From: Azoarcus sp. CIB
GTDB lineage: Bacteria > Pseudomonadota > Gammaproteobacteria > Burkholderiales > Rhodocyclaceae
Length of the DNA stretch: 64,000 bases
Direction: 5' to 3'
Assembly (NCBI RefSeq): GCF_001190925.1
Contig: NZ_CP011072.1
Coordinates: 4,526,001-4,590,000, forward strand
Shown here: piece after piece, positions 1-64,000 of the stretch
Position numbering within the stretch: position 1 is the stretch's first letter
Layout of the letters: each line of letters starts with the position of its first letter
Made by a program: the position numbers and the translations under genes
Notes under the pieces: model-generated
What the model was told of the DNA's origin: nothing
Databases searched by the model: none
What the model saw: only the letters and a program-made list of their open reading frames with translations

Positions 1-8
1 CCTCCATT
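1..8 (-). promoter_or_regulatory. Ribosome binding site of a gene lying off the left edge
   Basis: The minus strand reads AATGGAGG and then leaves the window. GGAGG is a strong Shine-Dalgarno sequence, so the next minus-strand gene of the liv cluster probably starts within about ten bases of the edge. It could be a substrate-binding protein or a second ATPase. This is an inference from the motif and the gene order; no coding sequence is visible. Confidence 0.45.
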
Positions 9-83
9 ATTTTCGATGGCACTTGCGGCGTGCCTGCCGTTTTCTTGCCCAACCACGACTACGTTGAACCGGGGCCTTCTGCG

Positions 84-1148
84 TCAGTGCGGGAAGGGCC
101 ACAGGCGCATCTTCTGCTTGCCAATGCTCCACAGCTTCGCCAGCCCGTGCGGCTCGGCGATCAGGAAGAACACGATCAGCGCCCCGAAGATCATGTGCAC
201 GAGGTGCGAGGTGGTCGCCGTCGACAACGGGATGCCGAACCAGTGCGGCACCTGGTCGAGGATGATGGGCAGGACCACGATGAAGGCCGCGCCGAAGAAG
301 GCGCCCATGATCGATCCCAGCCCGCCGATGATGACCATGAAGAGCAGCTGGAAGGAGCGGTCGATGCTGAATGCGGCCGGCTCCCACGCGCCCAGATGCA
401 CGAAGGCCCACAGCACGCCGGCGACGCCGACGATGAAGGAACTCACCGCGAAGGCGGTCAGCTTCGCGTACACCGGACGGATGCCGATCACTGCCGCGGC
501 GACGTCCATGTCGCGGATCGCCATCCACTGCCGGCCGGTGGCGCTGCGCGTCAGGTTCTTGGCCGCGAGCGCGAACACGCACACGACCGTCAGGCAGAAC
601 AGGTACTTCGCGACGGGCGACTCGATCGGCACGCCGAAGACGTTGAGGCCGGCGACACTGACGGAACCCGAGGTCGAGTTGTTCGTGAACCAGCTCACGC
701 GCAGGAAGGCCCAGTCGGTAAAGAACTGTGCCGCGAGCGTCGCGACCGCGAGGTACAGGCCCTTGATGCGCAGCGAGGGGATGCCGAACAGCACCCCGAC
801 CACGGTCGCCGTCAGCCCCCCGAGCAGCATCGCGACGATCAGCGGCATGCCGTCGATGCGCACCAGGAAGTTGTACGCCGCGTAGGCGCCCACCGCCATG
901 AAGGCGCCGGTGCCGAGCGAGATCTGGCCGCAGTAGCCAACCAGGATGTTCAGCCCTAGCGCGGCGAGCGCTAGGATCAGGAAGGGGATCAGCACGGCGC
1001 GGAACAAGTATTCCGAACCGGTCATCGGCATCACGACGAAGGCGACGAGGAGCAGCAGGCCGATCGCCAGGCGGTCCTGGGCGATGGGGAAAATCTGCTG
1101 GTCGGCCGCGTAGCTCGTCTTGAACTGGCCGTTTTCTCTATAGAGCAT
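84..1148 (-). CDS. livM: Branched-chain amino acid ABC transporter permease, LivM type
   Basis: This 354-residue inner-membrane protein has many hydrophobic segments and the family features of LivM permeases, including the conserved stretch LGLNILVGYCGQISLGTGAF near residues 63-82. With LivH it would form the transmembrane channel of a HAAT-family importer for branched-chain amino acids or, as often in this group, for aromatic or other carboxylic acids. It follows livH with a 30-base gap. The start is preceded by GGGAGAG. Neighbouring livG and a FAA1-type CoA ligase suggest uptake coupled to CoA activation, but the substrate cannot be read from the sequence. Confidence 0.9.
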   Translation of the reverse strand: MLYRENGQFKTSYAADQQIFPIAQDRLAIGLLLLVAFVVMPMTGSEYLFRAVLIPFLILALAALGLNILVGYCGQISLGTGAFMAVGAYAAYNFLVRIDGMPLIVAMLLGGLTATVVGVLFGIPSLRIKGLYLAVATLAAQFFTDWAFLRVSWFTNNSTSGSVSVAGLNVFGVPIESPVAKYLFCLTVVCVFALAAKNLTRSATGRQWMAIRDMDVAAAVIGIRPVYAKLTAFAVSSFIVGVAGVLWAFVHLGAWEPAAFSIDRSFQLLFMVIIGGLGSIMGAFFGAAFIVVLPIILDQVPHWFGIPLSTATTSHLVHMIFGALIVFFLIAEPHGLAKLWSIGKQKMRLWPFPH

Positions 1149-1178
1149 GTAGAAACTCTCCCGGGATGTGCCGCCGCG

Positions 1179-2108
1179 TCAGACGCGGTCGATGATTTTT
1201 TCGCCGAACAGGCCCTGCGGACGCACCAGCAGGAAGCCCAGCGCCAGGACGTAGGCGAACCAGATCTCGATGCCGCCGCCGAAGAAGGAACCGAGGTAGA
1301 TCTCCGACAGCTTCTCGCCGACGCCGATGATCAGGCCGCCGAGGATCGCCCCGGGCACCGACGTCAGGCCACCCAGGATCACCACCGGCAACGCCTTCAG
1401 CGCCACGAGCGAGAGCGAGAACTGCACCCCGAGCTTGGAGCCCCAGATGATGCCGGCGACCAGCGCGGCGAAGCCCGCGACCGACCACACGATCACCCAG
1501 ATGCGGTTCAGCGGGATGCCGATCGACTGGGCGGCCTGATGGTCGTCGGCCACCGCGCGCAGCGCCCGGCCGGTCGCGGTCTTCTGGAAGAACAGCGCCA
1601 GCGCCAGCACCAGCGCGGCGGAGATGAGCGCGGCGACGAGGTCCTCCTTGCTGATCAGGAGTCCGCCCTCGAACGTGCCTTCGAGGATCATCGCCGGATC
1701 CTTGGGCATGCCGACGTTGATGCTGTAGATGTCGTTGCCGAACAGCGTCTGGCCGAGGCCGTCGAGGAAGTAGCTGATGCCCAGGGTCGCCATCAGCAGC
1801 GTGATGCCTTCCTGGTTCACCAGCTTGGACAGGCACAGGCGCTCGATCAACCACGCAAGCACGATCATCAGCGCCATCGCGACGATGAACGCGAGCAGGT
1901 TCGCGAGCAGCAGGCTCTCGAAGCCCAGCCACTTCGGAATCCACTCGGCGAAACGCGCCATCGCGAGTGCCGCGAACAGCACCATCGCGCCCTGCGCAAA
2001 GTTGAACACGCCCGAGGCCTTGTAGATCAGCACGAAGCCGAGTGCGATCAGCGAATACAACATGCCGGCCATCAAGCCGCCGAACAAGGTTTCAAGAAAG
2101 AATCCCAT
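1179..2108 (-). CDS. livH: Branched-chain amino acid ABC transporter permease, LivH type
   Basis: This is a 309-residue polytopic membrane protein. The conserved LivH core is visible, for example the N-terminal MLYSLIALGFVLIYKASGVF stretch and the loop with GRALRAVADDHQAAQSIGI that contacts the ATPase. The start was placed at 2108, preceded by GGGAG. The open frame extends far upstream, but that part is out-of-frame antisense-like sequence over livG. It lies 14 bases downstream of livG and forms the second permease subunit of the same importer. No LivK or LivF gene is in the window; they may lie to the left. Confidence 0.9.
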   Translation of the reverse strand: MGFFLETLFGGLMAGMLYSLIALGFVLIYKASGVFNFAQGAMVLFAALAMARFAEWIPKWLGFESLLLANLLAFIVAMALMIVLAWLIERLCLSKLVNQEGITLLMATLGISYFLDGLGQTLFGNDIYSINVGMPKDPAMILEGTFEGGLLISKEDLVAALISAALVLALALFFQKTATGRALRAVADDHQAAQSIGIPLNRIWVIVWSVAGFAALVAGIIWGSKLGVQFSLSLVALKALPVVILGGLTSVPGAILGGLIIGVGEKLSEIYLGSFFGGGIEIWFAYVLALGFLLVRPQGLFGEKIIDRV

Positions 2109-2122
2109 TGCGAAGCTCCCGC

Positions 2123-2965
2123 TCAGTGCGACGTGCCGAGATAGGCACGGATGACATCCTCGTTGGCGCGCACCTCTTCGGGCACGCCGTCGCCGATCTT
2201 CTTGCCGTAGTCGAGCACGACGACGCGGTCGGAGATGTCCATCACGACCCCCATGTCGTGCTCGATGAGCACGATCGTCGTGCCGAACTGGTCGTTCACA
2301 TCGAGGATGAAGCGGCACATGTCCTGCTTTTCCTCGACGTTCATGCCCGCCATCGGCTCGTCGAGGAGCAGCAGGCTGGGCTCGGCAGCGAGCGCGCGGC
2401 CGAGCTCGACGCGCTTCTGCAGGCCGTAGGGCAGGGCGCCGACCGGCGTCTTGCGGATGTCCTGGATCTCGAGGAAGTCGACAATCTCCTCGACCTTTAC
2501 GCGGTGCTCGATCTCCTCCTTCTGCGCGCGGCCCCAGTACAACGCATGGGCGAGCAGGCCGCACTTCATCTTCAGGTTGCGCCCGGTCATGATGTTGTCG
2601 AGCACGCTCATGCCCTTGAACAGCGCGATGTTCTGGAAGGTGCGCGCGATACCCTGCGCGGCCGCCATGTGCGGCTCCATCCTGCGGCGCTCCTCGCCGC
2701 GAAACAGGATGCGCCCCTCCTGCGGATGGTAGACGCCGTTGATCACGTTCAGCATCGAGCTCTTGCCGGCACCGTTCGGGCCGATGATCGAGCGGATCTC
2801 GTGCTCGCGCACGTTGAAGCTGATATCGGTCAGCGCCTTCACCCCGCCGAAGGACAGCGAAATGTTCTGCAGGTCGAGGACCACGTCGCCGATGCGCCGC
2901 CCCCTCATTTGCGTCGACTCCTGCGTTTGGTCCTGCACTGCCTGCGGCATGTCGTTCATCATCAT
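2123..2965 (-). CDS. livG: Branched-chain amino acid ABC transporter ATPase, LivG type
   Basis: This cytoplasmic ATPase of 280 residues has a Walker A motif (GPNGAGKSS, about residue 58), a signature region (PYGLQKRVELGRALA) and a Walker B motif (LLLLDEPMAGM). The C-terminal extension ending in VIRAYLG is typical of LivG. It powers transport through LivH and LivM. Three consecutive ATG codons (2965, 2962, 2959) follow GAGGGGAGGGCG, so the exact start is uncertain by two residues. It begins 10 bases after the acyl-CoA synthetase gene, which argues for co-transcription with that gene. Confidence 0.92.
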   Translation of the reverse strand: MMMNDMPQAVQDQTQESTQMRGRRIGDVVLDLQNISLSFGGVKALTDISFNVREHEIRSIIGPNGAGKSSMLNVINGVYHPQEGRILFRGEERRRMEPHMAAAQGIARTFQNIALFKGMSVLDNIMTGRNLKMKCGLLAHALYWGRAQKEEIEHRVKVEEIVDFLEIQDIRKTPVGALPYGLQKRVELGRALAAEPSLLLLDEPMAGMNVEEKQDMCRFILDVNDQFGTTIVLIEHDMGVVMDISDRVVVLDYGKKIGDGVPEEVRANEDVIRAYLGTSH

Positions 2966-2975
2966 CGCCCTCCCC

Positions 2976-4952
2976 TCACGCCGCCTGCTTCGCCGCCTGC
3001 GGCGCGAAGGTCTTCACTTCCTCGATGCGCAGGTCCGCGCTGATGCGTCCCTCGCGCCCGTCCTCGTACTTCACGACGGTCTCGATGTGTTGCGTCTGCT
3101 TGCCCTCGAACAGCGCCTCGATCAGCTCCGCGTAGCGCTCGCTGACGAAGTTGCGACGCACCTTGCGCGTGCGGGTCAATTCGCCGTCGTCGGCGTCGAG
3201 CTCCTTGTGCAGGATCAGGAAGCGTTTGACCTGCGAGCCGCTCATCTGCGGATCGGCAGCAAGATCGGCGTTGACCTTCTCGACGCAGTCACGGATCAGC
3301 TCATACACCGCCGGCTGCGACGCGAGATCGGTGTAGCCGGAGTACCCCAGCCCGCGCCGCTCGGCCCAGTTGCCGACCGCCTCGAGGTCGATGTTGATGA
3401 AGGCGGTGACGCAGTCGCGGCCGTTGCCGAAGGTCACGGCCTCCTTCACATGCTGGAAGAACTTGAGCTTGTTCTCGATGTAGTTGGGCGCGAACATCGA
3501 ACCGTCGCTGAGCTTGCCGACGTCCTTGGCGCGGTCGATGATCTTCAGGTGGCCGTCCTCGTCGAAGTAGCCCGCGTCGCCGGTCATGAAGTAGCCCTCG
3601 GCGTTGATCGACTCGGCGGTCGCATCGGGGCGCTTGTAGTAGGCCTTCAGCAGCATCGGCCCCTTCACGAGGATCTCGCCGTTGTCGGCGAGCTTCACCT
3701 CGACGAAGGGCGCAGGCTTGCCGACCGAATCGAGCTTGATCTGGCCGTCCGGCTGCAGGCACACGTAGGCGCAGGTCTCGGTCTGGCCATAGAGCTGCTT
3801 GAGGTTCACGCCAATGGAGCGATAGAAGCGGAAGAGATCCGGCCCGATCGCCGCACCCGCGGTATAGGCCACGCGGATGCGACTCATGCCCAGCACGTTC
3901 TTCAGCGGGCCGTAGACCAGCAGGTTGCCGAGCGCATACTGCAGGCGGTCGCCCGCGGACACCGGCTTGCCGTCGAGGATGTCGGCCCCGCAGCGGCGGG
4001 CGACGTCCATGAAATGCGCGAAGAGCTTGCGCTTGAGCGCGCTCGCATCCTCCATGCGGATCATCACCTGCGTGAGCAGGTTCTCGAACACGCGCGGCGG
4101 AGCGAAGTAGTAGGTCGGGCCGATCTCGCGCAGGTCGGTCATCACGGTGTCGCCGGATTCCGGGCAGTTGATCGTGAAGCCCGCGACCATCGCCTGAGCG
4201 AAGGAGAACAGGTGGTCGCCCACCCAGGCCATCGGCAGGTAGGACAGGATGTCTTCCTGCTCGGTGAGCTTGTCGAAGCCCATCGCACCGGTCGCCGCGG
4301 CGATGAAGGCCGCATGGGTCTGGCATACCCCCTTGGGCTTGCCGGTCGTCCCCGAGGTGTACAGCATCACCGAGATGTCGTCGCTCGCCCCCTTGGCGAT
4401 CTCCCCGTCGAGGAAATCGGTGTGGTTGCGATCGTGGATGGCGCCCATCTCCTGCAGCTCGTCGAGGCCCTTCAGCATCGGCTGGCTGTAGTGACGCAGC
4501 CCGCGCGGATCGTCGTAGATCACGTGCTCGAGGAAGGGCACCTCGGGGTAGATCTCGAGCATCTTGTCGACCTGCTCCTGATCCTCGACCACGGCAAAGC
4601 GGATCTCCGCGTCCTGCAGCACGTAGGTCATTTCCGCAGCGACCGCGTCCTGATACAGCATCACGGGAATTCCGCCGAGGCACTGGCAGGCGGCCACCGA
4701 CCAGTACAGGCGCGGGCGGTTGTCGCCGATGATCGCGAGCCGGTCGCCGCGCTTGAAGCCCAGCTCCGCCAGCCCGCAGGCGATGGCGCGCACGTTGCGC
4801 GCGACTTCGGCCCAGCTGTAGGTCTGCCAGATGCCGAATTCCTTCTCGCGCATCGCGGGCCGGCCGGGTCGAACCGCCGCATGCTGCATCAGCAGCCGCG
4901 GAAAGGTGTCCAGGGCGGCCGCTTGCTCGGCCAGCCCATTCCTGTCGGACAT
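2976..4952 (-). CDS. AMP-forming long-chain acyl-CoA synthetase (FAA1-type)
   Basis: This 658-residue member of the ANL superfamily activates a carboxylic acid to its CoA thioester through an acyl-adenylate. The P-loop-like motif MLYTSGTTGKPKG and the later motif YFMTGDAGYFDEDGHLKIID are intact, with the A8-type RAKD following. Length and overall pattern match COG1022 (FAA1) enzymes rather than short acetyl-CoA synthetases. The start at 4952 is chosen because AAGGAGGAG lies just upstream; the longer open frame has no signal. Leading a liv-type operon, it probably activates the imported acid. Whether the substrate is fatty, aromatic or terpenoid cannot be decided here. Confidence 0.85.
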   Translation of the reverse strand: MSDRNGLAEQAAALDTFPRLLMQHAAVRPGRPAMREKEFGIWQTYSWAEVARNVRAIACGLAELGFKRGDRLAIIGDNRPRLYWSVAACQCLGGIPVMLYQDAVAAEMTYVLQDAEIRFAVVEDQEQVDKMLEIYPEVPFLEHVIYDDPRGLRHYSQPMLKGLDELQEMGAIHDRNHTDFLDGEIAKGASDDISVMLYTSGTTGKPKGVCQTHAAFIAAATGAMGFDKLTEQEDILSYLPMAWVGDHLFSFAQAMVAGFTINCPESGDTVMTDLREIGPTYYFAPPRVFENLLTQVMIRMEDASALKRKLFAHFMDVARRCGADILDGKPVSAGDRLQYALGNLLVYGPLKNVLGMSRIRVAYTAGAAIGPDLFRFYRSIGVNLKQLYGQTETCAYVCLQPDGQIKLDSVGKPAPFVEVKLADNGEILVKGPMLLKAYYKRPDATAESINAEGYFMTGDAGYFDEDGHLKIIDRAKDVGKLSDGSMFAPNYIENKLKFFQHVKEAVTFGNGRDCVTAFINIDLEAVGNWAERRGLGYSGYTDLASQPAVYELIRDCVEKVNADLAADPQMSGSQVKRFLILHKELDADDGELTRTRKVRRNFVSERYAELIEALFEGKQTQHIETVVKYEDGREGRISADLRIEEVKTFAPQAAKQAA

Positions 4953-5214
4953 ACCATCTCCTCCTTTGGTTTTTATCCTGCGTCTCCACCCGGCCGGATT
5001 TGTCCTTATCGGCTCCGGGGTCCGGCGCAATCGTGTGCGCCGCAGCGTCGGCGGCAGCATCGTTGCTACCGCTCGCGCTTTTGTGTGCGTGCAGTCTCGC
5101 AAGCCATGTTTGCGCAACTGTTTGTGAAATGTAGTGAATTGTTGCAGTCGTCCGGAACGCCTCCGCAACGGCCCGGATGCCGCGCCGCGGCGCCTTGCGC
5201 GCCGGGCCGTGGAC
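4953..5214. other. Intergenic region upstream of the acyl-CoA synthetase operon
   Basis: This stretch must hold the promoter of the minus-strand synthetase-liv operon. It contains an AT-richer part around 5105-5150 with the direct repeat GTGAAAT/GTGAATT, which could be an operator. No convincing -35/-10 pair or small gene was found. Confidence 0.3.
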
Positions 5215-5242
5215 GAAAAAAAGGGGAGGTCGCCCTCCCCTT
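5215..5242 (-). terminator. Rho-independent terminator of the cytochrome operon
   Basis: Read on the minus strand, the stem AAGGGGAGG / CCTCCCCTT encloses a short GCGA loop and is followed by a run of T. It starts 25 bases after the stop codon of the multiheme cytochrome gene, so it ends the minus-strand electron-transfer operon. Confidence 0.85.
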
Positions 5243-5266
5243 CTTCGTTACGCCTTCAGACTGCGA

Positions 5267-7246
5267 TCAGCTGAAGAAACCGGTCACCACCAGCACCAGC
5301 AGCACGAGGCCGACGGTGATCAGCGTGAGGCCGAGGATCACCGAGCTGACATGCAGCTGGCGCGACGGCGCATCGACCAGGTACTTCTCCAGCTCGCCGG
5401 ATTCCACCAGGCGCTGGTAGTGCGCCGGATGCTCGCGCTGGAACTCCTCCAGCGACTGCGTGCCGGTGAACATCACCACGTCCGGCGGCGGCAGCTTGTC
5501 GGGGCGGAAGTGGTTGTTGAAGAAGTGCACCGTGAAGAGGAACACCGCCGCGAGGAAGGCTTCCTCGCCGTGCACCAGCGTGCCGACGTTGAACACCCAG
5601 CCCGGCAGGAAGCTTGCCGTCACATGCGGGAAGGCCAGCATCAGGCCGCTCCAGCCGATGATGTTCACACCCCAGAACACCGCCCAGTAGTCGAACTTTT
5701 CGAAGTAGGTCCAGCGGTCGAACTTCGGCTTCGGCCCCTTCCCGAAGAACCACTTGAACATGCCCACGCAGTCGGCGAGGTCCTTCCAGTTCGGGATCAG
5801 CGAATCCGGCCCGAACCAGCGGAACTTGCGATCACGGAGCAGGCGCGACATCACATACACGAAGTGGATCATGAAGATGCCGACGAAGAGCACGGCGGCG
5901 ACACGGTGGATGATGCCCATCACCTTCGGCCCGCCCAGCGCCGCGGCAACCGTGGGCGCCCACGCGCTGTCGGCGAACATCACGGTCGTGCCGGTCAGCA
6001 CCAGGGTCATCGTCACCAGCGCGAAGCTCAGGTGCGCGATGCGCCAGCCGCTGGCGAAGCGCACGAAGTGCTTCTCGGGAACAATGCCCATACCTTCGGT
6101 ACGCACGTGCGGCACGGCCTTGCGTTCCTTACGTTCCTTCCACTCGCGGTAGTACCACAGACCGCTGTGCAGCCAGAAGAACGCGAACACGCCGATCAGC
6201 AGCGCCTCCATGAATTTTCCGGTCACCCACATGCGCGGATATTTCTCGAAGTCGTGCGTGTTGGCATGCGGGCCGAAGGTCACGAAGCCGGCGGTCGCCG
6301 TGACCATGCCCGGTTTCTTGTCGTCGTGGCACTTCTGGCAGGTCTTCAGGCGGTTGTCCGGATGCACGCGCGACTTCGGATCGTCGCCCGCCTTGATGTT
6401 GTGGCTGCCGTGGCAGTCTGCACACTTGGCCGTATACACGAAGCCGAGGCGGTTCACCTGCCCGTGGTAGGTGTCACGATAGCTGTGCAGCTCGTCCTTG
6501 TGGCAGTCGCCGCAGGCGATCACGTTCTTGAGCTTGAACAGCTCCGACGACGAACTGCGGATCTCGTGCGTGGTGTGGCAGTCGATGCACACCGCGCCCT
6601 TGGGGTCGCCCTTGGCGGTGAGCTGACCGTGCACAGAGTCCGCCAGATCCTCCATGTGGTCCTCGTGACAGGACGTGCCGCAGCTCTCGGGGATGGTCAG
6701 GCGCCACAGGTCGCGCTCGGGCGTGCCGGCGGGCGGCACGGCGAAGTCGTGCGTAGCGTGGCACTGGTTGCACGCGGCCTTCGGACGGTCGGGATAATCC
6801 GCGTCCGGGCGGGCGTGGTACGACTCCTTGTAGGCCGCGATGTTCTCGACGACGACGCCCAGGCGCTCCTTACCGGCGGTCTGGTTGTTCTTCTTCGCCT
6901 CGTCCCACAGCTTCTCGTGGCAGCCGGCACAGTCGGGCTTCGCGGAACTGGCCGCTTTCTCGTGCTTTTCCTTCGCGTCGACGATGTCGGTGTGGCAAGC
7001 GACGCAGTCGAGCTTCGCGTGCACACCCTTCGCGACCTTTGCGGGGTCGACGGCGGGAAGGGCGACCTCTTCGCCTTCCGAATCCTCGATCTTGATTTCC
7101 GGCTTGCCCGCGGCGTGGCAGTTCAGACAGGTGGCGTTATCGAGCGCGGCTGGCGCGTCGCTGCCGGCCGCATGGCCCGCCAAAGGCCAGAGCAGTGCGG
7201 CAGACGCGACCGCCGCCAGCAGGCCCCGAATGTTGCTTGTTTTCAC
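5267..7246 (-). CDS. Inner-membrane multiheme cytochrome c fused to a cytochrome b-like domain
   Basis: This protein has 659 residues with a GTG start at 7246 preceded by GGGAG. After a Sec signal peptide (ending near HAAG, residue 28) come eight CXXCH motifs (first cysteines near 40, 81, 106, 159, 220, 245, 275, 303) plus one CX3CH motif (CGTSCH, 189). From about residue 344 there are roughly six membrane segments with histidines in hydrophobic helices (for example MGIIHRVAAVLF, FTVHFFNNH), as in cytochrome b561/FdhI-type quinol-reacting subunits. Inference: it exchanges electrons between the quinone pool and periplasmic cytochromes, the role CymA plays in Shewanella. It is the last gene of the operon with mtrB and mtrA. 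The function is inferred from architecture and context. Confidence 0.82.
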   Translation of the reverse strand: MKTSNIRGLLAAVASAALLWPLAGHAAGSDAPAALDNATCLNCHAAGKPEIKIEDSEGEEVALPAVDPAKVAKGVHAKLDCVACHTDIVDAKEKHEKAASSAKPDCAGCHEKLWDEAKKNNQTAGKERLGVVVENIAAYKESYHARPDADYPDRPKAACNQCHATHDFAVPPAGTPERDLWRLTIPESCGTSCHEDHMEDLADSVHGQLTAKGDPKGAVCIDCHTTHEIRSSSSELFKLKNVIACGDCHKDELHSYRDTYHGQVNRLGFVYTAKCADCHGSHNIKAGDDPKSRVHPDNRLKTCQKCHDDKKPGMVTATAGFVTFGPHANTHDFEKYPRMWVTGKFMEALLIGVFAFFWLHSGLWYYREWKERKERKAVPHVRTEGMGIVPEKHFVRFASGWRIAHLSFALVTMTLVLTGTTVMFADSAWAPTVAAALGGPKVMGIIHRVAAVLFVGIFMIHFVYVMSRLLRDRKFRWFGPDSLIPNWKDLADCVGMFKWFFGKGPKPKFDRWTYFEKFDYWAVFWGVNIIGWSGLMLAFPHVTASFLPGWVFNVGTLVHGEEAFLAAVFLFTVHFFNNHFRPDKLPPPDVVMFTGTQSLEEFQREHPAHYQRLVESGELEKYLVDAPSRQLHVSSVILGLTLITVGLVLLVLVVTGFFS

Positions 7247-7387
7247 GTTATTGCTCCCGTTTCTCGGCGCGACCAGCGCGCCGCAGACAAAATAAGGGGG
7301 CCGGCACGTCGCACGCCAATCTTCAGACGCGCAAGCGTCATATGTGCTCGTGGGCCCCCTGCCCGGCGACTCCCTGTCCCCGGACGA

Positions 7388-7411
7388 GACCGGGCCGATC
7401 GCGGCCCGGTC
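7388..7411. terminator. Hairpin between mtrB and the membrane cytochrome gene
   Basis: GACCGGGCC and GGCCCGGTC form a perfect 9-bp stem around a 6-base loop, starting 15 bases after the mtrB stop. There is no T tract next to it, so it may stabilise or process the transcript rather than end it. A second arm pair, GGGGGCC near 7350 and GGCCCCC followed by TTATTTT near 7296, could act as a weak terminator within the 179-base gap. Confidence 0.4.
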
Positions 7412-7425
7412 GTTGCTGCCTTGAA

Positions 7426-9591
7426 TCAGAATGCGTGCGAGAGCGTCACCGCAATCACGCGCGTTATCTGATCCGGATTCACAAGGACCTTCGTCCCGTC
7501 CGAGTAGGTCCAGCTCGACCACGTGTAGTCGTCCAGCTCGCGCCGGTCCCAGACGTAGTCTAAACGAATAGCCGTGGCCTTGGTCACTGCGTACTTCGCG
7601 AATAGCCGCAGGGTATTCAGGGTGTACTCGGTGTCCGGGAGAACCCCGGCGCCCTGACGGATCGACGAGAATCCCGGGCCCACGCGGGGTGATGCGAACG
7701 CCCCCTGATCCGCGTAGGAGATGTCGTACTGGTTCTCATCGCGGCTGTAGAGGTATTGCCCGCCCACCGACAGCTTCGAACTGATCTGCCCGTCGAAGCC
7801 GGCGCCCAAGGCATTGGAACTCAGCTTGAGGTCGGCGCCCCACGGCACGCAGGTGTTGGAAATCGAGGCCCCGTTGCACAGCGAATTGAACGTGCTGTTC
7901 AAGGACTTCTGCTCGATGTCGTTGGTGCTGTGCGAGTACCACATGTTCGCCTTCCAGCGGTCATTGAAGCGGTACGACGCATCGAGCGAGAACAGCTCGG
8001 AGCGCCCCTCGTTCAGACCGACGTCGAGCATGCGCGTCTTGTAGTCGTCGAGCGCGTACTCGTAGGCAAATTGCACGGACAGGGGATCGATGGGCATCCA
8101 GTCGACCATCAGCTTGAGCTTGTCGCGCTCGCGGTCGGAGAACTGCGTCGGCGCGGTCCAGTGCAGGCCGACTGCGTGGCCGTCATTCACCATGTTCGGC
8201 GTGGTGCCCCAGCTCGAGCCGTCACGCTCACTGTGCGCGAGCGTCACGCTGCCGTTGACCGTGTCACCGAGGGACTTGCGCACATCGACCCGGTAGGTGT
8301 TCTCGGTGATCTCGTCGCGGAACAGCTCGTCCATGCCTTCGTACTTCTTGAAGTCATAGTCGTAGCCGGCGGTCAGGTTGAATCCCTGCGGCAGGCGGTA
8401 GCTCGCCTCGAACTTGCCGCGATGCGTCTTCTGCGACTCGGGGTTGTTCTGCAGGATCGCGCCGCCGTGGCCCACGTCGACCAGGTAGTCGACCTTCGGC
8501 GTCCGGTCATCGCGATCCTCGTACGCCCACGATGCCAGCAGGCCGAGCTTGTCCGTGACACGCGAAGTCAGCGACCCGAACACGTTGGTCGTTTCGACCT
8601 TGCCGCCCAGGTCCGAGCGCTTCATGCCCGGGTAGTACGGCACGCGTGCGGAATTGGGCAGGAAGCTGTCGTCCTGCGTCGCGAAGCTCTTGCTGATCTT
8701 CAGGTTCGCGCGCGTGTCGCGGCTCCAGTTGTAGCCACCGGCGAGGTGGAACTGGTGTGCCTGATTGTCCGGCGCGAGCGACAGCGGGCTCATCTGCGTC
8801 GGGGTCGCAGAGGTCGCGACCGGGCTGCCTCCAAAGAGCCCCGCCGGGGTACCGTAATTGACGAACAGCCCCTTGCCCGCCTTGTTCTCGAAGAAGCTGC
8901 CGTAATACCCGCCCGAGACGTAGAACTTCTCGGTGGCGTAGTCGAGCGAGGCCTCGATCTGCTTGTGGTTCGAGTCGATCGGTTCGGGTGCGAACAGCTG
9001 GCCGACGAACCCGGCCGCGCTCGCGTTGGCGCCAAACAGGCGCTCGCCCTTCTTGTCCTCGTTCTTGAAGGTGACGCTCGCCTGCAAGCTCTTGCTGATG
9101 AACTTGGTGGCGGTGAGCGAGGTCGCGGTGCGCTCGGTCTTCAGGTCCTTGTCGTCGAAGCGGGTGCCGAGGTTGAGCGTGTCATGTCCGATGCCGGTCA
9201 CGCGCGTGGAGACCTCGAACGGCGCATAGCGGGGAATCTGGTTGTAGTCGATGCCCAGTTTCCAGTCGCCCTGCTGTTCGATCGACGCGCCGAACTCCTG
9301 CGTGCGCAGGCCCAGGTCGCGGCCCTCGATGCGCAGCCAGCGGCCCTCGTCGGAGCGGCGGATGACCTTCAGGTCGGCGCTGCCGTGAATGCCTTCATCA
9401 TTGATGCCGTAGTACTGGCGATAGAGCGGATTGACCTCGTTGAGGTGCTGCAGCTTGATGCTCGCTTCGGCAACGTTCGGGCTGATCAGCTCTGCGACTT
9501 CATCTTCCTGGGCGATGGCGGACGAGACAGGGAAGGCCAACGACACGGCCAGCGCGAGCACGGTCCGCTTGAAAACGCGATTGTTGTGCAT
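7426..9591 (-). CDS. mtrB: MtrB/PioB-family outer-membrane beta-barrel protein
   Basis: This is a 721-residue protein with a signal peptide (cleavage near SSAIAQE, residue 28) and a long series of alternating amphipathic strands ending in a C-terminal phenylalanine (SHAF), the usual outer-membrane assembly signal. Length and pattern match decaheme-associated barrels of the MtrB/PioB family (Shewanella MtrB is about 700 residues). The barrel sheathes the decaheme cytochrome so electrons can cross the outer membrane. The start at 9591 follows AGGGAGAAG. It begins 19 bases after mtrA. The mature N-terminus lacks the CXXC pair known in Shewanella MtrB, as in other family branches. Confidence 0.88.
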   Translation of the reverse strand: MHNNRVFKRTVLALAVSLAFPVSSAIAQEDEVAELISPNVAEASIKLQHLNEVNPLYRQYYGINDEGIHGSADLKVIRRSDEGRWLRIEGRDLGLRTQEFGASIEQQGDWKLGIDYNQIPRYAPFEVSTRVTGIGHDTLNLGTRFDDKDLKTERTATSLTATKFISKSLQASVTFKNEDKKGERLFGANASAAGFVGQLFAPEPIDSNHKQIEASLDYATEKFYVSGGYYGSFFENKAGKGLFVNYGTPAGLFGGSPVATSATPTQMSPLSLAPDNQAHQFHLAGGYNWSRDTRANLKISKSFATQDDSFLPNSARVPYYPGMKRSDLGGKVETTNVFGSLTSRVTDKLGLLASWAYEDRDDRTPKVDYLVDVGHGGAILQNNPESQKTHRGKFEASYRLPQGFNLTAGYDYDFKKYEGMDELFRDEITENTYRVDVRKSLGDTVNGSVTLAHSERDGSSWGTTPNMVNDGHAVGLHWTAPTQFSDRERDKLKLMVDWMPIDPLSVQFAYEYALDDYKTRMLDVGLNEGRSELFSLDASYRFNDRWKANMWYSHSTNDIEQKSLNSTFNSLCNGASISNTCVPWGADLKLSSNALGAGFDGQISSKLSVGGQYLYSRDENQYDISYADQGAFASPRVGPGFSSIRQGAGVLPDTEYTLNTLRLFAKYAVTKATAIRLDYVWDRRELDDYTWSSWTYSDGTKVLVNPDQITRVIAVTLSHAF

Positions 9592-9610
9592 GGTTTCTTC
9601 TCCCTGACTC

Positions 9611-10618
9611 TTAACGCCAGAAGCGCAATGCCTTGGAGGCATTCGCCGGACTGTTGCTGCCGTGGATCTCGGTGTGGCAGTTCAGGCAGGCACGGCCCTG
9701 AGTGATGCCGACCGAGTTGAGGGCATTGTTCTGCACTGCTGCTTGACCGGGAATGACAACCCCATTCACGTTGCGGCTGAGATTCGTGTTCTCCGCGACA
9801 CCCGGAATCGTGCCGAGGTGGTTGGCGGGGTCATGGCACTGCTGGCACAGGAAGGGCGGACGGGTCTTGAGCATCGCATCGGCGACGGTGCCGTGCGGGT
9901 TGTGGCAGTTGGCGCAGTCTTCGGTGACCGGAGCATGGTTATGCACGAAGGGACCGCGCTTCTCCGCGTGGCAGGTGTAGCAGGTCGCGTTGGTGCTGTC
10001 CTTCACGAGCAGCTTCGGACCAGTGGTGCCGTGCGGGTTGTGGCAGTCCGAGCAGGACATCTTGCCTTCGGGAATCGGGTGGTGCGACGGACGGTTGACC
10101 TGCGCGCGCTGCTCCTTGTGGCAGGCGAAGCACACTTCGGCCTGGGTGCGCTTGTCGCGGACCTTGTCGTCGGCGGCGTGCGTGTCGTGGCAGGAACTGC
10201 AGGCAACGTCGCGGCGCTCGTGCGTGCTGCCTGCCCACAGGTGGCGCTTGGGATCGGCCTGATGACAGGACAGACAGGCGGCGTTGCGGTCGGCAACGGG
10301 CGTCGCGGACTGCTTGTCGAAGGTACGGTCGGGCTTGGGCGGCTTGTCGCTGCCCTTGTAATTCACGTGCTTGTCGCTATCGCCGTGGCAGTCGGTACAG
10401 GTCGGCGTGCGGCCGTCGGCGCGCGTGCCGTGTTTCGTCTTGCCGATGTGCAGCACGCCGGGGGCGTCCGCCTCGTCGTGACAGGACGTGCATTTGGCAT
10501 CACCGGCGAGAACGATGTCCTTGGGCGCCTCCTTGGGCGCATCCGCGGCGTACACCGCCCCGGAGCAGAGGCTGCCGATACAGGCCAGCACTGCAAGCAA
10601 GCTTCGCATTTTTTTCAT
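9611..10618 (-). CDS. mtrA: Decaheme c-type cytochrome of the MtrA/DmsE/PioA family
   Basis: A Sec signal peptide (ending AVYAA, residue 25) is followed by exactly ten CXXCH motifs, with first cysteines near residues 43, 74, 115, 140, 163, 189, 213, 235, 258 and 311. Total length (335) equals that of known MtrA proteins. The protein would be a periplasmic heme wire that inserts into the MtrB barrel. The start at 10618 is preceded by AAGGGGG. It lies between the small cytochrome c gene and mtrB on the same strand. No outer-surface cytochrome of the MtrC/OmcA type is present nearby, so direction of flow (iron oxidation or extracellular reduction) is open. Confidence 0.93.
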   Translation of the reverse strand: MKKMRSLLAVLACIGSLCSGAVYAADAPKEAPKDIVLAGDAKCTSCHDEADAPGVLHIGKTKHGTRADGRTPTCTDCHGDSDKHVNYKGSDKPPKPDRTFDKQSATPVADRNAACLSCHQADPKRHLWAGSTHERRDVACSSCHDTHAADDKVRDKRTQAEVCFACHKEQRAQVNRPSHHPIPEGKMSCSDCHNPHGTTGPKLLVKDSTNATCYTCHAEKRGPFVHNHAPVTEDCANCHNPHGTVADAMLKTRPPFLCQQCHDPANHLGTIPGVAENTNLSRNVNGVVIPGQAAVQNNALNSVGITQGRACLNCHTEIHGSNSPANASKALRFWR

Positions 10619-10687
10619 GTTACCCCCTTGTTACGAAACGTCATTGCCGCACCGCCCAGCCGGGCGGTGCGATTCAGGCCACGCTGC

Positions 10688-11035
10688 TTACTGCGAAAGG
10701 ATCCACTCCATGAGGTTCTTGAGCTCGGCCTCGTTCTTGGTGTTGATGACTTTGTGCTCTTCTTCGGTACCGTCTTCGAGCTTCACCTTCGGGCCGGTGG
10801 TGATGTTCTTCTTCATCTTCTCGAAGCCTTCGGCTTCCTTGCCCTTGTACTTGGCGGCGATCTTCTTGTACGAGGGGCCTTTCTTGGTCTTGTCGATGGC
10901 GTGGCACTTGAAGCAGTCGTTGTCCTTCGCGAGCGACTTGGCGGCGTCGGCATCCACGGCGTAGGACGAGGACGAGGCGAGGATCGCGGCGGTGGCGGCC
11001 ACGAGCAGCGACACGCGGTTGAGACGGAATTGCAT
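10688..11035 (-). CDS. Small monoheme class I cytochrome c
   Basis: The 115-residue precursor has a signal peptide (ending SSSYAV, near residue 26) and one CFKCH heme motif near residue 41. A C-terminal helix (LKNLMEWILSQ) is of the type seen in cytochrome c551/c552. The distal ligand is probably a methionine such as that in FEKMKKNI. It would shuttle electrons in the periplasm between the membrane cytochrome and MtrA, or to a terminal oxidase. It is the first gene of the operon and starts after AGGAGAG. Confidence 0.85.
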   Translation of the reverse strand: MQFRLNRVSLLVAATAAILASSSSYAVDADAAKSLAKDNDCFKCHAIDKTKKGPSYKKIAAKYKGKEAEGFEKMKKNITTGPKVKLEDGTEEEHKVINTKNEAELKNLMEWILSQ

Positions 11036-11129
11036 TTGAACTCTCCTGTTGAAGCTGGACTTTCGTCGTATCGACCGCTATTGGGGACGCGGTCCGACGT
11101 GACGGAATTTTCACGAATTCGCGCAAACC

Positions 11130-11172
11130 CATATATCGGACAGGGTTTAAATTGCGTGTAGGAAAATTCCTA
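11130..11172 (-). promoter_or_regulatory. Candidate activator-dependent promoter of the cytochrome operon
   Basis: On the minus strand the inverted repeat TAGGAATTTTCCTA (11172-11159; arms TAGGAA/TTCCTA) lies upstream of a -10-like TATATG at 11135-11130. With a start point near 11123 the centre of the repeat is at about -42, and the -35 hexamer CACGCA is poor, as expected for a class II activated promoter. The arms resemble heptads bound by NarL/FixJ-family regulators such as BvgA and RcsB, and such a regulator is encoded directly upstream. Binding is inferred. Confidence 0.5.
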
Positions 11173-11322
11173 ATGCACCGCGATCCGCGGCCGCGTGCGA
11201 TGACGCGCAACAGCAGGACGCGCGCGGTCGCGCCGCGGCCTGCACGGCATTGCGACGCGTTCCGGCGGGACCGGAGAGAGGGGGGCAGAAAGCGGGAGGC
11301 GCCGCGCGGGTGCGGCGCAGGC

Positions 11323-11973
11323 TTACACGTCGGTCGACTTCACCAGGTGGTGAGCGACCGCATAGCGGATCAGCTCGGAGCTGTTCGTCATCGCCATCTT
11401 CTGCAGGATGCGCGTCTTGTGCGTGCTGATGGTTTTGACGCTGAGCGACAGCTCGTTGGCGATGTCGGTGAGGCCCTGCCCGAGCACGAGGCGGTGGAAG
11501 ATCTGGTATTCGCGATCCGACAGGGTGGTGTGCGGCAGCTCGCTCGCGGCGGGCATGAGGCCGCGTGCGATCAGCTGGGCGACGGTGTCGCTCACGTACA
11601 CGCCGCCACGCGCCACGCGGCGGATCGCTTGCACGAGCAGTTCGGCGTCGCTCTCCTTGGTCAGGTAGCCCGACGCACCGGCGTGCAGCGCGCGCACCGC
11701 ATACTGCTCCTCGTGGTGCATGCTCAGGATCAGGATGGGGAGCTTGGGTTTCTCGTCCCGGATCAGGCGGATGAGATCGAGACCGCTGCGCCCGGGCATG
11801 GAGATGTCGAGCACGATGACGTCCCACTCCTGCTCGCGCACGAGCTGCAGGGCCTCGTTGCCGTTGGCCGCCTCGCCGCACACCGCGAGGTCTTCCGTGT
11901 CGGCGAGGATCTGCTTCAGGCCGTCGCGGATGATCGCGTGGTCGTCGGCGAGCAATACCCTGAGTTTTTCCAT
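11323..11973 (-). CDS. NarL/FixJ-family response regulator
   Basis: This 216-residue protein has a receiver domain with the acidic pair in LLADDH (residues 9-10), phospho-acceptor in VIVLDISMPG (near 55), serine in LILSMH and lysine in YLTKES. It is followed by a LuxR-type helix-turn-helix (LSDREYQIFHRLVLGQGLTDIANELSLSVKTISTHKTRIL). It is encoded 13 bases after the sensor kinase gene, its obvious partner, and 287 bases upstream of the cytochrome operon on the same strand. It is therefore the best candidate regulator of that operon. The 11174-11322 gap holds no further gene. Confidence 0.9.
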   Translation of the reverse strand: MEKLRVLLADDHAIIRDGLKQILADTEDLAVCGEAANGNEALQLVREQEWDVIVLDISMPGRSGLDLIRLIRDEKPKLPILILSMHHEEQYAVRALHAGASGYLTKESDAELLVQAIRRVARGGVYVSDTVAQLIARGLMPAASELPHTTLSDREYQIFHRLVLGQGLTDIANELSLSVKTISTHKTRILQKMAMTNSSELIRYAVAHHLVKSTDV

Positions 11974-11986
11974 CTTGCTTTCCTCA

Positions 11987-14008
11987 TTACCTGACGGGCA
12001 CGGTGACGTCGATGGTCGTGCCGTCGCCGGGCGTGGAATGGATCGCGAAGGTTCCCTGCACCAGGCGGATGCGCTCGCGCATGCCCAGCAGGCCGAATCC
12101 TGCCTGGTTCGCCGCGTCGAGCACGAAGCCGACGCCGTCGTCGCGGACGGTCAGGCGCCAGTCGTCGCCGTCGCGCCGGCATGCCACCCATACGGTACTC
12201 GCCTGCGCGTACTTCGTGACGTTGGTGAGCGATTCCTGCAGCACGCGGAACAGCGTCGTCGCCTCCGTGCAGCCCCGCTCGGGTTCGTCGTCGTCCAGAT
12301 CCAGCACCAGTTCGATGTCGGTCCGTTTGGAGAAATCGTCCGTGAGCCAGGAGATCGCGGCGCGCAGGCCGAGGTCGTCGAGAATCAGCGGCCGCAGCTC
12401 GTAGGTGATGCGCCGCACGGAGGCGATCGTCTGGTTGAGCTGCTCCTTGATGACGCCCACCTTGTCCATCAGGTCGGCGCGCTCGCCCGGCAGGCGGCTG
12501 CCCAGCCACGAGAGTTCGAGCTTGATTGCGGTGAGCCGCTGCCCGAGTTCGTCGTGCATTTCGCGCGCGATGCCGGCCCGTTCGTCTTCGCGCACCCGCT
12601 GCAGCGCGGTGGACAGTTCCTGCAGCTGGCGATTGGTTTCGCGCAGATGGGTCTCGATGCGCTTGCGCTCGGTCAGATCGCGCAGGACCACGGTGAGGAA
12701 ACGCCGCCCCTGGGTCTCGGTGGACGAGAAGGTGGCGTCGGCCGGAAATTCGCGGCCGTCGGCGTGGCGGGCAGTGAGTTCTGCACGGCCGCGGCGCGCG
12801 TGCCGCGGCTCGCCCGAGTTGCGCCGCCGCCCGACGATGGCGTGGTAGGCGCCACGCGACTCGCTCCCCAGCAGGCGGTCGAAGGGTTTGCCGAGGGCGT
12901 CGTCGGCACCGACGCCGAACATGTGCTCGGCCGCGCGATTGAACAGCACGACGGACAGATCCTCGTCGATCGTGACGATCGCATCCATCACCGACTCGAC
13001 CATCTCGCGCAGGCGCTCTTCGCTGTGCTGCAGCGCGCTCGCCATCAGCGCCCGCCGGCGCATGCTCCACACCACACCGCAGGAGGCCGCCAGCAGCAGC
13101 GCGGCGACGATGCCGGCGCCCGCCACGATGGGACGCGCGGTCATCGGCCAGGACACCAGCGCCGAATCCTGATCCACGGCGACGCCGATCAGGAAGGGGT
13201 AGCGCGGCACGGGGTGGTAGGCCACGAAACGGTTCTCACCGGCCAGGGTCTCGGTAACGAGGATCGTGCCGGCCGGGTCGGCGGCCTTCTCGGTGAGCGT
13301 GGGCAGCCCCGTGACCGGCTGGTCGACCTTGTCCATGTCGCTGGGGAAGCTCGCGACCAGGTTGCCGCGCGCGTTGATCAGCTGGATCTGCTTGCCGAAG
13401 CGCAGGTCCAGCCGGCGGTAGAACGATTCGAAATAGTTCGCGACCACCGCCGAAGCGACGACGCCACGGAAATTGCCGCCGGCATCGACGAGGCGCGCGC
13501 TGAGGTAGAAGGTCCACTCGCCGTCGAAGCGGCGGCGGTACATCTGGCTGACGAAGAGCCCTTCGTCCTTGCGCACGAGACTCGCAAAGTAGTCGCGGTC
13601 CGCTTCGTTAAAGCCGGGACGCGAGCCCAGCAGGGTCGAGTTCATGACGACACCGCTGGCATTGACGACGAACATCGACGAGTACTGCGGCAAGCCTTCG
13701 GCACGGGCCTTGAGGAGCGCCTGAACAGGGAAGCTGTCGAGTTCGAGCTGCAGCCCGATGCCGTCGGACAGCCTTTCCTGGGCGCCGCGCAGCGCCATCG
13801 CGACGCCGTCGAGCGTGCGCGCGGTCTGCTCGGCAAGGATGCGGCTCAGGGTCGAGATCTCGCTGCGCGCGTATTCGATCTCGCGCTGGCGCATGTCGTA
13901 CAGCAGGAAGGCTGTGCCGCCGGCCAGCACGGCCAGCATCAGCGCGGTCAGCAGCATCACCGCGCGCACGGGCGGCTCGATCCAGAACTTGCGTAACAGG
14001 CCTGACAT
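11987..14008 (-). CDS. Membrane histidine kinase with Cache-like sensor, PAS and HisKA_3 domains
   Basis: The 673-residue sensor has an N-terminal transmembrane helix (residues about 14-36). A periplasmic domain of some 240 residues with the pattern of PDC/Cache ligand sensors follows, then a second membrane helix (VAGAGIVAALLLAASCGVVW). After it comes a PAS domain, a HisKA_3 dimerisation helix with the phospho-acceptor histidine in AREMHDELGQRL, and a HATPase_c domain with VRDDGVGFVL and GLLGMRER. This is the NarX/DegS-type kinase class that pairs with NarL regulators. The start at 14008 gives a proper membrane anchor; an in-frame ATG at 14131 with AGGAA upstream is an alternative. The ligand is unknown. 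Confidence 0.85.
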   Translation of the reverse strand: MSGLLRKFWIEPPVRAVMLLTALMLAVLAGGTAFLLYDMRQREIEYARSEISTLSRILAEQTARTLDGVAMALRGAQERLSDGIGLQLELDSFPVQALLKARAEGLPQYSSMFVVNASGVVMNSTLLGSRPGFNEADRDYFASLVRKDEGLFVSQMYRRRFDGEWTFYLSARLVDAGGNFRGVVASAVVANYFESFYRRLDLRFGKQIQLINARGNLVASFPSDMDKVDQPVTGLPTLTEKAADPAGTILVTETLAGENRFVAYHPVPRYPFLIGVAVDQDSALVSWPMTARPIVAGAGIVAALLLAASCGVVWSMRRRALMASALQHSEERLREMVESVMDAIVTIDEDLSVVLFNRAAEHMFGVGADDALGKPFDRLLGSESRGAYHAIVGRRRNSGEPRHARRGRAELTARHADGREFPADATFSSTETQGRRFLTVVLRDLTERKRIETHLRETNRQLQELSTALQRVREDERAGIAREMHDELGQRLTAIKLELSWLGSRLPGERADLMDKVGVIKEQLNQTIASVRRITYELRPLILDDLGLRAAISWLTDDFSKRTDIELVLDLDDDEPERGCTEATTLFRVLQESLTNVTKYAQASTVWVACRRDGDDWRLTVRDDGVGFVLDAANQAGFGLLGMRERIRLVQGTFAIHSTPGDGTTIDVTVPVR

Positions 14009-14266
14009 CCGGAATTCCCGAGCTAAGGCCGGCACACCCCTTCCGACCCGATCGTCGGACGCGGCGCCGCCGGTGCGGGCGCAATATAGAAGGCGCAGCC
14101 GCGCTCGGCAAGTTTGAAACAAACAATTCATCGTGGCGGTTCCTGCAACAATCGCCCGCCAGAATGTGCGGTCCCGCTATCCGTTCGCGACGCCGCCGCC
14201 CGGCATTCCGGTCGCCGGCCCGGGCGTCGGGTAGAATTCCGCCCTTTCCCACCTGCGCACCCGTCC

Positions 14267-14908
14267 ATGGATTTTCTCGCCCCGCTGCTCGACATCGTCC
14301 TTCACCTCGACAAGCACCTCGAAGCGCTGGTCAGCGCATACGGCATCTGGATCTACGCGATTCTGTTCGCGGTGATCTTCAGCGAAACCGGCTTCGTCGT
14401 GACGCCCTTCCTGCCCGGCGACTCGCTGCTGTTCATCGCCGGCGCGCTCGCGGCGCTGGGCAATATGGACATCTCGCTGCTGATCCTGACGCTGACCGCC
14501 GCCGCGATACTCGGCAACACCGTCAACTACTCGATCGGTCGCTACTTCGGCCCCAAGGTCTTCCACTGGGAGAATTCGCGCCTCTTCAACAAGGCAGCGT
14601 TGATGAAGACGCACCTGTACTACGAGAAACACGGCGGCAAGACGCTCGTGATCTCGCGCTTCCTGCCGCTGTTCCGCACCTTTGCGCCCTTCGTCGCGGG
14701 CATCGGCAGCATGAGCTACGCGCGCTTCACGCTGTTCAACGTGATCGGCGCAGTGGCGTGGGTCGTGTCGCTGACGCTCGCCGGCTACTGGTTCGGCAAC
14801 ATGCCGTGGATCAAACAGAACCTCACGCTGGTGATCGTCGGCATCATCGTGTTGTCGCTGCTGCCGCTGGTGATCGGCGCACTGAAGGCGCGCTCTACCG
14901 CCTCCTGA
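14267..14908 (+). CDS. DedA-family membrane protein
   Basis: This 213-residue polytopic protein has the SNARE-associated/DedA signature: the N-terminal re-entrant part with ETGFVVTPFLPGDSLLFIAGALA and the later motif SRFLPLFRTFAPFVAGIGSMSYARF. DedA proteins are flippase-like transporters, some recycling undecaprenyl phosphate or phospholipids; which applies here is unknown. ATG at 14267 was chosen because it gives the normal family N-terminus; there is no clear Shine-Dalgarno sequence, and the upstream frame extension is not conserved in character. It is transcribed away from the sensor kinase gene. Confidence 0.88.
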   Translation: MDFLAPLLDIVLHLDKHLEALVSAYGIWIYAILFAVIFSETGFVVTPFLPGDSLLFIAGALAALGNMDISLLILTLTAAAILGNTVNYSIGRYFGPKVFHWENSRLFNKAALMKTHLYYEKHGGKTLVISRFLPLFRTFAPFVAGIGSMSYARFTLFNVIGAVAWVVSLTLAGYWFGNMPWIKQNLTLVIVGIIVLSLLPLVIGALKARSTAS

Positions 14909-14967
14909 GCGTGACGTAAGTGGCGGCGCAGCGTTGCGCCGTTGCGCGCCGGGCACTAGGATGAATT

Positions 14968-14995
14968 GCCGTCGGCGCGAGCGCGCGCCGACGGC
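14968..14995. terminator. Strong hairpin after dedA
   Basis: GCCGTCGGCGCG and CGCGCCGACGGC form a perfect 12-bp stem with a 4-base loop, 60 bases past the dedA stop. No T tract follows, so termination would be inefficient. It may protect the dedA mRNA 3' end or insulate the next gene. Confidence 0.4.
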
Positions 14996-15048
14996 ACGGC
15001 GATCGGGCCGACAGACGCCGTTGCGGTGCACGCGCAAAGGAGAGCGTC

Positions 15049-16929
15049 ATGAGCTACGCCGAACGCGCGCTGCGCACGCTGAGCGCGGGCAACCGCACGC
15101 TGTTGCGGGCGCAGGACGAACCAACGCTGCTGCAGGACATGTGCCGGGTGATCGTCGAACTCGGCGGCTATCGCATGGCGTGGGTCGGCTACGCCGAGCA
15201 TGACAAGGAGCAGACCATCCGTCCGATGGCGCACCACGGCGTCGAGGAGGGATTCCTGACGCTCGGCCACTTCAGCTGGGCCGAAGGCGACACGCCCGAC
15301 GCGCGCGGCCCGACGGCCACGGCGATCCGCAGCGGCAAGCCGGTCGTCATCCAGGACCTTCACAACATCCACGACGTGCAGCTGCCGATATCGCTCAATG
15401 AGTCCTTCAGGCGCGGGTACGCGGCGCTCGCGGCCTTCCCGCTGATCATCAAGGGCGAAACCATCGGCAACCTGACCATCTTTGCTGCCGAGCCGGACGC
15501 TTTCGACGAATGCGAGACCCGGCTCCTGGCCGAGATGGCGGACGACCTCGCCTTCGGCATCGCGATGCTGCGCATGCGCGAGCGCCATCGCGAAGCGGAG
15601 GAAACGATCCGCCACATGGCATTCTTCGACGCGCTGACCGACCTGCCCAACCGCAGCTCGGTAGGCGAGACGCTCGCCGCGGAGATCGCGCAGGCGCAGC
15701 AGGAAAACCAGTCGATGGCAGTGCTGTTGCTGAAGGTCGGGCGTTTCCAGGAGATCAGCGACACCCTCGGCTACCAGGAAGGCGACCACCTGATCGTCGA
15801 GATGGCCGGGCGCCTGAAGCACATCGCCGGCCCGAACAAGTCGGTCGCGCGCGTCGGCGAAGACGAGTTCGCACTCATCATGCCGCGCTCGAGCGCGGAG
15901 GCGGCGATGCGCGTCGCGCACCATGCGATGCGCGAGGTGTGCGATCCGGTGATCTTTGCCGGGCTGGCGATGGACCCGCACGCCTATATCGGCATCTCGC
16001 TGTACCCCGGGCATGGCAATACGCCCGAGGCGCTGCTGCGGCGGGCGAAGATCGCCGCAGTGCAGGCGCGCAGGACGGCCTGCAAATACACGCTGTACAA
16101 GGGCACGGAAGACCGCGAGAGCACGCGCCGGCTGGAGCTGATGAGCGAACTGCGCAGCGCGATCGACCAGAACGAGCTGCTGCTGTACTGCCAGCCGAAA
16201 GTCTCCATCCGCAGCGGCGTGATCTGCGGTGCGGAGGCGCTGGTGCGCTGGCAGCACCCGCAGCACGGCATGATCGCTACCGGCGAATTCATCGCACTCG
16301 CCGAACATGCCGGCCTGATCATGCCGCTCACGCGCTGGGTGCTGGAGGCGGCCTTCCGCCAATCCTATGCGTGGCACGAAAAAGGGATCAAAAGGCCGCT
16401 GTCGGTGAACCTGTCGGCGCAGGACCTGCGCGATCCGCGTCTGATCGACCGCATCAGCGGCCTGTTCGCGACCTGGGCGCTGCCGCCCGAGCTGGTGCAG
16501 TTCGAACTCACGGAGAGCGCGCTGATGGAGGACCCGGCGGGCGCGCTGGAGACCCTCGGCCAGCTCAAGGACCTCGGCGTCGAACTCTTCATCGACGACT
16601 TCGGCATCGGCTATTCCAGCCTGAGCTACCTGCAGAAGCTGCCGGTCGATTCACTGAAGATCGACCATTCCTTCGTGACCAGCATGCTGACCAACGCAGG
16701 TTCCGCGGTCATCGTTCATTCGACCGTGGAACTCGGGCACAACCTTGGCTTGGGCGTGGTCGCCGAGGGCGTGGAGAGCGAGGCGCTGTGGGACCGGCTC
16801 CTGGAGCTGAACTGCGACACCGCGCAGGGTCACTTCGTCGGCCGGCCGATCCCGACCGGACAGTTTGACGATTGGGAGGCGCAGTCGCCGTGGAGCCGTT
16901 CGCCGGGCGGCGACGTCGCGCTGCACTGA
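15049..16929 (+). CDS. GAF-GGDEF-EAL protein, probable cyclic-di-GMP phosphodiesterase
   Basis: The 626-residue cytoplasmic protein has an N-terminal GAF domain (about 20-180), a GGDEF-like domain (about 190-350) and an EAL domain (about 370-615). The GGDEF signature is degenerate (VGEDEF), so cyclase activity is unlikely; the domain may bind GTP and regulate. The EAL domain keeps GAEALVRW, the DDFGIGYSS loop, and EGVES, so it should hydrolyse cyclic-di-GMP. The start follows AAGGAGAG. It stands alone; its target is unknown, though the Tad pilus in this window is a plausible type of output. Confidence 0.87.
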   Translation: MSYAERALRTLSAGNRTLLRAQDEPTLLQDMCRVIVELGGYRMAWVGYAEHDKEQTIRPMAHHGVEEGFLTLGHFSWAEGDTPDARGPTATAIRSGKPVVIQDLHNIHDVQLPISLNESFRRGYAALAAFPLIIKGETIGNLTIFAAEPDAFDECETRLLAEMADDLAFGIAMLRMRERHREAEETIRHMAFFDALTDLPNRSSVGETLAAEIAQAQQENQSMAVLLLKVGRFQEISDTLGYQEGDHLIVEMAGRLKHIAGPNKSVARVGEDEFALIMPRSSAEAAMRVAHHAMREVCDPVIFAGLAMDPHAYIGISLYPGHGNTPEALLRRAKIAAVQARRTACKYTLYKGTEDRESTRRLELMSELRSAIDQNELLLYCQPKVSIRSGVICGAEALVRWQHPQHGMIATGEFIALAEHAGLIMPLTRWVLEAAFRQSYAWHEKGIKRPLSVNLSAQDLRDPRLIDRISGLFATWALPPELVQFELTESALMEDPAGALETLGQLKDLGVELFIDDFGIGYSSLSYLQKLPVDSLKIDHSFVTSMLTNAGSAVIVHSTVELGHNLGLGVVAEGVESEALWDRLLELNCDTAQGHFVGRPIPTGQFDDWEAQSPWSRSPGGDVALH

Positions 16930-16956
16930 GCGCTCCGCCCCGCCCGTACGCAGACG

Positions 16957-18300
16957 TCAGATGACGCCCTGCGCGAGCATTGCGTCGGCCACCTTCACGA
17001 AGCCGGCCACGTTCGCCCCATCCACATAGCTGACCGAGCCATCCGCACGGCGGCCGTGTTGCACGCAGGCATCGTGGATGCTGTGCATGATGCCGAGCAG
17101 GCGCGCGTCGACCTCCTCGCGCGGCCACGACAGGCGCATCGCGTTCTGGCTCATCTCCAGACCCGAAGTCGCCACACCGCCGGCGTTGCTGGCCTTGCCG
17201 GGCGCGTACAGCACGCCGGCGTCCTCGAACACGCGCACCGCCTCCGCCGTCGACGGCATGTTGGCGCCTTCGGCGACGCACTTGACGCCGTTCTTCACCA
17301 ACTTGCGCGCATCCTCGCCGTCGAGCTCGTTCTGCGTCGCGCACGGCAGCGCGACGTCCACCGGCACGTGCCACGGCGATGCTTCAGGCAGGAAATTCGC
17401 CTTCACGCGCTGCGCGTAGTCGCTGACGCGGCCGTAGAGGTGGTTCTTCACTTCCATCAGCTCGGCGAGCTTCTCGGTCGTGAAGCCGTCTTCGTCGATC
17501 ACCGTGCCGCTCGAATCGGACACCGTGACGACCTTCGCGCCGAGCGCCATCGCCTTCTCGACCGCGTACTGCGCGACGTTGCCCGAACCGGACACGCTCA
17601 CGCGCAGGCCGTCGAAGGACATGTCCTTGCGCTTGAGCATCTGCTCGGCGAAATACACGGTGCCGTAACCGGTCGCCTCGGGGCGGATCAGCGAGCCGCC
17701 GAAAGCCAGGCCCTTGCCCGTGAACACGCAGTCCGCACGATTCGACAGCTTCTTCATCATGCCCGCCATGAAGCCCACCTCACGGCCGCCCACGCCGATA
17801 TCGCCCGCCGGCACGTCGGTGTCGGAGCCTACGTGGCGGAACAGCTCGCTGACGAAGGCCTGGCAGAAGCGCATCACTTCGGCGGGGCTCTTGCCCTTCG
17901 GGTCGAAGTCCGAGCCGCCCTTGCCCCCGCCCATCGGCAGTGTCGTGAGCGCGTTCTTGAAGGTCTGCTCGAAGCCGAGGAACTTGAGGATGGAGAGGTT
18001 CACCGAAGGGTGGAAGCGGATGCCGCCCTTGTAGGGGCCGATCGCCGAGCTGTGCTGGATGCGGTAGCCGCGATTGACCTGCACGTCGCCGTGGTCATCG
18101 ACCCAGGAGACGCGGAACATGATCACGCGCTCGGGCTCGACCAAGCGATCGAGGAGCCCCTGCTCCGCATACTTCGGATGACTGGAGATGAAGGGCCACA
18201 GGCTTTCGATCACTTCGGTGACGGCCTGCAGGAATTCCGGCTGTCCCGGGTTGCGCGCGGCGACGTGTTCCAGAAAATTCTCGAGCGACTGGTATTTCAT
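16957..18300 (-). CDS. gdhA: Glutamate dehydrogenase, NADP-type hexameric
   Basis: At 447 residues it has the same length as E. coli GdhA and the same family pattern: the glutamate/2-oxoglutarate site KGGIRFHPSVNLSILKFLGF, the catalytic region PMGGGKGGSDFDPKGKS, the aspartate in DVPAGDIGVGGRE, and a Rossmann motif GSGNVAQYA. It makes glutamate from 2-oxoglutarate and ammonium in the cytoplasm. The start is preceded by GAGGGA. It is monocistronic and converges with the EAL gene, 27 bases away. A long hairpin in its leader suggests post-transcriptional or operator control. Confidence 0.95.
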   Translation of the reverse strand: MKYQSLENFLEHVAARNPGQPEFLQAVTEVIESLWPFISSHPKYAEQGLLDRLVEPERVIMFRVSWVDDHGDVQVNRGYRIQHSSAIGPYKGGIRFHPSVNLSILKFLGFEQTFKNALTTLPMGGGKGGSDFDPKGKSPAEVMRFCQAFVSELFRHVGSDTDVPAGDIGVGGREVGFMAGMMKKLSNRADCVFTGKGLAFGGSLIRPEATGYGTVYFAEQMLKRKDMSFDGLRVSVSGSGNVAQYAVEKAMALGAKVVTVSDSSGTVIDEDGFTTEKLAELMEVKNHLYGRVSDYAQRVKANFLPEASPWHVPVDVALPCATQNELDGEDARKLVKNGVKCVAEGANMPSTAEAVRVFEDAGVLYAPGKASNAGGVATSGLEMSQNAMRLSWPREEVDARLLGIMHSIHDACVQHGRRADGSVSYVDGANVAGFVKVADAMLAQGVI

Positions 18301-18312
18301 TGAGATCCCTCA

Positions 18313-18364
18313 AATGGTGCATTCGGACGAATCAGCGGTGGTTCGCCCGCCTTTATGCACCATT
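18313..18364 (-). promoter_or_regulatory. Long hairpin in the gdhA leader
   Basis: On the minus strand AATGGTGCAT and ATGCACCATT are perfect inverted arms of 10 bp separated by 32 bases. Inside, CGGGCGAA pairs with TTCGTCCG (one G-U), giving a long interrupted stem. The 3' arm ends immediately before the GAGGGA Shine-Dalgarno sequence of gdhA. It could be an mRNA control element or, as DNA, two operator half-sites. The rest of the gap (18365-18602) shows no gene. Confidence 0.55.
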
Positions 18365-18602
18365 ACAGGGCGAGCAATCAACGATTTTCTAGATTCCCCA
18401 GCGAATTTCGCCCCAGCTTGGTGCGCATGCGTTTTACATGGCAGGGCAGAGAAAGAAAACGTCGCTCCCGGTCGTGACGGCAGGAATGCATGGCTCACCA
18501 GCGCCGCGCAACCCTCTGGACCGGAATTCGCATGTTGAAGGTGTGGCAGGCGTTCGCTTTGTGAAAAAGCAAACGTAGGAGCGTCACACACGACCAGTGA
18601 AG

Positions 18603-18633
18603 AAAAAACGGCGCCCGCAGGCGCCGTTTTCTT
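18603..18633 (-). terminator. Rho-independent terminator of icmF
   Basis: AACGGCGCC and GGCGCCGTT form a 9-bp stem with T-rich flanks on both sides; on the minus strand it is followed by TTTTTTC. It lies about 22 bases beyond the icmF stop codon. Confidence 0.85.
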
Positions 18634-18654
18634 GTTGCAGCCACATAGGACGGC

Positions 18655-21600
18655 TTACATGCTGCGGCGATACTGCCCGCCCACCTCGTACAGCGCACTG
18701 GTGATCTGACCCAGCGAGCAGTAACGCACCGCATCGACCAGCACTTCGAACACGTTGCCGTTCTCGATCACCGTCTGGCGCAGCTTGGCCTGCCACTTCG
18801 GCGCCTCGGCCTTGTTGCGGGCGTGGAAGTCCGCGAGGCGCGTGAGCTGGCCCTGCTTCTCTTCCTCGGTCGAACGGGCAAGCTCGATCTCCTGCTGCGC
18901 CTGGCCCTTCGGGTTGAGGAAGGTATTCACGCCGATGATCGGGTAGGAGCCGTCGTGCTTCTTGTGCTCGTAGTAGAGCGACTCCTCCTGGATCTTGCCG
19001 CGCTGGTAGCCGGTCTCCATCGCGCCGAGCACGCCGCCGCGCGAGGCGATGGCTTCGAACTCCTTGAGCACCGCTTCCTCGACCAGATCCGTGAGCTCGT
19101 CGATGATGAAGGCGCCCTGGTTCGGGTTCTCGTTCTTCGCCAGGCCCCATTCGCGGTTGATGATCAGCTGGATCGCCATCGCGCGGCGCACCGATTCCTC
19201 GGTCGGCGTGGTGATCGCCTCATCGTAGGCGTTGGTGTGCAGCGAGTTGCAGTTGTCGTAGATCGCGATCAGCGCCTGCAGCGTCGTGCGGATGTCGTTG
19301 AAGTCCATCTCTTGCGCGTGGAGCGAGCGGCCTGAGGTCTGCACGTGGTACTTCAGCTTCTGGCTGCGCTCGTTCGCGCCGTACTTGTTCTTCATCGCAA
19401 CGGCCCAGATGCGGCGCGCGACGCGGCCGATCACGGAGTATTCCGGGTCCATGCCGTTGGAGAAGAAGAAGGACAGGTTCGGGGCGAAGTCGTCGATGTG
19501 CATGCCGCGCGCGAGGTACGACTCGACGTAGGTGAAGCCGTTCGACAGCGTGAAGGCGAGCTGCGAGATCGGGTTCGCGCCGGCCTCGGCGATGTGGTAA
19601 CCGGAGATCGACACCGAGTAGAAATTCTGCACCTTGTGATGGACGAAGAACTCCTGGATGTCGCCCATCATCTTCAGCGCGAATTCCGTCGAGAAGATGC
19701 AGGTGTTCTGGCCCTGGTCTTCCTTGAGGATGTCGGCCTGCACGGTGCCACGCACCGAGGACAGCGTCCATTCTTTGATCTTCTGGAATTCGGTCTCGGT
19801 CGGCTCGCGGCCGTTGTCAGCGCGGAACTTCGCGACCTGCTGGTCCATCGCGGTGTTGAAGAAGCACGCGAGGATGATCGGCGCCGGGCCGTTGATCGTC
19901 ATCGACACCGAGGTCGTCGGCGCGCACAGGTCGAAGCCGTCGTACAGCACCTTCATGTCGTCGAGCGTCGCGATCGACACGCCCGAGTTGCCGATCTTGC
20001 CGTAGATATCGGGACGCGGGTCGGGGTCGCAGCCATACAGCGTCACCGAGTCGAACGCGGTCGACAGGCGGTGGGCGGGCATGCCTTCGGACACGCGCTT
20101 GAAGCGGCGGTTGGTGCGGAAGGCGTCGCCTTCGCCGGCGAACATGCGGGTCGGATCCTCGCCCTCGCGCTTGAACGCGAACACGCCCGCGGTGTAGGGG
20201 AAGGAGCCGGGGACGTTTTCCTTCATCAGGAATTTCAGCGATTCACCATCGTCGTCGAAGCTCGGCAGCGAGACCTTGCGGATCTTGGTGCCGGACAGCG
20301 AATCGGAGGTCAGCTTGGTGCGGATCTCCTTGTCGCGGATCTTCACGACGTATTCGTCGGCGGCGTACAGCTCCTTGGTGCGCGGCCACATGTCCAGCAG
20401 CTTCTTCGCCGCCGGCGTCAGCTCACCGTCCTTCCAATCGATCATTTCGGCGAACGAGCCCGCTTCCTTGCCGCACTGCTCGAACAGGCCCTTCGCGATC
20501 TTCAGCGACTGGCGCTCACGGGCGACGCGGGCCTGTTGCTGCACGTGCTTGTGGTAGTCGCGCACGCTGTCCGCGATCTCGGCGAGGTAGCGCACACGCT
20601 CGGCCGGGACGATCGCGCGACCGCGGCTCGAGGCCTTGATCGTGACTTTCGGTAGCGAACCCGGCTTGGCCTTCAGGCCTTTTTCGACCAGACGGGGGAA
20701 GATCGCCTGATACAGCGCGGTGATGCCGTCGTCGTTGAAACGCGCCGCCATCGTGCCGAACACCGGCATTTCGTCGGTCGGCGTGCTGAAGAGTTCGCGG
20801 TTGCGCTGGTACTGCTTGCGCACGTCGCGCAGCGCGTCCTCGGCGCCCTTGCGGTCGAACTTGTTGATCGCGACGAAGTCGGCGAAGTCGAGCATGTCGA
20901 TCTTCTCGAGCTGGCTCGCGGCGCCGAACTCGGGGGTCATCACGTACAGCGACAGGTCGACGTAGGGGACGATCGCAGCGTTACCCTGGCCGATGCCGGA
21001 GGTCTCGACGATGACGAGGTCGAAGCCGGCGAGCTTGGCGGCGGCGATGACTTCGGGCAGCGCAGCCGAGATCTCCGAACCGGTGTCGCGCGTCGCCAGC
21101 GAGCGCATGAATATGTTCTCGTGCTCGATCGCGTTCATGCGAATGCGGTCGCCCAGCAGCGCGCCGCCGGTGCGCTTGCGCGAGGGGTCGATCGAGACGA
21201 TGCCGACGCGCAGCTTGTCGTTCTGGTCGAGGCGGAAGCGGCGCACGAGTTCGTCGGTGAGCGAGCTCTTGCCCGCGCCGCCGGTGCCGGTGATGCCCAG
21301 CGTCGGAGTCTTGACCTTGGCGGCGGCTTCGATCAGCGCCTTCTTGACGTCGTCGCCATAGGCGCCGTTTTCCAGCGCCGTGATGATGCGCGACAGGCTG
21401 CGCAGTTGCGTCTTGCGTTCACCGGTGGTGAGCGCCTTGATGACGGCGTCGGCCGAACCCGGCGCGGCGCCGGTCAGGTCGAAATCGGAGTTCGCGACCA
21501 GGTCGTTGATCATGCCCTGCAGGCCCATCAGCGCACCGTCTTCCGGCGAGTAGATGCGGGTGACGCCGTACTCGTGCAGTTCCTTGATCTCGGACGGGAC

Positions 21601-21933
21601 GATCACGCCGCCGCCACCGCCGAACACCTTGATGTTCTCGCCGCCATTGGCCTTCAGCAGGTCGATCATGTATTTGAAGAATTCGACATGACCACCCTGG
21701 TAGCTGGTAATCGCGATGCCTTGCACGTCTTCCTGCAGCGCTGCGTTCACGATCTCGCCAACCGAGCGGTTGTGGCCCAGGTGGATGACCTCGGAGCCGG
21801 TCGATTGCAGAATCCGCCGCATGATGTTGATCGACGCGTCGTGGCCGTCGAACAGTGCGGCCGCGGTGACGAAGCGGACCTTGTGCTGCGGCTTGTAGGT
21901 GACGAGCTTCTTGGCTTCGCTGAGATTGGTCAT
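18655..21933 (-). CDS. icmF: Fused isobutyryl-CoA mutase IcmF (B12 domain, GTPase, mutase)
   Basis: This single chain of 1092 residues is arranged as in known IcmF. An N-terminal cobalamin-binding domain has D29 and H31 in FDGHDAS. A MeaB-like GTPase follows, with P-loop GTGGAGKSS (216-224), DPSRKRTGG and the base motif NKFD. Then comes the acyl-CoA mutase barrel ([16 protein letters not shown] and LHTNAYDEA). It interconverts isobutyryl-CoA and n-butyryl-CoA (some members prefer pivalyl- or isovaleryl-CoA), with the GTPase acting as built-in chaperone. The start at 21933 follows GAGGGAAGAAGG; the long upstream frame is antisense to the next genes. It is divergent from an araC-type regulator. 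Confidence 0.93.
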
Positions 21934-22083
21934 GCCTTCTTCCCTCTTGTTGGCGCCCGGACGGGGCTCCCTCATGGTTGTGGGCTTAATGTTAGAAGGT
22001 GGACGAGGCATTTGCCATTGTGCGTGCCGACGACTATCGTGCAAAATCCGCCAATCGCTCAGTGACCGTCCGGACGCTTCCGC

Positions 22084-23175
22084 ATGCCCACTCCCCCGCA
22101 GCCTCCCGCCACCGACGCGGCGCCGCTTCGCCCGAAGCGGGCCACGGTGGCGATGGGGTTCGTCACCGGCATGCTGTCTGGCCTGCCGCGGCGCGGGCGC
22201 GACGCGGTGCCCTTCCTCGCCGCCGCCGGCATCGACCTTGCAGACCCCGCCACCCGCGTGCCGATCGACCGCTACGCAAAGCTGTATAACGACATCACGC
22301 GCGCACTCGACGACGAGGGCTTCGCGCTGTTCGCGCAACCCATGCGAACGGGCAGCTTCGAATTCCTGTGCCGCGGGATGCTCGGCGCGGGGACACTGGG
22401 CGAAGCGCTCGACCGCGCGGCGCGCTTCCTGCGCATCGTGCTGCCCGACCTTGCCGTGAGCGTACGCCGCGCCGAGGACCCCGATGACGAGCGCGCCGAA
22501 CTGCGCATCTCGGAGACGCGCCGCCTCACCGACTACCGCGGCGACCCTGCGCGCGTGTTCGCCTTCGAATGGTTGCTGCGCCTCATCCACGCGGTGTCGT
22601 GCTGGCTCGTCGGCCGCGGCCTGGCGCTCGACTCGGTGCATTTCCCCTACCCGCGCCCGGCGCACGCCGACGACTACGCGCTGGTCTATACGGAACATTC
22701 CTTCTTCGACGCCGGCACGCTGGTCGCACGCCTGCGCGACAACCTGCTCGACCTGCCGGTGCGCCGCGACGAAGCGGCGCTGAATGCCTTCCTCGACGGC
22801 GCGCCGGGCAAGATCACGATGCTGTACCGGCGCGACCGCGACATGGTGCTGCGTGTGCGCGACCTGCTGCGCGACGCGCTGCCGGCGAGCCTCGCGCTGG
22901 AAGACATCGCCGCTCGCCTGCATCTTTCGCCGCGCACGCTGCACCGCCGCCTCGAGGACGAGGGCGCGACCTTCCGCTCGATCAAGGACGCGCTGCGCCG
23001 CGACATCGCCTTGTCGCGGCTCACGAAGACGCCACTGCCGGTCGCGACGATCGCCGCGGAGCTCGGCTACGCCGACACCTCGGCCTTCTACCGCGCCTGC
23101 GTCGCCTGGACCGGGGTGTCGCCCGAACGCTTCCGCCGGCAGCTTCATCATCAGGCGGGCGGCCGTCCGGCGTAG
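22084..23175 (+). CDS. AraC-family transcriptional regulator
   Basis: This 363-residue protein has an N-terminal Arabinose_bd-like (PF12625-type) sensing domain and a C-terminal AraC double helix-turn-helix ([26 protein letters not shown] and [32 protein letters not shown]). Such proteins respond to small acids or amino acid derivatives. It is divergent from icmF, with 150 bases between the starts, which makes icmF a likely target. The stop codon TAG is the start of a dispersed repeat (see 23172). The ATG at 22084 has only a weak upstream signal (GGAC). Confidence 0.85.
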
Positions 23176-23267
23176 GGCGGGAGAAGCCGAAGGCGCATCC
23201 CGCCGATCGGCGTCGGGAGAACCCCCGGGCGGTGGTGGAGGGATTCGCTGCGCTGCTCCCGCCCTAC
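23172..23267. repeat. Dispersed palindromic repeat, copy A
   Basis: The element starts GTAGGGCGGGAGAAGCCGAA and ends CTCCCGCCCTAC, so its ends are inverted. Each half also folds on itself (GGCGGGA against TCCCGCC). Similar copies are at 33793, 34924 and 38221. This copy gives the araC-type gene its TAG stop. Confidence 0.8.
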
Positions 23268-23330
23268 GATTCGGCCTGCGGCGGCGACCTGCTCTAGAAT
23301 GGTGCAGACTCCGCCGAGACACCCCGCCCG

Positions 23331-25442
23331 ATGCTACGCAACGCCCCCTCGCCCGAGCCCTCCAGACCCGCTCCGCACCGCATGTCCTCGCACGAGCTGC
23401 GGCGCTACGACCTGCTGCTCGCCGGCCTCGACCTGCTCGACCAGGCCATCGCGGTGTTCGACGCGACACCGAAACTCGTCACCTGGAACAAGGCGATGCT
23501 GCGCCTGCTCGACTTTCCCGAGAGCATGGTGCGCGTCGGCACGCCCTTCGAGGAGTTCGTGCGCTTCAATGCCGAGCGCGGCGAATACGGCGAAGGCGAA
23601 CTGGAGAAGCTGGTTTCCGAACGCATGGCGGCGGCGCGCGCCTTCCTGCCGCACTACGCCGAACGCAAACGCCCCAACGGCAAGATCCTCGCGATCCGCG
23701 GCGTGCCGATTCCCAACCTCGGCTTCGTCTCGCTATGGACCGACATCACCGAGCAGCGCCGTGCCGAGGAGGTGATCCACCAGCAGAACCTCGAACTGGA
23801 AGCCCGCGTCAGGGCGCGCACGCAGGAACTCGAGAACGCCAATGCCCGCCTCGCCCACGCCAACGCCGAGATCGACGAGATCGCCGGCGCGCTGCGCCAC
23901 AGCGAGGAAAAACTCAAGACCATCATCGACTCGATCCCCGCGCTGATCGCCTACGTCGACCGCAACGAGGTGTACCAGTTCGCCAACCGCGGCTATGCGG
24001 AGTGGTTCGGGCTGAACAAGGAGGAGATCGTCGGGCGCACCATCGAAAGCGTGTTCGGCCCCGAGCTCTACCCGCTCGTCCGGCAACGGCTGGCGGTCGT
24101 GGACCGCGGCGAGCGCGTGAGCTACGAGTATTCGCGCAAGCTCGCCAACGGGCGCACCGTGCATGCGCGCAGCGTCATCGTCCCCGAGATGTCGGCGCAG
24201 GGGGAGGTGCAGGGCTACTTCGTGCTGTCTTCCGACATCACCGAGCAGAAGGCGAGCCAGGCCGCGCTGATCCAGGCGCAGAAGATGGAGGCCGTGGGTC
24301 AGCTCACCGGCGGCCTTGCGCACGACTTCAACAACCTGCTGACGATCATCATCGGCAATCTGTCGGCGCTGCAGGCGCAGGCGCCTGGCGCCAGCCTGAG
24401 CGAGCACCTCGACCCGGCGCTGCATGCCGCGCGCCGCGGCGCGGAACTCATCAAGCGCCTGCTCACCTTCTCGCGCGGCCAGGCGCTGGAGCCGCGCGCG
24501 GTCGAGGTCGGCGCGCTGGTGCAGGACATGGCGCAGCTGCTGGCGCGCTCGCTGACCGAGAACGTGCGCCTGCACACAAACCAGCCGGGCGCGCCGCTGC
24601 ATGCCTTCGTCGACGCCCACCAGCTCGAGAACGCGCTGCTCAACCTCGCGCTCAACGCCCGCGATGCGATGCCCGACGGCGGCGACCTGACGATCGCGAT
24701 CGGCGAGCGCCACCTCGACGAAGGGCCGGCCGCGCTGGCCGAGCTGCCGCCGGGCGATTACGTGCAGATCGACGTCACCGACACCGGCAGCGGCATCGAT
24801 CCGGAACTGCTGCCGCGCCTCTTCGAACCCTTCTTCACGACCAAGCCCTTCGGGCGCGGCAGCGGACTCGGCCTGGCGATGGTGTATGGCTTCGTGCGCC
24901 AGTCCGGCGGCAACATCCGCATCCGCAGCACGCCGGGCAAGGGCACGACGGTCACCTTCGTGCTGCCGCGCGCGGACGCCCCCGCGCCGGCCGATGAGAA
25001 CGTCACGCCCCTGGCCGTGCGAGCGGGTCGCAGCGTGTCCGGCCCGGTCCTGCTGGTCGAGGACGAACCCGAAGTGCGGCGTATCATCCGCCTGCAGCTC
25101 ACCGCGCTGGGCCACACGGTGATCGAGGCGGCCGATGGGGTCGAAGCGTGGCTGCTGCTCGAAGCGGTGTCCGACATCGCGATCCTCGTCACCGACACCA
25201 TCATGCCCGGCGGCATCGGCGGGCGCGAACTCGCGACGCGCACGCGCGCCTTGCGTCCCGACATGCCCATCCTCATGATTACCGGTTACGCGAGCGACAA
25301 CGCCCTCGCCGGCACCGCCGAGCTCGACGTGCCCGTGCTGCGCAAGCCCTTCGAACAGGCTGCACTCGCCGCCGCGCTCGACGAGTTGCTCGAACACCCA
25401 GGAACCACAGCCATCCCGAGAGAGGAAGCCCCCGACCGATGA
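23331..25442 (+). CDS. Soluble hybrid histidine kinase with two PAS domains and a receiver
   Basis: The 703-residue protein has no clear membrane segment. It contains a PAS-7-type domain (about 20-140), a coiled linker, a second PAS (about 190-310) and a HisKA domain with the phospho-acceptor histidine in [13 protein letters not shown] HATPase_c follows, with [18 protein letters not shown] and [22 protein letters not shown]-terminal receiver has [19 protein letters not shown] and RKPFE. The class resembles the PAS/H-DFNNLL hybrid kinases. It overlaps the next gene by four bases (ATGA), so the two form an operon. The signal is unknown. An in-frame ATG at 23382 is a possible alternative start. 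Confidence 0.87.
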
Positions 25443-26191
25443 CCGGACAAGAGACCTCGCAGCTTAAAGAGACCTCCTCGCCGCTGATCCTCGTGCTGGA
25501 AGACGAGCCCGACATCGCGCGCATCATCTGCAGCGCGCTGTCCGGCTACGGCTTCCGCAGCGAACACCTGCGCACCGGGCGCGACCTGCTCGCGCGTGCG
25601 CACCAGACCTCGCCCGACCTCGTGATCGTCGACCTCGGCCTGCCCGACATGGACGGCATGCAGGTCGTGCGCGAACTGCAGGACGGCAGCCCCTGCGCGG
25701 TGCTGATCCTCACCGGCCGCAACGACGTCACCGACCGCGTGCTGGGCCTCGAGCTCGGCGCCGACGACTACATCGTCAAGCCCTTCGAGCCGCGCGAACT
25801 GGTCGCCCGCGTGCGCTCAATCCTGCGCCGCTACGCACGCTCGGCCACGCCCGAGGCCGGCGCCGAGGCGCCCGCCGAACGCACCGTGGCCCGCTTCGGC
25901 GACTGGCGTTTCGACACCGGACGCCACTCGCTGGTGCACGCGGACGGCAGCGAAACCGCCCTGTCGTCGGCCGAAGCCGCCCTGCTCCTGACGCTGGTGC
26001 GCCGCCCGAACAAGATCCTCAGCCGCGAGCAACTGCTCGGCGAACGCGACGTCGACCCGTTCGACCGCAGCATCGACGTGCGCATTTCGCGCCTGCGCCG
26101 CAAGCTCGGCGACGACCCGCACAGCCCCAAAATGATCAAGACGGTCTACGGCGCGGGCTACCTGTTCGCGGCGCAGGTCGGCTGGGAGTGA
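25439..26191 (+). CDS. OmpR/PhoB-family response regulator
   Basis: This 250-residue protein has a receiver domain with LVLEDEPD, phospho-acceptor in VIVDLGLPDMDG, LTGRND and IVKPFEPREL, then a winged-helix DNA-binding domain (LSSAEAALLLTLVRRPNKILSREQLLGERDVDPFDRSIDVRISRLRRKLGD). The ATG overlaps the stop of the hybrid kinase gene and is preceded by GAGGAAG. It is the cognate output of that kinase. Targets are unknown; the next gene, a VOC protein 121 bases downstream, is one candidate. Confidence 0.9.
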   Translation: MTGQETSQLKETSSPLILVLEDEPDIARIICSALSGYGFRSEHLRTGRDLLARAHQTSPDLVIVDLGLPDMDGMQVVRELQDGSPCAVLILTGRNDVTDRVLGLELGADDYIVKPFEPRELVARVRSILRRYARSATPEAGAEAPAERTVARFGDWRFDTGRHSLVHADGSETALSSAEAALLLTLVRRPNKILSREQLLGERDVDPFDRSIDVRISRLRRKLGDDPHSPKMIKTVYGAGYLFAAQVGWE

Positions 26192-26266
26192 GTCCGCTCG
26201 GCGCAGGCGCGCGATGATGTTCGCACGATTGTCCGCGCCCCTCTCGACGCCCACACGCAGACTCGC

Positions 26267-26276
26267 CATAATTATG
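26267..26276. promoter_or_regulatory. Palindrome CATAATTATG upstream of the VOC gene
   Basis: CATAATTATG is a perfect 10-bp palindrome, here in the context CCATAATTATGAAT, 36 bases upstream of the VOC start codon. The same 14-base string occurs at 37444-37457 between gntR and scpA. It is a candidate operator for the GntR-type regulator; this is inference. Confidence 0.5.
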
Positions 26277-26312
26277 AATTCTTAATCCAATCAGACTCGC
26301 GGAGAGAATTCC

Positions 26313-26789
26313 ATGACGCAGCGCCCGTTCAAAATCCTCGGCATCCAGCAGATCGCCATCGGCGGCCCGAGCAAGGACAAGCTCAAGACCCTGTGGGTCG
26401 ACATGCTCGGACTGGAAGTGACCGGCAACTTCGTGAGCGAGCGCGAGAACGTCGACGAGGACATCTGCGCGATGGGCAAGGGTCCGTTCAAGGTCGAGGT
26501 CGACCTGATGCAGCCGCTCGACCCGGAGAAGAAGCCGGCCGTGCATGCGACGCCGCTGAACCACGTCGGCCTGTGGGTGGACGACCTGCCGAAGGCGGTG
26601 GAATGGCTCTCCGCCAACGGCGTGCGCTTCGCCCCGGGCGGCATCCGCCGCGGCGCTGCGGGCTACGACATCACCTTCCTGCACCCGAAGGGCAACGACG
26701 AATTTCCGATCGGCGGCGAAGGCGTGCTGGTCGAACTGGTGCAGGCCCCGGCGGAAGTCGTCGAGGCGTTTGCGAAGCTGGCGGGCTGA
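26313..26789 (+). CDS. VOC-family protein resembling methylmalonyl-CoA epimerase
   Basis: The 158-residue protein is a single VOC (glyoxalase-fold) chain with two beta-alpha-beta-beta-beta modules. The second half ([25 protein letters not shown], then TFLHPKGN and [10 protein letters not shown]) closely follows the epimerase pattern, including histidine and glutamate metal ligands. In the first module the usual ligand histidine is replaced by glutamine (IQQIAIGG). If it is the epimerase it would convert (2S)- to (2R)-methylmalonyl-CoA, the missing step between PccAB and ScpA encoded 4-11 kb away. Other VOC functions (lyase or dioxygenase-like) cannot be excluded. GGAGAG precedes the ATG. Confidence 0.7.
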
Positions 26790-26797
26790 GCTGAGGC

Positions 26798-27670
26798 CTA
26801 CAGTCGCCCGACGCTGAAGGTATCGCAGGCCTTCAGCGTGCCCTTCTCCAGGCCGGTGCGGAACCAGCGCACGCGCTGCTGGGAGCTGCCGTGCGTGAAG
26901 CTGTCGGGCACCACCTGCCCCTGCGTCTGCTTCTGCAGGCGGTCGTCACCGATCGCGGTGGCGGCCCCCAGCGCTTCCTCTACGTCGCCCGCCTCCAGCA
27001 CCTGGCGACTGCGATCGGCGTGATGCGCCCATACGCCCGCCAGACAGTCCGCCTGTAGCTCCACGCGCACCGACAGCTGGTTGCCTTCACGCTCCGACAC
27101 GCGCTCGCGCGCCCGCTGCACCTTTTCCGAGATCCCCAGCAGGTTCTGCACGTGGTGGCCCACCTCATGCGCGATCACGTAGGCCTGCGCGAAGTCGCCG
27201 GGCGCGCCGAAGCGCTGCTGCAGTTCCGTGAAGAAGGACAGGTCGAGATAGACCTTCTGGTCCGCCGGGCAGTAAAACGGCCCCATCTCGGACTGGCCGA
27301 CGCCGCAGGCGCTGCGCGTCGCCCCCGTGTACAGGACCATGCTCGGGTCGCGGTACTGCTTGCCCCCGGCGCTGAAGATCGGCCCCCAGGTGTCCTCGGT
27401 ATCGGCCAGCACCATCGACGTGAAGCGTGCCAGCTCGTCCTCCGCGGCCGAACGGGGGGCTGCGGGGCGCGCCGATTCCGCCGCAGGCGGCTGCGTGATG
27501 CTCGCGGTGTCCAGCACCACGCTTGGGTCGATGCCGAAGTACATCGCCACCAGCGCCAGAATGATGGTGCCGACGCCGATGCTGCGGCCGCCGCCGAAAC
27601 CACTTCTGCCGCCTCCCTCGCCCCGGCGATCCTCGATGTTGTCGCTCTCGCGGCCCTTGCGAAACAGCAT
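26798..27670 (-). CDS. YpfJ-type neutral zinc metallopeptidase
   Basis: This 290-residue member of PF04228 has one membrane helix near the N-terminus (IGVGTIILALVAMYFGI, about 31-47), then an extracytoplasmic domain with the zinc motif HEVGH (168-172) and the downstream conserved ELQADCLAGVWAHHA. The short N-terminal cytoplasmic part is rich in Gly and Arg, as in the family. Substrates are not established. It converges with the VOC gene (8 bases between stops) and lies 54 bases downstream of the DegS-like protease gene. Confidence 0.88.
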   Translation of the reverse strand: MLFRKGRESDNIEDRRGEGGGRSGFGGGRSIGVGTIILALVAMYFGIDPSVVLDTASITQPPAAESARPAAPRSAAEDELARFTSMVLADTEDTWGPIFSAGGKQYRDPSMVLYTGATRSACGVGQSEMGPFYCPADQKVYLDLSFFTELQQRFGAPGDFAQAYVIAHEVGHHVQNLLGISEKVQRARERVSEREGNQLSVRVELQADCLAGVWAHHADRSRQVLEAGDVEEALGAATAIGDDRLQKQTQGQVVPDSFTHGSSQQRVRWFRTGLEKGTLKACDTFSVGRL

Positions 27671-27724
27671 GCGTCGCCCCCGTCTTTCAGTACCCCATGA
27701 GATTACATTATGGACCCGCGCACC

Positions 27725-28885
<1,161 letters not shown>

Positions 28886-28925
28886 GTTCGCATCGACGAG
28901 GGGAGCGCTCGGGGTCTACCCGGGA

Positions 28926-29081
28926 TCAGCAGTTCCCCTTCTTCGCCTGTCCCGGCGGACAGAAACCGCCACCCGAGCCTCCGGAGCGTCCCGGGTCGAC
29001 CACGACCGAACCGGCCGGCGTATACACCGCACATGCGCCGACGAGCGACGCGAGCGCGATCAGGGCAAAGAACCGCTTCAT
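28926..29081 (-). CDS. Small lipoprotein, 51 residues, unknown function
   Basis: This short reading frame begins with ATG at 29081, preceded by GGAGG at ideal spacing. It encodes a typical lipoprotein signal (MKRFFALIALASLVGAC, lipobox LVGAC, lipidated cysteine at 17). The mature part of about 35 residues has a glycine/serine-rich middle (GRSGGSGGG) and a tail with two cysteines (FCPPGQAKKGNC). It sits between the M48 peptidase and the DegS-like protease genes. I do not recognise the family. The signal peptide and ribosome binding site make it a convincing gene despite its size. Confidence 0.72.
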   Translation of the reverse strand: MKRFFALIALASLVGACAVYTPAGSVVVDPGRSGGSGGGFCPPGQAKKGNC

Positions 29082-29165
29082 ATAACCTCCGCAAATTCAG
29101 GAATGCGGCCCAATCATAGCGCAGCCTCGGCCCGGCCTTGGGGCGCGGACTCGTTGCGGATGATT

Positions 29166-29972
29166 TCAGTCGGGTTCGCGCTCCGCCAGGGCGCGTGCCG
29201 CCGCGATGCGTTCGGCACTGTCCGGATGGGTGCCGAGGAAGGCGAAGCGCTCCGGCTGACCGCTGGTGGAGAGCTTCTCGAAGAAGCGCACCGCCCCGGC
29301 GGGATCGTAGCCCGCGCGCTGCATGTAGGCGATGCCGGCCTCGTCGGCGTCGCGCTCGTCCTCGCGGCTGTACCCATTCTCCGCCATATTGGAGGCGAGT
29401 TCGGCGAAGATCGGCGTCAGGGGGAAGCCCACCACCGTCAGGAGCACGCTCGCGATCGCCACCAGTCCGCCGGTTTCGTTGCGGCGCGACAGGCGCTGCT
29501 CCGAATGACGCAGGTTCAGGTGCGCCAGCTCGTGCCCGATCAACGCCGCCCACGCGGCCTCGTCCGCGCCGAGCAGTTCGACCATCCCGGCGTTGATCCC
29601 GATCACGCCGTCCTGGCCGGAGCGCATGGCGAAGGCGTTGGCGCTGGGGTCGTCGACCAACAAGTACTGCGGACGCGCACCCGGCGTCGCTGCCCCTACG
29701 CGCCGGGCCGCCGTCCAGGCTGCGCGCAAGGCCTGCGCATCGAACCAACGCACGGCGCCCGGCACCCGCACACCGACCCGCCGCCCTTCTGCAGCGCCGA
29801 GTTCCGCCAGCGGCCACGCCGTCGCGTGACCGTTGTGTCGCGGCACCTTGCTCCGCTGCGGCGGGTTCTCTGCCGGCGGATGCCCGGCCGGCGGCTGCAT
29901 CGCACAGCCGCCCGCCAATGCCAACAGCAAAGCCAGCGCACACGTCCGACCCTGGGCAGCGACGGTCATCAT
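29166..29972 (-). CDS. M48-family metallopeptidase lipoprotein
   Basis: From ATG 29972 the protein has 268 residues with a lipobox LAGGC (lipidated Cys 23) and the M48 zinc motif HELAH (147-151). The third ligand lies in the downstream SREDERDADEAGIAYM. It resembles LoiP/YcaL-type periplasmic proteases that take part in outer-membrane quality control. Alternative starts at 30002 and 30056 would place extra residues before the lipoprotein signal and are less likely. It is the first of four minus-strand envelope genes (29972 down to 26798). Confidence 0.83.
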   Translation of the reverse strand: MMTVAAQGRTCALALLLALAGGCAMQPPAGHPPAENPPQRSKVPRHNGHATAWPLAELGAAEGRRVGVRVPGAVRWFDAQALRAAWTAARRVGAATPGARPQYLLVDDPSANAFAMRSGQDGVIGINAGMVELLGADEAAWAALIGHELAHLNLRHSEQRLSRRNETGGLVAIASVLLTVVGFPLTPIFAELASNMAENGYSREDERDADEAGIAYMQRAGYDPAGAVRFFEKLSTSGQPERFAFLGTHPDSAERIAAARALAEREPD

Positions 29973-30072
29973 CCGGACGGGAAAATCGATGCGCGAATAC
30001 ATTCTTTCAGCATACACAAAGAACATCGCTCGGGGGCAGCGCACCACCCCGGTCACTCCTTACGACGTGCCC

Positions 30073-30108
30073 AAAAAACGAAAGGGCCTGCTCGCGCAGG
30101 CCCTTTCG
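30073..30108 (-). terminator. Rho-independent terminator of the propionyl-CoA operon
   Basis: CGAAAGGGCCTG and CAGGCCCTTTCG pair in a 12-bp stem; on the minus strand TTTTTT follows. It is 45 bases beyond the pccA stop codon and ends the scpA-meaB-pccB-pccA transcript. Confidence 0.9.
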
Positions 30109-30153
30109 GCATTCCGGTTGGCGCCGCCGCAGAAGCGGCGGCAACCGTCCCGA

Positions 30154-32145
30154 TCACTCGAACTCGATGATGACTTCGTCCACCGAGAGACTCGCACCCG
30201 GCTTCGCGACCAGCTTGCTGACCTTGCCGTCCTGCTCGGCCTTGAGCACGTTCTCCATCTTCATCGCCTCGATGATCGCGAGCTTCTCGCCCGCCTTCAC
30301 CTCCTGCCCTTCGGCGACGCAGATGTCGCGCAGCAGGCCCGGCATCGGCGACAGCAGGAACTTGGACATGTCCGGCGGCAGCTTCTCCGGCATCATCGAC
30401 AGCAGCTCGGCGGCACGCTCGGTCATCACGATCGGCTCGACCTGCAGGCCGAAGTGCGAGATGCGGTAGCGCAGGCCGCGACGCTCGATCTGCAGGCAGA
30501 TCGGCGCGCCATTGACCGTACCTTCGAACAGCAGGTCACCAAAGGTCCAGTCGGAGACGATGCGGTAGGTCTTGTCGGCGTGGGTGATGTCGAAGCCGTC
30601 GGCCGAAGCCTGCACCGCCATCGGATACTGCTTGCCGCCCATTACGACCACCCAGTCGGTACCGACCTTGCGGCCGTGGCCGGCGAGCTGGCCGTCGATC
30701 TGCACTGCGCGGCCGATGTAGCGCAGGCGCGCGAAGGTCGCGACCGCTGCGAGCAGCGCGGGATCGTCGTGCGGCACCATCGACGCGTCGAAGCCCTGCG
30801 GGTACTCCTCGGCGATGAAGCCGGTATTGAAGTTGCCCGAGCAGAAGCGCGGGTGCTGCAGCAGCGCAGCCTGGAACGGGATGTTCGAGCTGATGCCGCG
30901 GATCACGAAGGCATTCAGCGCGTCGCGCATGCGCTCGATGGCCTGCTCGCGGTTCGCGCCGTGCACGATCAGCTTCGCGATCATCGAGTCGTAGTACATC
31001 GAGATCTCGCCGCCTTCATACACGCCGGTATCGACGCGCACCTGACCCGGAACCTCCTTCGGCGCCTGGAACTTCACCAGACGGCCGGTCGAGGGCAGGA
31101 AGCCGCGGAACGGGTCTTCGGCGTTGATGCGGCACTCCATCGACCAGCCGTTGATCTTGACATCGGCCTGGGCGATCGGGAGCTTCTCGCCATAGGCGAC
31201 GCGGATCATCTGCTCGACCAGGTCGAGGCCGGTGATGAGTTCGGTGACCGGATGCTCCACCTGCAGGCGGGTGTTCATCTCGAGGAAGTAGAACTCCTTG
31301 GTCGCACCGCTCACCACGAACTCGACCGTGCCGGCCGATTCGTAGTTCACCGCGCGCGCCAGCGCCACCGCCTGCTCGCCCATCGCCTTGCGCATGGCGG
31401 GATCGACGAAGGGGCTCGGCGCCTCTTCGATGACCTTCTGGTGACGGCGCTGGATCGAGCAATCGCGCTCGTTCAGGTACACGTAGTTGCCGTGCGAGTC
31501 GCCCAGCACCTGGATCTCGATGTGACGCGGCTCGAGGACGTACTTCTCGATGAACACGCGGTCGTCGCCGAACGAATTCTTGGCTTCATTCACGCACGAC
31601 GAGAAGCCCTCGAAGGCTTCCTGGTCGTTGTACGCGACGCGCAGGCCCTTGCCGCCACCGCCGGCCGACGCCTTGATCATCACGGGGTAGCCGATCTTCT
31701 TGGCGATCTCGACCGCCTCGGCCGGACCGGCGATCGCGTCGTTGTAGCCGGGGATGGTATTCACGCCGGCTTCGATCGCGAGCTTCTTCGACTCGATCTT
31801 GTCGCCCATCTTGGCGACCGAATAGTGCTTCGGCCCGATGAACTTGATGCCTTCCTCTTCCAGGCGGCGCGAGAACTCGGCGTTCTCCGACAGGAAGCCG
31901 TAGCCCGGATGGACCGCCTCGGCGCCGGTCTGCTTGCAGGCGTCGATGATCTTGTCCATGCGCAGGTAGGACTCTTTCGATGCCGCCGGCCCGATGCACA
32001 CGGCCTCGTCGGCCATCTCGACGAAGAGCGCGTCCTTGTCGGCCTCGGAGTGCACGGCGACGGTGGCGATGCCCATCTTGCGGGCAGTCTTGATCACGCG
32101 GCAGGCGATTTCACCGCGGTTTGCAATCAGGATCTTCTTAAACAT
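30154..32145 (-). CDS. pccA: Propionyl-CoA carboxylase alpha subunit (biotin carboxylase plus biotin carrier)
   Basis: This 663-residue chain carries a biotin carboxylase ATP-grasp module (KKILIANRGEIACRV at the N-terminus, the glycine-rich KASAGGGGKG, FLEMNTRLQVEHPVTE), a linking BT-like region, and a C-terminal biotinyl domain with the lysine in EAMKMEN. It carboxylates its biotin with bicarbonate and ATP and hands CO2 to PccB. The start at 32145 gives the classic N-terminus; ATG 32154 is also possible. It lies 22 bases after pccB, so it is in one operon with pccB, meaB and scpA. Confidence 0.92.
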   Translation of the reverse strand: MFKKILIANRGEIACRVIKTARKMGIATVAVHSEADKDALFVEMADEAVCIGPAASKESYLRMDKIIDACKQTGAEAVHPGYGFLSENAEFSRRLEEEGIKFIGPKHYSVAKMGDKIESKKLAIEAGVNTIPGYNDAIAGPAEAVEIAKKIGYPVMIKASAGGGGKGLRVAYNDQEAFEGFSSCVNEAKNSFGDDRVFIEKYVLEPRHIEIQVLGDSHGNYVYLNERDCSIQRRHQKVIEEAPSPFVDPAMRKAMGEQAVALARAVNYESAGTVEFVVSGATKEFYFLEMNTRLQVEHPVTELITGLDLVEQMIRVAYGEKLPIAQADVKINGWSMECRINAEDPFRGFLPSTGRLVKFQAPKEVPGQVRVDTGVYEGGEISMYYDSMIAKLIVHGANREQAIERMRDALNAFVIRGISSNIPFQAALLQHPRFCSGNFNTGFIAEEYPQGFDASMVPHDDPALLAAVATFARLRYIGRAVQIDGQLAGHGRKVGTDWVVVMGGKQYPMAVQASADGFDITHADKTYRIVSDWTFGDLLFEGTVNGAPICLQIERRGLRYRISHFGLQVEPIVMTERAAELLSMMPEKLPPDMSKFLLSPMPGLLRDICVAEGQEVKAGEKLAIIEAMKMENVLKAEQDGKVSKLVAKPGASLSVDEVIIEFE

Positions 32146-32167
32146 ATTCCTCATTCTCCCTTGGCGA

Positions 32168-33700
<1,533 letters not shown>

Positions 33701-33792
33701 TGATGACCTCCTTGACTTGTTCTGCTGTCCCCGACCTTGTGCCGACCGGGCGTTCAACTTCGATTCTTGTTCATGCCACAAAACGTAGAACC

Positions 33793-33883
33793 GTAGGGCG
33801 GATGAGCCGAAGGCGTTATCCGCCGCATGCGGTGCCATCAGACATCCCCATACGGCGGAAGGCGCTTCGCTTTTCCGCCCTAC
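33793..33883. repeat. Dispersed palindromic repeat, copy B
   Basis: The 91-bp element begins GTAGGGCGGATGAGCCGAAG and ends TTTTCCGCCCTAC. It is related to copies A, C and D but has GGCGGAT/ATCCGCC in place of GGCGGGA/TCCCGCC. Its end on the meaB side supplies the TAG stop codon of meaB. It separates meaB from pccB within the operon. Confidence 0.8.
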
Positions 33884-34899
33884 CGGTAAGGCTTTTCCAC
33901 ATAACCGAGCAGACGCAGCGCGGCGGCGGAAGGCGTGGTCGTGCCCTCCTCCACCGCGCGGGCGAGCCCGGGCAATTCATGTTTCACCTGCGGATGGCCG
34001 CGGAAATGGCTGCGCAGCCCCGCGTCGATCAGGTCCCACATCCACGCCAGCGCCTGGTGGCGCCGCTTGGCCTCGAACTCGCCCGAGGCCTGCATCGCCT
34101 TGCGGTAGTCCGTCACCGCCGTCCAGAAGTCCGCGACGCCCTGCTTCTGCAATGCCGAAAGCGTCAGCACCGGCACCGTCCAGTTGGGGCTCGCCGGACG
34201 CAGCATATGCAACGCGGTCTTCATCTGCGACTTCGCCCGCATCGCCGCACCCGCGTCGATGTCAGCCTTGTTGATGACGATGAGATCGGCGATCTCCATG
34301 ATGCCTTTCTTGATCGCCTGCAGGTCGTCGCCCGCGTTCGGCAACTGCAGCAGACAGAAGATGTCGCTCATGCCGGCGACCGCCGTCTCGCTCTGCCCGA
34401 CGCCGACTGTCTCGACGATGATCACGTCGAAACCGGCGGCCTCGCACACCAGCATCGTCTCGCGCGTCTTCTCCGCGACGCCGCCGAGGCTCCCCGCCGA
34501 GGGGCTCGGGCGGATGAAGGCGGCGGGATTCTGCGACAGCAGCTCCATGCGCGTCTTGTCGCCGAGGATCGAGCCGCCCGTCAGCGACGACGACGGATCG
34601 ACCGCCAGCACCGCGACGCGCAGGCCCTGTTCGATCAGGTACAGGCCGAGCGCCTCGATGAAGGTCGACTTACCCACGCCCGGCACGCCCGAGATACCGA
34701 CCCGCATCGCCGCGCCGCCGGTGTGCGGCAGCAGCGCTTCGAGCACGTGGCGTGCGCGCGCCTTGTGATCCTCGCGCTGCGACTCGATCAGCGTGATGGT
34801 CTTGGCGAGCGGACGCAGCTGGCGCGCGAGCACGCCATCGACCAGCGCGCGGTCGGCGGCGTCGAGTTGCAGCAGGTGTTCGGGTTTGTTCATCGGCAT
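33880..34899 (-). CDS. meaB: Methylmalonyl-CoA mutase-associated GTPase MeaB (ArgK-type)
   Basis: From 34899 the protein has 339 residues, the usual MeaB size. It shows the P-loop [33 protein letters not shown] (switch region), [10 protein letters not shown] and the base motif NKAD. MeaB loads and protects adenosylcobalamin on the mutase encoded just upstream (scpA). The frame could be extended to 34956, but those residues are translated dispersed repeat (copy C) and no ribosome binding site is present. The stop codon lies in copy B. ATG 34893 is an equally possible start. Confidence 0.9.
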
Positions 34900-34923
34900 C
34901 GATGCATTAATGCGACGGTTCAC

Positions 34924-35019
34924 GTAGGGCGGGAGAAGCGAAGCGTATCCCGCCATTCCAGCGGTGGAAACGAGTTCGAACGCCGTGTGGCGGGATGCGT
35001 TGCACTCCTCCCGCCCTAC
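34924..35019. repeat. Dispersed palindromic repeat, copy C
   Basis: A 96-bp element with ends GTAGGGCGGGAGAAGCGAAG and CACTCCTCCCGCCCTAC lies between scpA and meaB, 7 bases after the scpA stop. Each half forms its own hairpin (GGCGGGA/TCCCGCC). It is inside the operon and could affect relative expression of scpA and meaB. Confidence 0.8.
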
Positions 35020-35026
35020 ATGAAGA

Positions 35027-37186
<2,160 letters not shown>

Positions 37187-37410
37187 GACAAACCCTCTCT
37201 GATTCCAATGACCGCGGCAGGCGGCGTTAGCGTTGTCTCGTACTGCTGTTTGAACGGCTGGCGGGCGACGACGAGACCGCCCGCAGTCCGAAGACTGCAG
37301 GCGGTCGCCGGCGCTCCCATGCATTCGGCGTAGTTCCCTCTCCCTCTCGTTGCGCACCGGACTTGACGTCCGCTTGCGCAAGCTCCCAATCCTACGCCGC
37401 ACATGGGAAG

Positions 37411-37461
37411 TTGACTTGTACCGTCGCACGAATAATACTTTATCCATAATTATGAATGCAA
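37411..37461. promoter_or_regulatory. Overlapping divergent promoters of gntR and scpA with a palindromic operator
   Basis: Plus strand: TTGACT (37411-37416), 16 bases, TAATAC (37433-37438), directed to gntR. Minus strand: TTGCAT (37461-37456), 18 bases, TATTAT (37437-37432), directed to scpA. The perfect palindrome CATAATTATG (37445-37454) lies in the scpA spacer and at the gntR start point, so one bound repressor could block both. The remaining gap (37187-37410) shows no gene. Confidence 0.6.
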
Positions 37462-37526
37462 CTGTCGGCGAGCCGGAATTTCGACGACAATCCGGCTCGC
37501 AACATTTCCCGCATCGAACAGCACCC

Positions 37527-38198
37527 ATGATCGCCACCCGCATCGCCCCGCTCGCGCTGTACCAGGAAGTCGCCGAGCGGCTGCGCCAGCTCATCTTCTC
37601 GCACGAACTGGCGCCCGGCACCTGGGTCGACGAGCAGGCGCTCGCCGACAACTACGGCATCTCGCGCACGCCCTTGCGCGAGGCGCTGAAGGTGCTCGCC
37701 TCCGAAGGGCTCGTCACACTGAAACCGCGCCGCGGGTGCTACGTCACCGAGATCTCCGAGCGCGATCTCGACGAGATCTTCGCCGTGATGGCCCTCCTCG
37801 AAGGCCAGTGCGCCCAGGCCACGGCGCAAAAGGCCACCGACGCGGACCTCGATCGCCTGCGTGCGATCCACGCCGAACTGGAAAAGGCCGCAGCGGCGGA
37901 AGACATCAACGGCTTCTTCGAATCGAACCAGGCCTTCCACCTCGCGCTGCAGGAAATCGCGGACAACCGCTGGCTGCAGCACGCGATCGAGGATCTGCGC
38001 CGCGTGATCAAGCTGTCGCGCCATCACTCGCTGTTCGGCGAAGGCCGCCTCGAGCAGTCGCTCGCCGAACACCGCGAGATCCTCGCCGCCCTCACGGCGC
38101 GCCGCGCGGACGACGCGGAACGGCTGATGCGCGCCCACATCGGCAGCGGACGCGCAGCCTTGGGGCGCATCGCCAAGGCACGCAACAAGGTCGCCTGA
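37527..38198 (+). CDS. GntR-family (FCD) transcriptional regulator
   Basis: From ATG 37527 the protein has 223 residues: an N-terminal winged helix ([57 protein letters not shown]) and a C-terminal FCD effector domain with metal/ligand histidines (FHLALQ, HHSLFGE, EHREIL). FCD regulators usually repress neighbouring catabolic genes and respond to an organic acid or acyl-CoA. Divergent from scpA with shared promoter DNA, it is the likely regulator of the propionyl-CoA operon and of itself. An upstream in-frame ATG (37452) falls within the operator palindrome and is less likely. Confidence 0.87.
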
Positions 38199-38220
38199 GG
38201 CACCGCGGGCAATACCGACC

Positions 38221-38377
38221 GTAGGGCGGGAGGAGCCGAAGGCGCATCCCGCCATGCAGCGGTTCAGACAACGCACATGAGGCGGAGCGCGCCTGCGACT
38301 CGTCCGCCCCGCAAAAAGACCGCCGCAGACCGTTCAATCGCCGGGCGGCGGGATACGCTGCGCTACTCCCGCCCTAC
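38221..38377. repeat. Dispersed palindromic repeat, copy D
   Basis: This is the longest copy (157 bp), between gntR and fumC. The ends GTAGGGCGGGAGGAGCCGAA and TACTCCCGCCCTAC are as in the other copies; the middle is about 60 bp longer, including GAGGCGGAGCGCG and CGTCCGCCCC, which may be an extra half-element. Confidence 0.75.
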
Positions 38378-38412
38378 GAAACGACTCACGGCTGGAACGC
38401 ACACACGGCCCC

Positions 38413-39813
38413 TCACCCGCCCGGCCGCGTCATCGCCTCCGGATCCACCCACAGGTCGAACTCTTCCGCGCGCACATACCCGCTCGTCAGCGCCGCCTCG
38501 CGCAGTGACAGCCCCTCGTGGTGCGCCTTCTTCGCGATCTCCGCGGCGCGGTCGTAGCCGATGTGGCGATTGAGCGCCGTCACCAGCATCAAATTCTTCT
38601 CCAGGTTCTCGCGGATGCGCGGCAGATTGGGCCGCAGGCCGCGCGCGCAGTGCGCCTCGAAGGCATCGCAGGCGTCCGCCAGCAGCGCGATGCTCTCCAG
38701 CACGTTGTGCGCCATCACCGGCTTGTACACGTTGAGCTGGAAGTTGCCCTGCGTGCCCGCGAACGCGACGGCAGCGTCATTACCGAACACCTGCACGCAC
38801 ACCATCGTCAGCGCCTCGCACTGCGTCGGGTTCACCTTGCCCGGCATGATCGACGACCCCGGCTCGTTCTCCGGAATCAGCAGCTCGCCGATGCCGCAGC
38901 GCGGCCCGCTCGCCAGCCAGCGCACGTCGTTGGCCATCTTCATCAATCCGCCCGCCAGCGTGCGCAGCGCGGCCGAGGTCTGCACCAGCGCATCGTGTGC
39001 CGCCAGCGCGAAGAAGCGGTCCGGCGCGCTGCGGAACGGATGGCCGGTCAGCTGCGCGATCTGCGCCGCCGCGCAATCGCCGAAGCGCGGATGGGCATTG
39101 AGCCCGGTGCCAACGGCCGTACCGCCGATCGCCAGTTCGTAAAGCGCCGGCAGGCTCGCCGTCACCGCGCCGAGGCCGAAATCGATCTGCGCCACCCACG
39201 CGCCGATCTCCTGGCCGAGCGTCACCGGCGTCGCATCCTGCAGATGGGTGCGCCCGGTCTTGACGATCTCCTCGCTGCTCTTCGCTTTGTCCGCCAGCGT
39301 GTCGCGCAGGCGCCGCACGGCGGGCAGCAGGCGATCATGCAGTTCGCCGACGATCGCGATGTGCATTGCGGTCGGGAATGTGTCGTTCGAAGACTGACCG
39401 CGATTGACGTGGTCGTTCGGATGGATCGGCCGCTTCGAGCCGATCGTGCCGCCCGCCAGTTCGATCGCACGATTCGCAATCACCTCGTTGGCGTTCATGT
39501 TGGACTGCGTGCCTGAGCCGGTCTGGAACACGACCAGCGGGAAATGCTCATCCAGCTCGCCGGAGATGACCTCGTCGGCGGCACGACCGATCAGCTCGGC
39601 AAGCTCGGGCGCCAGTTCGCCCAATTCGGCATTCGCCTGCGCCGCAGCTTTCTTCAGGATTCCCAGCGCCCGGATCATCGCCCTCCCCCAGCGGAAGCGG
39701 TCGGTGCCGATCGGAAAATGCGCGAGCGAACGCTCGGTCTGGGCCCCCCAGTAGCGGTCCGCCGCGACCTCGACGGGGCCCATCGAATCGGTTTCGGTAC
39801 GCGTCGCGTCCAT
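38413..39813 (-). CDS. fumC: Class II fumarase
   Basis: The 466-residue enzyme shows the fumarase/aspartase signature [16 protein letters not shown], the substrate region [21 protein letters not shown], and [17 protein letters not shown]. It hydrates fumarate to L-malate without an iron-sulfur cluster, in the cytoplasm. Aspartase is excluded by the [26 protein letters not shown]-terminus typical of FumC. The start at 39813 follows GGGAGACG. It is next to the propionyl-CoA genes, whose product succinyl-CoA feeds the same part of the TCA cycle, but it is a separate transcription unit. Confidence 0.94.
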
Positions 39814-40015
39814 GCTCGTCTCCCGGCCGCTCTTCGGCCACACAGTCTTTGACGTCGGCGCGGGGCCGTGATTCCCCGGTACGGCGTACGCACCGATTCC
39901 CGTGACTTTGTAACTTTATGCTGCACAGCCATGCCTATTACATTCAACGGCGGGTACAGGAGCCGTCGCTCCGCGAAGACGCCACAGGCGCGACCCCCGA
40001 GGGAGACACGACGCA

Positions 40016-41719
40016 ATGCCTCGAACGGACGACAACAGGAACCTGCAGGCTGGCGCAGCACCAACGACCACGCGCGCGGGCAACAGCCCGGAGCTGCGGC
40101 GCGTGCTCGCGAACATCCGCGTGCTGGTCGCCATCGTCGCCGCGACCGAGGCGGTATCGCTGTCGGCCTCCACCCGCCCGACCATGATGCTCGCAGTGCT
40201 CGGCTACGCGGCCTGGGCGGGATGGCTATGCTGGGTCGAACTGCACGGCATGCGCCCGATCCGCTCCATGCTGACCTCCTGGGTCGACGCGACCTGGATC
40301 CTCCTGTTCGCGTGGCTGGCCGGCACGCAGAGCAGCCTCTACACGCTGCTCCTGCTTTTCCCGGTGCTCTTCGCCGCGCTGAGCTTCGGCTTCGTGCCCG
40401 GCCTCGTCATCTCGCTGTTCTCCGCTGCAGGGGCGGCCGGCGAACTCCTCCTGCGCGACATGAACATCGGCAGACTCTCGCCGGAAATCATCCTCCAGCC
40501 CTTGTCGATCCTGGTCCTGGGGCCGCTGGTCGCCGGCCTCGCGCGCGCCGGCGTGCAGATGAACGAGCAGATGTCCATCGCCGACCGCCTGCTCGGCGCC
40601 GCCGACCCGCGCCTCGGCGTCAAGCGCGTCGCCGAGACCCTGCTGCGGGCCGTCTCGCGGCACTTCTCGGCCGATCTCGGCCTGCTGCTGATCTGGCTCC
40701 CGGGCGGCGACGCGCGGCTGTTCCGCTGCGACCGCAACGGCCGGTTCGCCGAACTCGACGGCGAACTGCGCACTGCCCTCGTCGAAGCGCTGGTGCGCCT
40801 GCCCGCGGATGTCGTCAGCGTGCACCACCACGCCCACCTCCTCGGCCGCTTGCCGCTGCGTTACACCAGCGGCTTCGACCTGGTGAACAAAACGCCCACG
40901 AACGCGGCACGGGAGGCCGTTCAGGATCTCGCCGAAGCGCTCGATGCGCACTCAATGATCGCGATCCCCATCTGCCGCCGCGGCCCCCACCCCTGCCGCC
41001 TGGTGCTCGAATCCGCGCACCGCCGCTATCGCTCCCACGACGCCGACCTCCTCGCCGGCGTCATGGATCAGCTCGCCCCCGTGCTCGAGAACGCCGGCCT
41101 GCTGGAGCGCCTCGCCGACGAAGCAATGGCCACCGAGCGTGCTCGCATCGGCCGCGACCTCCACGACAACGCGATCCAGCCCTATCTCGGCCTCAAATAC
41201 GGCATCGAAGCCCTCGCACGCAAGGCCGGCGCGGACAATCCGCTGCGCACGGACATCCTCGCCCTGCAGGAAGTCGCGCTCGACGAACTGCACACCCTGC
41301 GCGAGCTCGTGAGCGGCATGCGCAACGGCGCCTCCGGCGGTGACGACGCCCTCTGCCCCGCCTTGCAGCGACAGGCCAAGCGCTTCACCGAACTGTTCGG
41401 CATCGACGTGTCGGTGCAGTGCGAAGGCAACCTGTCGATCCGGCGCAAGCTCGCCGCCGCGATCTTCCCGATGGTCAGCGAGGCCCTCACCAACATCCGC
41501 CGCCACACTGCCGCCCCCCGTGCGGAGATCCTCGTCCGCGCGGACGACAATGACTACACCGTCGAGATCCGCAACCCGCACGACATCAACTCGCCTCCGG
41601 AACCCTTCGTACCCCGCTCTGTTGTCGAACGCGCAGATTCTGTAAGTGGATGTGTCGTAGTCGACATTCAACAGAACGGCATCACTGCTCTAATGATCTC
41701 GATCCCGAAAACAACCTGA
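40016..41719 (+). CDS. Membrane histidine kinase with HisKA_3 domain and atypical ATP-binding region
   Basis: This 567-residue protein has about five or six hydrophobic helices in the first 190 residues, then a GAF-like region. A HisKA_3 segment follows, with the phospho-acceptor histidine in ARIGRDLHDNAIQPYLGLKYGIEAL. The N-box (FPMVSEALTNIRRH) is kept, but the usual DxGxG and GLxGMRER boxes are replaced by EIRNPHDINSPPEPFVPRSV and a short C-terminus. It may bind ATP weakly, or represent a divergent subfamily. It is followed after 13 bases by a LuxR-type regulator, so the two form a pair. The target could be the nearby protease or Tad locus. Confidence 0.8.
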   Translation: MPRTDDNRNLQAGAAPTTTRAGNSPELRRVLANIRVLVAIVAATEAVSLSASTRPTMMLAVLGYAAWAGWLCWVELHGMRPIRSMLTSWVDATWILLFAWLAGTQSSLYTLLLLFPVLFAALSFGFVPGLVISLFSAAGAAGELLLRDMNIGRLSPEIILQPLSILVLGPLVAGLARAGVQMNEQMSIADRLLGAADPRLGVKRVAETLLRAVSRHFSADLGLLLIWLPGGDARLFRCDRNGRFAELDGELRTALVEALVRLPADVVSVHHHAHLLGRLPLRYTSGFDLVNKTPTNAAREAVQDLAEALDAHSMIAIPICRRGPHPCRLVLESAHRRYRSHDADLLAGVMDQLAPVLENAGLLERLADEAMATERARIGRDLHDNAIQPYLGLKYGIEALARKAGADNPLRTDILALQEVALDELHTLRELVSGMRNGASGGDDALCPALQRQAKRFTELFGIDVSVQCEGNLSIRRKLAAAIFPMVSEALTNIRRHTAAPRAEILVRADDNDYTVEIRNPHDINSPPEPFVPRSVVERADSVSGCVVVDIQQNGITALMISIPKTT

Positions 41720-41732
41720 GCGGCGACCGATC

Positions 41733-42413
41733 ATGATTGAAGTCACCGAACGCCCAATCCGTGTTTTCCTCGTCGATGACCATCGCGCAACGCTGTGGGG
41801 CCTCGAACGCCTCGTCGGCGCGGCGCAACGCATGCAACTGGCCGGCAGCGCGACCAGCATCGCCGAACTCCTCGCATCCCCCGAAAGCCGCGAGGCCGAC
41901 GTCATCGTCATCGACCTCGACCTCGGCGGCCACAATTCCAGCGACTCCTTCGCCGAGCTGCTCTCGACCTACGGCGCGAAGGTCCTCGTCCTCACCGGCG
42001 CCCGCGACCTCGATGCCCATCGCCGCGCGGTGATGGCCGGCGCCCGCGGCGTCGTGCGCAAGGAAGAACCCGTCGACGTCCTGCTGCGCGCGATCGAAAA
42101 AGTGCACGAAGGCGACGTGTGGGTGAACCGCGCGCTCATCGGCGACATCATGAACATGCTCACGGGCAACAAGAAAGCCGCCGCCCCCGACGACGCCCGC
42201 ATCGCCAGCCTCACGCCGAAGGAAGTCGAAGTCGTCGGCGCCGTCGTGCGCCACAAGGGCGCGAAGAGCCTGGTCATCGCCGACGACATCGGCATCAGCG
42301 AACACACACTGCGCAACCACCTGACCGCCATCTACCACAAGCTGGAAGTGCATGGCCGGCTCGAGCTGTACCTGTACGCCAAGGAACGCGGCATCGGCAA
42401 CGTCGCGCAATAG
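41733..42413 (+). CDS. LuxR-type response regulator
   Basis: This 226-residue protein has a receiver domain with VFLVDDH, the phospho-acceptor aspartate in VIVIDLDLGG, VLTGARD and the conserved lysine in VVRKEE. A LuxR-type helix-turn-helix follows (LTPKEVEVVGAVVRHKGAKSLVIADDIGISEHTLRNHLTAIYHKLEVHGR). It is the partner of the preceding kinase. The receiver resembles that of the stand-alone receiver protein at 47550. Regulation of the pilus locus is possible but not shown by the sequence. Confidence 0.87.
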   Translation: MIEVTERPIRVFLVDDHRATLWGLERLVGAAQRMQLAGSATSIAELLASPESREADVIVIDLDLGGHNSSDSFAELLSTYGAKVLVLTGARDLDAHRRAVMAGARGVVRKEEPVDVLLRAIEKVHEGDVWVNRALIGDIMNMLTGNKKAAAPDDARIASLTPKEVEVVGAVVRHKGAKSLVIADDIGISEHTLRNHLTAIYHKLEVHGRLELYLYAKERGIGNVAQ

Positions 42414-42465
42414 CCCGCCGCAGAAACCGCCCCCGCCTCCCTCCTATTAGCCCGGAAACTAAATA

Positions 42466-42526
42466 CCGTTCGGGCTGAGCTTGTCGAAGCCCTGTCGATG
42501 CCCTTCGACAAGCTCAGGGCGAACGG
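42466..42526. repeat. Palindromic intergenic repeat (CTGAGCTTGTCGAA type)
   Basis: CCGTTCGGGCTGAGCTTGTC and its inverted counterpart GACAAGCTCAGGGCGAACGG flank a short centre, forming a long imperfect hairpin between the response regulator and protease genes. Repeats of this sequence type are widespread in proteobacterial genomes. It could also act as a weak terminator. Confidence 0.75.
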
Positions 42527-42633
42527 TTGTATTTGAATACCGCCTGACAAGGGGCCCGCGCACGAGACACCGCGCGGGGTCGTGCCGTCCACCCCGTCCG
42601 TTTCGCACCTGCCGCCACACCGGAGGAGAAACC

Positions 42634-44247
42634 ATGCGTCACGCCACTTTCCTCGGCCCGCTCGCCGCAGCCTGCCTGATGTTCGCCCAGCCTCCGGCAC
42701 ACTCCGGCGGTCTCCCTGCCGGCGTCGCGCCCCCTCCCCGCTTCGCCCCCGACCAATTGCTGGTCGCGTTCCGCCCTGGCACTCCAGGCGCACAGATCGC
42801 CCAGGCGCACGCTGCAGCCGGCGCGCAGGTGCTCAAGCGCTTCGACGCCATCGGCGTATATTTCCTGTCGATCCCGTCGGGCGCCGTCGAAGCGACCGCT
42901 GCACTCTACGAGCGCAACCCGAACGTCCGCTACGCCGAACCGAACTTCCACCGCCCCCTGGTTCTGCCCACGGAAGGCCGGGACCCGGCCCTGCCCCCCG
43001 GGCTGGGCACCGACTACCTGCCACTGCAATGGGGCCTCAACAACACCGGCCAGCCCCTCTACGATTCCGCATCGGGCGCCAACGTGAACGGCACGCTCGA
43101 CGCCGACATCGACGCAGCGGAAGCGTGGGTCCTCTCGCGCAGCAACGACACCATCAAGATCGCGATCCTCGACAGCGGGGTCGAGTGCACGCATGTCGAC
43201 CTACTCGGCAAGTGCGTCGAACAGAAGAACTTCACCGCCAGCACCACCACCGCGGACGTCATCGGACACGGCACCCACGTCGCCGGCATCGCCGCGGCGA
43301 ACACCAACAACGGCAAAGGGACGGCCGGCGTCGGCTGGAACGCGAAAGTCGGATCGCTGAAGGTGTGCCACGAGTGGCCGTCGGAAGATCTCCCCCTCCT
43401 CGGCATGTGCGACGTCGCCGACTCCATAGCCGGTCTGATGTACGCGGCCGACAACGGCTACCGCGTCGCCAACATGAGCTACGGCAGCGACCCCGACCCC
43501 TACTCCCCTTCGCAAGCCGAAGCCGACGCCATCAAATACGCCTGGAGCAAGGGCGTCGTCCTCGTCGCGGCCGCCGGCAACGACTACGCTTCGACGCGTC
43601 ACTACCCCGCCGCCTTCCCCGAAGTCATCTCCGTCGCCGCCACCGACCGGCACGACAACCTCGCCTATTTTTCGAGCTTCGGCTCGTCATGGGTGTCCGT
43701 CGCGGCCCCCGGTCACGACATCCTCTCGGCCTACCCCAACGTCGCCTGCGGCATCCCGCTGGATGACCCGGAAGGCTGCTACAACTGGCTGTCCGGCACC
43801 TCGATGGCATCCCCCCACGTCGCCGGCCTCGCTGCGCTCGTCCTCACCCGCTACGGCAACATCACGAACACCCAGGCCCGCGCCCATATCGAGAACACAG
43901 CCAACCCACAAGGCGCCCTCGGCCAGAATTTCCGCGCCTGGGTGCGATACGGCCGCGTCAACGCCCACCTCGCCCTGACCGCCGACAACCCGCCCCCGCC
44001 GCCCCCGACCATCACCCTCACTGCGACCGGCTACAAGGTCAAGGGCCAGCAGAAAGCGGATCTACAATGGATGGGCGCGACCACGAACTCGATGGACGTC
44101 CTGCGCAACGGCAGCGTCGTCGCCACCACCCAGAACGACGGCGCCTACACCGACCCGATTAATCGGACCGGTGGCGGCAGCTACACCTACAAGGTGTGCG
44201 AAGCCGGCACGGCAGTGTGCTCGAACGAGGCGACGATCACCTTCTGA
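42634..44247 (+). CDS. Secreted subtilisin-like serine protease (S8)
   Basis: The 537-residue precursor has a signal peptide (to about residue 24) and a fervidolysin/I9-like propeptide (about 36-110, ending NVRYAEPNF). The S8 catalytic domain has D180 (AILDSGV), H212 (GHGTHVAG) and S390 (SGTSMASPH). A C-terminal fibronectin III-like domain follows a proline linker (NPPPPPPT). CGGAGGAG precedes the ATG. The protein is probably exported and self-processed. It sits between a two-component system and toxin-antitoxin genes, about 4 kb before the pilus locus. Its substrate is unknown. Confidence 0.9.
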   Translation: MRHATFLGPLAAACLMFAQPPAHSGGLPAGVAPPPRFAPDQLLVAFRPGTPGAQIAQAHAAAGAQVLKRFDAIGVYFLSIPSGAVEATAALYERNPNVRYAEPNFHRPLVLPTEGRDPALPPGLGTDYLPLQWGLNNTGQPLYDSASGANVNGTLDADIDAAEAWVLSRSNDTIKIAILDSGVECTHVDLLGKCVEQKNFTASTTTADVIGHGTHVAGIAAANTNNGKGTAGVGWNAKVGSLKVCHEWPSEDLPLLGMCDVADSIAGLMYAADNGYRVANMSYGSDPDPYSPSQAEADAIKYAWSKGVVLVAAAGNDYASTRHYPAAFPEVISVAATDRHDNLAYFSSFGSSWVSVAAPGHDILSAYPNVACGIPLDDPEGCYNWLSGTSMASPHVAGLAALVLTRYGNITNTQARAHIENTANPQGALGQNFRAWVRYGRVNAHLALTADNPPPPPPTITLTATGYKVKGQQKADLQWMGATTNSMDVLRNGSVVATTQNDGAYTDPINRTGGGSYTYKVCEAGTAVCSNEATITF

Positions 44248-44387
44248 CCCCATCCGGGGGCGTTGGACGCCCGGAATCTGTCGCGTTGGCGGCCCGATCA
44301 TTTCCGGAGCAGCGTATTCGGCAGCGAGGTCGGCATCTGCTTCCCGGTCGCCAAACTCACCGACCAGCCGACCGCTTCGACGCCCTG

Positions 44388-44416
44388 CGACCGTGTAATC
44401 GACGCTACGAGCCTCG
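44388..44416. repeat. Left copy of an imperfect 29-bp direct repeat flanking the toxin-antitoxin block
   Basis: The copy begins CGACCGTGTAATCGACGC and matches 47360-47388 at 25 of 29 positions. In one frame both copies read DRVIDA(T/A)SL, so they may be remnants of the same gene end. The 296-base gap around it (44248-44543) contains no complete gene. Confidence 0.45.
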
Positions 44417-44498
44417 AGAAGACTGACGATCGCGAGATTCCGGCTCCCGGACTATTGCCCCCAACGCATGGTGCTGACGTGGATTTACTCCCACCCTC

Positions 44499-44518
44499 GG
44501 TAGTAAGATATCAATACC
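44499..44518. promoter_or_regulatory. Candidate operator of the parD-parE-like pair
   Basis: GGTAGTAAGATATCAATACC is an imperfect palindrome (7 of 10 positions per arm) ending 25 bases before the antitoxin start. TAAGAT inside it could serve as a -10. Ribbon-helix-helix antitoxins normally bind such sites to repress their own operon. Confidence 0.4.
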
Positions 44519-44543
44519 ATCAACACCGTCGCAGGAGACCAGC

Positions 44544-44855
44544 ATGCCGAACCTCTCCGTCAAACTCGACGAGGCCATGCGCCAACGATTGCACGAGGTC
44601 GCCGTACGGGAGGGAGTGACGCCGCACGCCCTGATGCTGCGGGCCATCGGCCATGAACTCGATCGTGCCGAGGCAGAAGGCGCCTTTGTAAGTCGGGCCC
44701 TGCAGGCACGCCAACGCGTCGAAGCCACCGGGATGGCCATCGATGGCGCAGCCTTCGCCCGCTACCTGCGCACCCGGGTTCGCGGCGAAACCGCGCAACG
44801 GCCCGATCCGCAGGACATCACAAAGCGGAGCAAGACCAAGGCATCCGGCGAATGA
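44544..44855 (+). CDS. Ribbon-helix-helix antitoxin (ParD/RelB-like)
   Basis: This 103-residue protein has an N-terminal pattern MPNLSVKLDEAMRQRLHEVAVREGVTPHALMLRAI that fits a ribbon-helix-helix DNA-binding fold (one strand and two helices). A charged, probably flexible C-terminus would wrap the toxin. The start follows CAGGAGA. It overlaps the downstream ParE-like toxin gene by four bases, the standard antitoxin-toxin order. The family assignment rests on pattern and context; the exact subfamily is not clear. Confidence 0.75.
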   Translation: MPNLSVKLDEAMRQRLHEVAVREGVTPHALMLRAIGHELDRAEAEGAFVSRALQARQRVEATGMAIDGAAFARYLRTRVRGETAQRPDPQDITKRSKTKASGE

Positions 44856-45142
44856 CGCACTGGTGGCTGGCGCCAGAGGCCGCAGAAGACCTCGAACGGC
44901 TGGTCGATTTTGTCGCGCGAACCACACCAGAGATCGCCGCCGATACCGTCGAACTTATCCTCAACGCCCTGGAAATCCTGTCCCAACATCCGAGTATCGG
45001 CCGCCCGATGCCCCACGGGATGCGCGAATTGGTCATCTCTCGCGGCCGAACTGGCTATGTGGCGCTATACAGCTACGACGAACAGGACGACTCCGTGCTG
45101 GTGCTCGCAGTTCGGCACCAGCGGGAGGACGACTACCATTGA
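44852..45142 (+). CDS. RelE/ParE-family toxin
   Basis: This 96-residue protein has the RelE/ParE fold pattern: WWLAPEAAEDLERLVDFVARTTPE at the N-terminus, SQHPSIGRPMPHGMRELVISRGRTGYVALYSYD in the centre and a C-terminal strand VLVLAVRHQREDDY. The GxR-ExxI and the HxxxxY end match ParE-type members better than mRNA-cleaving RelE. It would inhibit DNA gyrase or translation unless bound by the upstream antitoxin. The ATG overlaps the antitoxin stop (ATGA). Confidence 0.82.
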   Translation: MTHWWLAPEAAEDLERLVDFVARTTPEIAADTVELILNALEILSQHPSIGRPMPHGMRELVISRGRTGYVALYSYDEQDDSVLVLAVRHQREDDYH

Positions 45143-45292
45143 CGGCGCAGCCCGACACCGCCTCGCCGCCCTGCTCGCGGACGCCAACCCGCGACAGGAT
45201 ATCGAAGACATTTAAGGCGAGCGGAAAGTGCGATACCTAAGCTTTCGCGCCTGGCCATAACCTCATGCTCCGCAGTAAATTGACCCGCCACC

Positions 45293-45390
45293 CATTTGTT
45301 CGAGTTTGACAAATGTTCACGTTTATCGAACAATAAAACATGAACGAGAGCGATGTTCATATTCAACAAATGTTCACGTAACACGAACAA
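45293..45390 (+). promoter_or_regulatory. Promoter and multi-site operator of the AbiE-like operon
   Basis: TTGACA (45306-45311), 17 bases and AACAAT form a plausible promoter. Overlapping it are two direct repeats, 45309-45333 and 45366-45390, sharing ACAAATGTTCACGT and GAACAA (21 of 25 positions), each holding TGTTC-N9-GAACA. Between them is ATGAAC-N9-GTTCAT (45340-45360). CATTTGT/ACAAATG (45293-45315) adds another inverted pair. AbiEi-type antitoxins repress their own promoters through repeated sites. Confidence 0.65.
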
Positions 45391-45423
45391 AACCAACCAC
45401 CAGACATGAATTGAGGCACCCCC

Positions 45424-46440
45424 TTGAAGGAAGACGAGATCCTTCAGCGAGCGACCGAGGCCTTCGCAGCAGAAACCGGCTTGCGCACGAAAATTTGGTC
45501 CGCACCTGCCGACCAAGTTCGAGCCGACGTCATGCTCGATGTCCTTGTAGAAGATCGTACCGTCCGCTTTCTCGCAGAGATCAAAGCGGTCGACCGTTTT
45601 CAGACCTTGGGGACAATCAAAGCCAAGGGGGAACATGCGCCGCATCCGCTCATTCTGGTCGCCCCATACATCAGCGCGGTGACCGCCCAACAATGCCGGG
45701 AATTGCGTCTCCCGTTCATTGACGAGGCTGGCAACGCATACATTGAAGCGCCCGGGTTGTTCATCTACATCACGGGCAAACGCCGCCCTGTCCAGACGCG
45801 TATCACTCCGGCCTATCGCGCCTTGACCCCTGCCGGACTCCGGATCGTCTTTGCGTTGCTCAATCGCCCCAAGCTCGCAGATGCACCATATCGCGACATC
45901 GCCAAGGCCGCACGGGTAGCGCTTGGAACTGTGGGTGACATATTGATGGATCTGGAGCACCGCGGCCATCTCGCCCCCGAAAAGCCCGGTCCGCGTCGTC
46001 TACTCACCCCGCGTCGCCTTCAGGAAGAGTGGATAACCCACTATCCGATCAAGCTCAGACCCAAGCTGAACGCTCGTCGATTCACCGCACCGAAGATCGA
46101 CTGGTGGCAGCATCAGGATGTCCGCCAGCACAATGCCTACTGGGGTGGGGAAGTTGCCGCAGCGAAGATTACCGGTTACCTGAAGCCAGCGACTGCCACG
46201 ATCTACCTCCAAGGCAAGCCGGATGCGCTCATCCTTGCCAATCGACTGCGTCCCGATGTTAACGGTGAAGTCGAACTCCTGGATGCATTTTGGACTCCAG
46301 ATACCCCGCGTCAAGCCGATGATGTCGCCCCCTCACTGGTCATCTATGCCGACCTGATGGCCACCGCCGATCCGCGCAATGTCGAAGCAGCGAAGTTGAT
46401 CCATGACCAATACCTCGCAACAACGGACAGTACAGCCTGA
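45424..46440 (+). CDS. AbiEi-like antitoxin/regulator of a type IV toxin-antitoxin system
   Basis: The 338-residue protein starts with TTG, preceded by TTGAGG at correct spacing. The N-terminal half (residues about 15-120) has a nuclease-like layout with RADVMLDVLV, FLAEIKAV and PFIDEAGNAYIE, as in the AbiEi_2 group, whose E-x-K resembles PD-(D/E)XK enzymes. A winged-helix part follows (LTPAGLRIVFALLNRPKLADAPYRDIAKAARVALGTVGDILMDLEHRGHL). It would neutralise the AbiEii-like toxin encoded next and repress the operon. The genes overlap by 38 bases. Base composition is less GC-rich than the neighbourhood, suggesting transfer. Confidence 0.75.
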   Translation: MKEDEILQRATEAFAAETGLRTKIWSAPADQVRADVMLDVLVEDRTVRFLAEIKAVDRFQTLGTIKAKGEHAPHPLILVAPYISAVTAQQCRELRLPFIDEAGNAYIEAPGLFIYITGKRRPVQTRITPAYRALTPAGLRIVFALLNRPKLADAPYRDIAKAARVALGTVGDILMDLEHRGHLAPEKPGPRRLLTPRRLQEEWITHYPIKLRPKLNARRFTAPKIDWWQHQDVRQHNAYWGGEVAAAKITGYLKPATATIYLQGKPDALILANRLRPDVNGEVELLDAFWTPDTPRQADDVAPSLVIYADLMATADPRNVEAAKLIHDQYLATTDSTA

Positions 46441-47317
46441 TCGCCCGGTTGATCCCCTACTTGTCGACATTCTGCGTCGGGTCGATGCCGCCACGCGCGA
46501 ACTGAGCATCGAATACTTCGTCGGTGGCGCATTGGCGCGCGACCTGATCCTGTTCCACGTCTTTGGCCGACACACAGGCCGAGCTACCCGCGATGTCGAT
46601 CTGGGAATCCACATAGATGATTGGACCACGCTCGACACGCTGAAAACCCACTTGATACGGGACGGAGTGTTCTCCGAGAAGGCCGGAGTCGCACATCGGC
46701 TTATCTACGACGCACACGATGCCGCCTTCGGCATTCCCCTTGATCTGCTGCCGTTTGGCGGCGTCGAATCAACTGACGGAACGATTGCGTGGCCCCCGGG
46801 CATGGAGATCCTCATGAGCGTCGCCGGGTTCGTCGAAGCTCGCCAGTCGGCCATGATGGTTGGGGTGACCGACGACGTCTGCATTTCTGTAGCCTCACTG
46901 CCGGCCCTTGCGATACTCAAGCTCATCGCCTGGCGTGACCGTCATCTTGAAACCACCAAAGATGCAGCGGATTTCCTGTTGATCGCGCGGAACTACTGCG
47001 ATGCCGGGAACCTCGACCGGTTGTACGATGCCGAGACGGCCTTGATGCAGGCGGCCGATTTTGATCCAGAACTCGCTGGTGCCATGCTGCTGGGCAAGGA
47101 CGCTGCCCAAATCTGCCAGCCCCACACGACGCAGGCCGTAACGGTCATCCTGACGGACGTCGGGCTACGGCAGCAACTAATCAGCCAACTCCTGCGAGCC
47201 ACGCTATCAGTGGGAGATGATGCCGGAAGCTCCCGAGCAGAGCGCTACCTGAACGCATTCCAAAGCGGACTAACGACTGTTGCGACGAAGAAGCCCGAAC
47301 GCAGACGGACGCGCTGA
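46403..47317 (+). CDS. AbiEii-like nucleotidyltransferase toxin
   Basis: This 304-residue protein has the nucleotidyltransferase pattern: FVGGALARDLILF and, after a short gap, TRDVDLGIHID, giving the GG and DxD elements that hold metal and NTP. A conserved LKLIAWRDRHLETTKDAADFLLI segment follows, typical of AbiEii-type and related proteins (K and R/D pairs). In type IV systems the toxin transfers nucleotides to tRNA or another target and is countered by AbiEi. ATG 46403 overlaps the antitoxin gene by 38 bases. The C-terminus is basic. Confidence 0.75.
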   Translation: MTNTSQQRTVQPDRPVDPLLVDILRRVDAATRELSIEYFVGGALARDLILFHVFGRHTGRATRDVDLGIHIDDWTTLDTLKTHLIRDGVFSEKAGVAHRLIYDAHDAAFGIPLDLLPFGGVESTDGTIAWPPGMEILMSVAGFVEARQSAMMVGVTDDVCISVASLPALAILKLIAWRDRHLETTKDAADFLLIARNYCDAGNLDRLYDAETALMQAADFDPELAGAMLLGKDAAQICQPHTTQAVTVILTDVGLRQQLISQLLRATLSVGDDAGSSRAERYLNAFQSGLTTVATKKPERRRTR

Positions 47318-47359
47318 TCACGGCCTGCGTACCGCAAGATCAACCCCTTCTCCTGGACC

Positions 47360-47388
47360 GACCGCGTAATCGACGCCGCCAGCCTCGC
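47360..47388. repeat. Right copy of the 29-bp direct repeat, within a gene remnant
   Basis: This copy begins CGACCGCGTAATCGACGC. The surrounding 47318-47410 encodes INPFSWTDRVIDAASL and a short tail to a stop, with no start codon of its own, and looks like the 3' end of a lost gene. The pair with 44388-44416 brackets the two toxin-antitoxin systems. The gap to 47549 holds nothing else recognisable. Confidence 0.45.
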
Positions 47389-47549
47389 CGAAATCTTCGC
47401 CGACGACTGAGCCGACCGGCGCTGCCCGGCGCCCCATCCAGGTGGTTTGTCATGGACCGCCCGCGCGCGTCCTCCTATGGGCGAAACTACCCGGTAAACG
47501 GTATGTTGAACCTACCGCGGCCTACGCCGCATGCGTGGAGCACGACACC

Positions 47550-47960
47550 GTGCCCTGCCTCACCCTCGCCCGTCCGATTGAAGTGCTGCTGATCGATGAT
47601 CAGCGGGCGATTCTCGCTGGCGTCACCGCGCTTATCGAGAGCGAGGGGCCTGGCATGCACGTTGCAGGCCGTGCCATGACTGGGCAGCAGGCACTCGCCC
47701 TTGCATCCAGCGCACAGCCCGACGTCATCGTGCTGGATGTCGATCTCGGCGGAGAGGATGGACTCACGCTGATTCCGGGCCTTCTATCCGCCTGCGGAGC
47801 GGCGATCATCGTATTTACCTGCTTGATCGATCCCGCCGCACGCCACCGCGCCGCGCACCTCGGCGCCGCTGGCTTCATACAGAAAACCGCTTCAGGCACC
47901 GAACTGATCGCCGCGATACGACGCTCAACGAATTCCGCCGACGTGATCGAGACGGACTGA
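47550..47960 (+). CDS. Stand-alone receiver-domain protein
   Basis: Starting at GTG 47550 (TGGAG upstream), the 136-residue protein consists of one receiver domain. It has the acidic pair in VLLIDDQ, the phospho-acceptor in VIVLDVDLGGEDG, the threonine in IVFTCL and the lysine in FIQKTA, so all catalytic residues are present. No output domain follows (ends STNSADVIETD). It resembles the receiver of the LuxR-type regulator at 41733. It may be a CheY-like single-domain regulator of the pilus or of the kinase, or a truncated LuxR-type regulator. A longer frame from 47442 lacks a ribosome binding site. Confidence 0.75.
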   Translation: MPCLTLARPIEVLLIDDQRAILAGVTALIESEGPGMHVAGRAMTGQQALALASSAQPDVIVLDVDLGGEDGLTLIPGLLSACGAAIIVFTCLIDPAARHRAAHLGAAGFIQKTASGTELIAAIRRSTNSADVIETD

Positions 47961-48286
47961 ACAGGGACGGATCACCCTCTCGCTTTGGTGACAGTCTCTA
48001 CCAGCCGCTCCCATTCTCAACGGTGACGCGTCCCGACGCCCGCCTGGCCATGCAAAACCGTCTGTCCGTCCGCATCCGTCTTTTTCCGATCCGCGCATCC
48101 TGCTTCCGCCCGGCGCTCGGACTTCCCAGATGCCGACAGTGGGCACGCGGGCACCGCATTCCCCCATGACAACTGTCCCGACCACGTCCCGTCACATGTA
48201 CCTATGCGGATTGGGCGCAACTGCCGATGCTCCCAACCCGGAAGATGCCTAATCTGAACTCAAGACGCACAGGACGGAACAACGCG
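47961..48286. other. Intergenic region upstream of the first pilin gene
   Basis: This 326-base region should contain the promoter of the Tad locus. It is rich in pyrimidine tracts on the plus strand. I found neither a convincing sigma70 or sigma54 promoter nor a small gene. Confidence 0.3.
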
Positions 48287-48478
48287 ATGAAAACAGCGCA
48301 GATAAGCGAAACGCTCAGCGCGTTCTGGTCCGAGGAGGACGGCGTAACTTCAATCGAATACGCGCTTCTGGCGGCTCTGATTTTTGGCGCAATCGTGGCT
48401 TCGGTCGGTCTGCTCGGTGACAACGTCAAGGCACTCTATGACGACGTCGCTAAGAAACTTGCAGACGCAGTGTCCTGA
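48287..48478 (+). CDS. flp: Flp-type pilin, first copy
   Basis: This 63-residue prepilin has a short cytoplasmic leader, the class IVb processing region EEDGVTSIEYALLAALIFGAIV (Flp motif with Glu-Tyr) and one hydrophobic helix, then a short tail. The prepilin peptidase encoded at 48852 would cut after the glycine before VTSIEY. ATG 48287 is chosen because it gives the normal Flp leader; the frame begins further upstream. It is the first gene of the Tad locus. Confidence 0.88.
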   Translation: MKTAQISETLSAFWSEEDGVTSIEYALLAALIFGAIVASVGLLGDNVKALYDDVAKKLADAVS

Positions 48479-48533
48479 GCGATGAGCAAATTTGCTGCGA
48501 GCCCTAAAGCGACTCGCAAGGTTTTCCGGAACG

Positions 48534-48577
48534 GGCCTCCCGCTCCGGGTGTAAGCCGGGAGGTCCGGCGTTTTCTT
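48534..48577 (+). terminator. Hairpin with T tract between the two pilin genes
   Basis: GGCCTCCCG pairs with CGGGAGGTC (one wobble) and a TTTTCTT tract follows at 48571-48577. The Shine-Dalgarno sequence of the second pilin (AAGGAG, 48582) comes immediately after. It probably ends part of the transcripts from the first pilin gene and lets others continue. Confidence 0.6.
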
Positions 48578-48593
48578 AATGAAGGAGATGGCC

Positions 48594-48764
48594 ATGTTGG
48601 AAATGATGAAGCAGTTTATTCGGGACGAAGAAGGCGTGACGGCGATTGAATACGGGTTGATCGCGGCGCTGATCGCGGTTGTGATCATTGTCTCCGTTGG
48701 AAACGTCGGCACAGCGCTTACCGGAATCTTTACGCAAATCGCGACCGCACTCAACGCTGTGTAA
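48594..48764 (+). CDS. flp: Flp-type pilin, second copy
   Basis: This 56-residue prepilin has a leader MLEMMKQFIRDEEG and the hydrophobic helix VTAIEYGLIAALIAVVIIVSVG, the classic Flp motif. ATG 48594 is chosen since AAGGAG sits 6 bases upstream; ATG 48579 and 48588 lie in or before that site. It differs clearly from the first copy outside the processing region and is closer to the Flp consensus, so it may be the major pilin. Confidence 0.9.
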   Translation: MLEMMKQFIRDEEGVTAIEYGLIAALIAVVIIVSVGNVGTALTGIFTQIATALNAV

Positions 48765-48851
48765 TACCCGCGACGCATTACGGGCTACCGGTTCGGGCCG
48801 CAGCAGGATGCACCCGAACCGGTTGACCCGTCTTTTGCCCAGAGCGAACAA

Positions 48852-49421
48852 ATGAGCATTGGCCTCCTAAGCTTGCTCGGGATTCTGGCAGTGGCCCTGA
48901 TCACCGACATCCGCACCCGGCGAATCCCCAACCTCCTTGTCTTGGGCGGTCTTCTATCCGCCTTGACGTATCACGTCATCGCTGCGCCGGGAGCAGGAAT
49001 ACTCGAGCCTGCCGGTCGGGCCATCGGCCTCCTTCCCGCCCTTGGCGGAATCGCCGTCGGTTTCGCTTCCCTTTTTCCCCTCTACATGCTGCGCGCCATG
49101 GGCGCCGGCGACGTCAAGCTGATGATGATGGTCGGCGCCTTTCTCGGTCCGCTACAGACTTTCGGCGTCGTCGTGCTGACCTTTGCCGCGGGTGGCGTCC
49201 TCGCACTGTTCATGGCGCTGTGGCAACGCTCGTTCGCCCAGCTCGCGCTGAACCTGCGCTTTATTCTGACCACCAGCGCGGTGCGTGCCGCGGTTGGTGA
49301 GAGTCCCCGCTTCGAGCCGCTGCAGCAGACCGCCGGGCGCATGCCCTACGCGGCAGCAATCGCCGCGGGCACATTGTTGCAGCTCATCCTGGTCCGCTCG
49401 GGCGGCTGGGCCTTGAGCTGA
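48852..49421 (+). CDS. cpaA: Prepilin peptidase, CpaA/TadV type
   Basis: This 189-residue polytopic aspartic protease lacks the methyltransferase part of PilD. The two catalytic aspartates are in ALITDIRTRRIPN (about residue 19) and GAGDVKLMM (about 80). It cuts the leader from Flp pilins and TadE-type pseudopilins in the inner membrane. It has a somewhat longer C-terminus than the shortest TadV proteins, with a last membrane helix. It follows the second pilin by 87 bases. Confidence 0.9.
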   Translation: MSIGLLSLLGILAVALITDIRTRRIPNLLVLGGLLSALTYHVIAAPGAGILEPAGRAIGLLPALGGIAVGFASLFPLYMLRAMGAGDVKLMMMVGAFLGPLQTFGVVVLTFAAGGVLALFMALWQRSFAQLALNLRFILTTSAVRAAVGESPRFEPLQQTAGRMPYAAAIAAGTLLQLILVRSGGWALS

Positions 49422-49443
49422 ATGGATTTTGCGGAGCCCTGTC

Positions 49444-50751
49444 ATGAACGCGCCCTCCACCGCCAAGGTAATTCCCTTCGACGAAGTCAGCGGTTTTCCG
49501 CGCGCGCCCCGCACGCTCGAGGAAACCGGCCTGCCACTGCTGTTCCTCGTCGAACTCGCGGCGAAGCTGCTGTTCGTGCGCGGCCAGCTGCGCCTCACCG
49601 AGCTGTCGCAGCAACTGCGCCTGCCCGCGACCGTACTCGAAAGCCTGCTCGCGTTCATGCGCGCGGAGCGGCTGTGCGAGGTCATCCGGCGTGGCGAAAC
49701 CGACGGCGACATCCTCTACGAACTCACCGACGCGGGCCGCATCCGTGCGGCGGAATACCTGAACCGGTGCAAGTACGCCGGTGCCGCGCCGGTCGGTCTC
49801 ACGGCCTATGTCGCTCAGGTGGAACGCCAGTCGGTAACGAAGATGCGCGTCACCCGCGAGGACGTGAATGAAGCATTCCGCGGCCTGATCATCAAGCCGG
49901 AAGTGCGCGACCAGCTCGGCGCCGCGATGGGCTCGGGCCGAGCACTGTTCATGTACGGACCGGCCGGTGCCGGCAAGACCTATCTCGCCGAGCGGCTCGC
50001 GCTGCTGCTCGATGGCGACGTCGCCGTGCCGCACGCGATCCTCGTCGACGGCGAGATCATCCAGGTGTTCGACCCGCTGATCCACTCACCAGTCGAGGAC
50101 GACCAACGTCCCGCCGTGCTCGACAACCTGATGCGCCCGGACCTGCGCTGGGTGCGCTGCCGCCGCCCGGTAGCGATCACCGGCGGCGAACTCACGATGC
50201 GCATGCTCGACCTCGACTATGACGCCAGCACTGGCTTCTATCAGGCCCCGCCGCATGTCAAGGCCAACAACGGCCTGTTCGTCGTCGACGATCTAGGGCG
50301 GCAACTGGTCACGCCGGAACAGCTGATGAACCGCTGGATCGTGCCGATGGACCGCCATCACGACTATCTCGCGTTGCACAGCGGCACGAAATTCACGCTG
50401 CCCTTCGACGTCGTGCTGGTGTTCTCGACCAACCTGATGCCGTCGGAGGTCGCTGACCCCGCGTTCCTGCGCCGGCTCGGCTACAAGATCCATATCGGAC
50501 CGATGAATGAGGACGAATACAGGAACATATTCACGCGCGTTTGCGAAGAGCGGGGCGTACCTTTTGATGAAGGCGCATTTCAGACGCTGTTGAACGACTA
50601 TCACGCAGTGCATGGACAGCCGCTGCTGGCGTGCTACCCACGCGACCTGGTGAACCAGATTGCCGACCTGGCCCGCTATCTCGGCGAACCCGCACGACTG
50701 ACCCCGGACGCACTGCACTGGGCTTGGCACAACTACTTCGCGACCCGCTAG
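49444..50751 (+). CDS. AAA+ ATPase with winged-helix-like N-terminus, Tad-locus accessory
   Basis: The 435-residue protein has an N-terminal region (about 45-105: RGQLRLTELSQQLRLPATVLESLLAFMRAERLCEVI) that reads as a winged helix. An ATPase core follows with Walker A GPAGAGKTYLAERLA, a Walker B-like FVVDDLGRQ and a sensor VLVFSTNL. GGAG precedes ATG 49444. It is not one of the canonical Tad proteins, yet it lies between cpaA and cpaB on the same strand. It might regulate or remodel something needed for pilus assembly. I do not recognise a named family. Confidence 0.7.
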   Translation: MNAPSTAKVIPFDEVSGFPRAPRTLEETGLPLLFLVELAAKLLFVRGQLRLTELSQQLRLPATVLESLLAFMRAERLCEVIRRGETDGDILYELTDAGRIRAAEYLNRCKYAGAAPVGLTAYVAQVERQSVTKMRVTREDVNEAFRGLIIKPEVRDQLGAAMGSGRALFMYGPAGAGKTYLAERLALLLDGDVAVPHAILVDGEIIQVFDPLIHSPVEDDQRPAVLDNLMRPDLRWVRCRRPVAITGGELTMRMLDLDYDASTGFYQAPPHVKANNGLFVVDDLGRQLVTPEQLMNRWIVPMDRHHDYLALHSGTKFTLPFDVVLVFSTNLMPSEVADPAFLRRLGYKIHIGPMNEDEYRNIFTRVCEERGVPFDEGAFQTLLNDYHAVHGQPLLACYPRDLVNQIADLARYLGEPARLTPDALHWAWHNYFATR

Positions 50752-50771
50752 GGCCGCGGTTCGGAGGGAGG

Positions 50772-50801
50772 CGTCGGCGGTCGGTTCTGCGACCGCCGAC
50801 G
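50772..50801. terminator. Perfect 12-bp hairpin before cpaB
   Basis: CGTCGGCGGTCG and CGACCGCCGACG enclose GTTCTG, 20 bases after the ATPase stop. No T tract follows; a smaller GCCCG/CGGGC hairpin lies just downstream. It is more likely an mRNA stability or processing element than a full terminator. Confidence 0.45.
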
Positions 50802-50882
50802 GCAACGCAGAAACGCCCGTCACGGCGGGCATTTGCAGGACCGACAGGCGGTCACTGACGGTCGGGATACAAGGGGACTCAC

Positions 50883-51731
50883 ATGAAGGCCAAAGGTCTT
50901 GTCTTTCTCTTAGTCGCGATGCTCGCGGGCCTTGCCGCAGTCGTACTCGGAACACGCTGGCTGCAGGAAAAAGCCGGCGGCAACGCCAACCGCATCGCCG
51001 TGGCCGCGGTTGAGCTGCAACTTGGCGGCCGCATAATCCCGGAGGCGGTTCGCCTCGTGGACTGGCCGTCCGGCAGCATCCCCACCGGTGCCTTCACCGA
51101 CCTCGCGGCACTCGACGGCCGCGTCGCGATCACCGGTATCCAGCCGGGCGAGCCGGTGCTCGAATCACGCTTGGCCCCGGTCGGTACAAAAGGCGGGTTA
51201 TCCGCAGTCGTACCCGACGGCAAGCGCGCGATCACCGTGCGCGTCAATGACGTTGTCGGCGTCGCCGGCTTCACGCTACCCGGCAACTATGTAGACATCA
51301 TGGTCAATACCGAGGCGGCGGGGGCGAACCGTAACAATCAGGATCAGATGATCTCGAAGATCGTGCTCGAGCGCATCCTGGTCCTCGCGGTCGCCCAGGA
51401 GGCCAACCGCGACGAAACCAAGCCGCGCGTGGTAAATGCCGTCACGCTGGAAGTTACCCCCGAGCAGGCAGAGCGGCTGGACCTCGCGCGTAGCGTCGGC
51501 AATCTGTCGCTGGTCTTGCGTAACCAGATCGACTCAAACCCCACTGCCACGGCGGGCATCACCAAGGCCATGCTGTTGCGCACGTCGGTCGAGGCGCCGC
51601 CTGCTCCGGCCCCGGTCAAGTCCGCGGCCCCGCGCCGCACGGCCGCGAAACCGCGCCCCGCGTCGGCACCCAGCACACAGGTCTGCGTCGAGGTGATCCG
51701 CGGCGTCAATAAGGTCAATGAATGCTTCTAG
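50883..51731 (+). CDS. cpaB: Flp pilus assembly protein CpaB (RcpC)
   Basis: This 282-residue protein has an N-terminal membrane helix or uncleaved signal (LVFLLVAMLAGLAAVVLG), a SAF/beta-clip-like domain (VAAVELQLGGRIIPEAVRLVDWPSGSIPTGAF, near 40-70) and the RcpC core (VNDVVGVAGFTLPGNYVDIMVN, VTLEVTPEQAERLDLARSVGNLSLVLRN). An Ala/Pro-rich linker leads to a C-terminal VCVEVIRG. It is periplasmic and needed with the secretin for pilus assembly. AAGGGGA precedes the start. It sits directly before cpaC, as in most tad loci. Confidence 0.9.
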   Translation: MKAKGLVFLLVAMLAGLAAVVLGTRWLQEKAGGNANRIAVAAVELQLGGRIIPEAVRLVDWPSGSIPTGAFTDLAALDGRVAITGIQPGEPVLESRLAPVGTKGGLSAVVPDGKRAITVRVNDVVGVAGFTLPGNYVDIMVNTEAAGANRNNQDQMISKIVLERILVLAVAQEANRDETKPRVVNAVTLEVTPEQAERLDLARSVGNLSLVLRNQIDSNPTATAGITKAMLLRTSVEAPPAPAPVKSAAPRRTAAKPRPASAPSTQVCVEVIRGVNKVNECF

Positions 51732-51766
51732 CCCATTCCAACCTATTTCGGATCGCAGGGGACATC

Positions 51767-53470
51767 ATGACGACGAAGAAGAACAAGTCCAGTCGCAGGC
51801 TCGCGAGATTTGCCGCACCGGCAATCATTGCGCTGATGCTATCCGGCGCAGCGCACGCAGCGGTGACCAACACGCCGCCGGCGAGAAAACCCGTTGCCGT
51901 AACAGCCACCGGCGGTTCGCCCTGCGGGCGAGTTGAAATCGCGCCAATGGTGACGATCCCCGTTGGCAAGTCCTCGGTGATTCGGCCTCAGACGCCGGTC
52001 ACGCGCATCCTGCTGGGAAACCCGGAAAACGCCCAGGCCGCGCGTCCGAGCACTGAAGCCGCGAAGGACGACAAGGGCGCCCAGCAGCAGGCGAAAAAGG
52101 ATGATGGTCGCCCTGGCGTCGCCCAAGTCGACGTGCTGCTGCTCAGCCCGAACGAGATCTATCTGCTTGGCAAGACCGTCGGTTCAACCAACATTGTATT
52201 GATCGACCGCTCCGGCGGCTGCACCGCGCTCGACGTGACCGTGGGGATGGATGTGACTTCAGTCCAGGGGGCAATTGCGACGTTGCTGCCAGACGAAACC
52301 GGCATCAAGGTGAGCTCCGCCTATGACTCTTTGGTCCTGACCGGCACCGTGAGCGATGCGACGAAAGTTGATCGCGCCGTCGAAATCGCCTCGGCCTATG
52401 TCCGCGATGGCGGCGGCCAGAACGGGCGCAACATCCGGGTTCTGAACATGCTCAGGGTCGGGGCGCCGCAGCAGGTGATGCTTGAAGTCAAAGTCGCCGA
52501 GGTCTCGAAAGCCGTGCTCGATCGCTTCGGCATCGACTTCACCCGCGCCTATGCGTCCGGTGACGGAACCATGATCCGCTTCCTGTCGGGCATTTTCGGC
52601 GGCAAGAGCGCCGTCGGCGGACAGGTCTCCGGCACGGTAGGGGCCCGGGTCGGCGGCGGTATTGTCGACTCCCTCAGCAACAGCAGCGGCACCAGCGCGC
52701 TCACCGCGCCTATCGGCAACGCGACGATAGGCGGCGACGCGACGACCGTGCCGTTGATCTCCGGCAAGAACAGTACCTTGATCGGCGTCGACGCACTGAA
52801 GAGCGACGGTCTGGTCAAGATTCTCGCGGAGCCCACGGTGATGGCAATCAGCGGCCAGGAAGGCAGCTTCCTCGCCGGCGGCAAGATCTTCATCCCGGTG
52901 TCGCAGAACGACGGCGGAACACGAACGGTCACGCTTGAAGAAAAGGAATTCGGCGTGTCGGTTAAGTTCACGCCGACCGTGCTCGAAGGCGGACGGATCA
53001 ACCTTGCCGTGCGTCCCGAGGTATCGGAATTGAATCGTGAAGGGGTCGGCATCACCGCACCGGGCGTCAATGGACTGGCGATCCTTCCTTCCTTCACGAC
53101 GCGCCGGGCCTTCACCACGGTCCAGCTCCTGGATGGCCAGAGCTTCGCGATCGGCGGCCTGATCAAGAACAACACCACCACGAACATCCGCGCCTTCCCA
53201 TTCCTCGGCGAAATCCCGGTGCTGGGTGCGCTGTTCCGCAGCACGGAATTCCAGACCGACCGCTCGGAACTCGTGTTCGTCATCACCCCGCGACTGGTAA
53301 AGCCGCTACCCCCGGACTTCGTATTGCCGACCGACAACTACGTCGAACCGAGCCGCTCCGACGTGATCTGGCGCGGCAAGGTCGAGGGCGATGGCCCCAC
53401 ACCTGCTGAGAAGGTGGAAGCAACGTCCGGACTAGCCGAACCCACCCGTGGCGGCTTCGAACCCAAGTGA
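51767..53470 (+). CDS. cpaC: Tad secretin CpaC (RcpA)
   Basis: This 567-residue outer-membrane secretin has a signal peptide (to about AAHAA, residue 31), an N-terminal BON/T2SS-like part (VDVLLLSPNEIYLLGKTVGSTNIVL), and a secretin homology domain (LVKILAEPTVMAISGQEGSFLAGG, VLEGGRINLAVRPEVSEL, QLLDGQSFAIGGLIKN, IPVLGALFRSTEFQTDRSELVFVITPRLV). The central stretch with glycine- and serine-rich repeats is variable. It forms the outer-membrane channel of the pilus. The start at 51767 follows AGGGGA. Confidence 0.92.
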   Translation: MTTKKNKSSRRLARFAAPAIIALMLSGAAHAAVTNTPPARKPVAVTATGGSPCGRVEIAPMVTIPVGKSSVIRPQTPVTRILLGNPENAQAARPSTEAAKDDKGAQQQAKKDDGRPGVAQVDVLLLSPNEIYLLGKTVGSTNIVLIDRSGGCTALDVTVGMDVTSVQGAIATLLPDETGIKVSSAYDSLVLTGTVSDATKVDRAVEIASAYVRDGGGQNGRNIRVLNMLRVGAPQQVMLEVKVAEVSKAVLDRFGIDFTRAYASGDGTMIRFLSGIFGGKSAVGGQVSGTVGARVGGGIVDSLSNSSGTSALTAPIGNATIGGDATTVPLISGKNSTLIGVDALKSDGLVKILAEPTVMAISGQEGSFLAGGKIFIPVSQNDGGTRTVTLEEKEFGVSVKFTPTVLEGGRINLAVRPEVSELNREGVGITAPGVNGLAILPSFTTRRAFTTVQLLDGQSFAIGGLIKNNTTTNIRAFPFLGEIPVLGALFRSTEFQTDRSELVFVITPRLVKPLPPDFVLPTDNYVEPSRSDVIWRGKVEGDGPTPAEKVEATSGLAEPTRGGFEPK

Positions 53471-53481
53471 GGAGACGGATC

Positions 53482-53763
53482 ATGAAAAAGTTTGCACTAC
53501 TGACCGGCGCCTCGGTGATTGTGGCCCTGACCGGCTGTGCCGCCACCTCGCCCAACTGGGACGCCCGTTTCGGCGAAGCGGCGAGGATTGTCGCTGCGCA
53601 GCAGATCATCGCCCCGGCCGCATCGCGCAATGCCGACCCGGTCGCCGGAATCGACGGCAAGGCCGCACAAGGGGCAATGGGCGAGTATGCCAAGAGCTTC
53701 ACGCAGCCAGAACCCCAGCCCGACGCCTTGACCATCGGCGTGGGCGGCGGTTCAGGCCGCTGA
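53482..53763 (+). CDS. Small lipoprotein in the CpaD/RcpB position
   Basis: The 93-residue precursor has a lipoprotein signal with lipobox ALTGC (lipidated Cys near 19), then a mature part of about 75 residues without known domain. GAGGAG precedes ATG 53482. It lies directly between the secretin gene and tadG, where tad loci often carry CpaD or a pilotin. Here it may help the secretin reach the outer membrane. Similarity to CpaD is not evident, so the role is inferred from position. Confidence 0.75.
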   Translation: MKKFALLTGASVIVALTGCAATSPNWDARFGEAARIVAAQQIIAPAASRNADPVAGIDGKAAQGAMGEYAKSFTQPEPQPDALTIGVGGGSGR

Positions 53764-53788
53764 GCGTTTGAGCGCCGGGAGAATAACG

Positions 53789-55060
53789 ATGCCAATGGAT
53801 TGCAGCACACAGTCCCGGCAGCACGGCGCGGTTGCAATCATCACCGCCCTGTCGCTCGTCGCTCTGGTCGGGTTCGCCGGCCTCGCGCTTGACCTTGGGC
53901 GGCTGTATGTCAACAAGACCGAACTGCAGAACGCCGCTGACGCCTGTGCGTTGGCGGCGTCCCGCGAATTGACTTGCGACCCTTCGGCTAGCGTCTGCAC
54001 CGGCAGCTATCTGGAAAACGCGGTGGCTGCGGGCACGGCCGTGGCTGCCCGGAATACCCGCGATTTCCAGGGCAGCGCGGTCACGATTGCCCCCGGGGAT
54101 GTCCGCTTCTATACCGCACTGGCACCAAATGAGTCGTACACGCCGATGCCAGGCGCCGATGTAAACTCGCGTTTCGTGATGTGCATCGCACGCGCCCAAG
54201 GGATCGCACCATGGTTCATGCAGGTCTTGGGGATTGGTGCTAACAACGTTTCCGCTTACGCGGTGGCGACCCTGAGCAAGGCCCAGACCAACTGCGCGAT
54301 CCCGATCGGCCTGTGCAAACCCCCGGGTGTGCCCCCCACCTCCCCGTTCGACGGCTTCACCGTTGGTCAATGGGTGACAAGCAAACTGACGGAGTCAGCG
54401 ACGGGGAGCTTTGACTGGATCGACTTCACGCCCGGCGACGGCGGTGGTGCAAGTGAACTTGCAAATCTCCTGAAAGGTTCCGGCCAATGCACGCTTGAAG
54501 CGCCGGGCCCGGGGAACCAGGTTGGCCAGCAGGGGAACATTGCGTCTCTCGGCAAAGCGTGGAATACGCGCTTCGGCATCTACAAGGGCAGCGACTCCGT
54601 CACCTCCGCACCGCCAGACTGGACAGGTATCAGCTATACGCAGCTTTCCTGGCCTGAGAAGTTCAACGCCTACGCCGGAACGTCGGCGGGCGTCCTGCCC
54701 AACTATAAATCTGCGCGATCGCAGTACCTTCCCTATCAGGGGCCATCCTTGGGTCAGGGCTATAAGCCAAGCACCGCCTTTGAACATCAGAGTTACGGCG
54801 CGGATCGGCGGACGGTGGTGGTTCCCGTCGTCGACTGCGAGGGATGGAAAGTATCCAATCCACAGACGGTCGCCATTCTTGGTTATGCCTGCGTCCTAAT
54901 GCTCCACCCGATGACGGGCGAAAACGGCCCCGCGGCAGGCGAGGAAGTGTGGCTCGAGTACCGCGGCGACGCCAGCGATTCGTCTAGCCCTTGTGCCACC
55001 GCGGGCTCGGTCGGGGGCCCCGGCAGCATCGGGCCGCTAGTGCCGGCACTGGTCCAGTGA
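53789..55060 (+). CDS. tadG: TadG-like protein with TadE/vWA-related N-terminus
   Basis: This 423-residue protein begins with the TadG/TadE-type membrane segment GAVAIITALSLVALVGFAGLALDLGRLYVNKTELQNAADACALAAS, the pattern of putative Flp pilus assembly TadG-like proteins. A long periplasmic part with many cysteines follows (NCAIPIGLCKPPG and more), without a clear MIDAS motif. GGGAG precedes ATG 53789. It probably anchors or builds the pilus base in the inner membrane and periplasm. Confidence 0.85.
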   Translation: MPMDCSTQSRQHGAVAIITALSLVALVGFAGLALDLGRLYVNKTELQNAADACALAASRELTCDPSASVCTGSYLENAVAAGTAVAARNTRDFQGSAVTIAPGDVRFYTALAPNESYTPMPGADVNSRFVMCIARAQGIAPWFMQVLGIGANNVSAYAVATLSKAQTNCAIPIGLCKPPGVPPTSPFDGFTVGQWVTSKLTESATGSFDWIDFTPGDGGGASELANLLKGSGQCTLEAPGPGNQVGQQGNIASLGKAWNTRFGIYKGSDSVTSAPPDWTGISYTQLSWPEKFNAYAGTSAGVLPNYKSARSQYLPYQGPSLGQGYKPSTAFEHQSYGADRRTVVVPVVDCEGWKVSNPQTVAILGYACVLMLHPMTGENGPAAGEEVWLEYRGDASDSSSPCATAGSVGGPGSIGPLVPALVQ

Positions 55061-55070
55061 GGGATCAACC

Positions 55071-55517
55071 ATGAGATGCCGACGCAAACAACGTGGAGTG
55101 GCCGCAGTAGAACTGGCCCTCGTGATGATTCCGCTAATATTTTTGGCCTTTGGCATCACCGAGTTCGGGCGGGCGATATACCACTACAACACGCTCGCAA
55201 AGTCGGTTCGCGACGCCACGCGTTACCTGTCCCAACAGGGACCGGGCGAAGGGTCGGGTACGGCCAGATGCCTCGCAGTGCATGGTAACCGGACTTGCAG
55301 CGGCACCCCACTTGCCCCCGGCCTAACTTTGTCAAACGTCCAGGTACACGACCAGAGTACCGACCCTGGCACGCACCAGAACCAGGCCACCGGTAGCGGG
55401 GCGATCAACCTGGTAACGGTGACGATCGATGGTTACCAGTTTGTTTCGCTGGTGCCATTTGTCGCAACGAACATCACGTTTGGCGACATCAGCGTCACGA
55501 TGAGACAGGTGATGTGA
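55071..55517 (+). CDS. tadE: TadE-like pseudopilin
   Basis: This 148-residue protein has an N-terminal prepilin-like segment RKQRGVAAVELALVMIPLIFLAFGITEFGRAIYHYNTL: glycine before VAAVE gives a peptidase site, and Glu at +5 is conserved. The C-terminal part is extracytoplasmic, with two cysteines (CLAVHGNRTC). It is a minor pilin processed by CpaA. TGAGGGATC precedes the start. The stop overlaps the next gene. Confidence 0.87.
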   Translation: MRCRRKQRGVAAVELALVMIPLIFLAFGITEFGRAIYHYNTLAKSVRDATRYLSQQGPGEGSGTARCLAVHGNRTCSGTPLAPGLTLSNVQVHDQSTDPGTHQNQATGSGAINLVTVTIDGYQFVSLVPFVATNITFGDISVTMRQVM

Positions 55518-55969
55518 TGAAACAGAATATGCCCTTCAAGATCGGCAACAGGAGCCAACGGGGCGTGGCCGCAGTAGAGTTCGCGCTCGTGGCCGGACTG
55601 TTCTTCAGCCTGCTGATTGGCGTAATGGAGATGGGGCGGGTGCTTTTCTACTGGAACACTGCGACAGAGGCGACCCGCCTCGGAGCGCGAATCGCGGTCG
55701 TATGCGACGTCAACGATTCGGCAATCAGGGCAAAGATGAGCAGCCTCTTTCCGATGGTATCTGGAGACACCATTCAGGTTCTGTATTCCCCTGAGGGCTG
55801 TGGCGTCGAAACTTGCGATGAAGTTACCGTCCGCATCCAGCCGGTCGCGGTGACAACGCTGATACCGTACATCCCACTCACCCTGAATCTGCCCGCCTTC
55901 GCAACCACGCTACCTCGCGAGAGCTTGGCGAGCTCGGTAGATGACGTCAGCAATCCGGTGTGTCAATGA
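55517..55969 (+). CDS. tadF: TadE/TadF-like pseudopilin
   Basis: This 150-residue second minor pilin has the processing region SQRGVAAVEFALVAGLFFSLLIGVMEMGRVLFYWNTATEATRLGAR. The mature part contains three cysteines (two in GCGVETC). ATG 55517 shares a base with the stop of the preceding gene (TGATG), so translation is probably coupled; a GTG at 55514 is in frame too. Two consecutive TadE-type genes are normal in tad loci (TadE and TadF). Confidence 0.84.
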   Translation: MKQNMPFKIGNRSQRGVAAVEFALVAGLFFSLLIGVMEMGRVLFYWNTATEATRLGARIAVVCDVNDSAIRAKMSSLFPMVSGDTIQVLYSPEGCGVETCDEVTVRIQPVAVTTLIPYIPLTLNLPAFATTLPRESLASSVDDVSNPVCQ

Positions 55970-56005
55970 CGGACGCAGCAAACGTATGCAACTGAGGACG
56001 TGGAA

Positions 56006-57169
56006 ATGAAGATCAAGATTCTTTCCGACAGCCATGACAACGCGGAGCGCCTGCGCGCGACGCTGGTTCAGGCAGGCAGGACGATGGACGTCGCGGTCGG
56101 CCATGCGACGTCCAGCGATCCGATCGGTGCGATCAATGGCACGGTGCCCGACATCGTCGTGCTCGATGCCTTCAAGCCGAGCGGCTTGGCAGCACTCGAG
56201 CAGTTGACGCTCCGATACCCGCAGGTGGATCCCATCATCATCACCTCGGATACGTCCTCGGAATTTCTGCTGCAGGCCTTCCGTGCCGGCGTCCGCGAAG
56301 TCCTGCCGACCGGCCCCTCAGCCGAAGCACTCCAGGCGGCGCTAGCCCGCATCACGCACAAACGCGGGGTCGTCGCCGGCCCTGCCGCCGACGGCAAGAT
56401 CCTCGCAATGACCTCGTGCAAGGGCGGCAGCGGCGCGACTTTTCTCGCAACCAACCTCGCGTGGGTGCTGGCAGCGGCGCACGGCAAGCGGGTCGCGCTG
56501 ATCGATCTGAACCTGCAATTCGGCGACGCCGCGATGTACGTCACCGACCAGAAACCGGCAAGCAATCTCGCATTGGTCTGCCAGCAGATCCATCGACTGG
56601 ACGCCGCGTTCCTCGGCTCGGCAATGATCGAGGTCGCGCCCAACTTCCATCTGCTCGCGGCACCGGACGATCCGGCGCATGCGACTGACGTGAAGGCCGA
56701 GCACGTCGAAGCGATCCTCAAGGTCGCGCGTGCGAATTACGACTTCGTCATCGTCGACGTCGGCCGCTCGCTGGACGCGGTAAGCCTGCAGCCATTTGAC
56801 ATGGCAGACATGATCTTTCCGGTGGTGCAACTCACCTTGCCGTTCATCCGCGAGGCAAAGCGGCTCGTCGCTGTGCTGATGTCCCTCGGATACCCCATGT
56901 CCAAGGTAGGGCTGATCGTCAATCGTCATCAGAAAAATGCCGAGATCAGCTTGCAGGATCTGGAGCGCACGGTGAATTCGAAAGTCTTCAAGGCGGTGCC
57001 GAATTGTTACGAGGAGGTCGCCGCATCGGTGAATCAGGGCGAGCCGATTGCACGGCTGGCAAAGAACAGTCCAGTGACGAAGGCCTTGCGTGAGATCGCC
57101 GCGTCGCTCGACACCGCGCCGGAACGGAATGGCAAGGGCTGGCTCTCGCGTCTGTTCACCACTCATTAA
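56006..57169 (+). CDS. cpaE: Pilus localisation ATPase CpaE/TadZ
   Basis: This 387-residue protein has an N-terminal atypical receiver-like domain (IVVLDAFKPSG, IIITSDTSSE, VLPTG) and a MinD/ParA-type ATPase with the deviant Walker A SCKGGSGATFLATNLA and ALIDLNLQFGD. TadZ/CpaE proteins place the Tad machine at a cell pole. GAGG is 8 bases upstream of ATG 56006; a GTG at 56000 is also in frame. It lies directly upstream of cpaF as usual. Confidence 0.9.
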   Translation: MKIKILSDSHDNAERLRATLVQAGRTMDVAVGHATSSDPIGAINGTVPDIVVLDAFKPSGLAALEQLTLRYPQVDPIIITSDTSSEFLLQAFRAGVREVLPTGPSAEALQAALARITHKRGVVAGPAADGKILAMTSCKGGSGATFLATNLAWVLAAAHGKRVALIDLNLQFGDAAMYVTDQKPASNLALVCQQIHRLDAAFLGSAMIEVAPNFHLLAAPDDPAHATDVKAEHVEAILKVARANYDFVIVDVGRSLDAVSLQPFDMADMIFPVVQLTLPFIREAKRLVAVLMSLGYPMSKVGLIVNRHQKNAEISLQDLERTVNSKVFKAVPNCYEEVAASVNQGEPIARLAKNSPVTKALREIAASLDTAPERNGKGWLSRLFTTH

Positions 57170-57202
57170 GATGCGCGACCACATGCGGAAGGGGAACATG
57201 AA

Positions 57203-58555
57203 ATGAGTCTGCGTCAGCGCCTCGAATCAGTCTCGCCGGAAGGCGCCCTGCGCCCGCAGGCCGCGCCCGACACCGGAGCCAGCAAGGCTTACCAAAGCCT
57301 GAAGATGCGCATCCATCAATTGCTGCTGTCACGCATCGACCTGGAGGCGATGGAGAACCTCGCCCCCGAGCGGCTGCGCGAAGAATTGCGCCTGATGGTC
57401 GAGCGCCTGCTCGCCGAAGAGAACGTCGTCGTCAACGCGAACGAACGGCGCGACCTGGTGCGCGACATCCAGTACGAGATGCTCGGGTTGGGGCCGATCG
57501 AACCGCTGCTCGCCGATCCGACCGTATCGGACATTCTGATCAACGGCTCCCAGCAGGTCTACGTCGAACGCCACGGCAAGATCGAGCACACGAACGTCAC
57601 CTTCAGCGACGACGCGCACCTGATGAAGATCATCGACAAAATCGTGTCGCGGGTCGGACGGCGGGTCGATGAATCGAGCCCGATGGTTGACGCGCGCCTG
57701 CCCGACGGTTCGCGGGTGAACGCGATCATCCCGCCGCTCGCGCTCGACGGCCCGGTGGTGTCGATTCGCCGCTTCGCGGCGATTCCGCTGACGATCGAGA
57801 AGCTGATCGAGTTCAAGGCACTAACCCCCGGAATGGCTGAACTGCTCGCCGGGCTGGTGCGCGCCAAGGTAAACATCCTGATCTCCGGCGGCACCGGCAG
57901 CGGCAAAACGACGCTGCTGAACATCCTGTCGCACAACATTCCCGAGGATGAACGCATCGTCACGATCGAGGATGCGGCCGAGCTGCAGCTGCAGCAGCCT
58001 CACGTGGTGCGCCTCGAAACCCGCCCGCCGAACATCGAGGGTAAGGGTGAGGTGACGCAGCGCTCCCTCGTACGCAATGCGCTGCGCATGCGGCCGGATC
58101 GCATCATCCTCGGCGAGACGCGTGGCGCGGAGGCCTTCGACGTGCTGCAGGCGATGAATACCGGCCACGAGGGCTCGATGACGACGGTGCATGCGAACAC
58201 CCCGCGTGATGCGCTGGGCCGCATGGAGAACATGATCGGCATGTCCGGCGCGAATCTGCCGCCAAAGGTCGCGCGCGCCCAGATCGCCAGCGCGATCGGC
58301 GTGATCGTGCAGGCGAGCCGCCTGACCGACGGCAAGCGCAAGCTGATGAGCATCCAGGAGATCACCGGCATGGAGGGTGACATGATCACGATGCAGGAGA
58401 TCTTCACCTTCCGCCAGCAGGGCATCTCGGAGGCGGGTGTTGTGCAAGGGCAGTTCGCAGCAACCGGCGTGCGCCCGCACTTCGCCGATCGCCTGCGTTC
58501 CTTCGGCATCCGCTTGCCCGAGGACATGTTCGACCCGACGCGACGCTTCGAGTGA
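57203..58555 (+). CDS. cpaF: Tad secretion ATPase CpaF (TadA)
   Basis: This hexameric motor ATPase of 450 residues has Walker [18 protein letters not shown], the Asp box ([11 protein letters not shown]), Walker B-like [33 protein letters not shown] with the His box, and a CpaF-type N-terminal domain ([29 protein letters not shown]). It drives both pilus extension and retraction in Tad systems. It is followed by tadB after 7 bases. Confidence 0.95.
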
Positions 58556-58562
58556 GGCCGAC

Positions 58563-59537
58563 ATGGACATCCTGACCCTGCTCTTTGCGCTCGCGATCTT
58601 CATCGCGGTCGTGCTTTTCCTCGAAGGCGGCTACCTGTGGTGGGCCTCGACGCACAGCGCGGAAGTGAAGCGCCTCAACCGACGTCTCGAAGAGGTTTCG
58701 ACCGGCGTGCAGGGCGCGCGCGCTGCATCGCTATATAAGGAGCAGAACGCGACGGGCTCGGCACGGGGCGACCGCCTGCTCTCGGCGATAACGCAGCTGG
58801 AAGGCGTGAATCGGATGATCATCCAATCTCGCCTGCCGCTGACGCTCACCCAGTTCCTGGGCTGGACCGTGGCACTCGCTGCGCTCGGCTTCGCGCTGCC
58901 GGTGCTGCTGAACCGGCCGATGTTCGTCGGCCTGGTCGGCGGCGGCGTACTGGCCGCGCTACCGACATTTTATGTGCTGCGAGCACGTACCCAGCACATG
59001 CAGCGCTTCGAACGGCAGTTGCCGGAGGCCCTCGACCTGATGGGGCGGGCGATGCGTGCAGGGCATGCGTTTCCAACGGCAATCAAGATGGTCGCGGAAG
59101 AAATGAAGGACCCGATCGGCGGTGAGTATCGCATTCTGTTCGACGAGATGAATTACGGCGTGCCGCAGCAGACGGCGCTGCTGAACCTTGCCTCACGCAC
59201 CGACAGCACTGACCTGAGCTACTTCGTGATCGCAGTCCTGATCCAGCGCGAATCCGGTGGCAATCTCGCCGAACTGCTGGACAACATCAGCGCGATCATC
59301 CGCGCACGCCTGAAGCTGTATGGCGAGATCCGGACGTTGTCGGCCGAGGGGCGGCTGTCGGCGTGGATTCTCGGCAGTCTGCCGTTCGCGACGGCGGCAA
59401 TGGTCAACATCGTGAACCCGGACTTCATGAAGGTCCTGTGGGAGGACCCCGCGGGCATCAACTTCATATATGGCGCGCTATGCATGATGGTCTTCGGCGT
59501 GCTGTGGATGCGCAAGATCATCCGCATCCGGGTCTAG
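58563..59537 (+). CDS. tadB: Tad inner-membrane platform protein TadB
   Basis: This 324-residue type II secretion F-family protein has an N-terminal membrane helix, paired central helices, and the conserved cytoplasmic stretch [37 protein letters not shown], then [12 protein letters not shown]. With TadC it makes the inner-membrane platform on which CpaF acts. ATG 58563 follows GAGG; a longer upstream frame overlaps cpaF and is not coding. Confidence 0.92.
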
Positions 59538-59564
59538 CCACGCGACAATGACAAGGGGGCAATT

Positions 59565-60506
59565 ATGAACTATACCCAAGTCGCATTTCTTGGACTGCTG
59601 TTCGTCGCGGTCTCGGCCGGTGCGTTCTTTGTAATGAGCCTGTTCTCGCGCTCGCCGACAGCCGATCGCCTGAACGCGCTCTCTGGGGGGAAAGTTGCGA
59701 CGGGCCCGTCTGCCGACACCTGGATCGAGCGCACGGAAAAGCTCACCCGCCCGTTCGCGAAGCTCTCGACCCCTGAGGACAGCGATGACACGTCCGCGCT
59801 GCGTGCGCGCTTCATGCATGCGGGCATTCGGCACGCGTCCGCACCGCTCGCCTTCTTCGGTATCAAGACAGCGTTAGCGCTAGGTTTCCCGCTGGTGGCG
59901 TATTTCACGGTGCTGATTTCGAGCCCCGGATTAGAATTTCAGGGAACCTTGCTCGTCGTGCTCTTAGCAGCAACCGTCGGCTACTACCTGCCCAACATGG
60001 TGCTGAATCGCTTGGTCTTCGTGCGCCAGCGCGAGATCTTCGAGACCTTCCCCGATGCGCTCGACCTGATGACGGTCTGCGTCGAGGCCGGGCTTGGCGT
60101 CGAGGCGGCGCTGGTTCGCGTCGCAGATGAGATGCAGCACAAGAGCGAGACGCTCGCGGAGGAGCTGCATCTGGTCACGCTGGAACTGCGCGCCGGCTTG
60201 GAGCGCGCGCGCGCCTTGCGCAACCTCGCCAACCGCACCGGTGTCGAGGAGGTCGAAGGCTTCGTCGCGATGATCATTCAGGCCGAGCGGTTCGGCACCA
60301 GCATTGCCGCCTCGTTGCGCGTCCATTCCGACATGCTGCGCACGCGCCGCCGCCAGCGCGCCGAGGAAGCCGCCGCGAAAATCGCGCTGAAACTGTTGTT
60401 CCCGCTGATCTTCTTCATCTTTCCGTCACTGATGCTGGTGCTACTCGGGCCGGCAATGATCCAGATCTACCGCATCCTGCTGCCGACCATGGCTGGCGGC
60501 AATTGA
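59565..60506 (+). CDS. tadC: Tad inner-membrane platform protein TadC
   Basis: This 313-residue second F-family platform protein has FPDALDLMTVCVEAGLGVEAALVRVADEMQ, the region RTGVEEVEGFVAMIIQAERFGTSIAASLRVHSD, and C-terminal membrane helices (LLFPLIFFIFPSLMLVLLGPAMIQI). AGGGGG precedes the start. It is the usual partner of TadB. Confidence 0.92.
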   Translation: MNYTQVAFLGLLFVAVSAGAFFVMSLFSRSPTADRLNALSGGKVATGPSADTWIERTEKLTRPFAKLSTPEDSDDTSALRARFMHAGIRHASAPLAFFGIKTALALGFPLVAYFTVLISSPGLEFQGTLLVVLLAATVGYYLPNMVLNRLVFVRQREIFETFPDALDLMTVCVEAGLGVEAALVRVADEMQHKSETLAEELHLVTLELRAGLERARALRNLANRTGVEEVEGFVAMIIQAERFGTSIAASLRVHSDMLRTRRRQRAEEAAAKIALKLLFPLIFFIFPSLMLVLLGPAMIQIYRILLPTMAGGN

Positions 60507-60537
60507 CGGCGGCCGACACCGTGTTTGGAGAAGGGCA

Positions 60538-62037
60538 ATGAACAGGTACGCACTCACCCTGAAGCCCGTGCTCGCGGCCATCGTCCTCGGCGCCTGCAGC
60601 ACCACGCCGGACATGCCCAAAGACGCATGGAAGATTGCCCCCGTACTAACGGTGCGCCATAGCGGCCCGACCGCCGCGGGTTTCTACGCGCTCGGTCGCG
60701 TCAAGGAAGCGCAGGGCGCCACCGCGCAGGCCATCGACGCCTACCGCAAGGCGCTCGGCGCCGACCCGAGCCACACTGCGTCCTGGAATGCCATAGGCGC
60801 GCTGCACATGCAGTCGGGGCGTATCGAGGAGGGTCTGCAGGCCCTTGAGCGCGCGGTCAGTCTCTCCCCCGCGACCAGCCACCTGCACAACAACCTGGGC
60901 TATGCCCTGCTGCTCGCCGGTCGTGATGACGACGCGGCGAAGGCGCTGCGGCGCGCGGTGGAAGTGGATGGCAGCAACCGCCGCGCGTGGAGCAATCTCG
61001 CGACCGCGTACCGGCGTCTGGGGGCGCTCGACCAGGCAGAATTTGCGGAAGCACGTGCGAGTGGCCGCTGGCCGACCGCGCCCGCCACACCCACGATGAC
61101 TGCCAGGACCTCACGCCAGCCTACTGCCCAGGCGGCCGCAAGCGGACCCGCACTGGCCACTCAACAGCCTTTGCCCGCAGTTGCGGTAAACGTCGCGCCG
61201 ACACCCGCCACGACACCGGCGGCACCGGCGACACCGGCAGCACCGACGACGCCAACCGCACCGGCCGTGACGATCAGCACCGTGCTTAGCGAAGCGTCGC
61301 CGGCTGCGACCCCGATCGCAGCTCTGGCGCCTGCCATCGCGACTGCGCCGGCCAAGGCAACCGTCGAAAGCGTTCCGGCTGCCGGCATCGAAACCCAAAC
61401 CGCCGCCCTCGGCTTCGCTCCGGTAACACCGGCGCCCATCCGGACCGCTGCTGCACCCTTGGCGACTATGACGCCGAGCGCAACCCTGGTGAAAGTGGCG
61501 GAAAACGTGTTCGAACTGCGCAACGCGCCAACGGCGACCGGCGCGACCGCAATCGCCGAAGCCGCCGCGATCATCGCTGCGGCAGCGCCTCCGGCGCCAG
61601 CCGTTGCTCGTTCTTCCGTGGTTGCAGGAACGACACCGGCTGCGCAATCACTTGCCACCAGCGCAGCGAAATCGGCCGCACGATATGAGGTCGCGAACGG
61701 CCATGGCGGCGAAGGGCTCGCGAGGCGGCTTGCGGGGCTGCTCGGCCAGCAAGGTTTCGCCCGCCCGCGTCTGACGAATCAGGTTCCGTACAACCAGGCC
61801 GCATCGGTGATCCAGTACCGCGATGGCTATCGCGCTTCGGCCGAAGCCTTCGCATCGCAGCTGCCGTTCCGGCCCACGGTTCTGGCCACGGCGAGCGGCG
61901 ACCTGAGGGTGGATGTTCGACTGGTGCTCGGACGAGATCTCACGACCAGCGATGCGTGCGCGGTGCTGGGCCTGTGCGCGCGGATCGCCCAAACGCGGGC
62001 GCCGAAACTCGCCGCTGCGCGCGGCGGAGCCGATTGA
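60538..62037 (+). CDS. tadD: TadD-like TPR lipoprotein with Ala/Pro/Thr linker and LytR_C-like end
   Basis: The 499-residue precursor has a lipoprotein signal (lipobox VLGAC, Cys near 19), then about three TPR units (for example AGFYALGRVKEAQGATAQAIDAYRKALGADP, WNAIGALHMQSGRIEEGLQALERAVSLSP). A very low-complexity region of about 200 residues rich in Ala, Pro and Thr follows. The C-terminal domain (YEVANGHGGEGLARRLAGLLGQQGF to the end) has the LytR_C pattern. TadD proteins are TPR lipoproteins of the pilus machine; the long linker and LytR_C-like end are unusual. GGAGAAGG precedes the start. It closes the locus. Confidence 0.8.
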   Translation: MNRYALTLKPVLAAIVLGACSTTPDMPKDAWKIAPVLTVRHSGPTAAGFYALGRVKEAQGATAQAIDAYRKALGADPSHTASWNAIGALHMQSGRIEEGLQALERAVSLSPATSHLHNNLGYALLLAGRDDDAAKALRRAVEVDGSNRRAWSNLATAYRRLGALDQAEFAEARASGRWPTAPATPTMTARTSRQPTAQAAASGPALATQQPLPAVAVNVAPTPATTPAAPATPAAPTTPTAPAVTISTVLSEASPAATPIAALAPAIATAPAKATVESVPAAGIETQTAALGFAPVTPAPIRTAAAPLATMTPSATLVKVAENVFELRNAPTATGATAIAEAAAIIAAAAPPAPAVARSSVVAGTTPAAQSLATSAAKSAARYEVANGHGGEGLARRLAGLLGQQGFARPRLTNQVPYNQAASVIQYRDGYRASAEAFASQLPFRPTVLATASGDLRVDVRLVLGRDLTTSDACAVLGLCARIAQTRAPKLAAARGGAD

Positions 62038-62159
62038 GGCGGCCCCACACAAACTGAGCCACACAGGCGATTTACTACGCAGACGCTCCAAAGAGGGGCG
62101 TCACGATTCGTAGTGCAGGTCTCCGTCGTTCGTCGGTGGCGCACTTTCGTGACGGAGGC

Positions 62160-62444
62160 TCAGGGTCGTTTCAAATCCCTGTAAAAGTTCTCGTGAGGAC
62201 CAACGGATTCCAGATATACCAACCTGACTTGCTCTGCGACCGTGTATCCAAGCAAATAGAGTTGCCCCTGGCTGCGAAACTTGACGACCATCAGCTCTGC
62301 CAAATCCCCTTTCTTGCGCTCACCTATCGCGGGGTTTTCCGCGATGGACGCGACTGCAATGTCGACGTCGACAACGACGTTGTCGTGCAGCTTCTTGTAC
62401 TGGCGGGCAAATCGGCGCGTTTGCTGAATGTCGTAACCGCTCAC
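62160..62444 (-). CDS. RelE/ParE-family toxin
   Basis: This 94-residue protein has the RelE-fold pattern MSGYDIQQTRRFARQYKKLHDNVVVDVDIAVASIAENPAIGERKKGDLAELMVVKF and a tail VRLVYLESVGPHENFYRDLKR that carries the terminal catalytic-type residues. Its gene overlaps the upstream ParD-like antitoxin gene by four bases. It probably cleaves mRNA on the ribosome or acts on gyrase; which cannot be told. It is transcribed against the end of the Tad locus. Confidence 0.83.
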   Translation of the reverse strand: MSGYDIQQTRRFARQYKKLHDNVVVDVDIAVASIAENPAIGERKKGDLAELMVVKFRSQGQLYLLGYTVAEQVRLVYLESVGPHENFYRDLKRP

Positions 62445-62674
62445 TGCTGACGACTCCGGGGCACGAAGGGCGTAGCCTCCTCGCGTGCCTCGGCCATCGA
62501 TGCGAGAGACTCGGCGACAAAACTTACCGGCAGGTCGGGATTGTCGAGCGCCGCCCTCCCCACCTTTGCCCAGAATTCAATCTGGCCTGCGATGGTGCGA
62601 TGCTCAGCGGCGGCATCAGCCTTGGCCTGGTTGTAAAGCGTCTGGTCAATTCGAATAGAGGTGGTGGTGGACAT
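62441..62674 (-). CDS. ParD-like antitoxin
   Basis: This 77-residue protein, MSTTTSIRIDQTLYNQAKADAA and onward with HRTIAGQIEFWAKVGRAALDNPDLPVSF, matches the ParD_like family (PF11903 type), a ribbon-helix-helix antitoxin. The longer upstream frame includes the operator and is not coding. It precedes and overlaps the toxin gene, the standard order, and lies 10 bases downstream of an 18-bp palindrome. Confidence 0.83.
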   Translation of the reverse strand: MSTTTSIRIDQTLYNQAKADAAAEHRTIAGQIEFWAKVGRAALDNPDLPVSFVAESLASMAEAREEATPFVPRSRQQ

Positions 62675-62684
62675 GGCAGATCCG

Positions 62685-62702
62685 TTACTACAATTGTGGT
62701 AA
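62685..62702. promoter_or_regulatory. Candidate operator of the ParD-like/RelE pair
   Basis: TTACTACAATTGTGGTAA is an 18-bp near-perfect palindrome (16 of 18 positions symmetric) just upstream of the antitoxin start, in the right place for autorepression by the antitoxin. Confidence 0.6.
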
Positions 62703-62748
62703 AACATCGTAGCGCTGAAAATCGCGCCAGTCCACCCCCAAAAAGAAC

Positions 62749-62782
62749 AAACCCCCGCGGGGCACGAGCCGCGCGGGGGTTT
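62749..62782 (-). terminator. Rho-independent terminator of the actP-type gene
   Basis: AAACCCCCGCG and CGCGGGGGTTT pair in an 11-bp stem; the minus strand continues GTTCTTTTT. It lies about 48 bases after the symporter stop codon and separates that gene from the toxin-antitoxin operon. Confidence 0.8.
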
Positions 62783-62829
62783 GCGATATTGCTGCGGCAC
62801 ATGTCGTGCCGCGGGCTTCTAAAGAGCGC

Positions 62830-64000
62830 TCAGTGCGACGAAGCCGTCTCTGCGCCGACGCCGGTCTGCGCGCGCACGTACTGGTCTTCGAAGGCTTCGA
62901 TTTCCTTCTGTGCGCCGACACTGCTGTCCATCTTCGAAACGACGATCGCGAGGATGAAGGCGATCGGCATCGAGAACAGCGCCGGCTGCGTGTAGGGGAA
63001 GATCGCGGCCGCGTTGTGCAGCACGTCCACCCACACCGACTTCGACAGCACGACGAAGGTCACGGCGCTGAACAGGCCGGAGTAACCGCCCCACAGCGCG
63101 CCACGGGTCGTCAGGCCCTTCCAGTACATCGACAGGATCAGCACCGGGAAGTTGGCCGAAGCTGCGACGCCGAAGGCGAGCGCGACCATGAACGCGATGT
63201 TCATCTTCTCGAAGGCCATGCCGAGCAGGACTGCGACGATGCCGAGGCCGATGGTCGCGAACTTGGACACCTTCAGTTCGGTCGTCTCCGACGCCTTGCC
63301 CTTCATGATGACGCGGGAGTAGATGTCGTGCGAGATCGCCGAGGCGCCAGCCAGTGCGAGACCGGCGACGACCGCGAGGATGGTCGCGAAGGCCACGGCC
63401 GACAGGAAGCCGAGCAGCAGGTTGCCGCCGACCGCCTTGGCGAGGTGCATGGCGATCATGTTGCCGCCGCCGATGACCTTGCCGCCGAGCTGGCCGCCCT
63501 CGAAGAACTCGGGGTTGGTGCCGACGATCAGGATCGCGCACAGGCCCATGATGGCGATGACGTTGAAGAAGTACGCGACGATGCCCGATGCGTAGAGCAC
63601 CGACTTGCGCGCTTCCTTGGCGTCCGTGACGGTGAAGAAGCGCATCAGGATGTGCGGCAGGCCAGCGGTACCGAACATCAGGCCGAGGCCGAGCGAGATC
63701 GCGGTGACCGGATCGGCGAGCAGGCTGCCCGGGGAGAGGAGCTTGCCGCCGAGCTTGTGCACTTCCATCGCACGCGTGGTCAGCTCATCGAAGCTGAAGC
63801 CGAACTGGCTGAACGCGAGCAGCATCACGGTGGTGCCGCCGATGAGCAGCATGCAGGCCTTGATGATCTGCACCCAGGTCGTCGCGACCATGCCGCCGAA
63901 GGTGACGTACACCATCATCAGCGCGCCGACCACGAACAGCGCGATGTTGTAGTCGAGGCCGAACAGCAGCTTGATGAGCTGGCCGGCGCCGACCATCTGG
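62830..64000 (-). CDS. actP: Sodium:solute symporter, cation/acetate symporter ActP type (3' part)
   Basis: About 390 C-terminal residues are present; the gene continues past the right edge, so the true start is outside the window. The visible part has around nine membrane helices and the ActP/SSS features [59 protein letters not shown] and [30 protein letters not shown]. ActP takes up acetate and other short carboxylates such as propionate with a cation. This fits the propionyl-CoA pathway in the window, but the substrate is inferred from the family. Confidence 0.9.

Follow-up and report, generated by a model that had tools for sequence, protein, structure and literature searches.

What kind of electron-transfer system is encoded on the minus strand between positions 5267 and 11035 of the window (the whole 64,000-nucleotide stretch analysed here), in which direction would it work, and what controls it? 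The original prediction placed four genes there, for a monohaem cytochrome c, a ten-CXXCH protein, an MtrB/PioB-type barrel and a fusion with nine haem motifs and about six membrane helices, and proposed that the fusion stands in for the usual inner-membrane donor of an MtrAB-type conduit. The locus is, very probably, an operon (mtoDABC) for a predicted electron conduit between the quinone pool and the cell surface, most likely switched by an adjacent histidine kinase (HK) and response regulator (RR) via a palindrome.

The mtoDABC gene products

The D, A, B and C genes were all found at the predicted place on the minus strand, with intergenic gaps of 69 bp (D-A), 19 bp (A-B) and 179 bp (B-C), and their four products are of the kinds anticipated.

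10688..11035, minus strand: mtoD-like monohaem class I cytochrome c (115 aa, one CXXCH; best PDB match 4xxl, E 2.1e-31)
9611..10618, minus strand: mtoA/mtrA decahaem cytochrome (335 aa, ten CXXCH; TIGR03508 281.6 bits; best PDB match 6r2q chain A, E 2.3e-67)
7426..9591, minus strand: mtoB/mtrB/pioB outer-membrane barrel (721 aa, ATG at 9591; PF11854 445.8 bits, TIGR03509 350.4 bits)
5267..7246, minus strand: mtoC, nine-haem c domain plus six-helix FdnI/HydC-like cytochrome b (659 aa; likely GTG start at 7246 behind GGGAG)
5216..5242, minus strand: intrinsic terminator directly after mtoC, AAGGGGAGG-GCGA-CCTCCCCTT then T

The proposed MtrAB-type conduit was upheld by profile searches and structure matches alike; A scored above the cut-off of TIGR03508 (DmsE family; 192.2 bits), both profile scores of B exceeded their cut-offs, and the sole PDB match of B was chain B of 6r2q (E 1.3e-30). 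No CXXCH occurs in the 721 residues of B. A decahaem MtrA/MtoA-family cytochrome adjoins an MtrB/PioB barrel, and MtoC is encoded in the same cluster, directly behind B, as in an Mto-type locus. TIGR03507 (MtrC/OmcA-type) gave no match above cut-off in the whole genome and two weak ones, one of them part of C; a surface cytochrome of the MtrC type therefore appears to be absent, as had been foreseen.

The best match of D, 4xxl, is the MtoD of Sideroxydans lithotrophicus, a bis-His ligated cytochrome. In the family alignment His94 is present in all 78 rows and no Met is conserved, from which bis-His ligation is predicted for D; both the sequence and this predicted signature fit MtoD.

Alignment of 60 C proteins showed that all nine haem motifs (eight CXXCH and one CX3CH) are present in every row, the fifth being CX2CH in 7 of them, and that the haem domain holds nine further invariant His (60/60), which are candidate ligands; the nine c haems are probably bis-His ligated. 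Six more invariant His (360, 405, 447, 559, 574 and 579) lie in the long helices. An AlphaFold2 model (mean pLDDT 78) contains six long C-terminal helices, and alignment and model together bear out both the haem and the helix count. The fold similarity is modest: the best Foldseek match was 1kqf chain C, the gamma subunit of FDH-N (E 1.9e-3, TM 0.71 by target length), and none reached E 0.001 or better. Scores were far under the cut-off for TIGR01583 (FDH gamma; 28.9 against 115.85 bits) and just below it for PF01292 (29.9 against 30.1). CbcL/MtrH/MtoC proteins carry an N-terminal c domain with 3-23 CX2CH motifs, and a relation of CbcL to the FDH-N gamma-type (HydC/FdnI-like) cytochromes b has been reported (PMC6295460). 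C has the N-terminal multihaem c domain and, as modelled, six HydC/FdnI-like helices with conserved His; it belongs to the CbcL/MtrH/MtoC family.

The terminator after mtoC, which reads GGGGAGG-GCGA-CCTCCCC-T7 from 5242 to 5216, has a stability of -27.2 kcal/mol (z -2.63) and was more stable than 198 of 200 shuffles. From D to C the minus strand has no terminator according to a pattern scanner, which is weak evidence because the same scanner missed the one at 5216-5242 too. A hairpin in the D-A gap was discarded, its stability being only what composition gives (z -0.84), and a promoter scan returned one site, no more than in shuffles.

Relation to known clusters

The same four-gene order was sought among 80 related named loci, typed by profiles, and is conserved in 20 of them, where D, A, B and C follow one another on a single strand without any further labelled gene in between. 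Shi et al. reportedly gave MtoC its name in 2012. An mtoABCD cluster with MtoC, a CbcL homologue, has been described in Dechloromonas aromatica RCB and Gallionella capsiferriformans ES-2, where MtoC of the latter is called nonahaem (PMC6295460, PMC5566968). MtoA, MtoB, MtoD and MtoC are encoded in one cluster there, as here, and the idea of a new layout must be rejected, since this one was already in print; the window host differs from those of Dechloromonas and Gallionella in being an Aromatoleum. C is 73% identical to its counterpart in D. hankyongensis. The original prediction would have fallen had the fusion belonged to a characterised family with an unrelated partner; the family is indeed a described one, and MtoDAB is its expected partner.

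Other relatives share parts of this arrangement. CbcL of Geobacter sulfurreducens likewise joins nine N-terminal c-haem motifs to a C-terminal six-helix HydC/FdnI-like cytochrome b, but is placed in the Pcc pathway, with other partners; its identity with MtoC is about 35% (PMC6295460). The mto cluster of S. lithotrophicus ES-1 encodes MtoA, MtoB and MtoD, as does the window, but its inner-membrane partner is the tetrahaem NapC/NirT cytochrome CymA/ImoA, whereas the window has MtoC. Rhodoferax ferrireducens (mtrH-mtrABC) also clusters a CbcL-type fusion, MtrH, with mtrAB, but adds mtrC and two cymA genes (PMC6295460). The window cluster is of the mtoABCD type with a nonahaem MtoC in place of CymA, and the proposal that a quinone-type cytochrome b fusion occupies the usual CymA position was supported.

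A two-component pair and a palindrome upstream of mtoD

An HK-RR pair lies directly upstream of mtoD and is conserved together with the operon.

11159..11172, unstranded: palindrome TAGGAATTTTCCTA, candidate response-regulator site, 123 bp upstream of the mtoD start codon
11323..11973, minus strand: NarL/FixJ-type response regulator (216 aa; PF00072, PF00196)
11987..14131, minus strand: sensor histidine kinase (714 aa; dCache, PAS, HisKA_3, HATPase_c)

The palindrome (14 bp, TAGGA-N4-TCCTA) occurs once in the 5.26-Mb genome; we assume that it resembles BvgA-type heptads. It was found upstream of D in all 18 loci with an HK-RR pair upstream, versus 1 of 54 others, a comparison that left out the 7 of 80 loci without D and one more (L056), in which the kinase pair lies downstream of C and the palindrome is absent. 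Among 11,264 half-site/spacer combinations this one was the best, the next occurring in 11, 8 and 4 of the 18. The sole palindrome-bearing locus among the 54 is truncated by the end of its contig. Downstream of the palindrome, the window and some loci of Aromatoleum/Azoarcus carry an AAACCC/GGGTTT inverted repeat; most other loci lack this repeat, and it was set aside.

A reversed control sequence was likewise found once in the window genome, and many relatives have it as often as the palindrome or more often; the palindrome count is nothing out of the ordinary, and position alone is informative. Across 101 related genomes, at least 25 of 49 palindromes lie 16-275 bp downstream of a gene homologous to the RR, 15 of these 25 outside mto loci, when palindrome-bearing contigs picked by eye were paired with 70 listed RR homologues. 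The palindrome often stands behind homologues of the window RR in other genomes, and before clade II nosZ in three examined cases. No palindrome was found near two further RR homologues of the window genome (47% and 45% identical) or near some closer ones elsewhere (64% in G059 and 65% in G019).

These positions suggest that HK and RR most likely control mtoDABC through the candidate site upstream of mtoD. We lean towards a dedicated two-component switch, in which HK and RR would act at the single genomic site before mtoD, the same RR/site pair would serve again in front of further operons in related bacteria, including clade II nosZ, and denitrifiers would switch the conduit as one element of their anaerobic respiration. 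In the literature searched, which held few subscription papers, no report of regulation of an mto cluster by this pair or palindrome was found, and neither PMC5566968 nor PMC8805035 uses the terms 'two-component', 'histidine kinase' or 'response regulator' in its main text; the HK-RR pair and the candidate site, both conserved with the conduit, look to be unreported.

Electron route and direction

Gene identity, haem and ligand conservation, the predicted membrane-domain fold, conserved order, terminator and palindrome are observations; complex formation, quinone reactivity, electron path and direction we infer. MtoC would exchange electrons with the quinone pool, taking or giving them, at its membrane domain, an FdnI-like cytochrome b, and these would run along its nine periplasmic c haems. 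Monohaem MtoD, direct contact, or both may link MtoC to MtoA, whose ten haems would lead across the MtoB barrel to the outside of the cell. The MtoD step may be wrong, because in S. lithotrophicus no interaction of MtoD with either MtoA or ImoA was seen (PMC13390432); the same source describes MtoD as capable, in Shewanella, of electron transfer from CymA to MtrA.

Export from quinol to extracellular Fe(III), Mn(IV), humics or electrodes has a little under an even chance. C belongs to the same family as Geobacter CbcL, a proposed quinol oxidase, and MtoC might act likewise; a paper title terms Azoarcus sp. CIB an obligate heterotroph, for which, if the host is alike, export would be an obvious use. 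The cluster type was, however, named from Fe(II) oxidisers, the haems of ES-1 MtoA (+30 to -350 mV) lie below MtoD (+155 mV), favouring inward flow, and the literature reports no sequence feature that tells the directions apart.

Those potentials, and a gene content equal to the mtoABCD of Fe(II) oxidisers, would suit uptake, in which Fe(II), reduced humics or a cathode would supply electrons to the quinone pool, with denitrification as one possible use; uptake is slightly less likely than export. In three relatives the RR/palindrome pair precedes clade II nosZ, which points towards uptake, but this link comes from relatives and not from the window genome, and the lack of MtoD-MtoA interaction in ES-1 (PMC13390432) speaks against uptake.

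It is unlikely that MtoD is the sole periplasmic partner, with MtoC working in either direction as a quinol:cytochrome c oxidoreductase and MtoAB being an optional addition. D does stand directly upstream of C without A or B at many loci, including 12 of the 80 in an EB_dh-D-C arrangement, and 10 more of the 80, with more than 5 kb on both sides, show no A or B; with so many relatives lacking an MtoAB neighbour, C is not generally tied to an outer-membrane conduit. The window genome has a second C copy, 53% identical to the first and likewise behind an EB_dh gene. A quick tree built from 94 C proteins (those under 600 aa left out, 15 loci outside the named set included), however, places the window C inside a 21-row set (SH-aLRT 99) comprising the window, 16 loci with A/B and 4 rows of unseen neighbourhood, so that A/B accompany C in 16 of 16 seen.

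A DMSO- or iodate-type (Dms) conduit is highly improbable and was rejected: the best curated family of A is DmsE, which presumably covers MtrA-type proteins in general, but none of the 12 neighbouring proteins scanned (84 to 27670) is a DMSO-reductase-type subunit (DmsA/DmsB), and the conserved neighbours are HK-RR, D and C.

The mtoDABC conduit is a well-conserved Aromatoleum example of the MtoC-type route. The EB_dh-D-C and D-C loci make MtoC and MtoD a module that occurs without outer-membrane conduits as well, which bears on the question of MtoD's partner. The gene set itself is known from iron-oxidising relatives, and the conserved HK-RR pair with its palindrome looks to be the new part; kinase, regulator and palindrome offer a concrete way to learn under which conditions conduits of this kind are expressed, which could reveal the direction of electron flow.

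Operon architecture and known mto clusters

All four conduit genes were found on the minus strand at the places assigned to them in the original prediction, followed by a terminator and preceded by a two-component regulatory pair.

Features of the operon and its upstream region (window positions)
11987-14131, minus: dCache-PAS sensor histidine kinase, directly upstream of the operon with its partner
11323-11973, minus: NarL-type response regulator
11159-11172: palindrome TAGGAATTTTCCTA, upstream of the mtoD-like gene
10688-11035, minus: MtoD-like cytochrome c, one CXXCH
9611-10618, minus: MtoA, ten CXXCH; DmsE/MtrA family over cut-off (NCBIfam, Pfam)
7426-9591, minus: MtoB, no CXXCH; MtrB/PioB barrel over cut-off (NCBIfam, Pfam)
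5267-7246, minus: MtoC, GTG start preceded by GGGAG; eight CXXCH and one CX3CH ahead of a membrane domain
5242-5216, minus: terminator directly 3' of mtoC

The closest solved structures were chains A and B of 6r2q for MtoA and MtoB, respectively, and 4xxl for the MtoD-like protein; by sequence, MtoC matched nothing in the PDB at E 0.001. 6r2q, whose chain A is labelled 'Cystathionine beta-synthase' in the file, is an MtrAB complex. Across 78 aligned MtoD-like proteins one extra histidine (94) was invariant and no methionine was conserved, a pattern that, with 4xxl as the top PDB match, fits MtoD, described in the accessible part of PMC4412085 as bis-His with a potential of +155 mV. The 69-base mtoD-mtoA gap holds a hairpin, CGCACCGCCC-GGCT-GGGCGGTGCG (window 10647-10671), without a T run; the gap was no more stable than its shuffles (z -0.84). 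Downstream of mtoC (window 84-5132) lie genes for an AMP-binding ligase and an ABC transporter of the branched-chain amino-acid type. In all four Aromatoleum/Azoarcus loci with the pair and the same four-gene order (L050, L051, L052, L054) the operon is followed by relatives of the ligase and the ATPase; in the other eight such loci none above 60 bits comes after it.

The mechanism originally proposed, in which a multihaem-cytochrome b fusion replaces the usual inner-membrane donor, is likely right, but the claim of a new layout is wrong, an mtoABCD cluster with MtoC being already in print in the accessible parts of PMC6295460 and PMC5566968. The former defines a CbcL/MtrH/MtoC family, in which CbcL has nine motifs and six helices, and for D. 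aromatica RCB and G. capsiferriformans it puts mtoC beside mtoA, mtoB and mtoD, and for seven further species mtrH/mtoC in clusters with mtrAB/mtoAB; the latter terms the G. capsiferriformans ES-2 protein nonahaem MtoC and the D. aromatica operon mtoABCD. Extracts of PMC8805035 describe mtoC and mtoD next to mtrCAB as nearly confined to one betaproteobacterial group, and those of PMC4245776 and PMC10734462 also mention MtoC.

The MtoC fusion and the proposed electron path

The predicted nine haem motifs were present in all of 60 aligned MtoC proteins (58 from the named-genome scan plus the two copies of the window's genome, one of them in the window), the fifth reading CX3CH in 53 and CX2CH in seven. 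The haem domain contains nine additional histidines invariant in these 60 rows (76, 95, 144, 166, 206, 227, 261, 282, 327), one per haem, so that the c haems would fit bis-His ligation. An AlphaFold2 model (59 sequences, mean pLDDT 78, pTM 0.69) bore out the expected six or so membrane helices with six long ones (337-373, 399-423, 440-471, 511-538, 549-579, 629-658). Six invariant histidines in these helices (360, 405, 447, 559, 574, 579) would suffice for two b haems; position 461 is His in 57 of the 60 rows, and a further invariant histidine, 606, lies outside the helices. No Foldseek match to the model was as good as E 0.001; the top match (E 1.9e-3, TM 0.71 by target length) was 1kqf chain C, the gamma subunit of E. 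coli formate dehydrogenase N, the same relation as is reported for CbcL in the accessible text of PMC6295460.

MtoC would most likely exchange electrons with the quinone pool, the way over the periplasm and outer membrane being provided by its nine haems, MtoD, and MtoA within MtoB. As to direction, the CbcL/MtrH/MtoC family includes one protein proposed to act as a quinol oxidase and others proposed to act as quinone reductases, with no sequence feature separating them in the accessible part of PMC6295460. In Sideroxydans lithotrophicus ES-1, potentials favour transfer from MtoA to MtoD (extracts of PMC4412085). A 2026 study, in its accessible part, reports no interaction of ES-1 MtoD with MtoA or ImoA, and that in Shewanella MtoD can serve as a link between CymA and MtrA (PMC13390432). 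Because the ES-1 cluster carries CymA/ImoA where the window has MtoC (extracts of PMC5566968), these interaction results do not reach the MtoC-MtoD contact.

Distribution of the operon and of MtoC

The predicted gene order recurs: in the named-genome scan, which took the best 80 of 410 relatives and is hence biased to close kin, D-A-B-C (mtoD-mtoA-mtoB-mtoC) occurred with all four genes on the same strand and uninterrupted by other labelled genes in 20 of 80 loci, 12 of them with the kinase-regulator pair upstream, whereas 12 of the 80 showed EB_dh-D-C (EB_dh, PF09459) without mtoAB and the remainder D-C-A-B, C-D-A-B, D-C or other arrangements, some ending at a contig edge. By MtoC identity, the closest named loci among these best 80 of 410 were Aromatoleum toluolicum (95%) and Azoarcus sp. 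Aa7 (91%), then other Aromatoleum. Some match to MtoC, in a few cases weak, occurred in 27 of 101 related genomes.

A quick LG+G4 tree (94 MtoC proteins, SH-aLRT support only) placed the window's protein in a 21-row set (SH-aLRT 99) with 16 rows having MtoAB and four of unseen neighbourhood; on this placement it is assigned to the branch that accompanies MtoAB. Eleven of the 12 EB_dh-D-C rows fell in the sister set, among other arrangements, and one elsewhere. Given the differing neighbours of D-C and the tree, MtoC and MtoD are a module whose partner varies.

In the window's genome (5,257,030 bases, single contig), four MtrB barrels pass cut-off, as do four decahaem partners: besides D-A-B-C in the window there are two D-A-B sets and an A-B pair. 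The three other pairs (G000:C1:3587069, 1247706 and 2127848; L044, L045, L046), of which two have an MtoD-like gene alongside, had neither MtoC nor the palindrome inside the stretches fetched. The second MtoC (G000:C1:539933-541900; L047:7886-9913), 53% identical, lies directly 3' of an EB_dh gene with no MtrAB beside it. Three NapC/NirT proteins are encoded away from the operon, and no OmcA/MtrC protein passed cut-off in the whole genome. Two eleven-haem proteins (912 and 922 aa by ORF length; L048:1141-3879 and 7123-9891) are encoded at ~371-380 kb, and an eight-haem protein with TPR repeats (L049:4514-6811) directly behind a sulfatase-family gene.

A palindrome behind the response regulator

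Within the best 80 of 410 (1.29 Mb), 19 loci contained TAGGA-N4-TCCTA, 20 copies in all, every one of them a short way upstream of an mtoD-like gene. It lay at most about 400 bp upstream of that gene in every one of the 18 loci that carry the pair upstream, versus one of 54 others; at the lone exception, L053, the contig starts only 145 bases ahead of the reading frame, so that any pair there would lie outside the visible DNA. The 18 loci (Aromatoleum/Azoarcus, Accumulibacter, Pseudothauera, Dechloromonas, Gallionellaceae, Comamonadaceae) are related, not independent. Among 11,264 palindromic half-site/spacer combinations, this alone was present in all 18; the runners-up reached 11, 8 and 4, of which the top two represent this palindrome in shifted form.

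Both the palindrome and its reversed control occur once in the window's genome, and the control is the commoner in many relatives, so that position alone, not number, is informative. Across 101 genomes, 37 contained 49 palindromes, 25 of which lay 16-275 bp downstream of a regulator homologue, 10 at mto loci and 15 elsewhere. Profiles found no MtoA-D at the 13 non-mto places fetched, two of which are cut soon after the site; at three of the 13 (L180, L181 and L183, from three related genomes) the gene after the palindrome was clade II (Sec-dependent) nosZ, with the regulator homologue on the other side. The non-mto sites lend independent support to the pairing of regulator and site; counting against it, other regulator homologues, including two in the window's genome, had no palindrome nearby. 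Searches of an open-access library turned up no report of such a circuit, and the putative regulator-palindrome circuit is the part of the finding that deserves follow-up.
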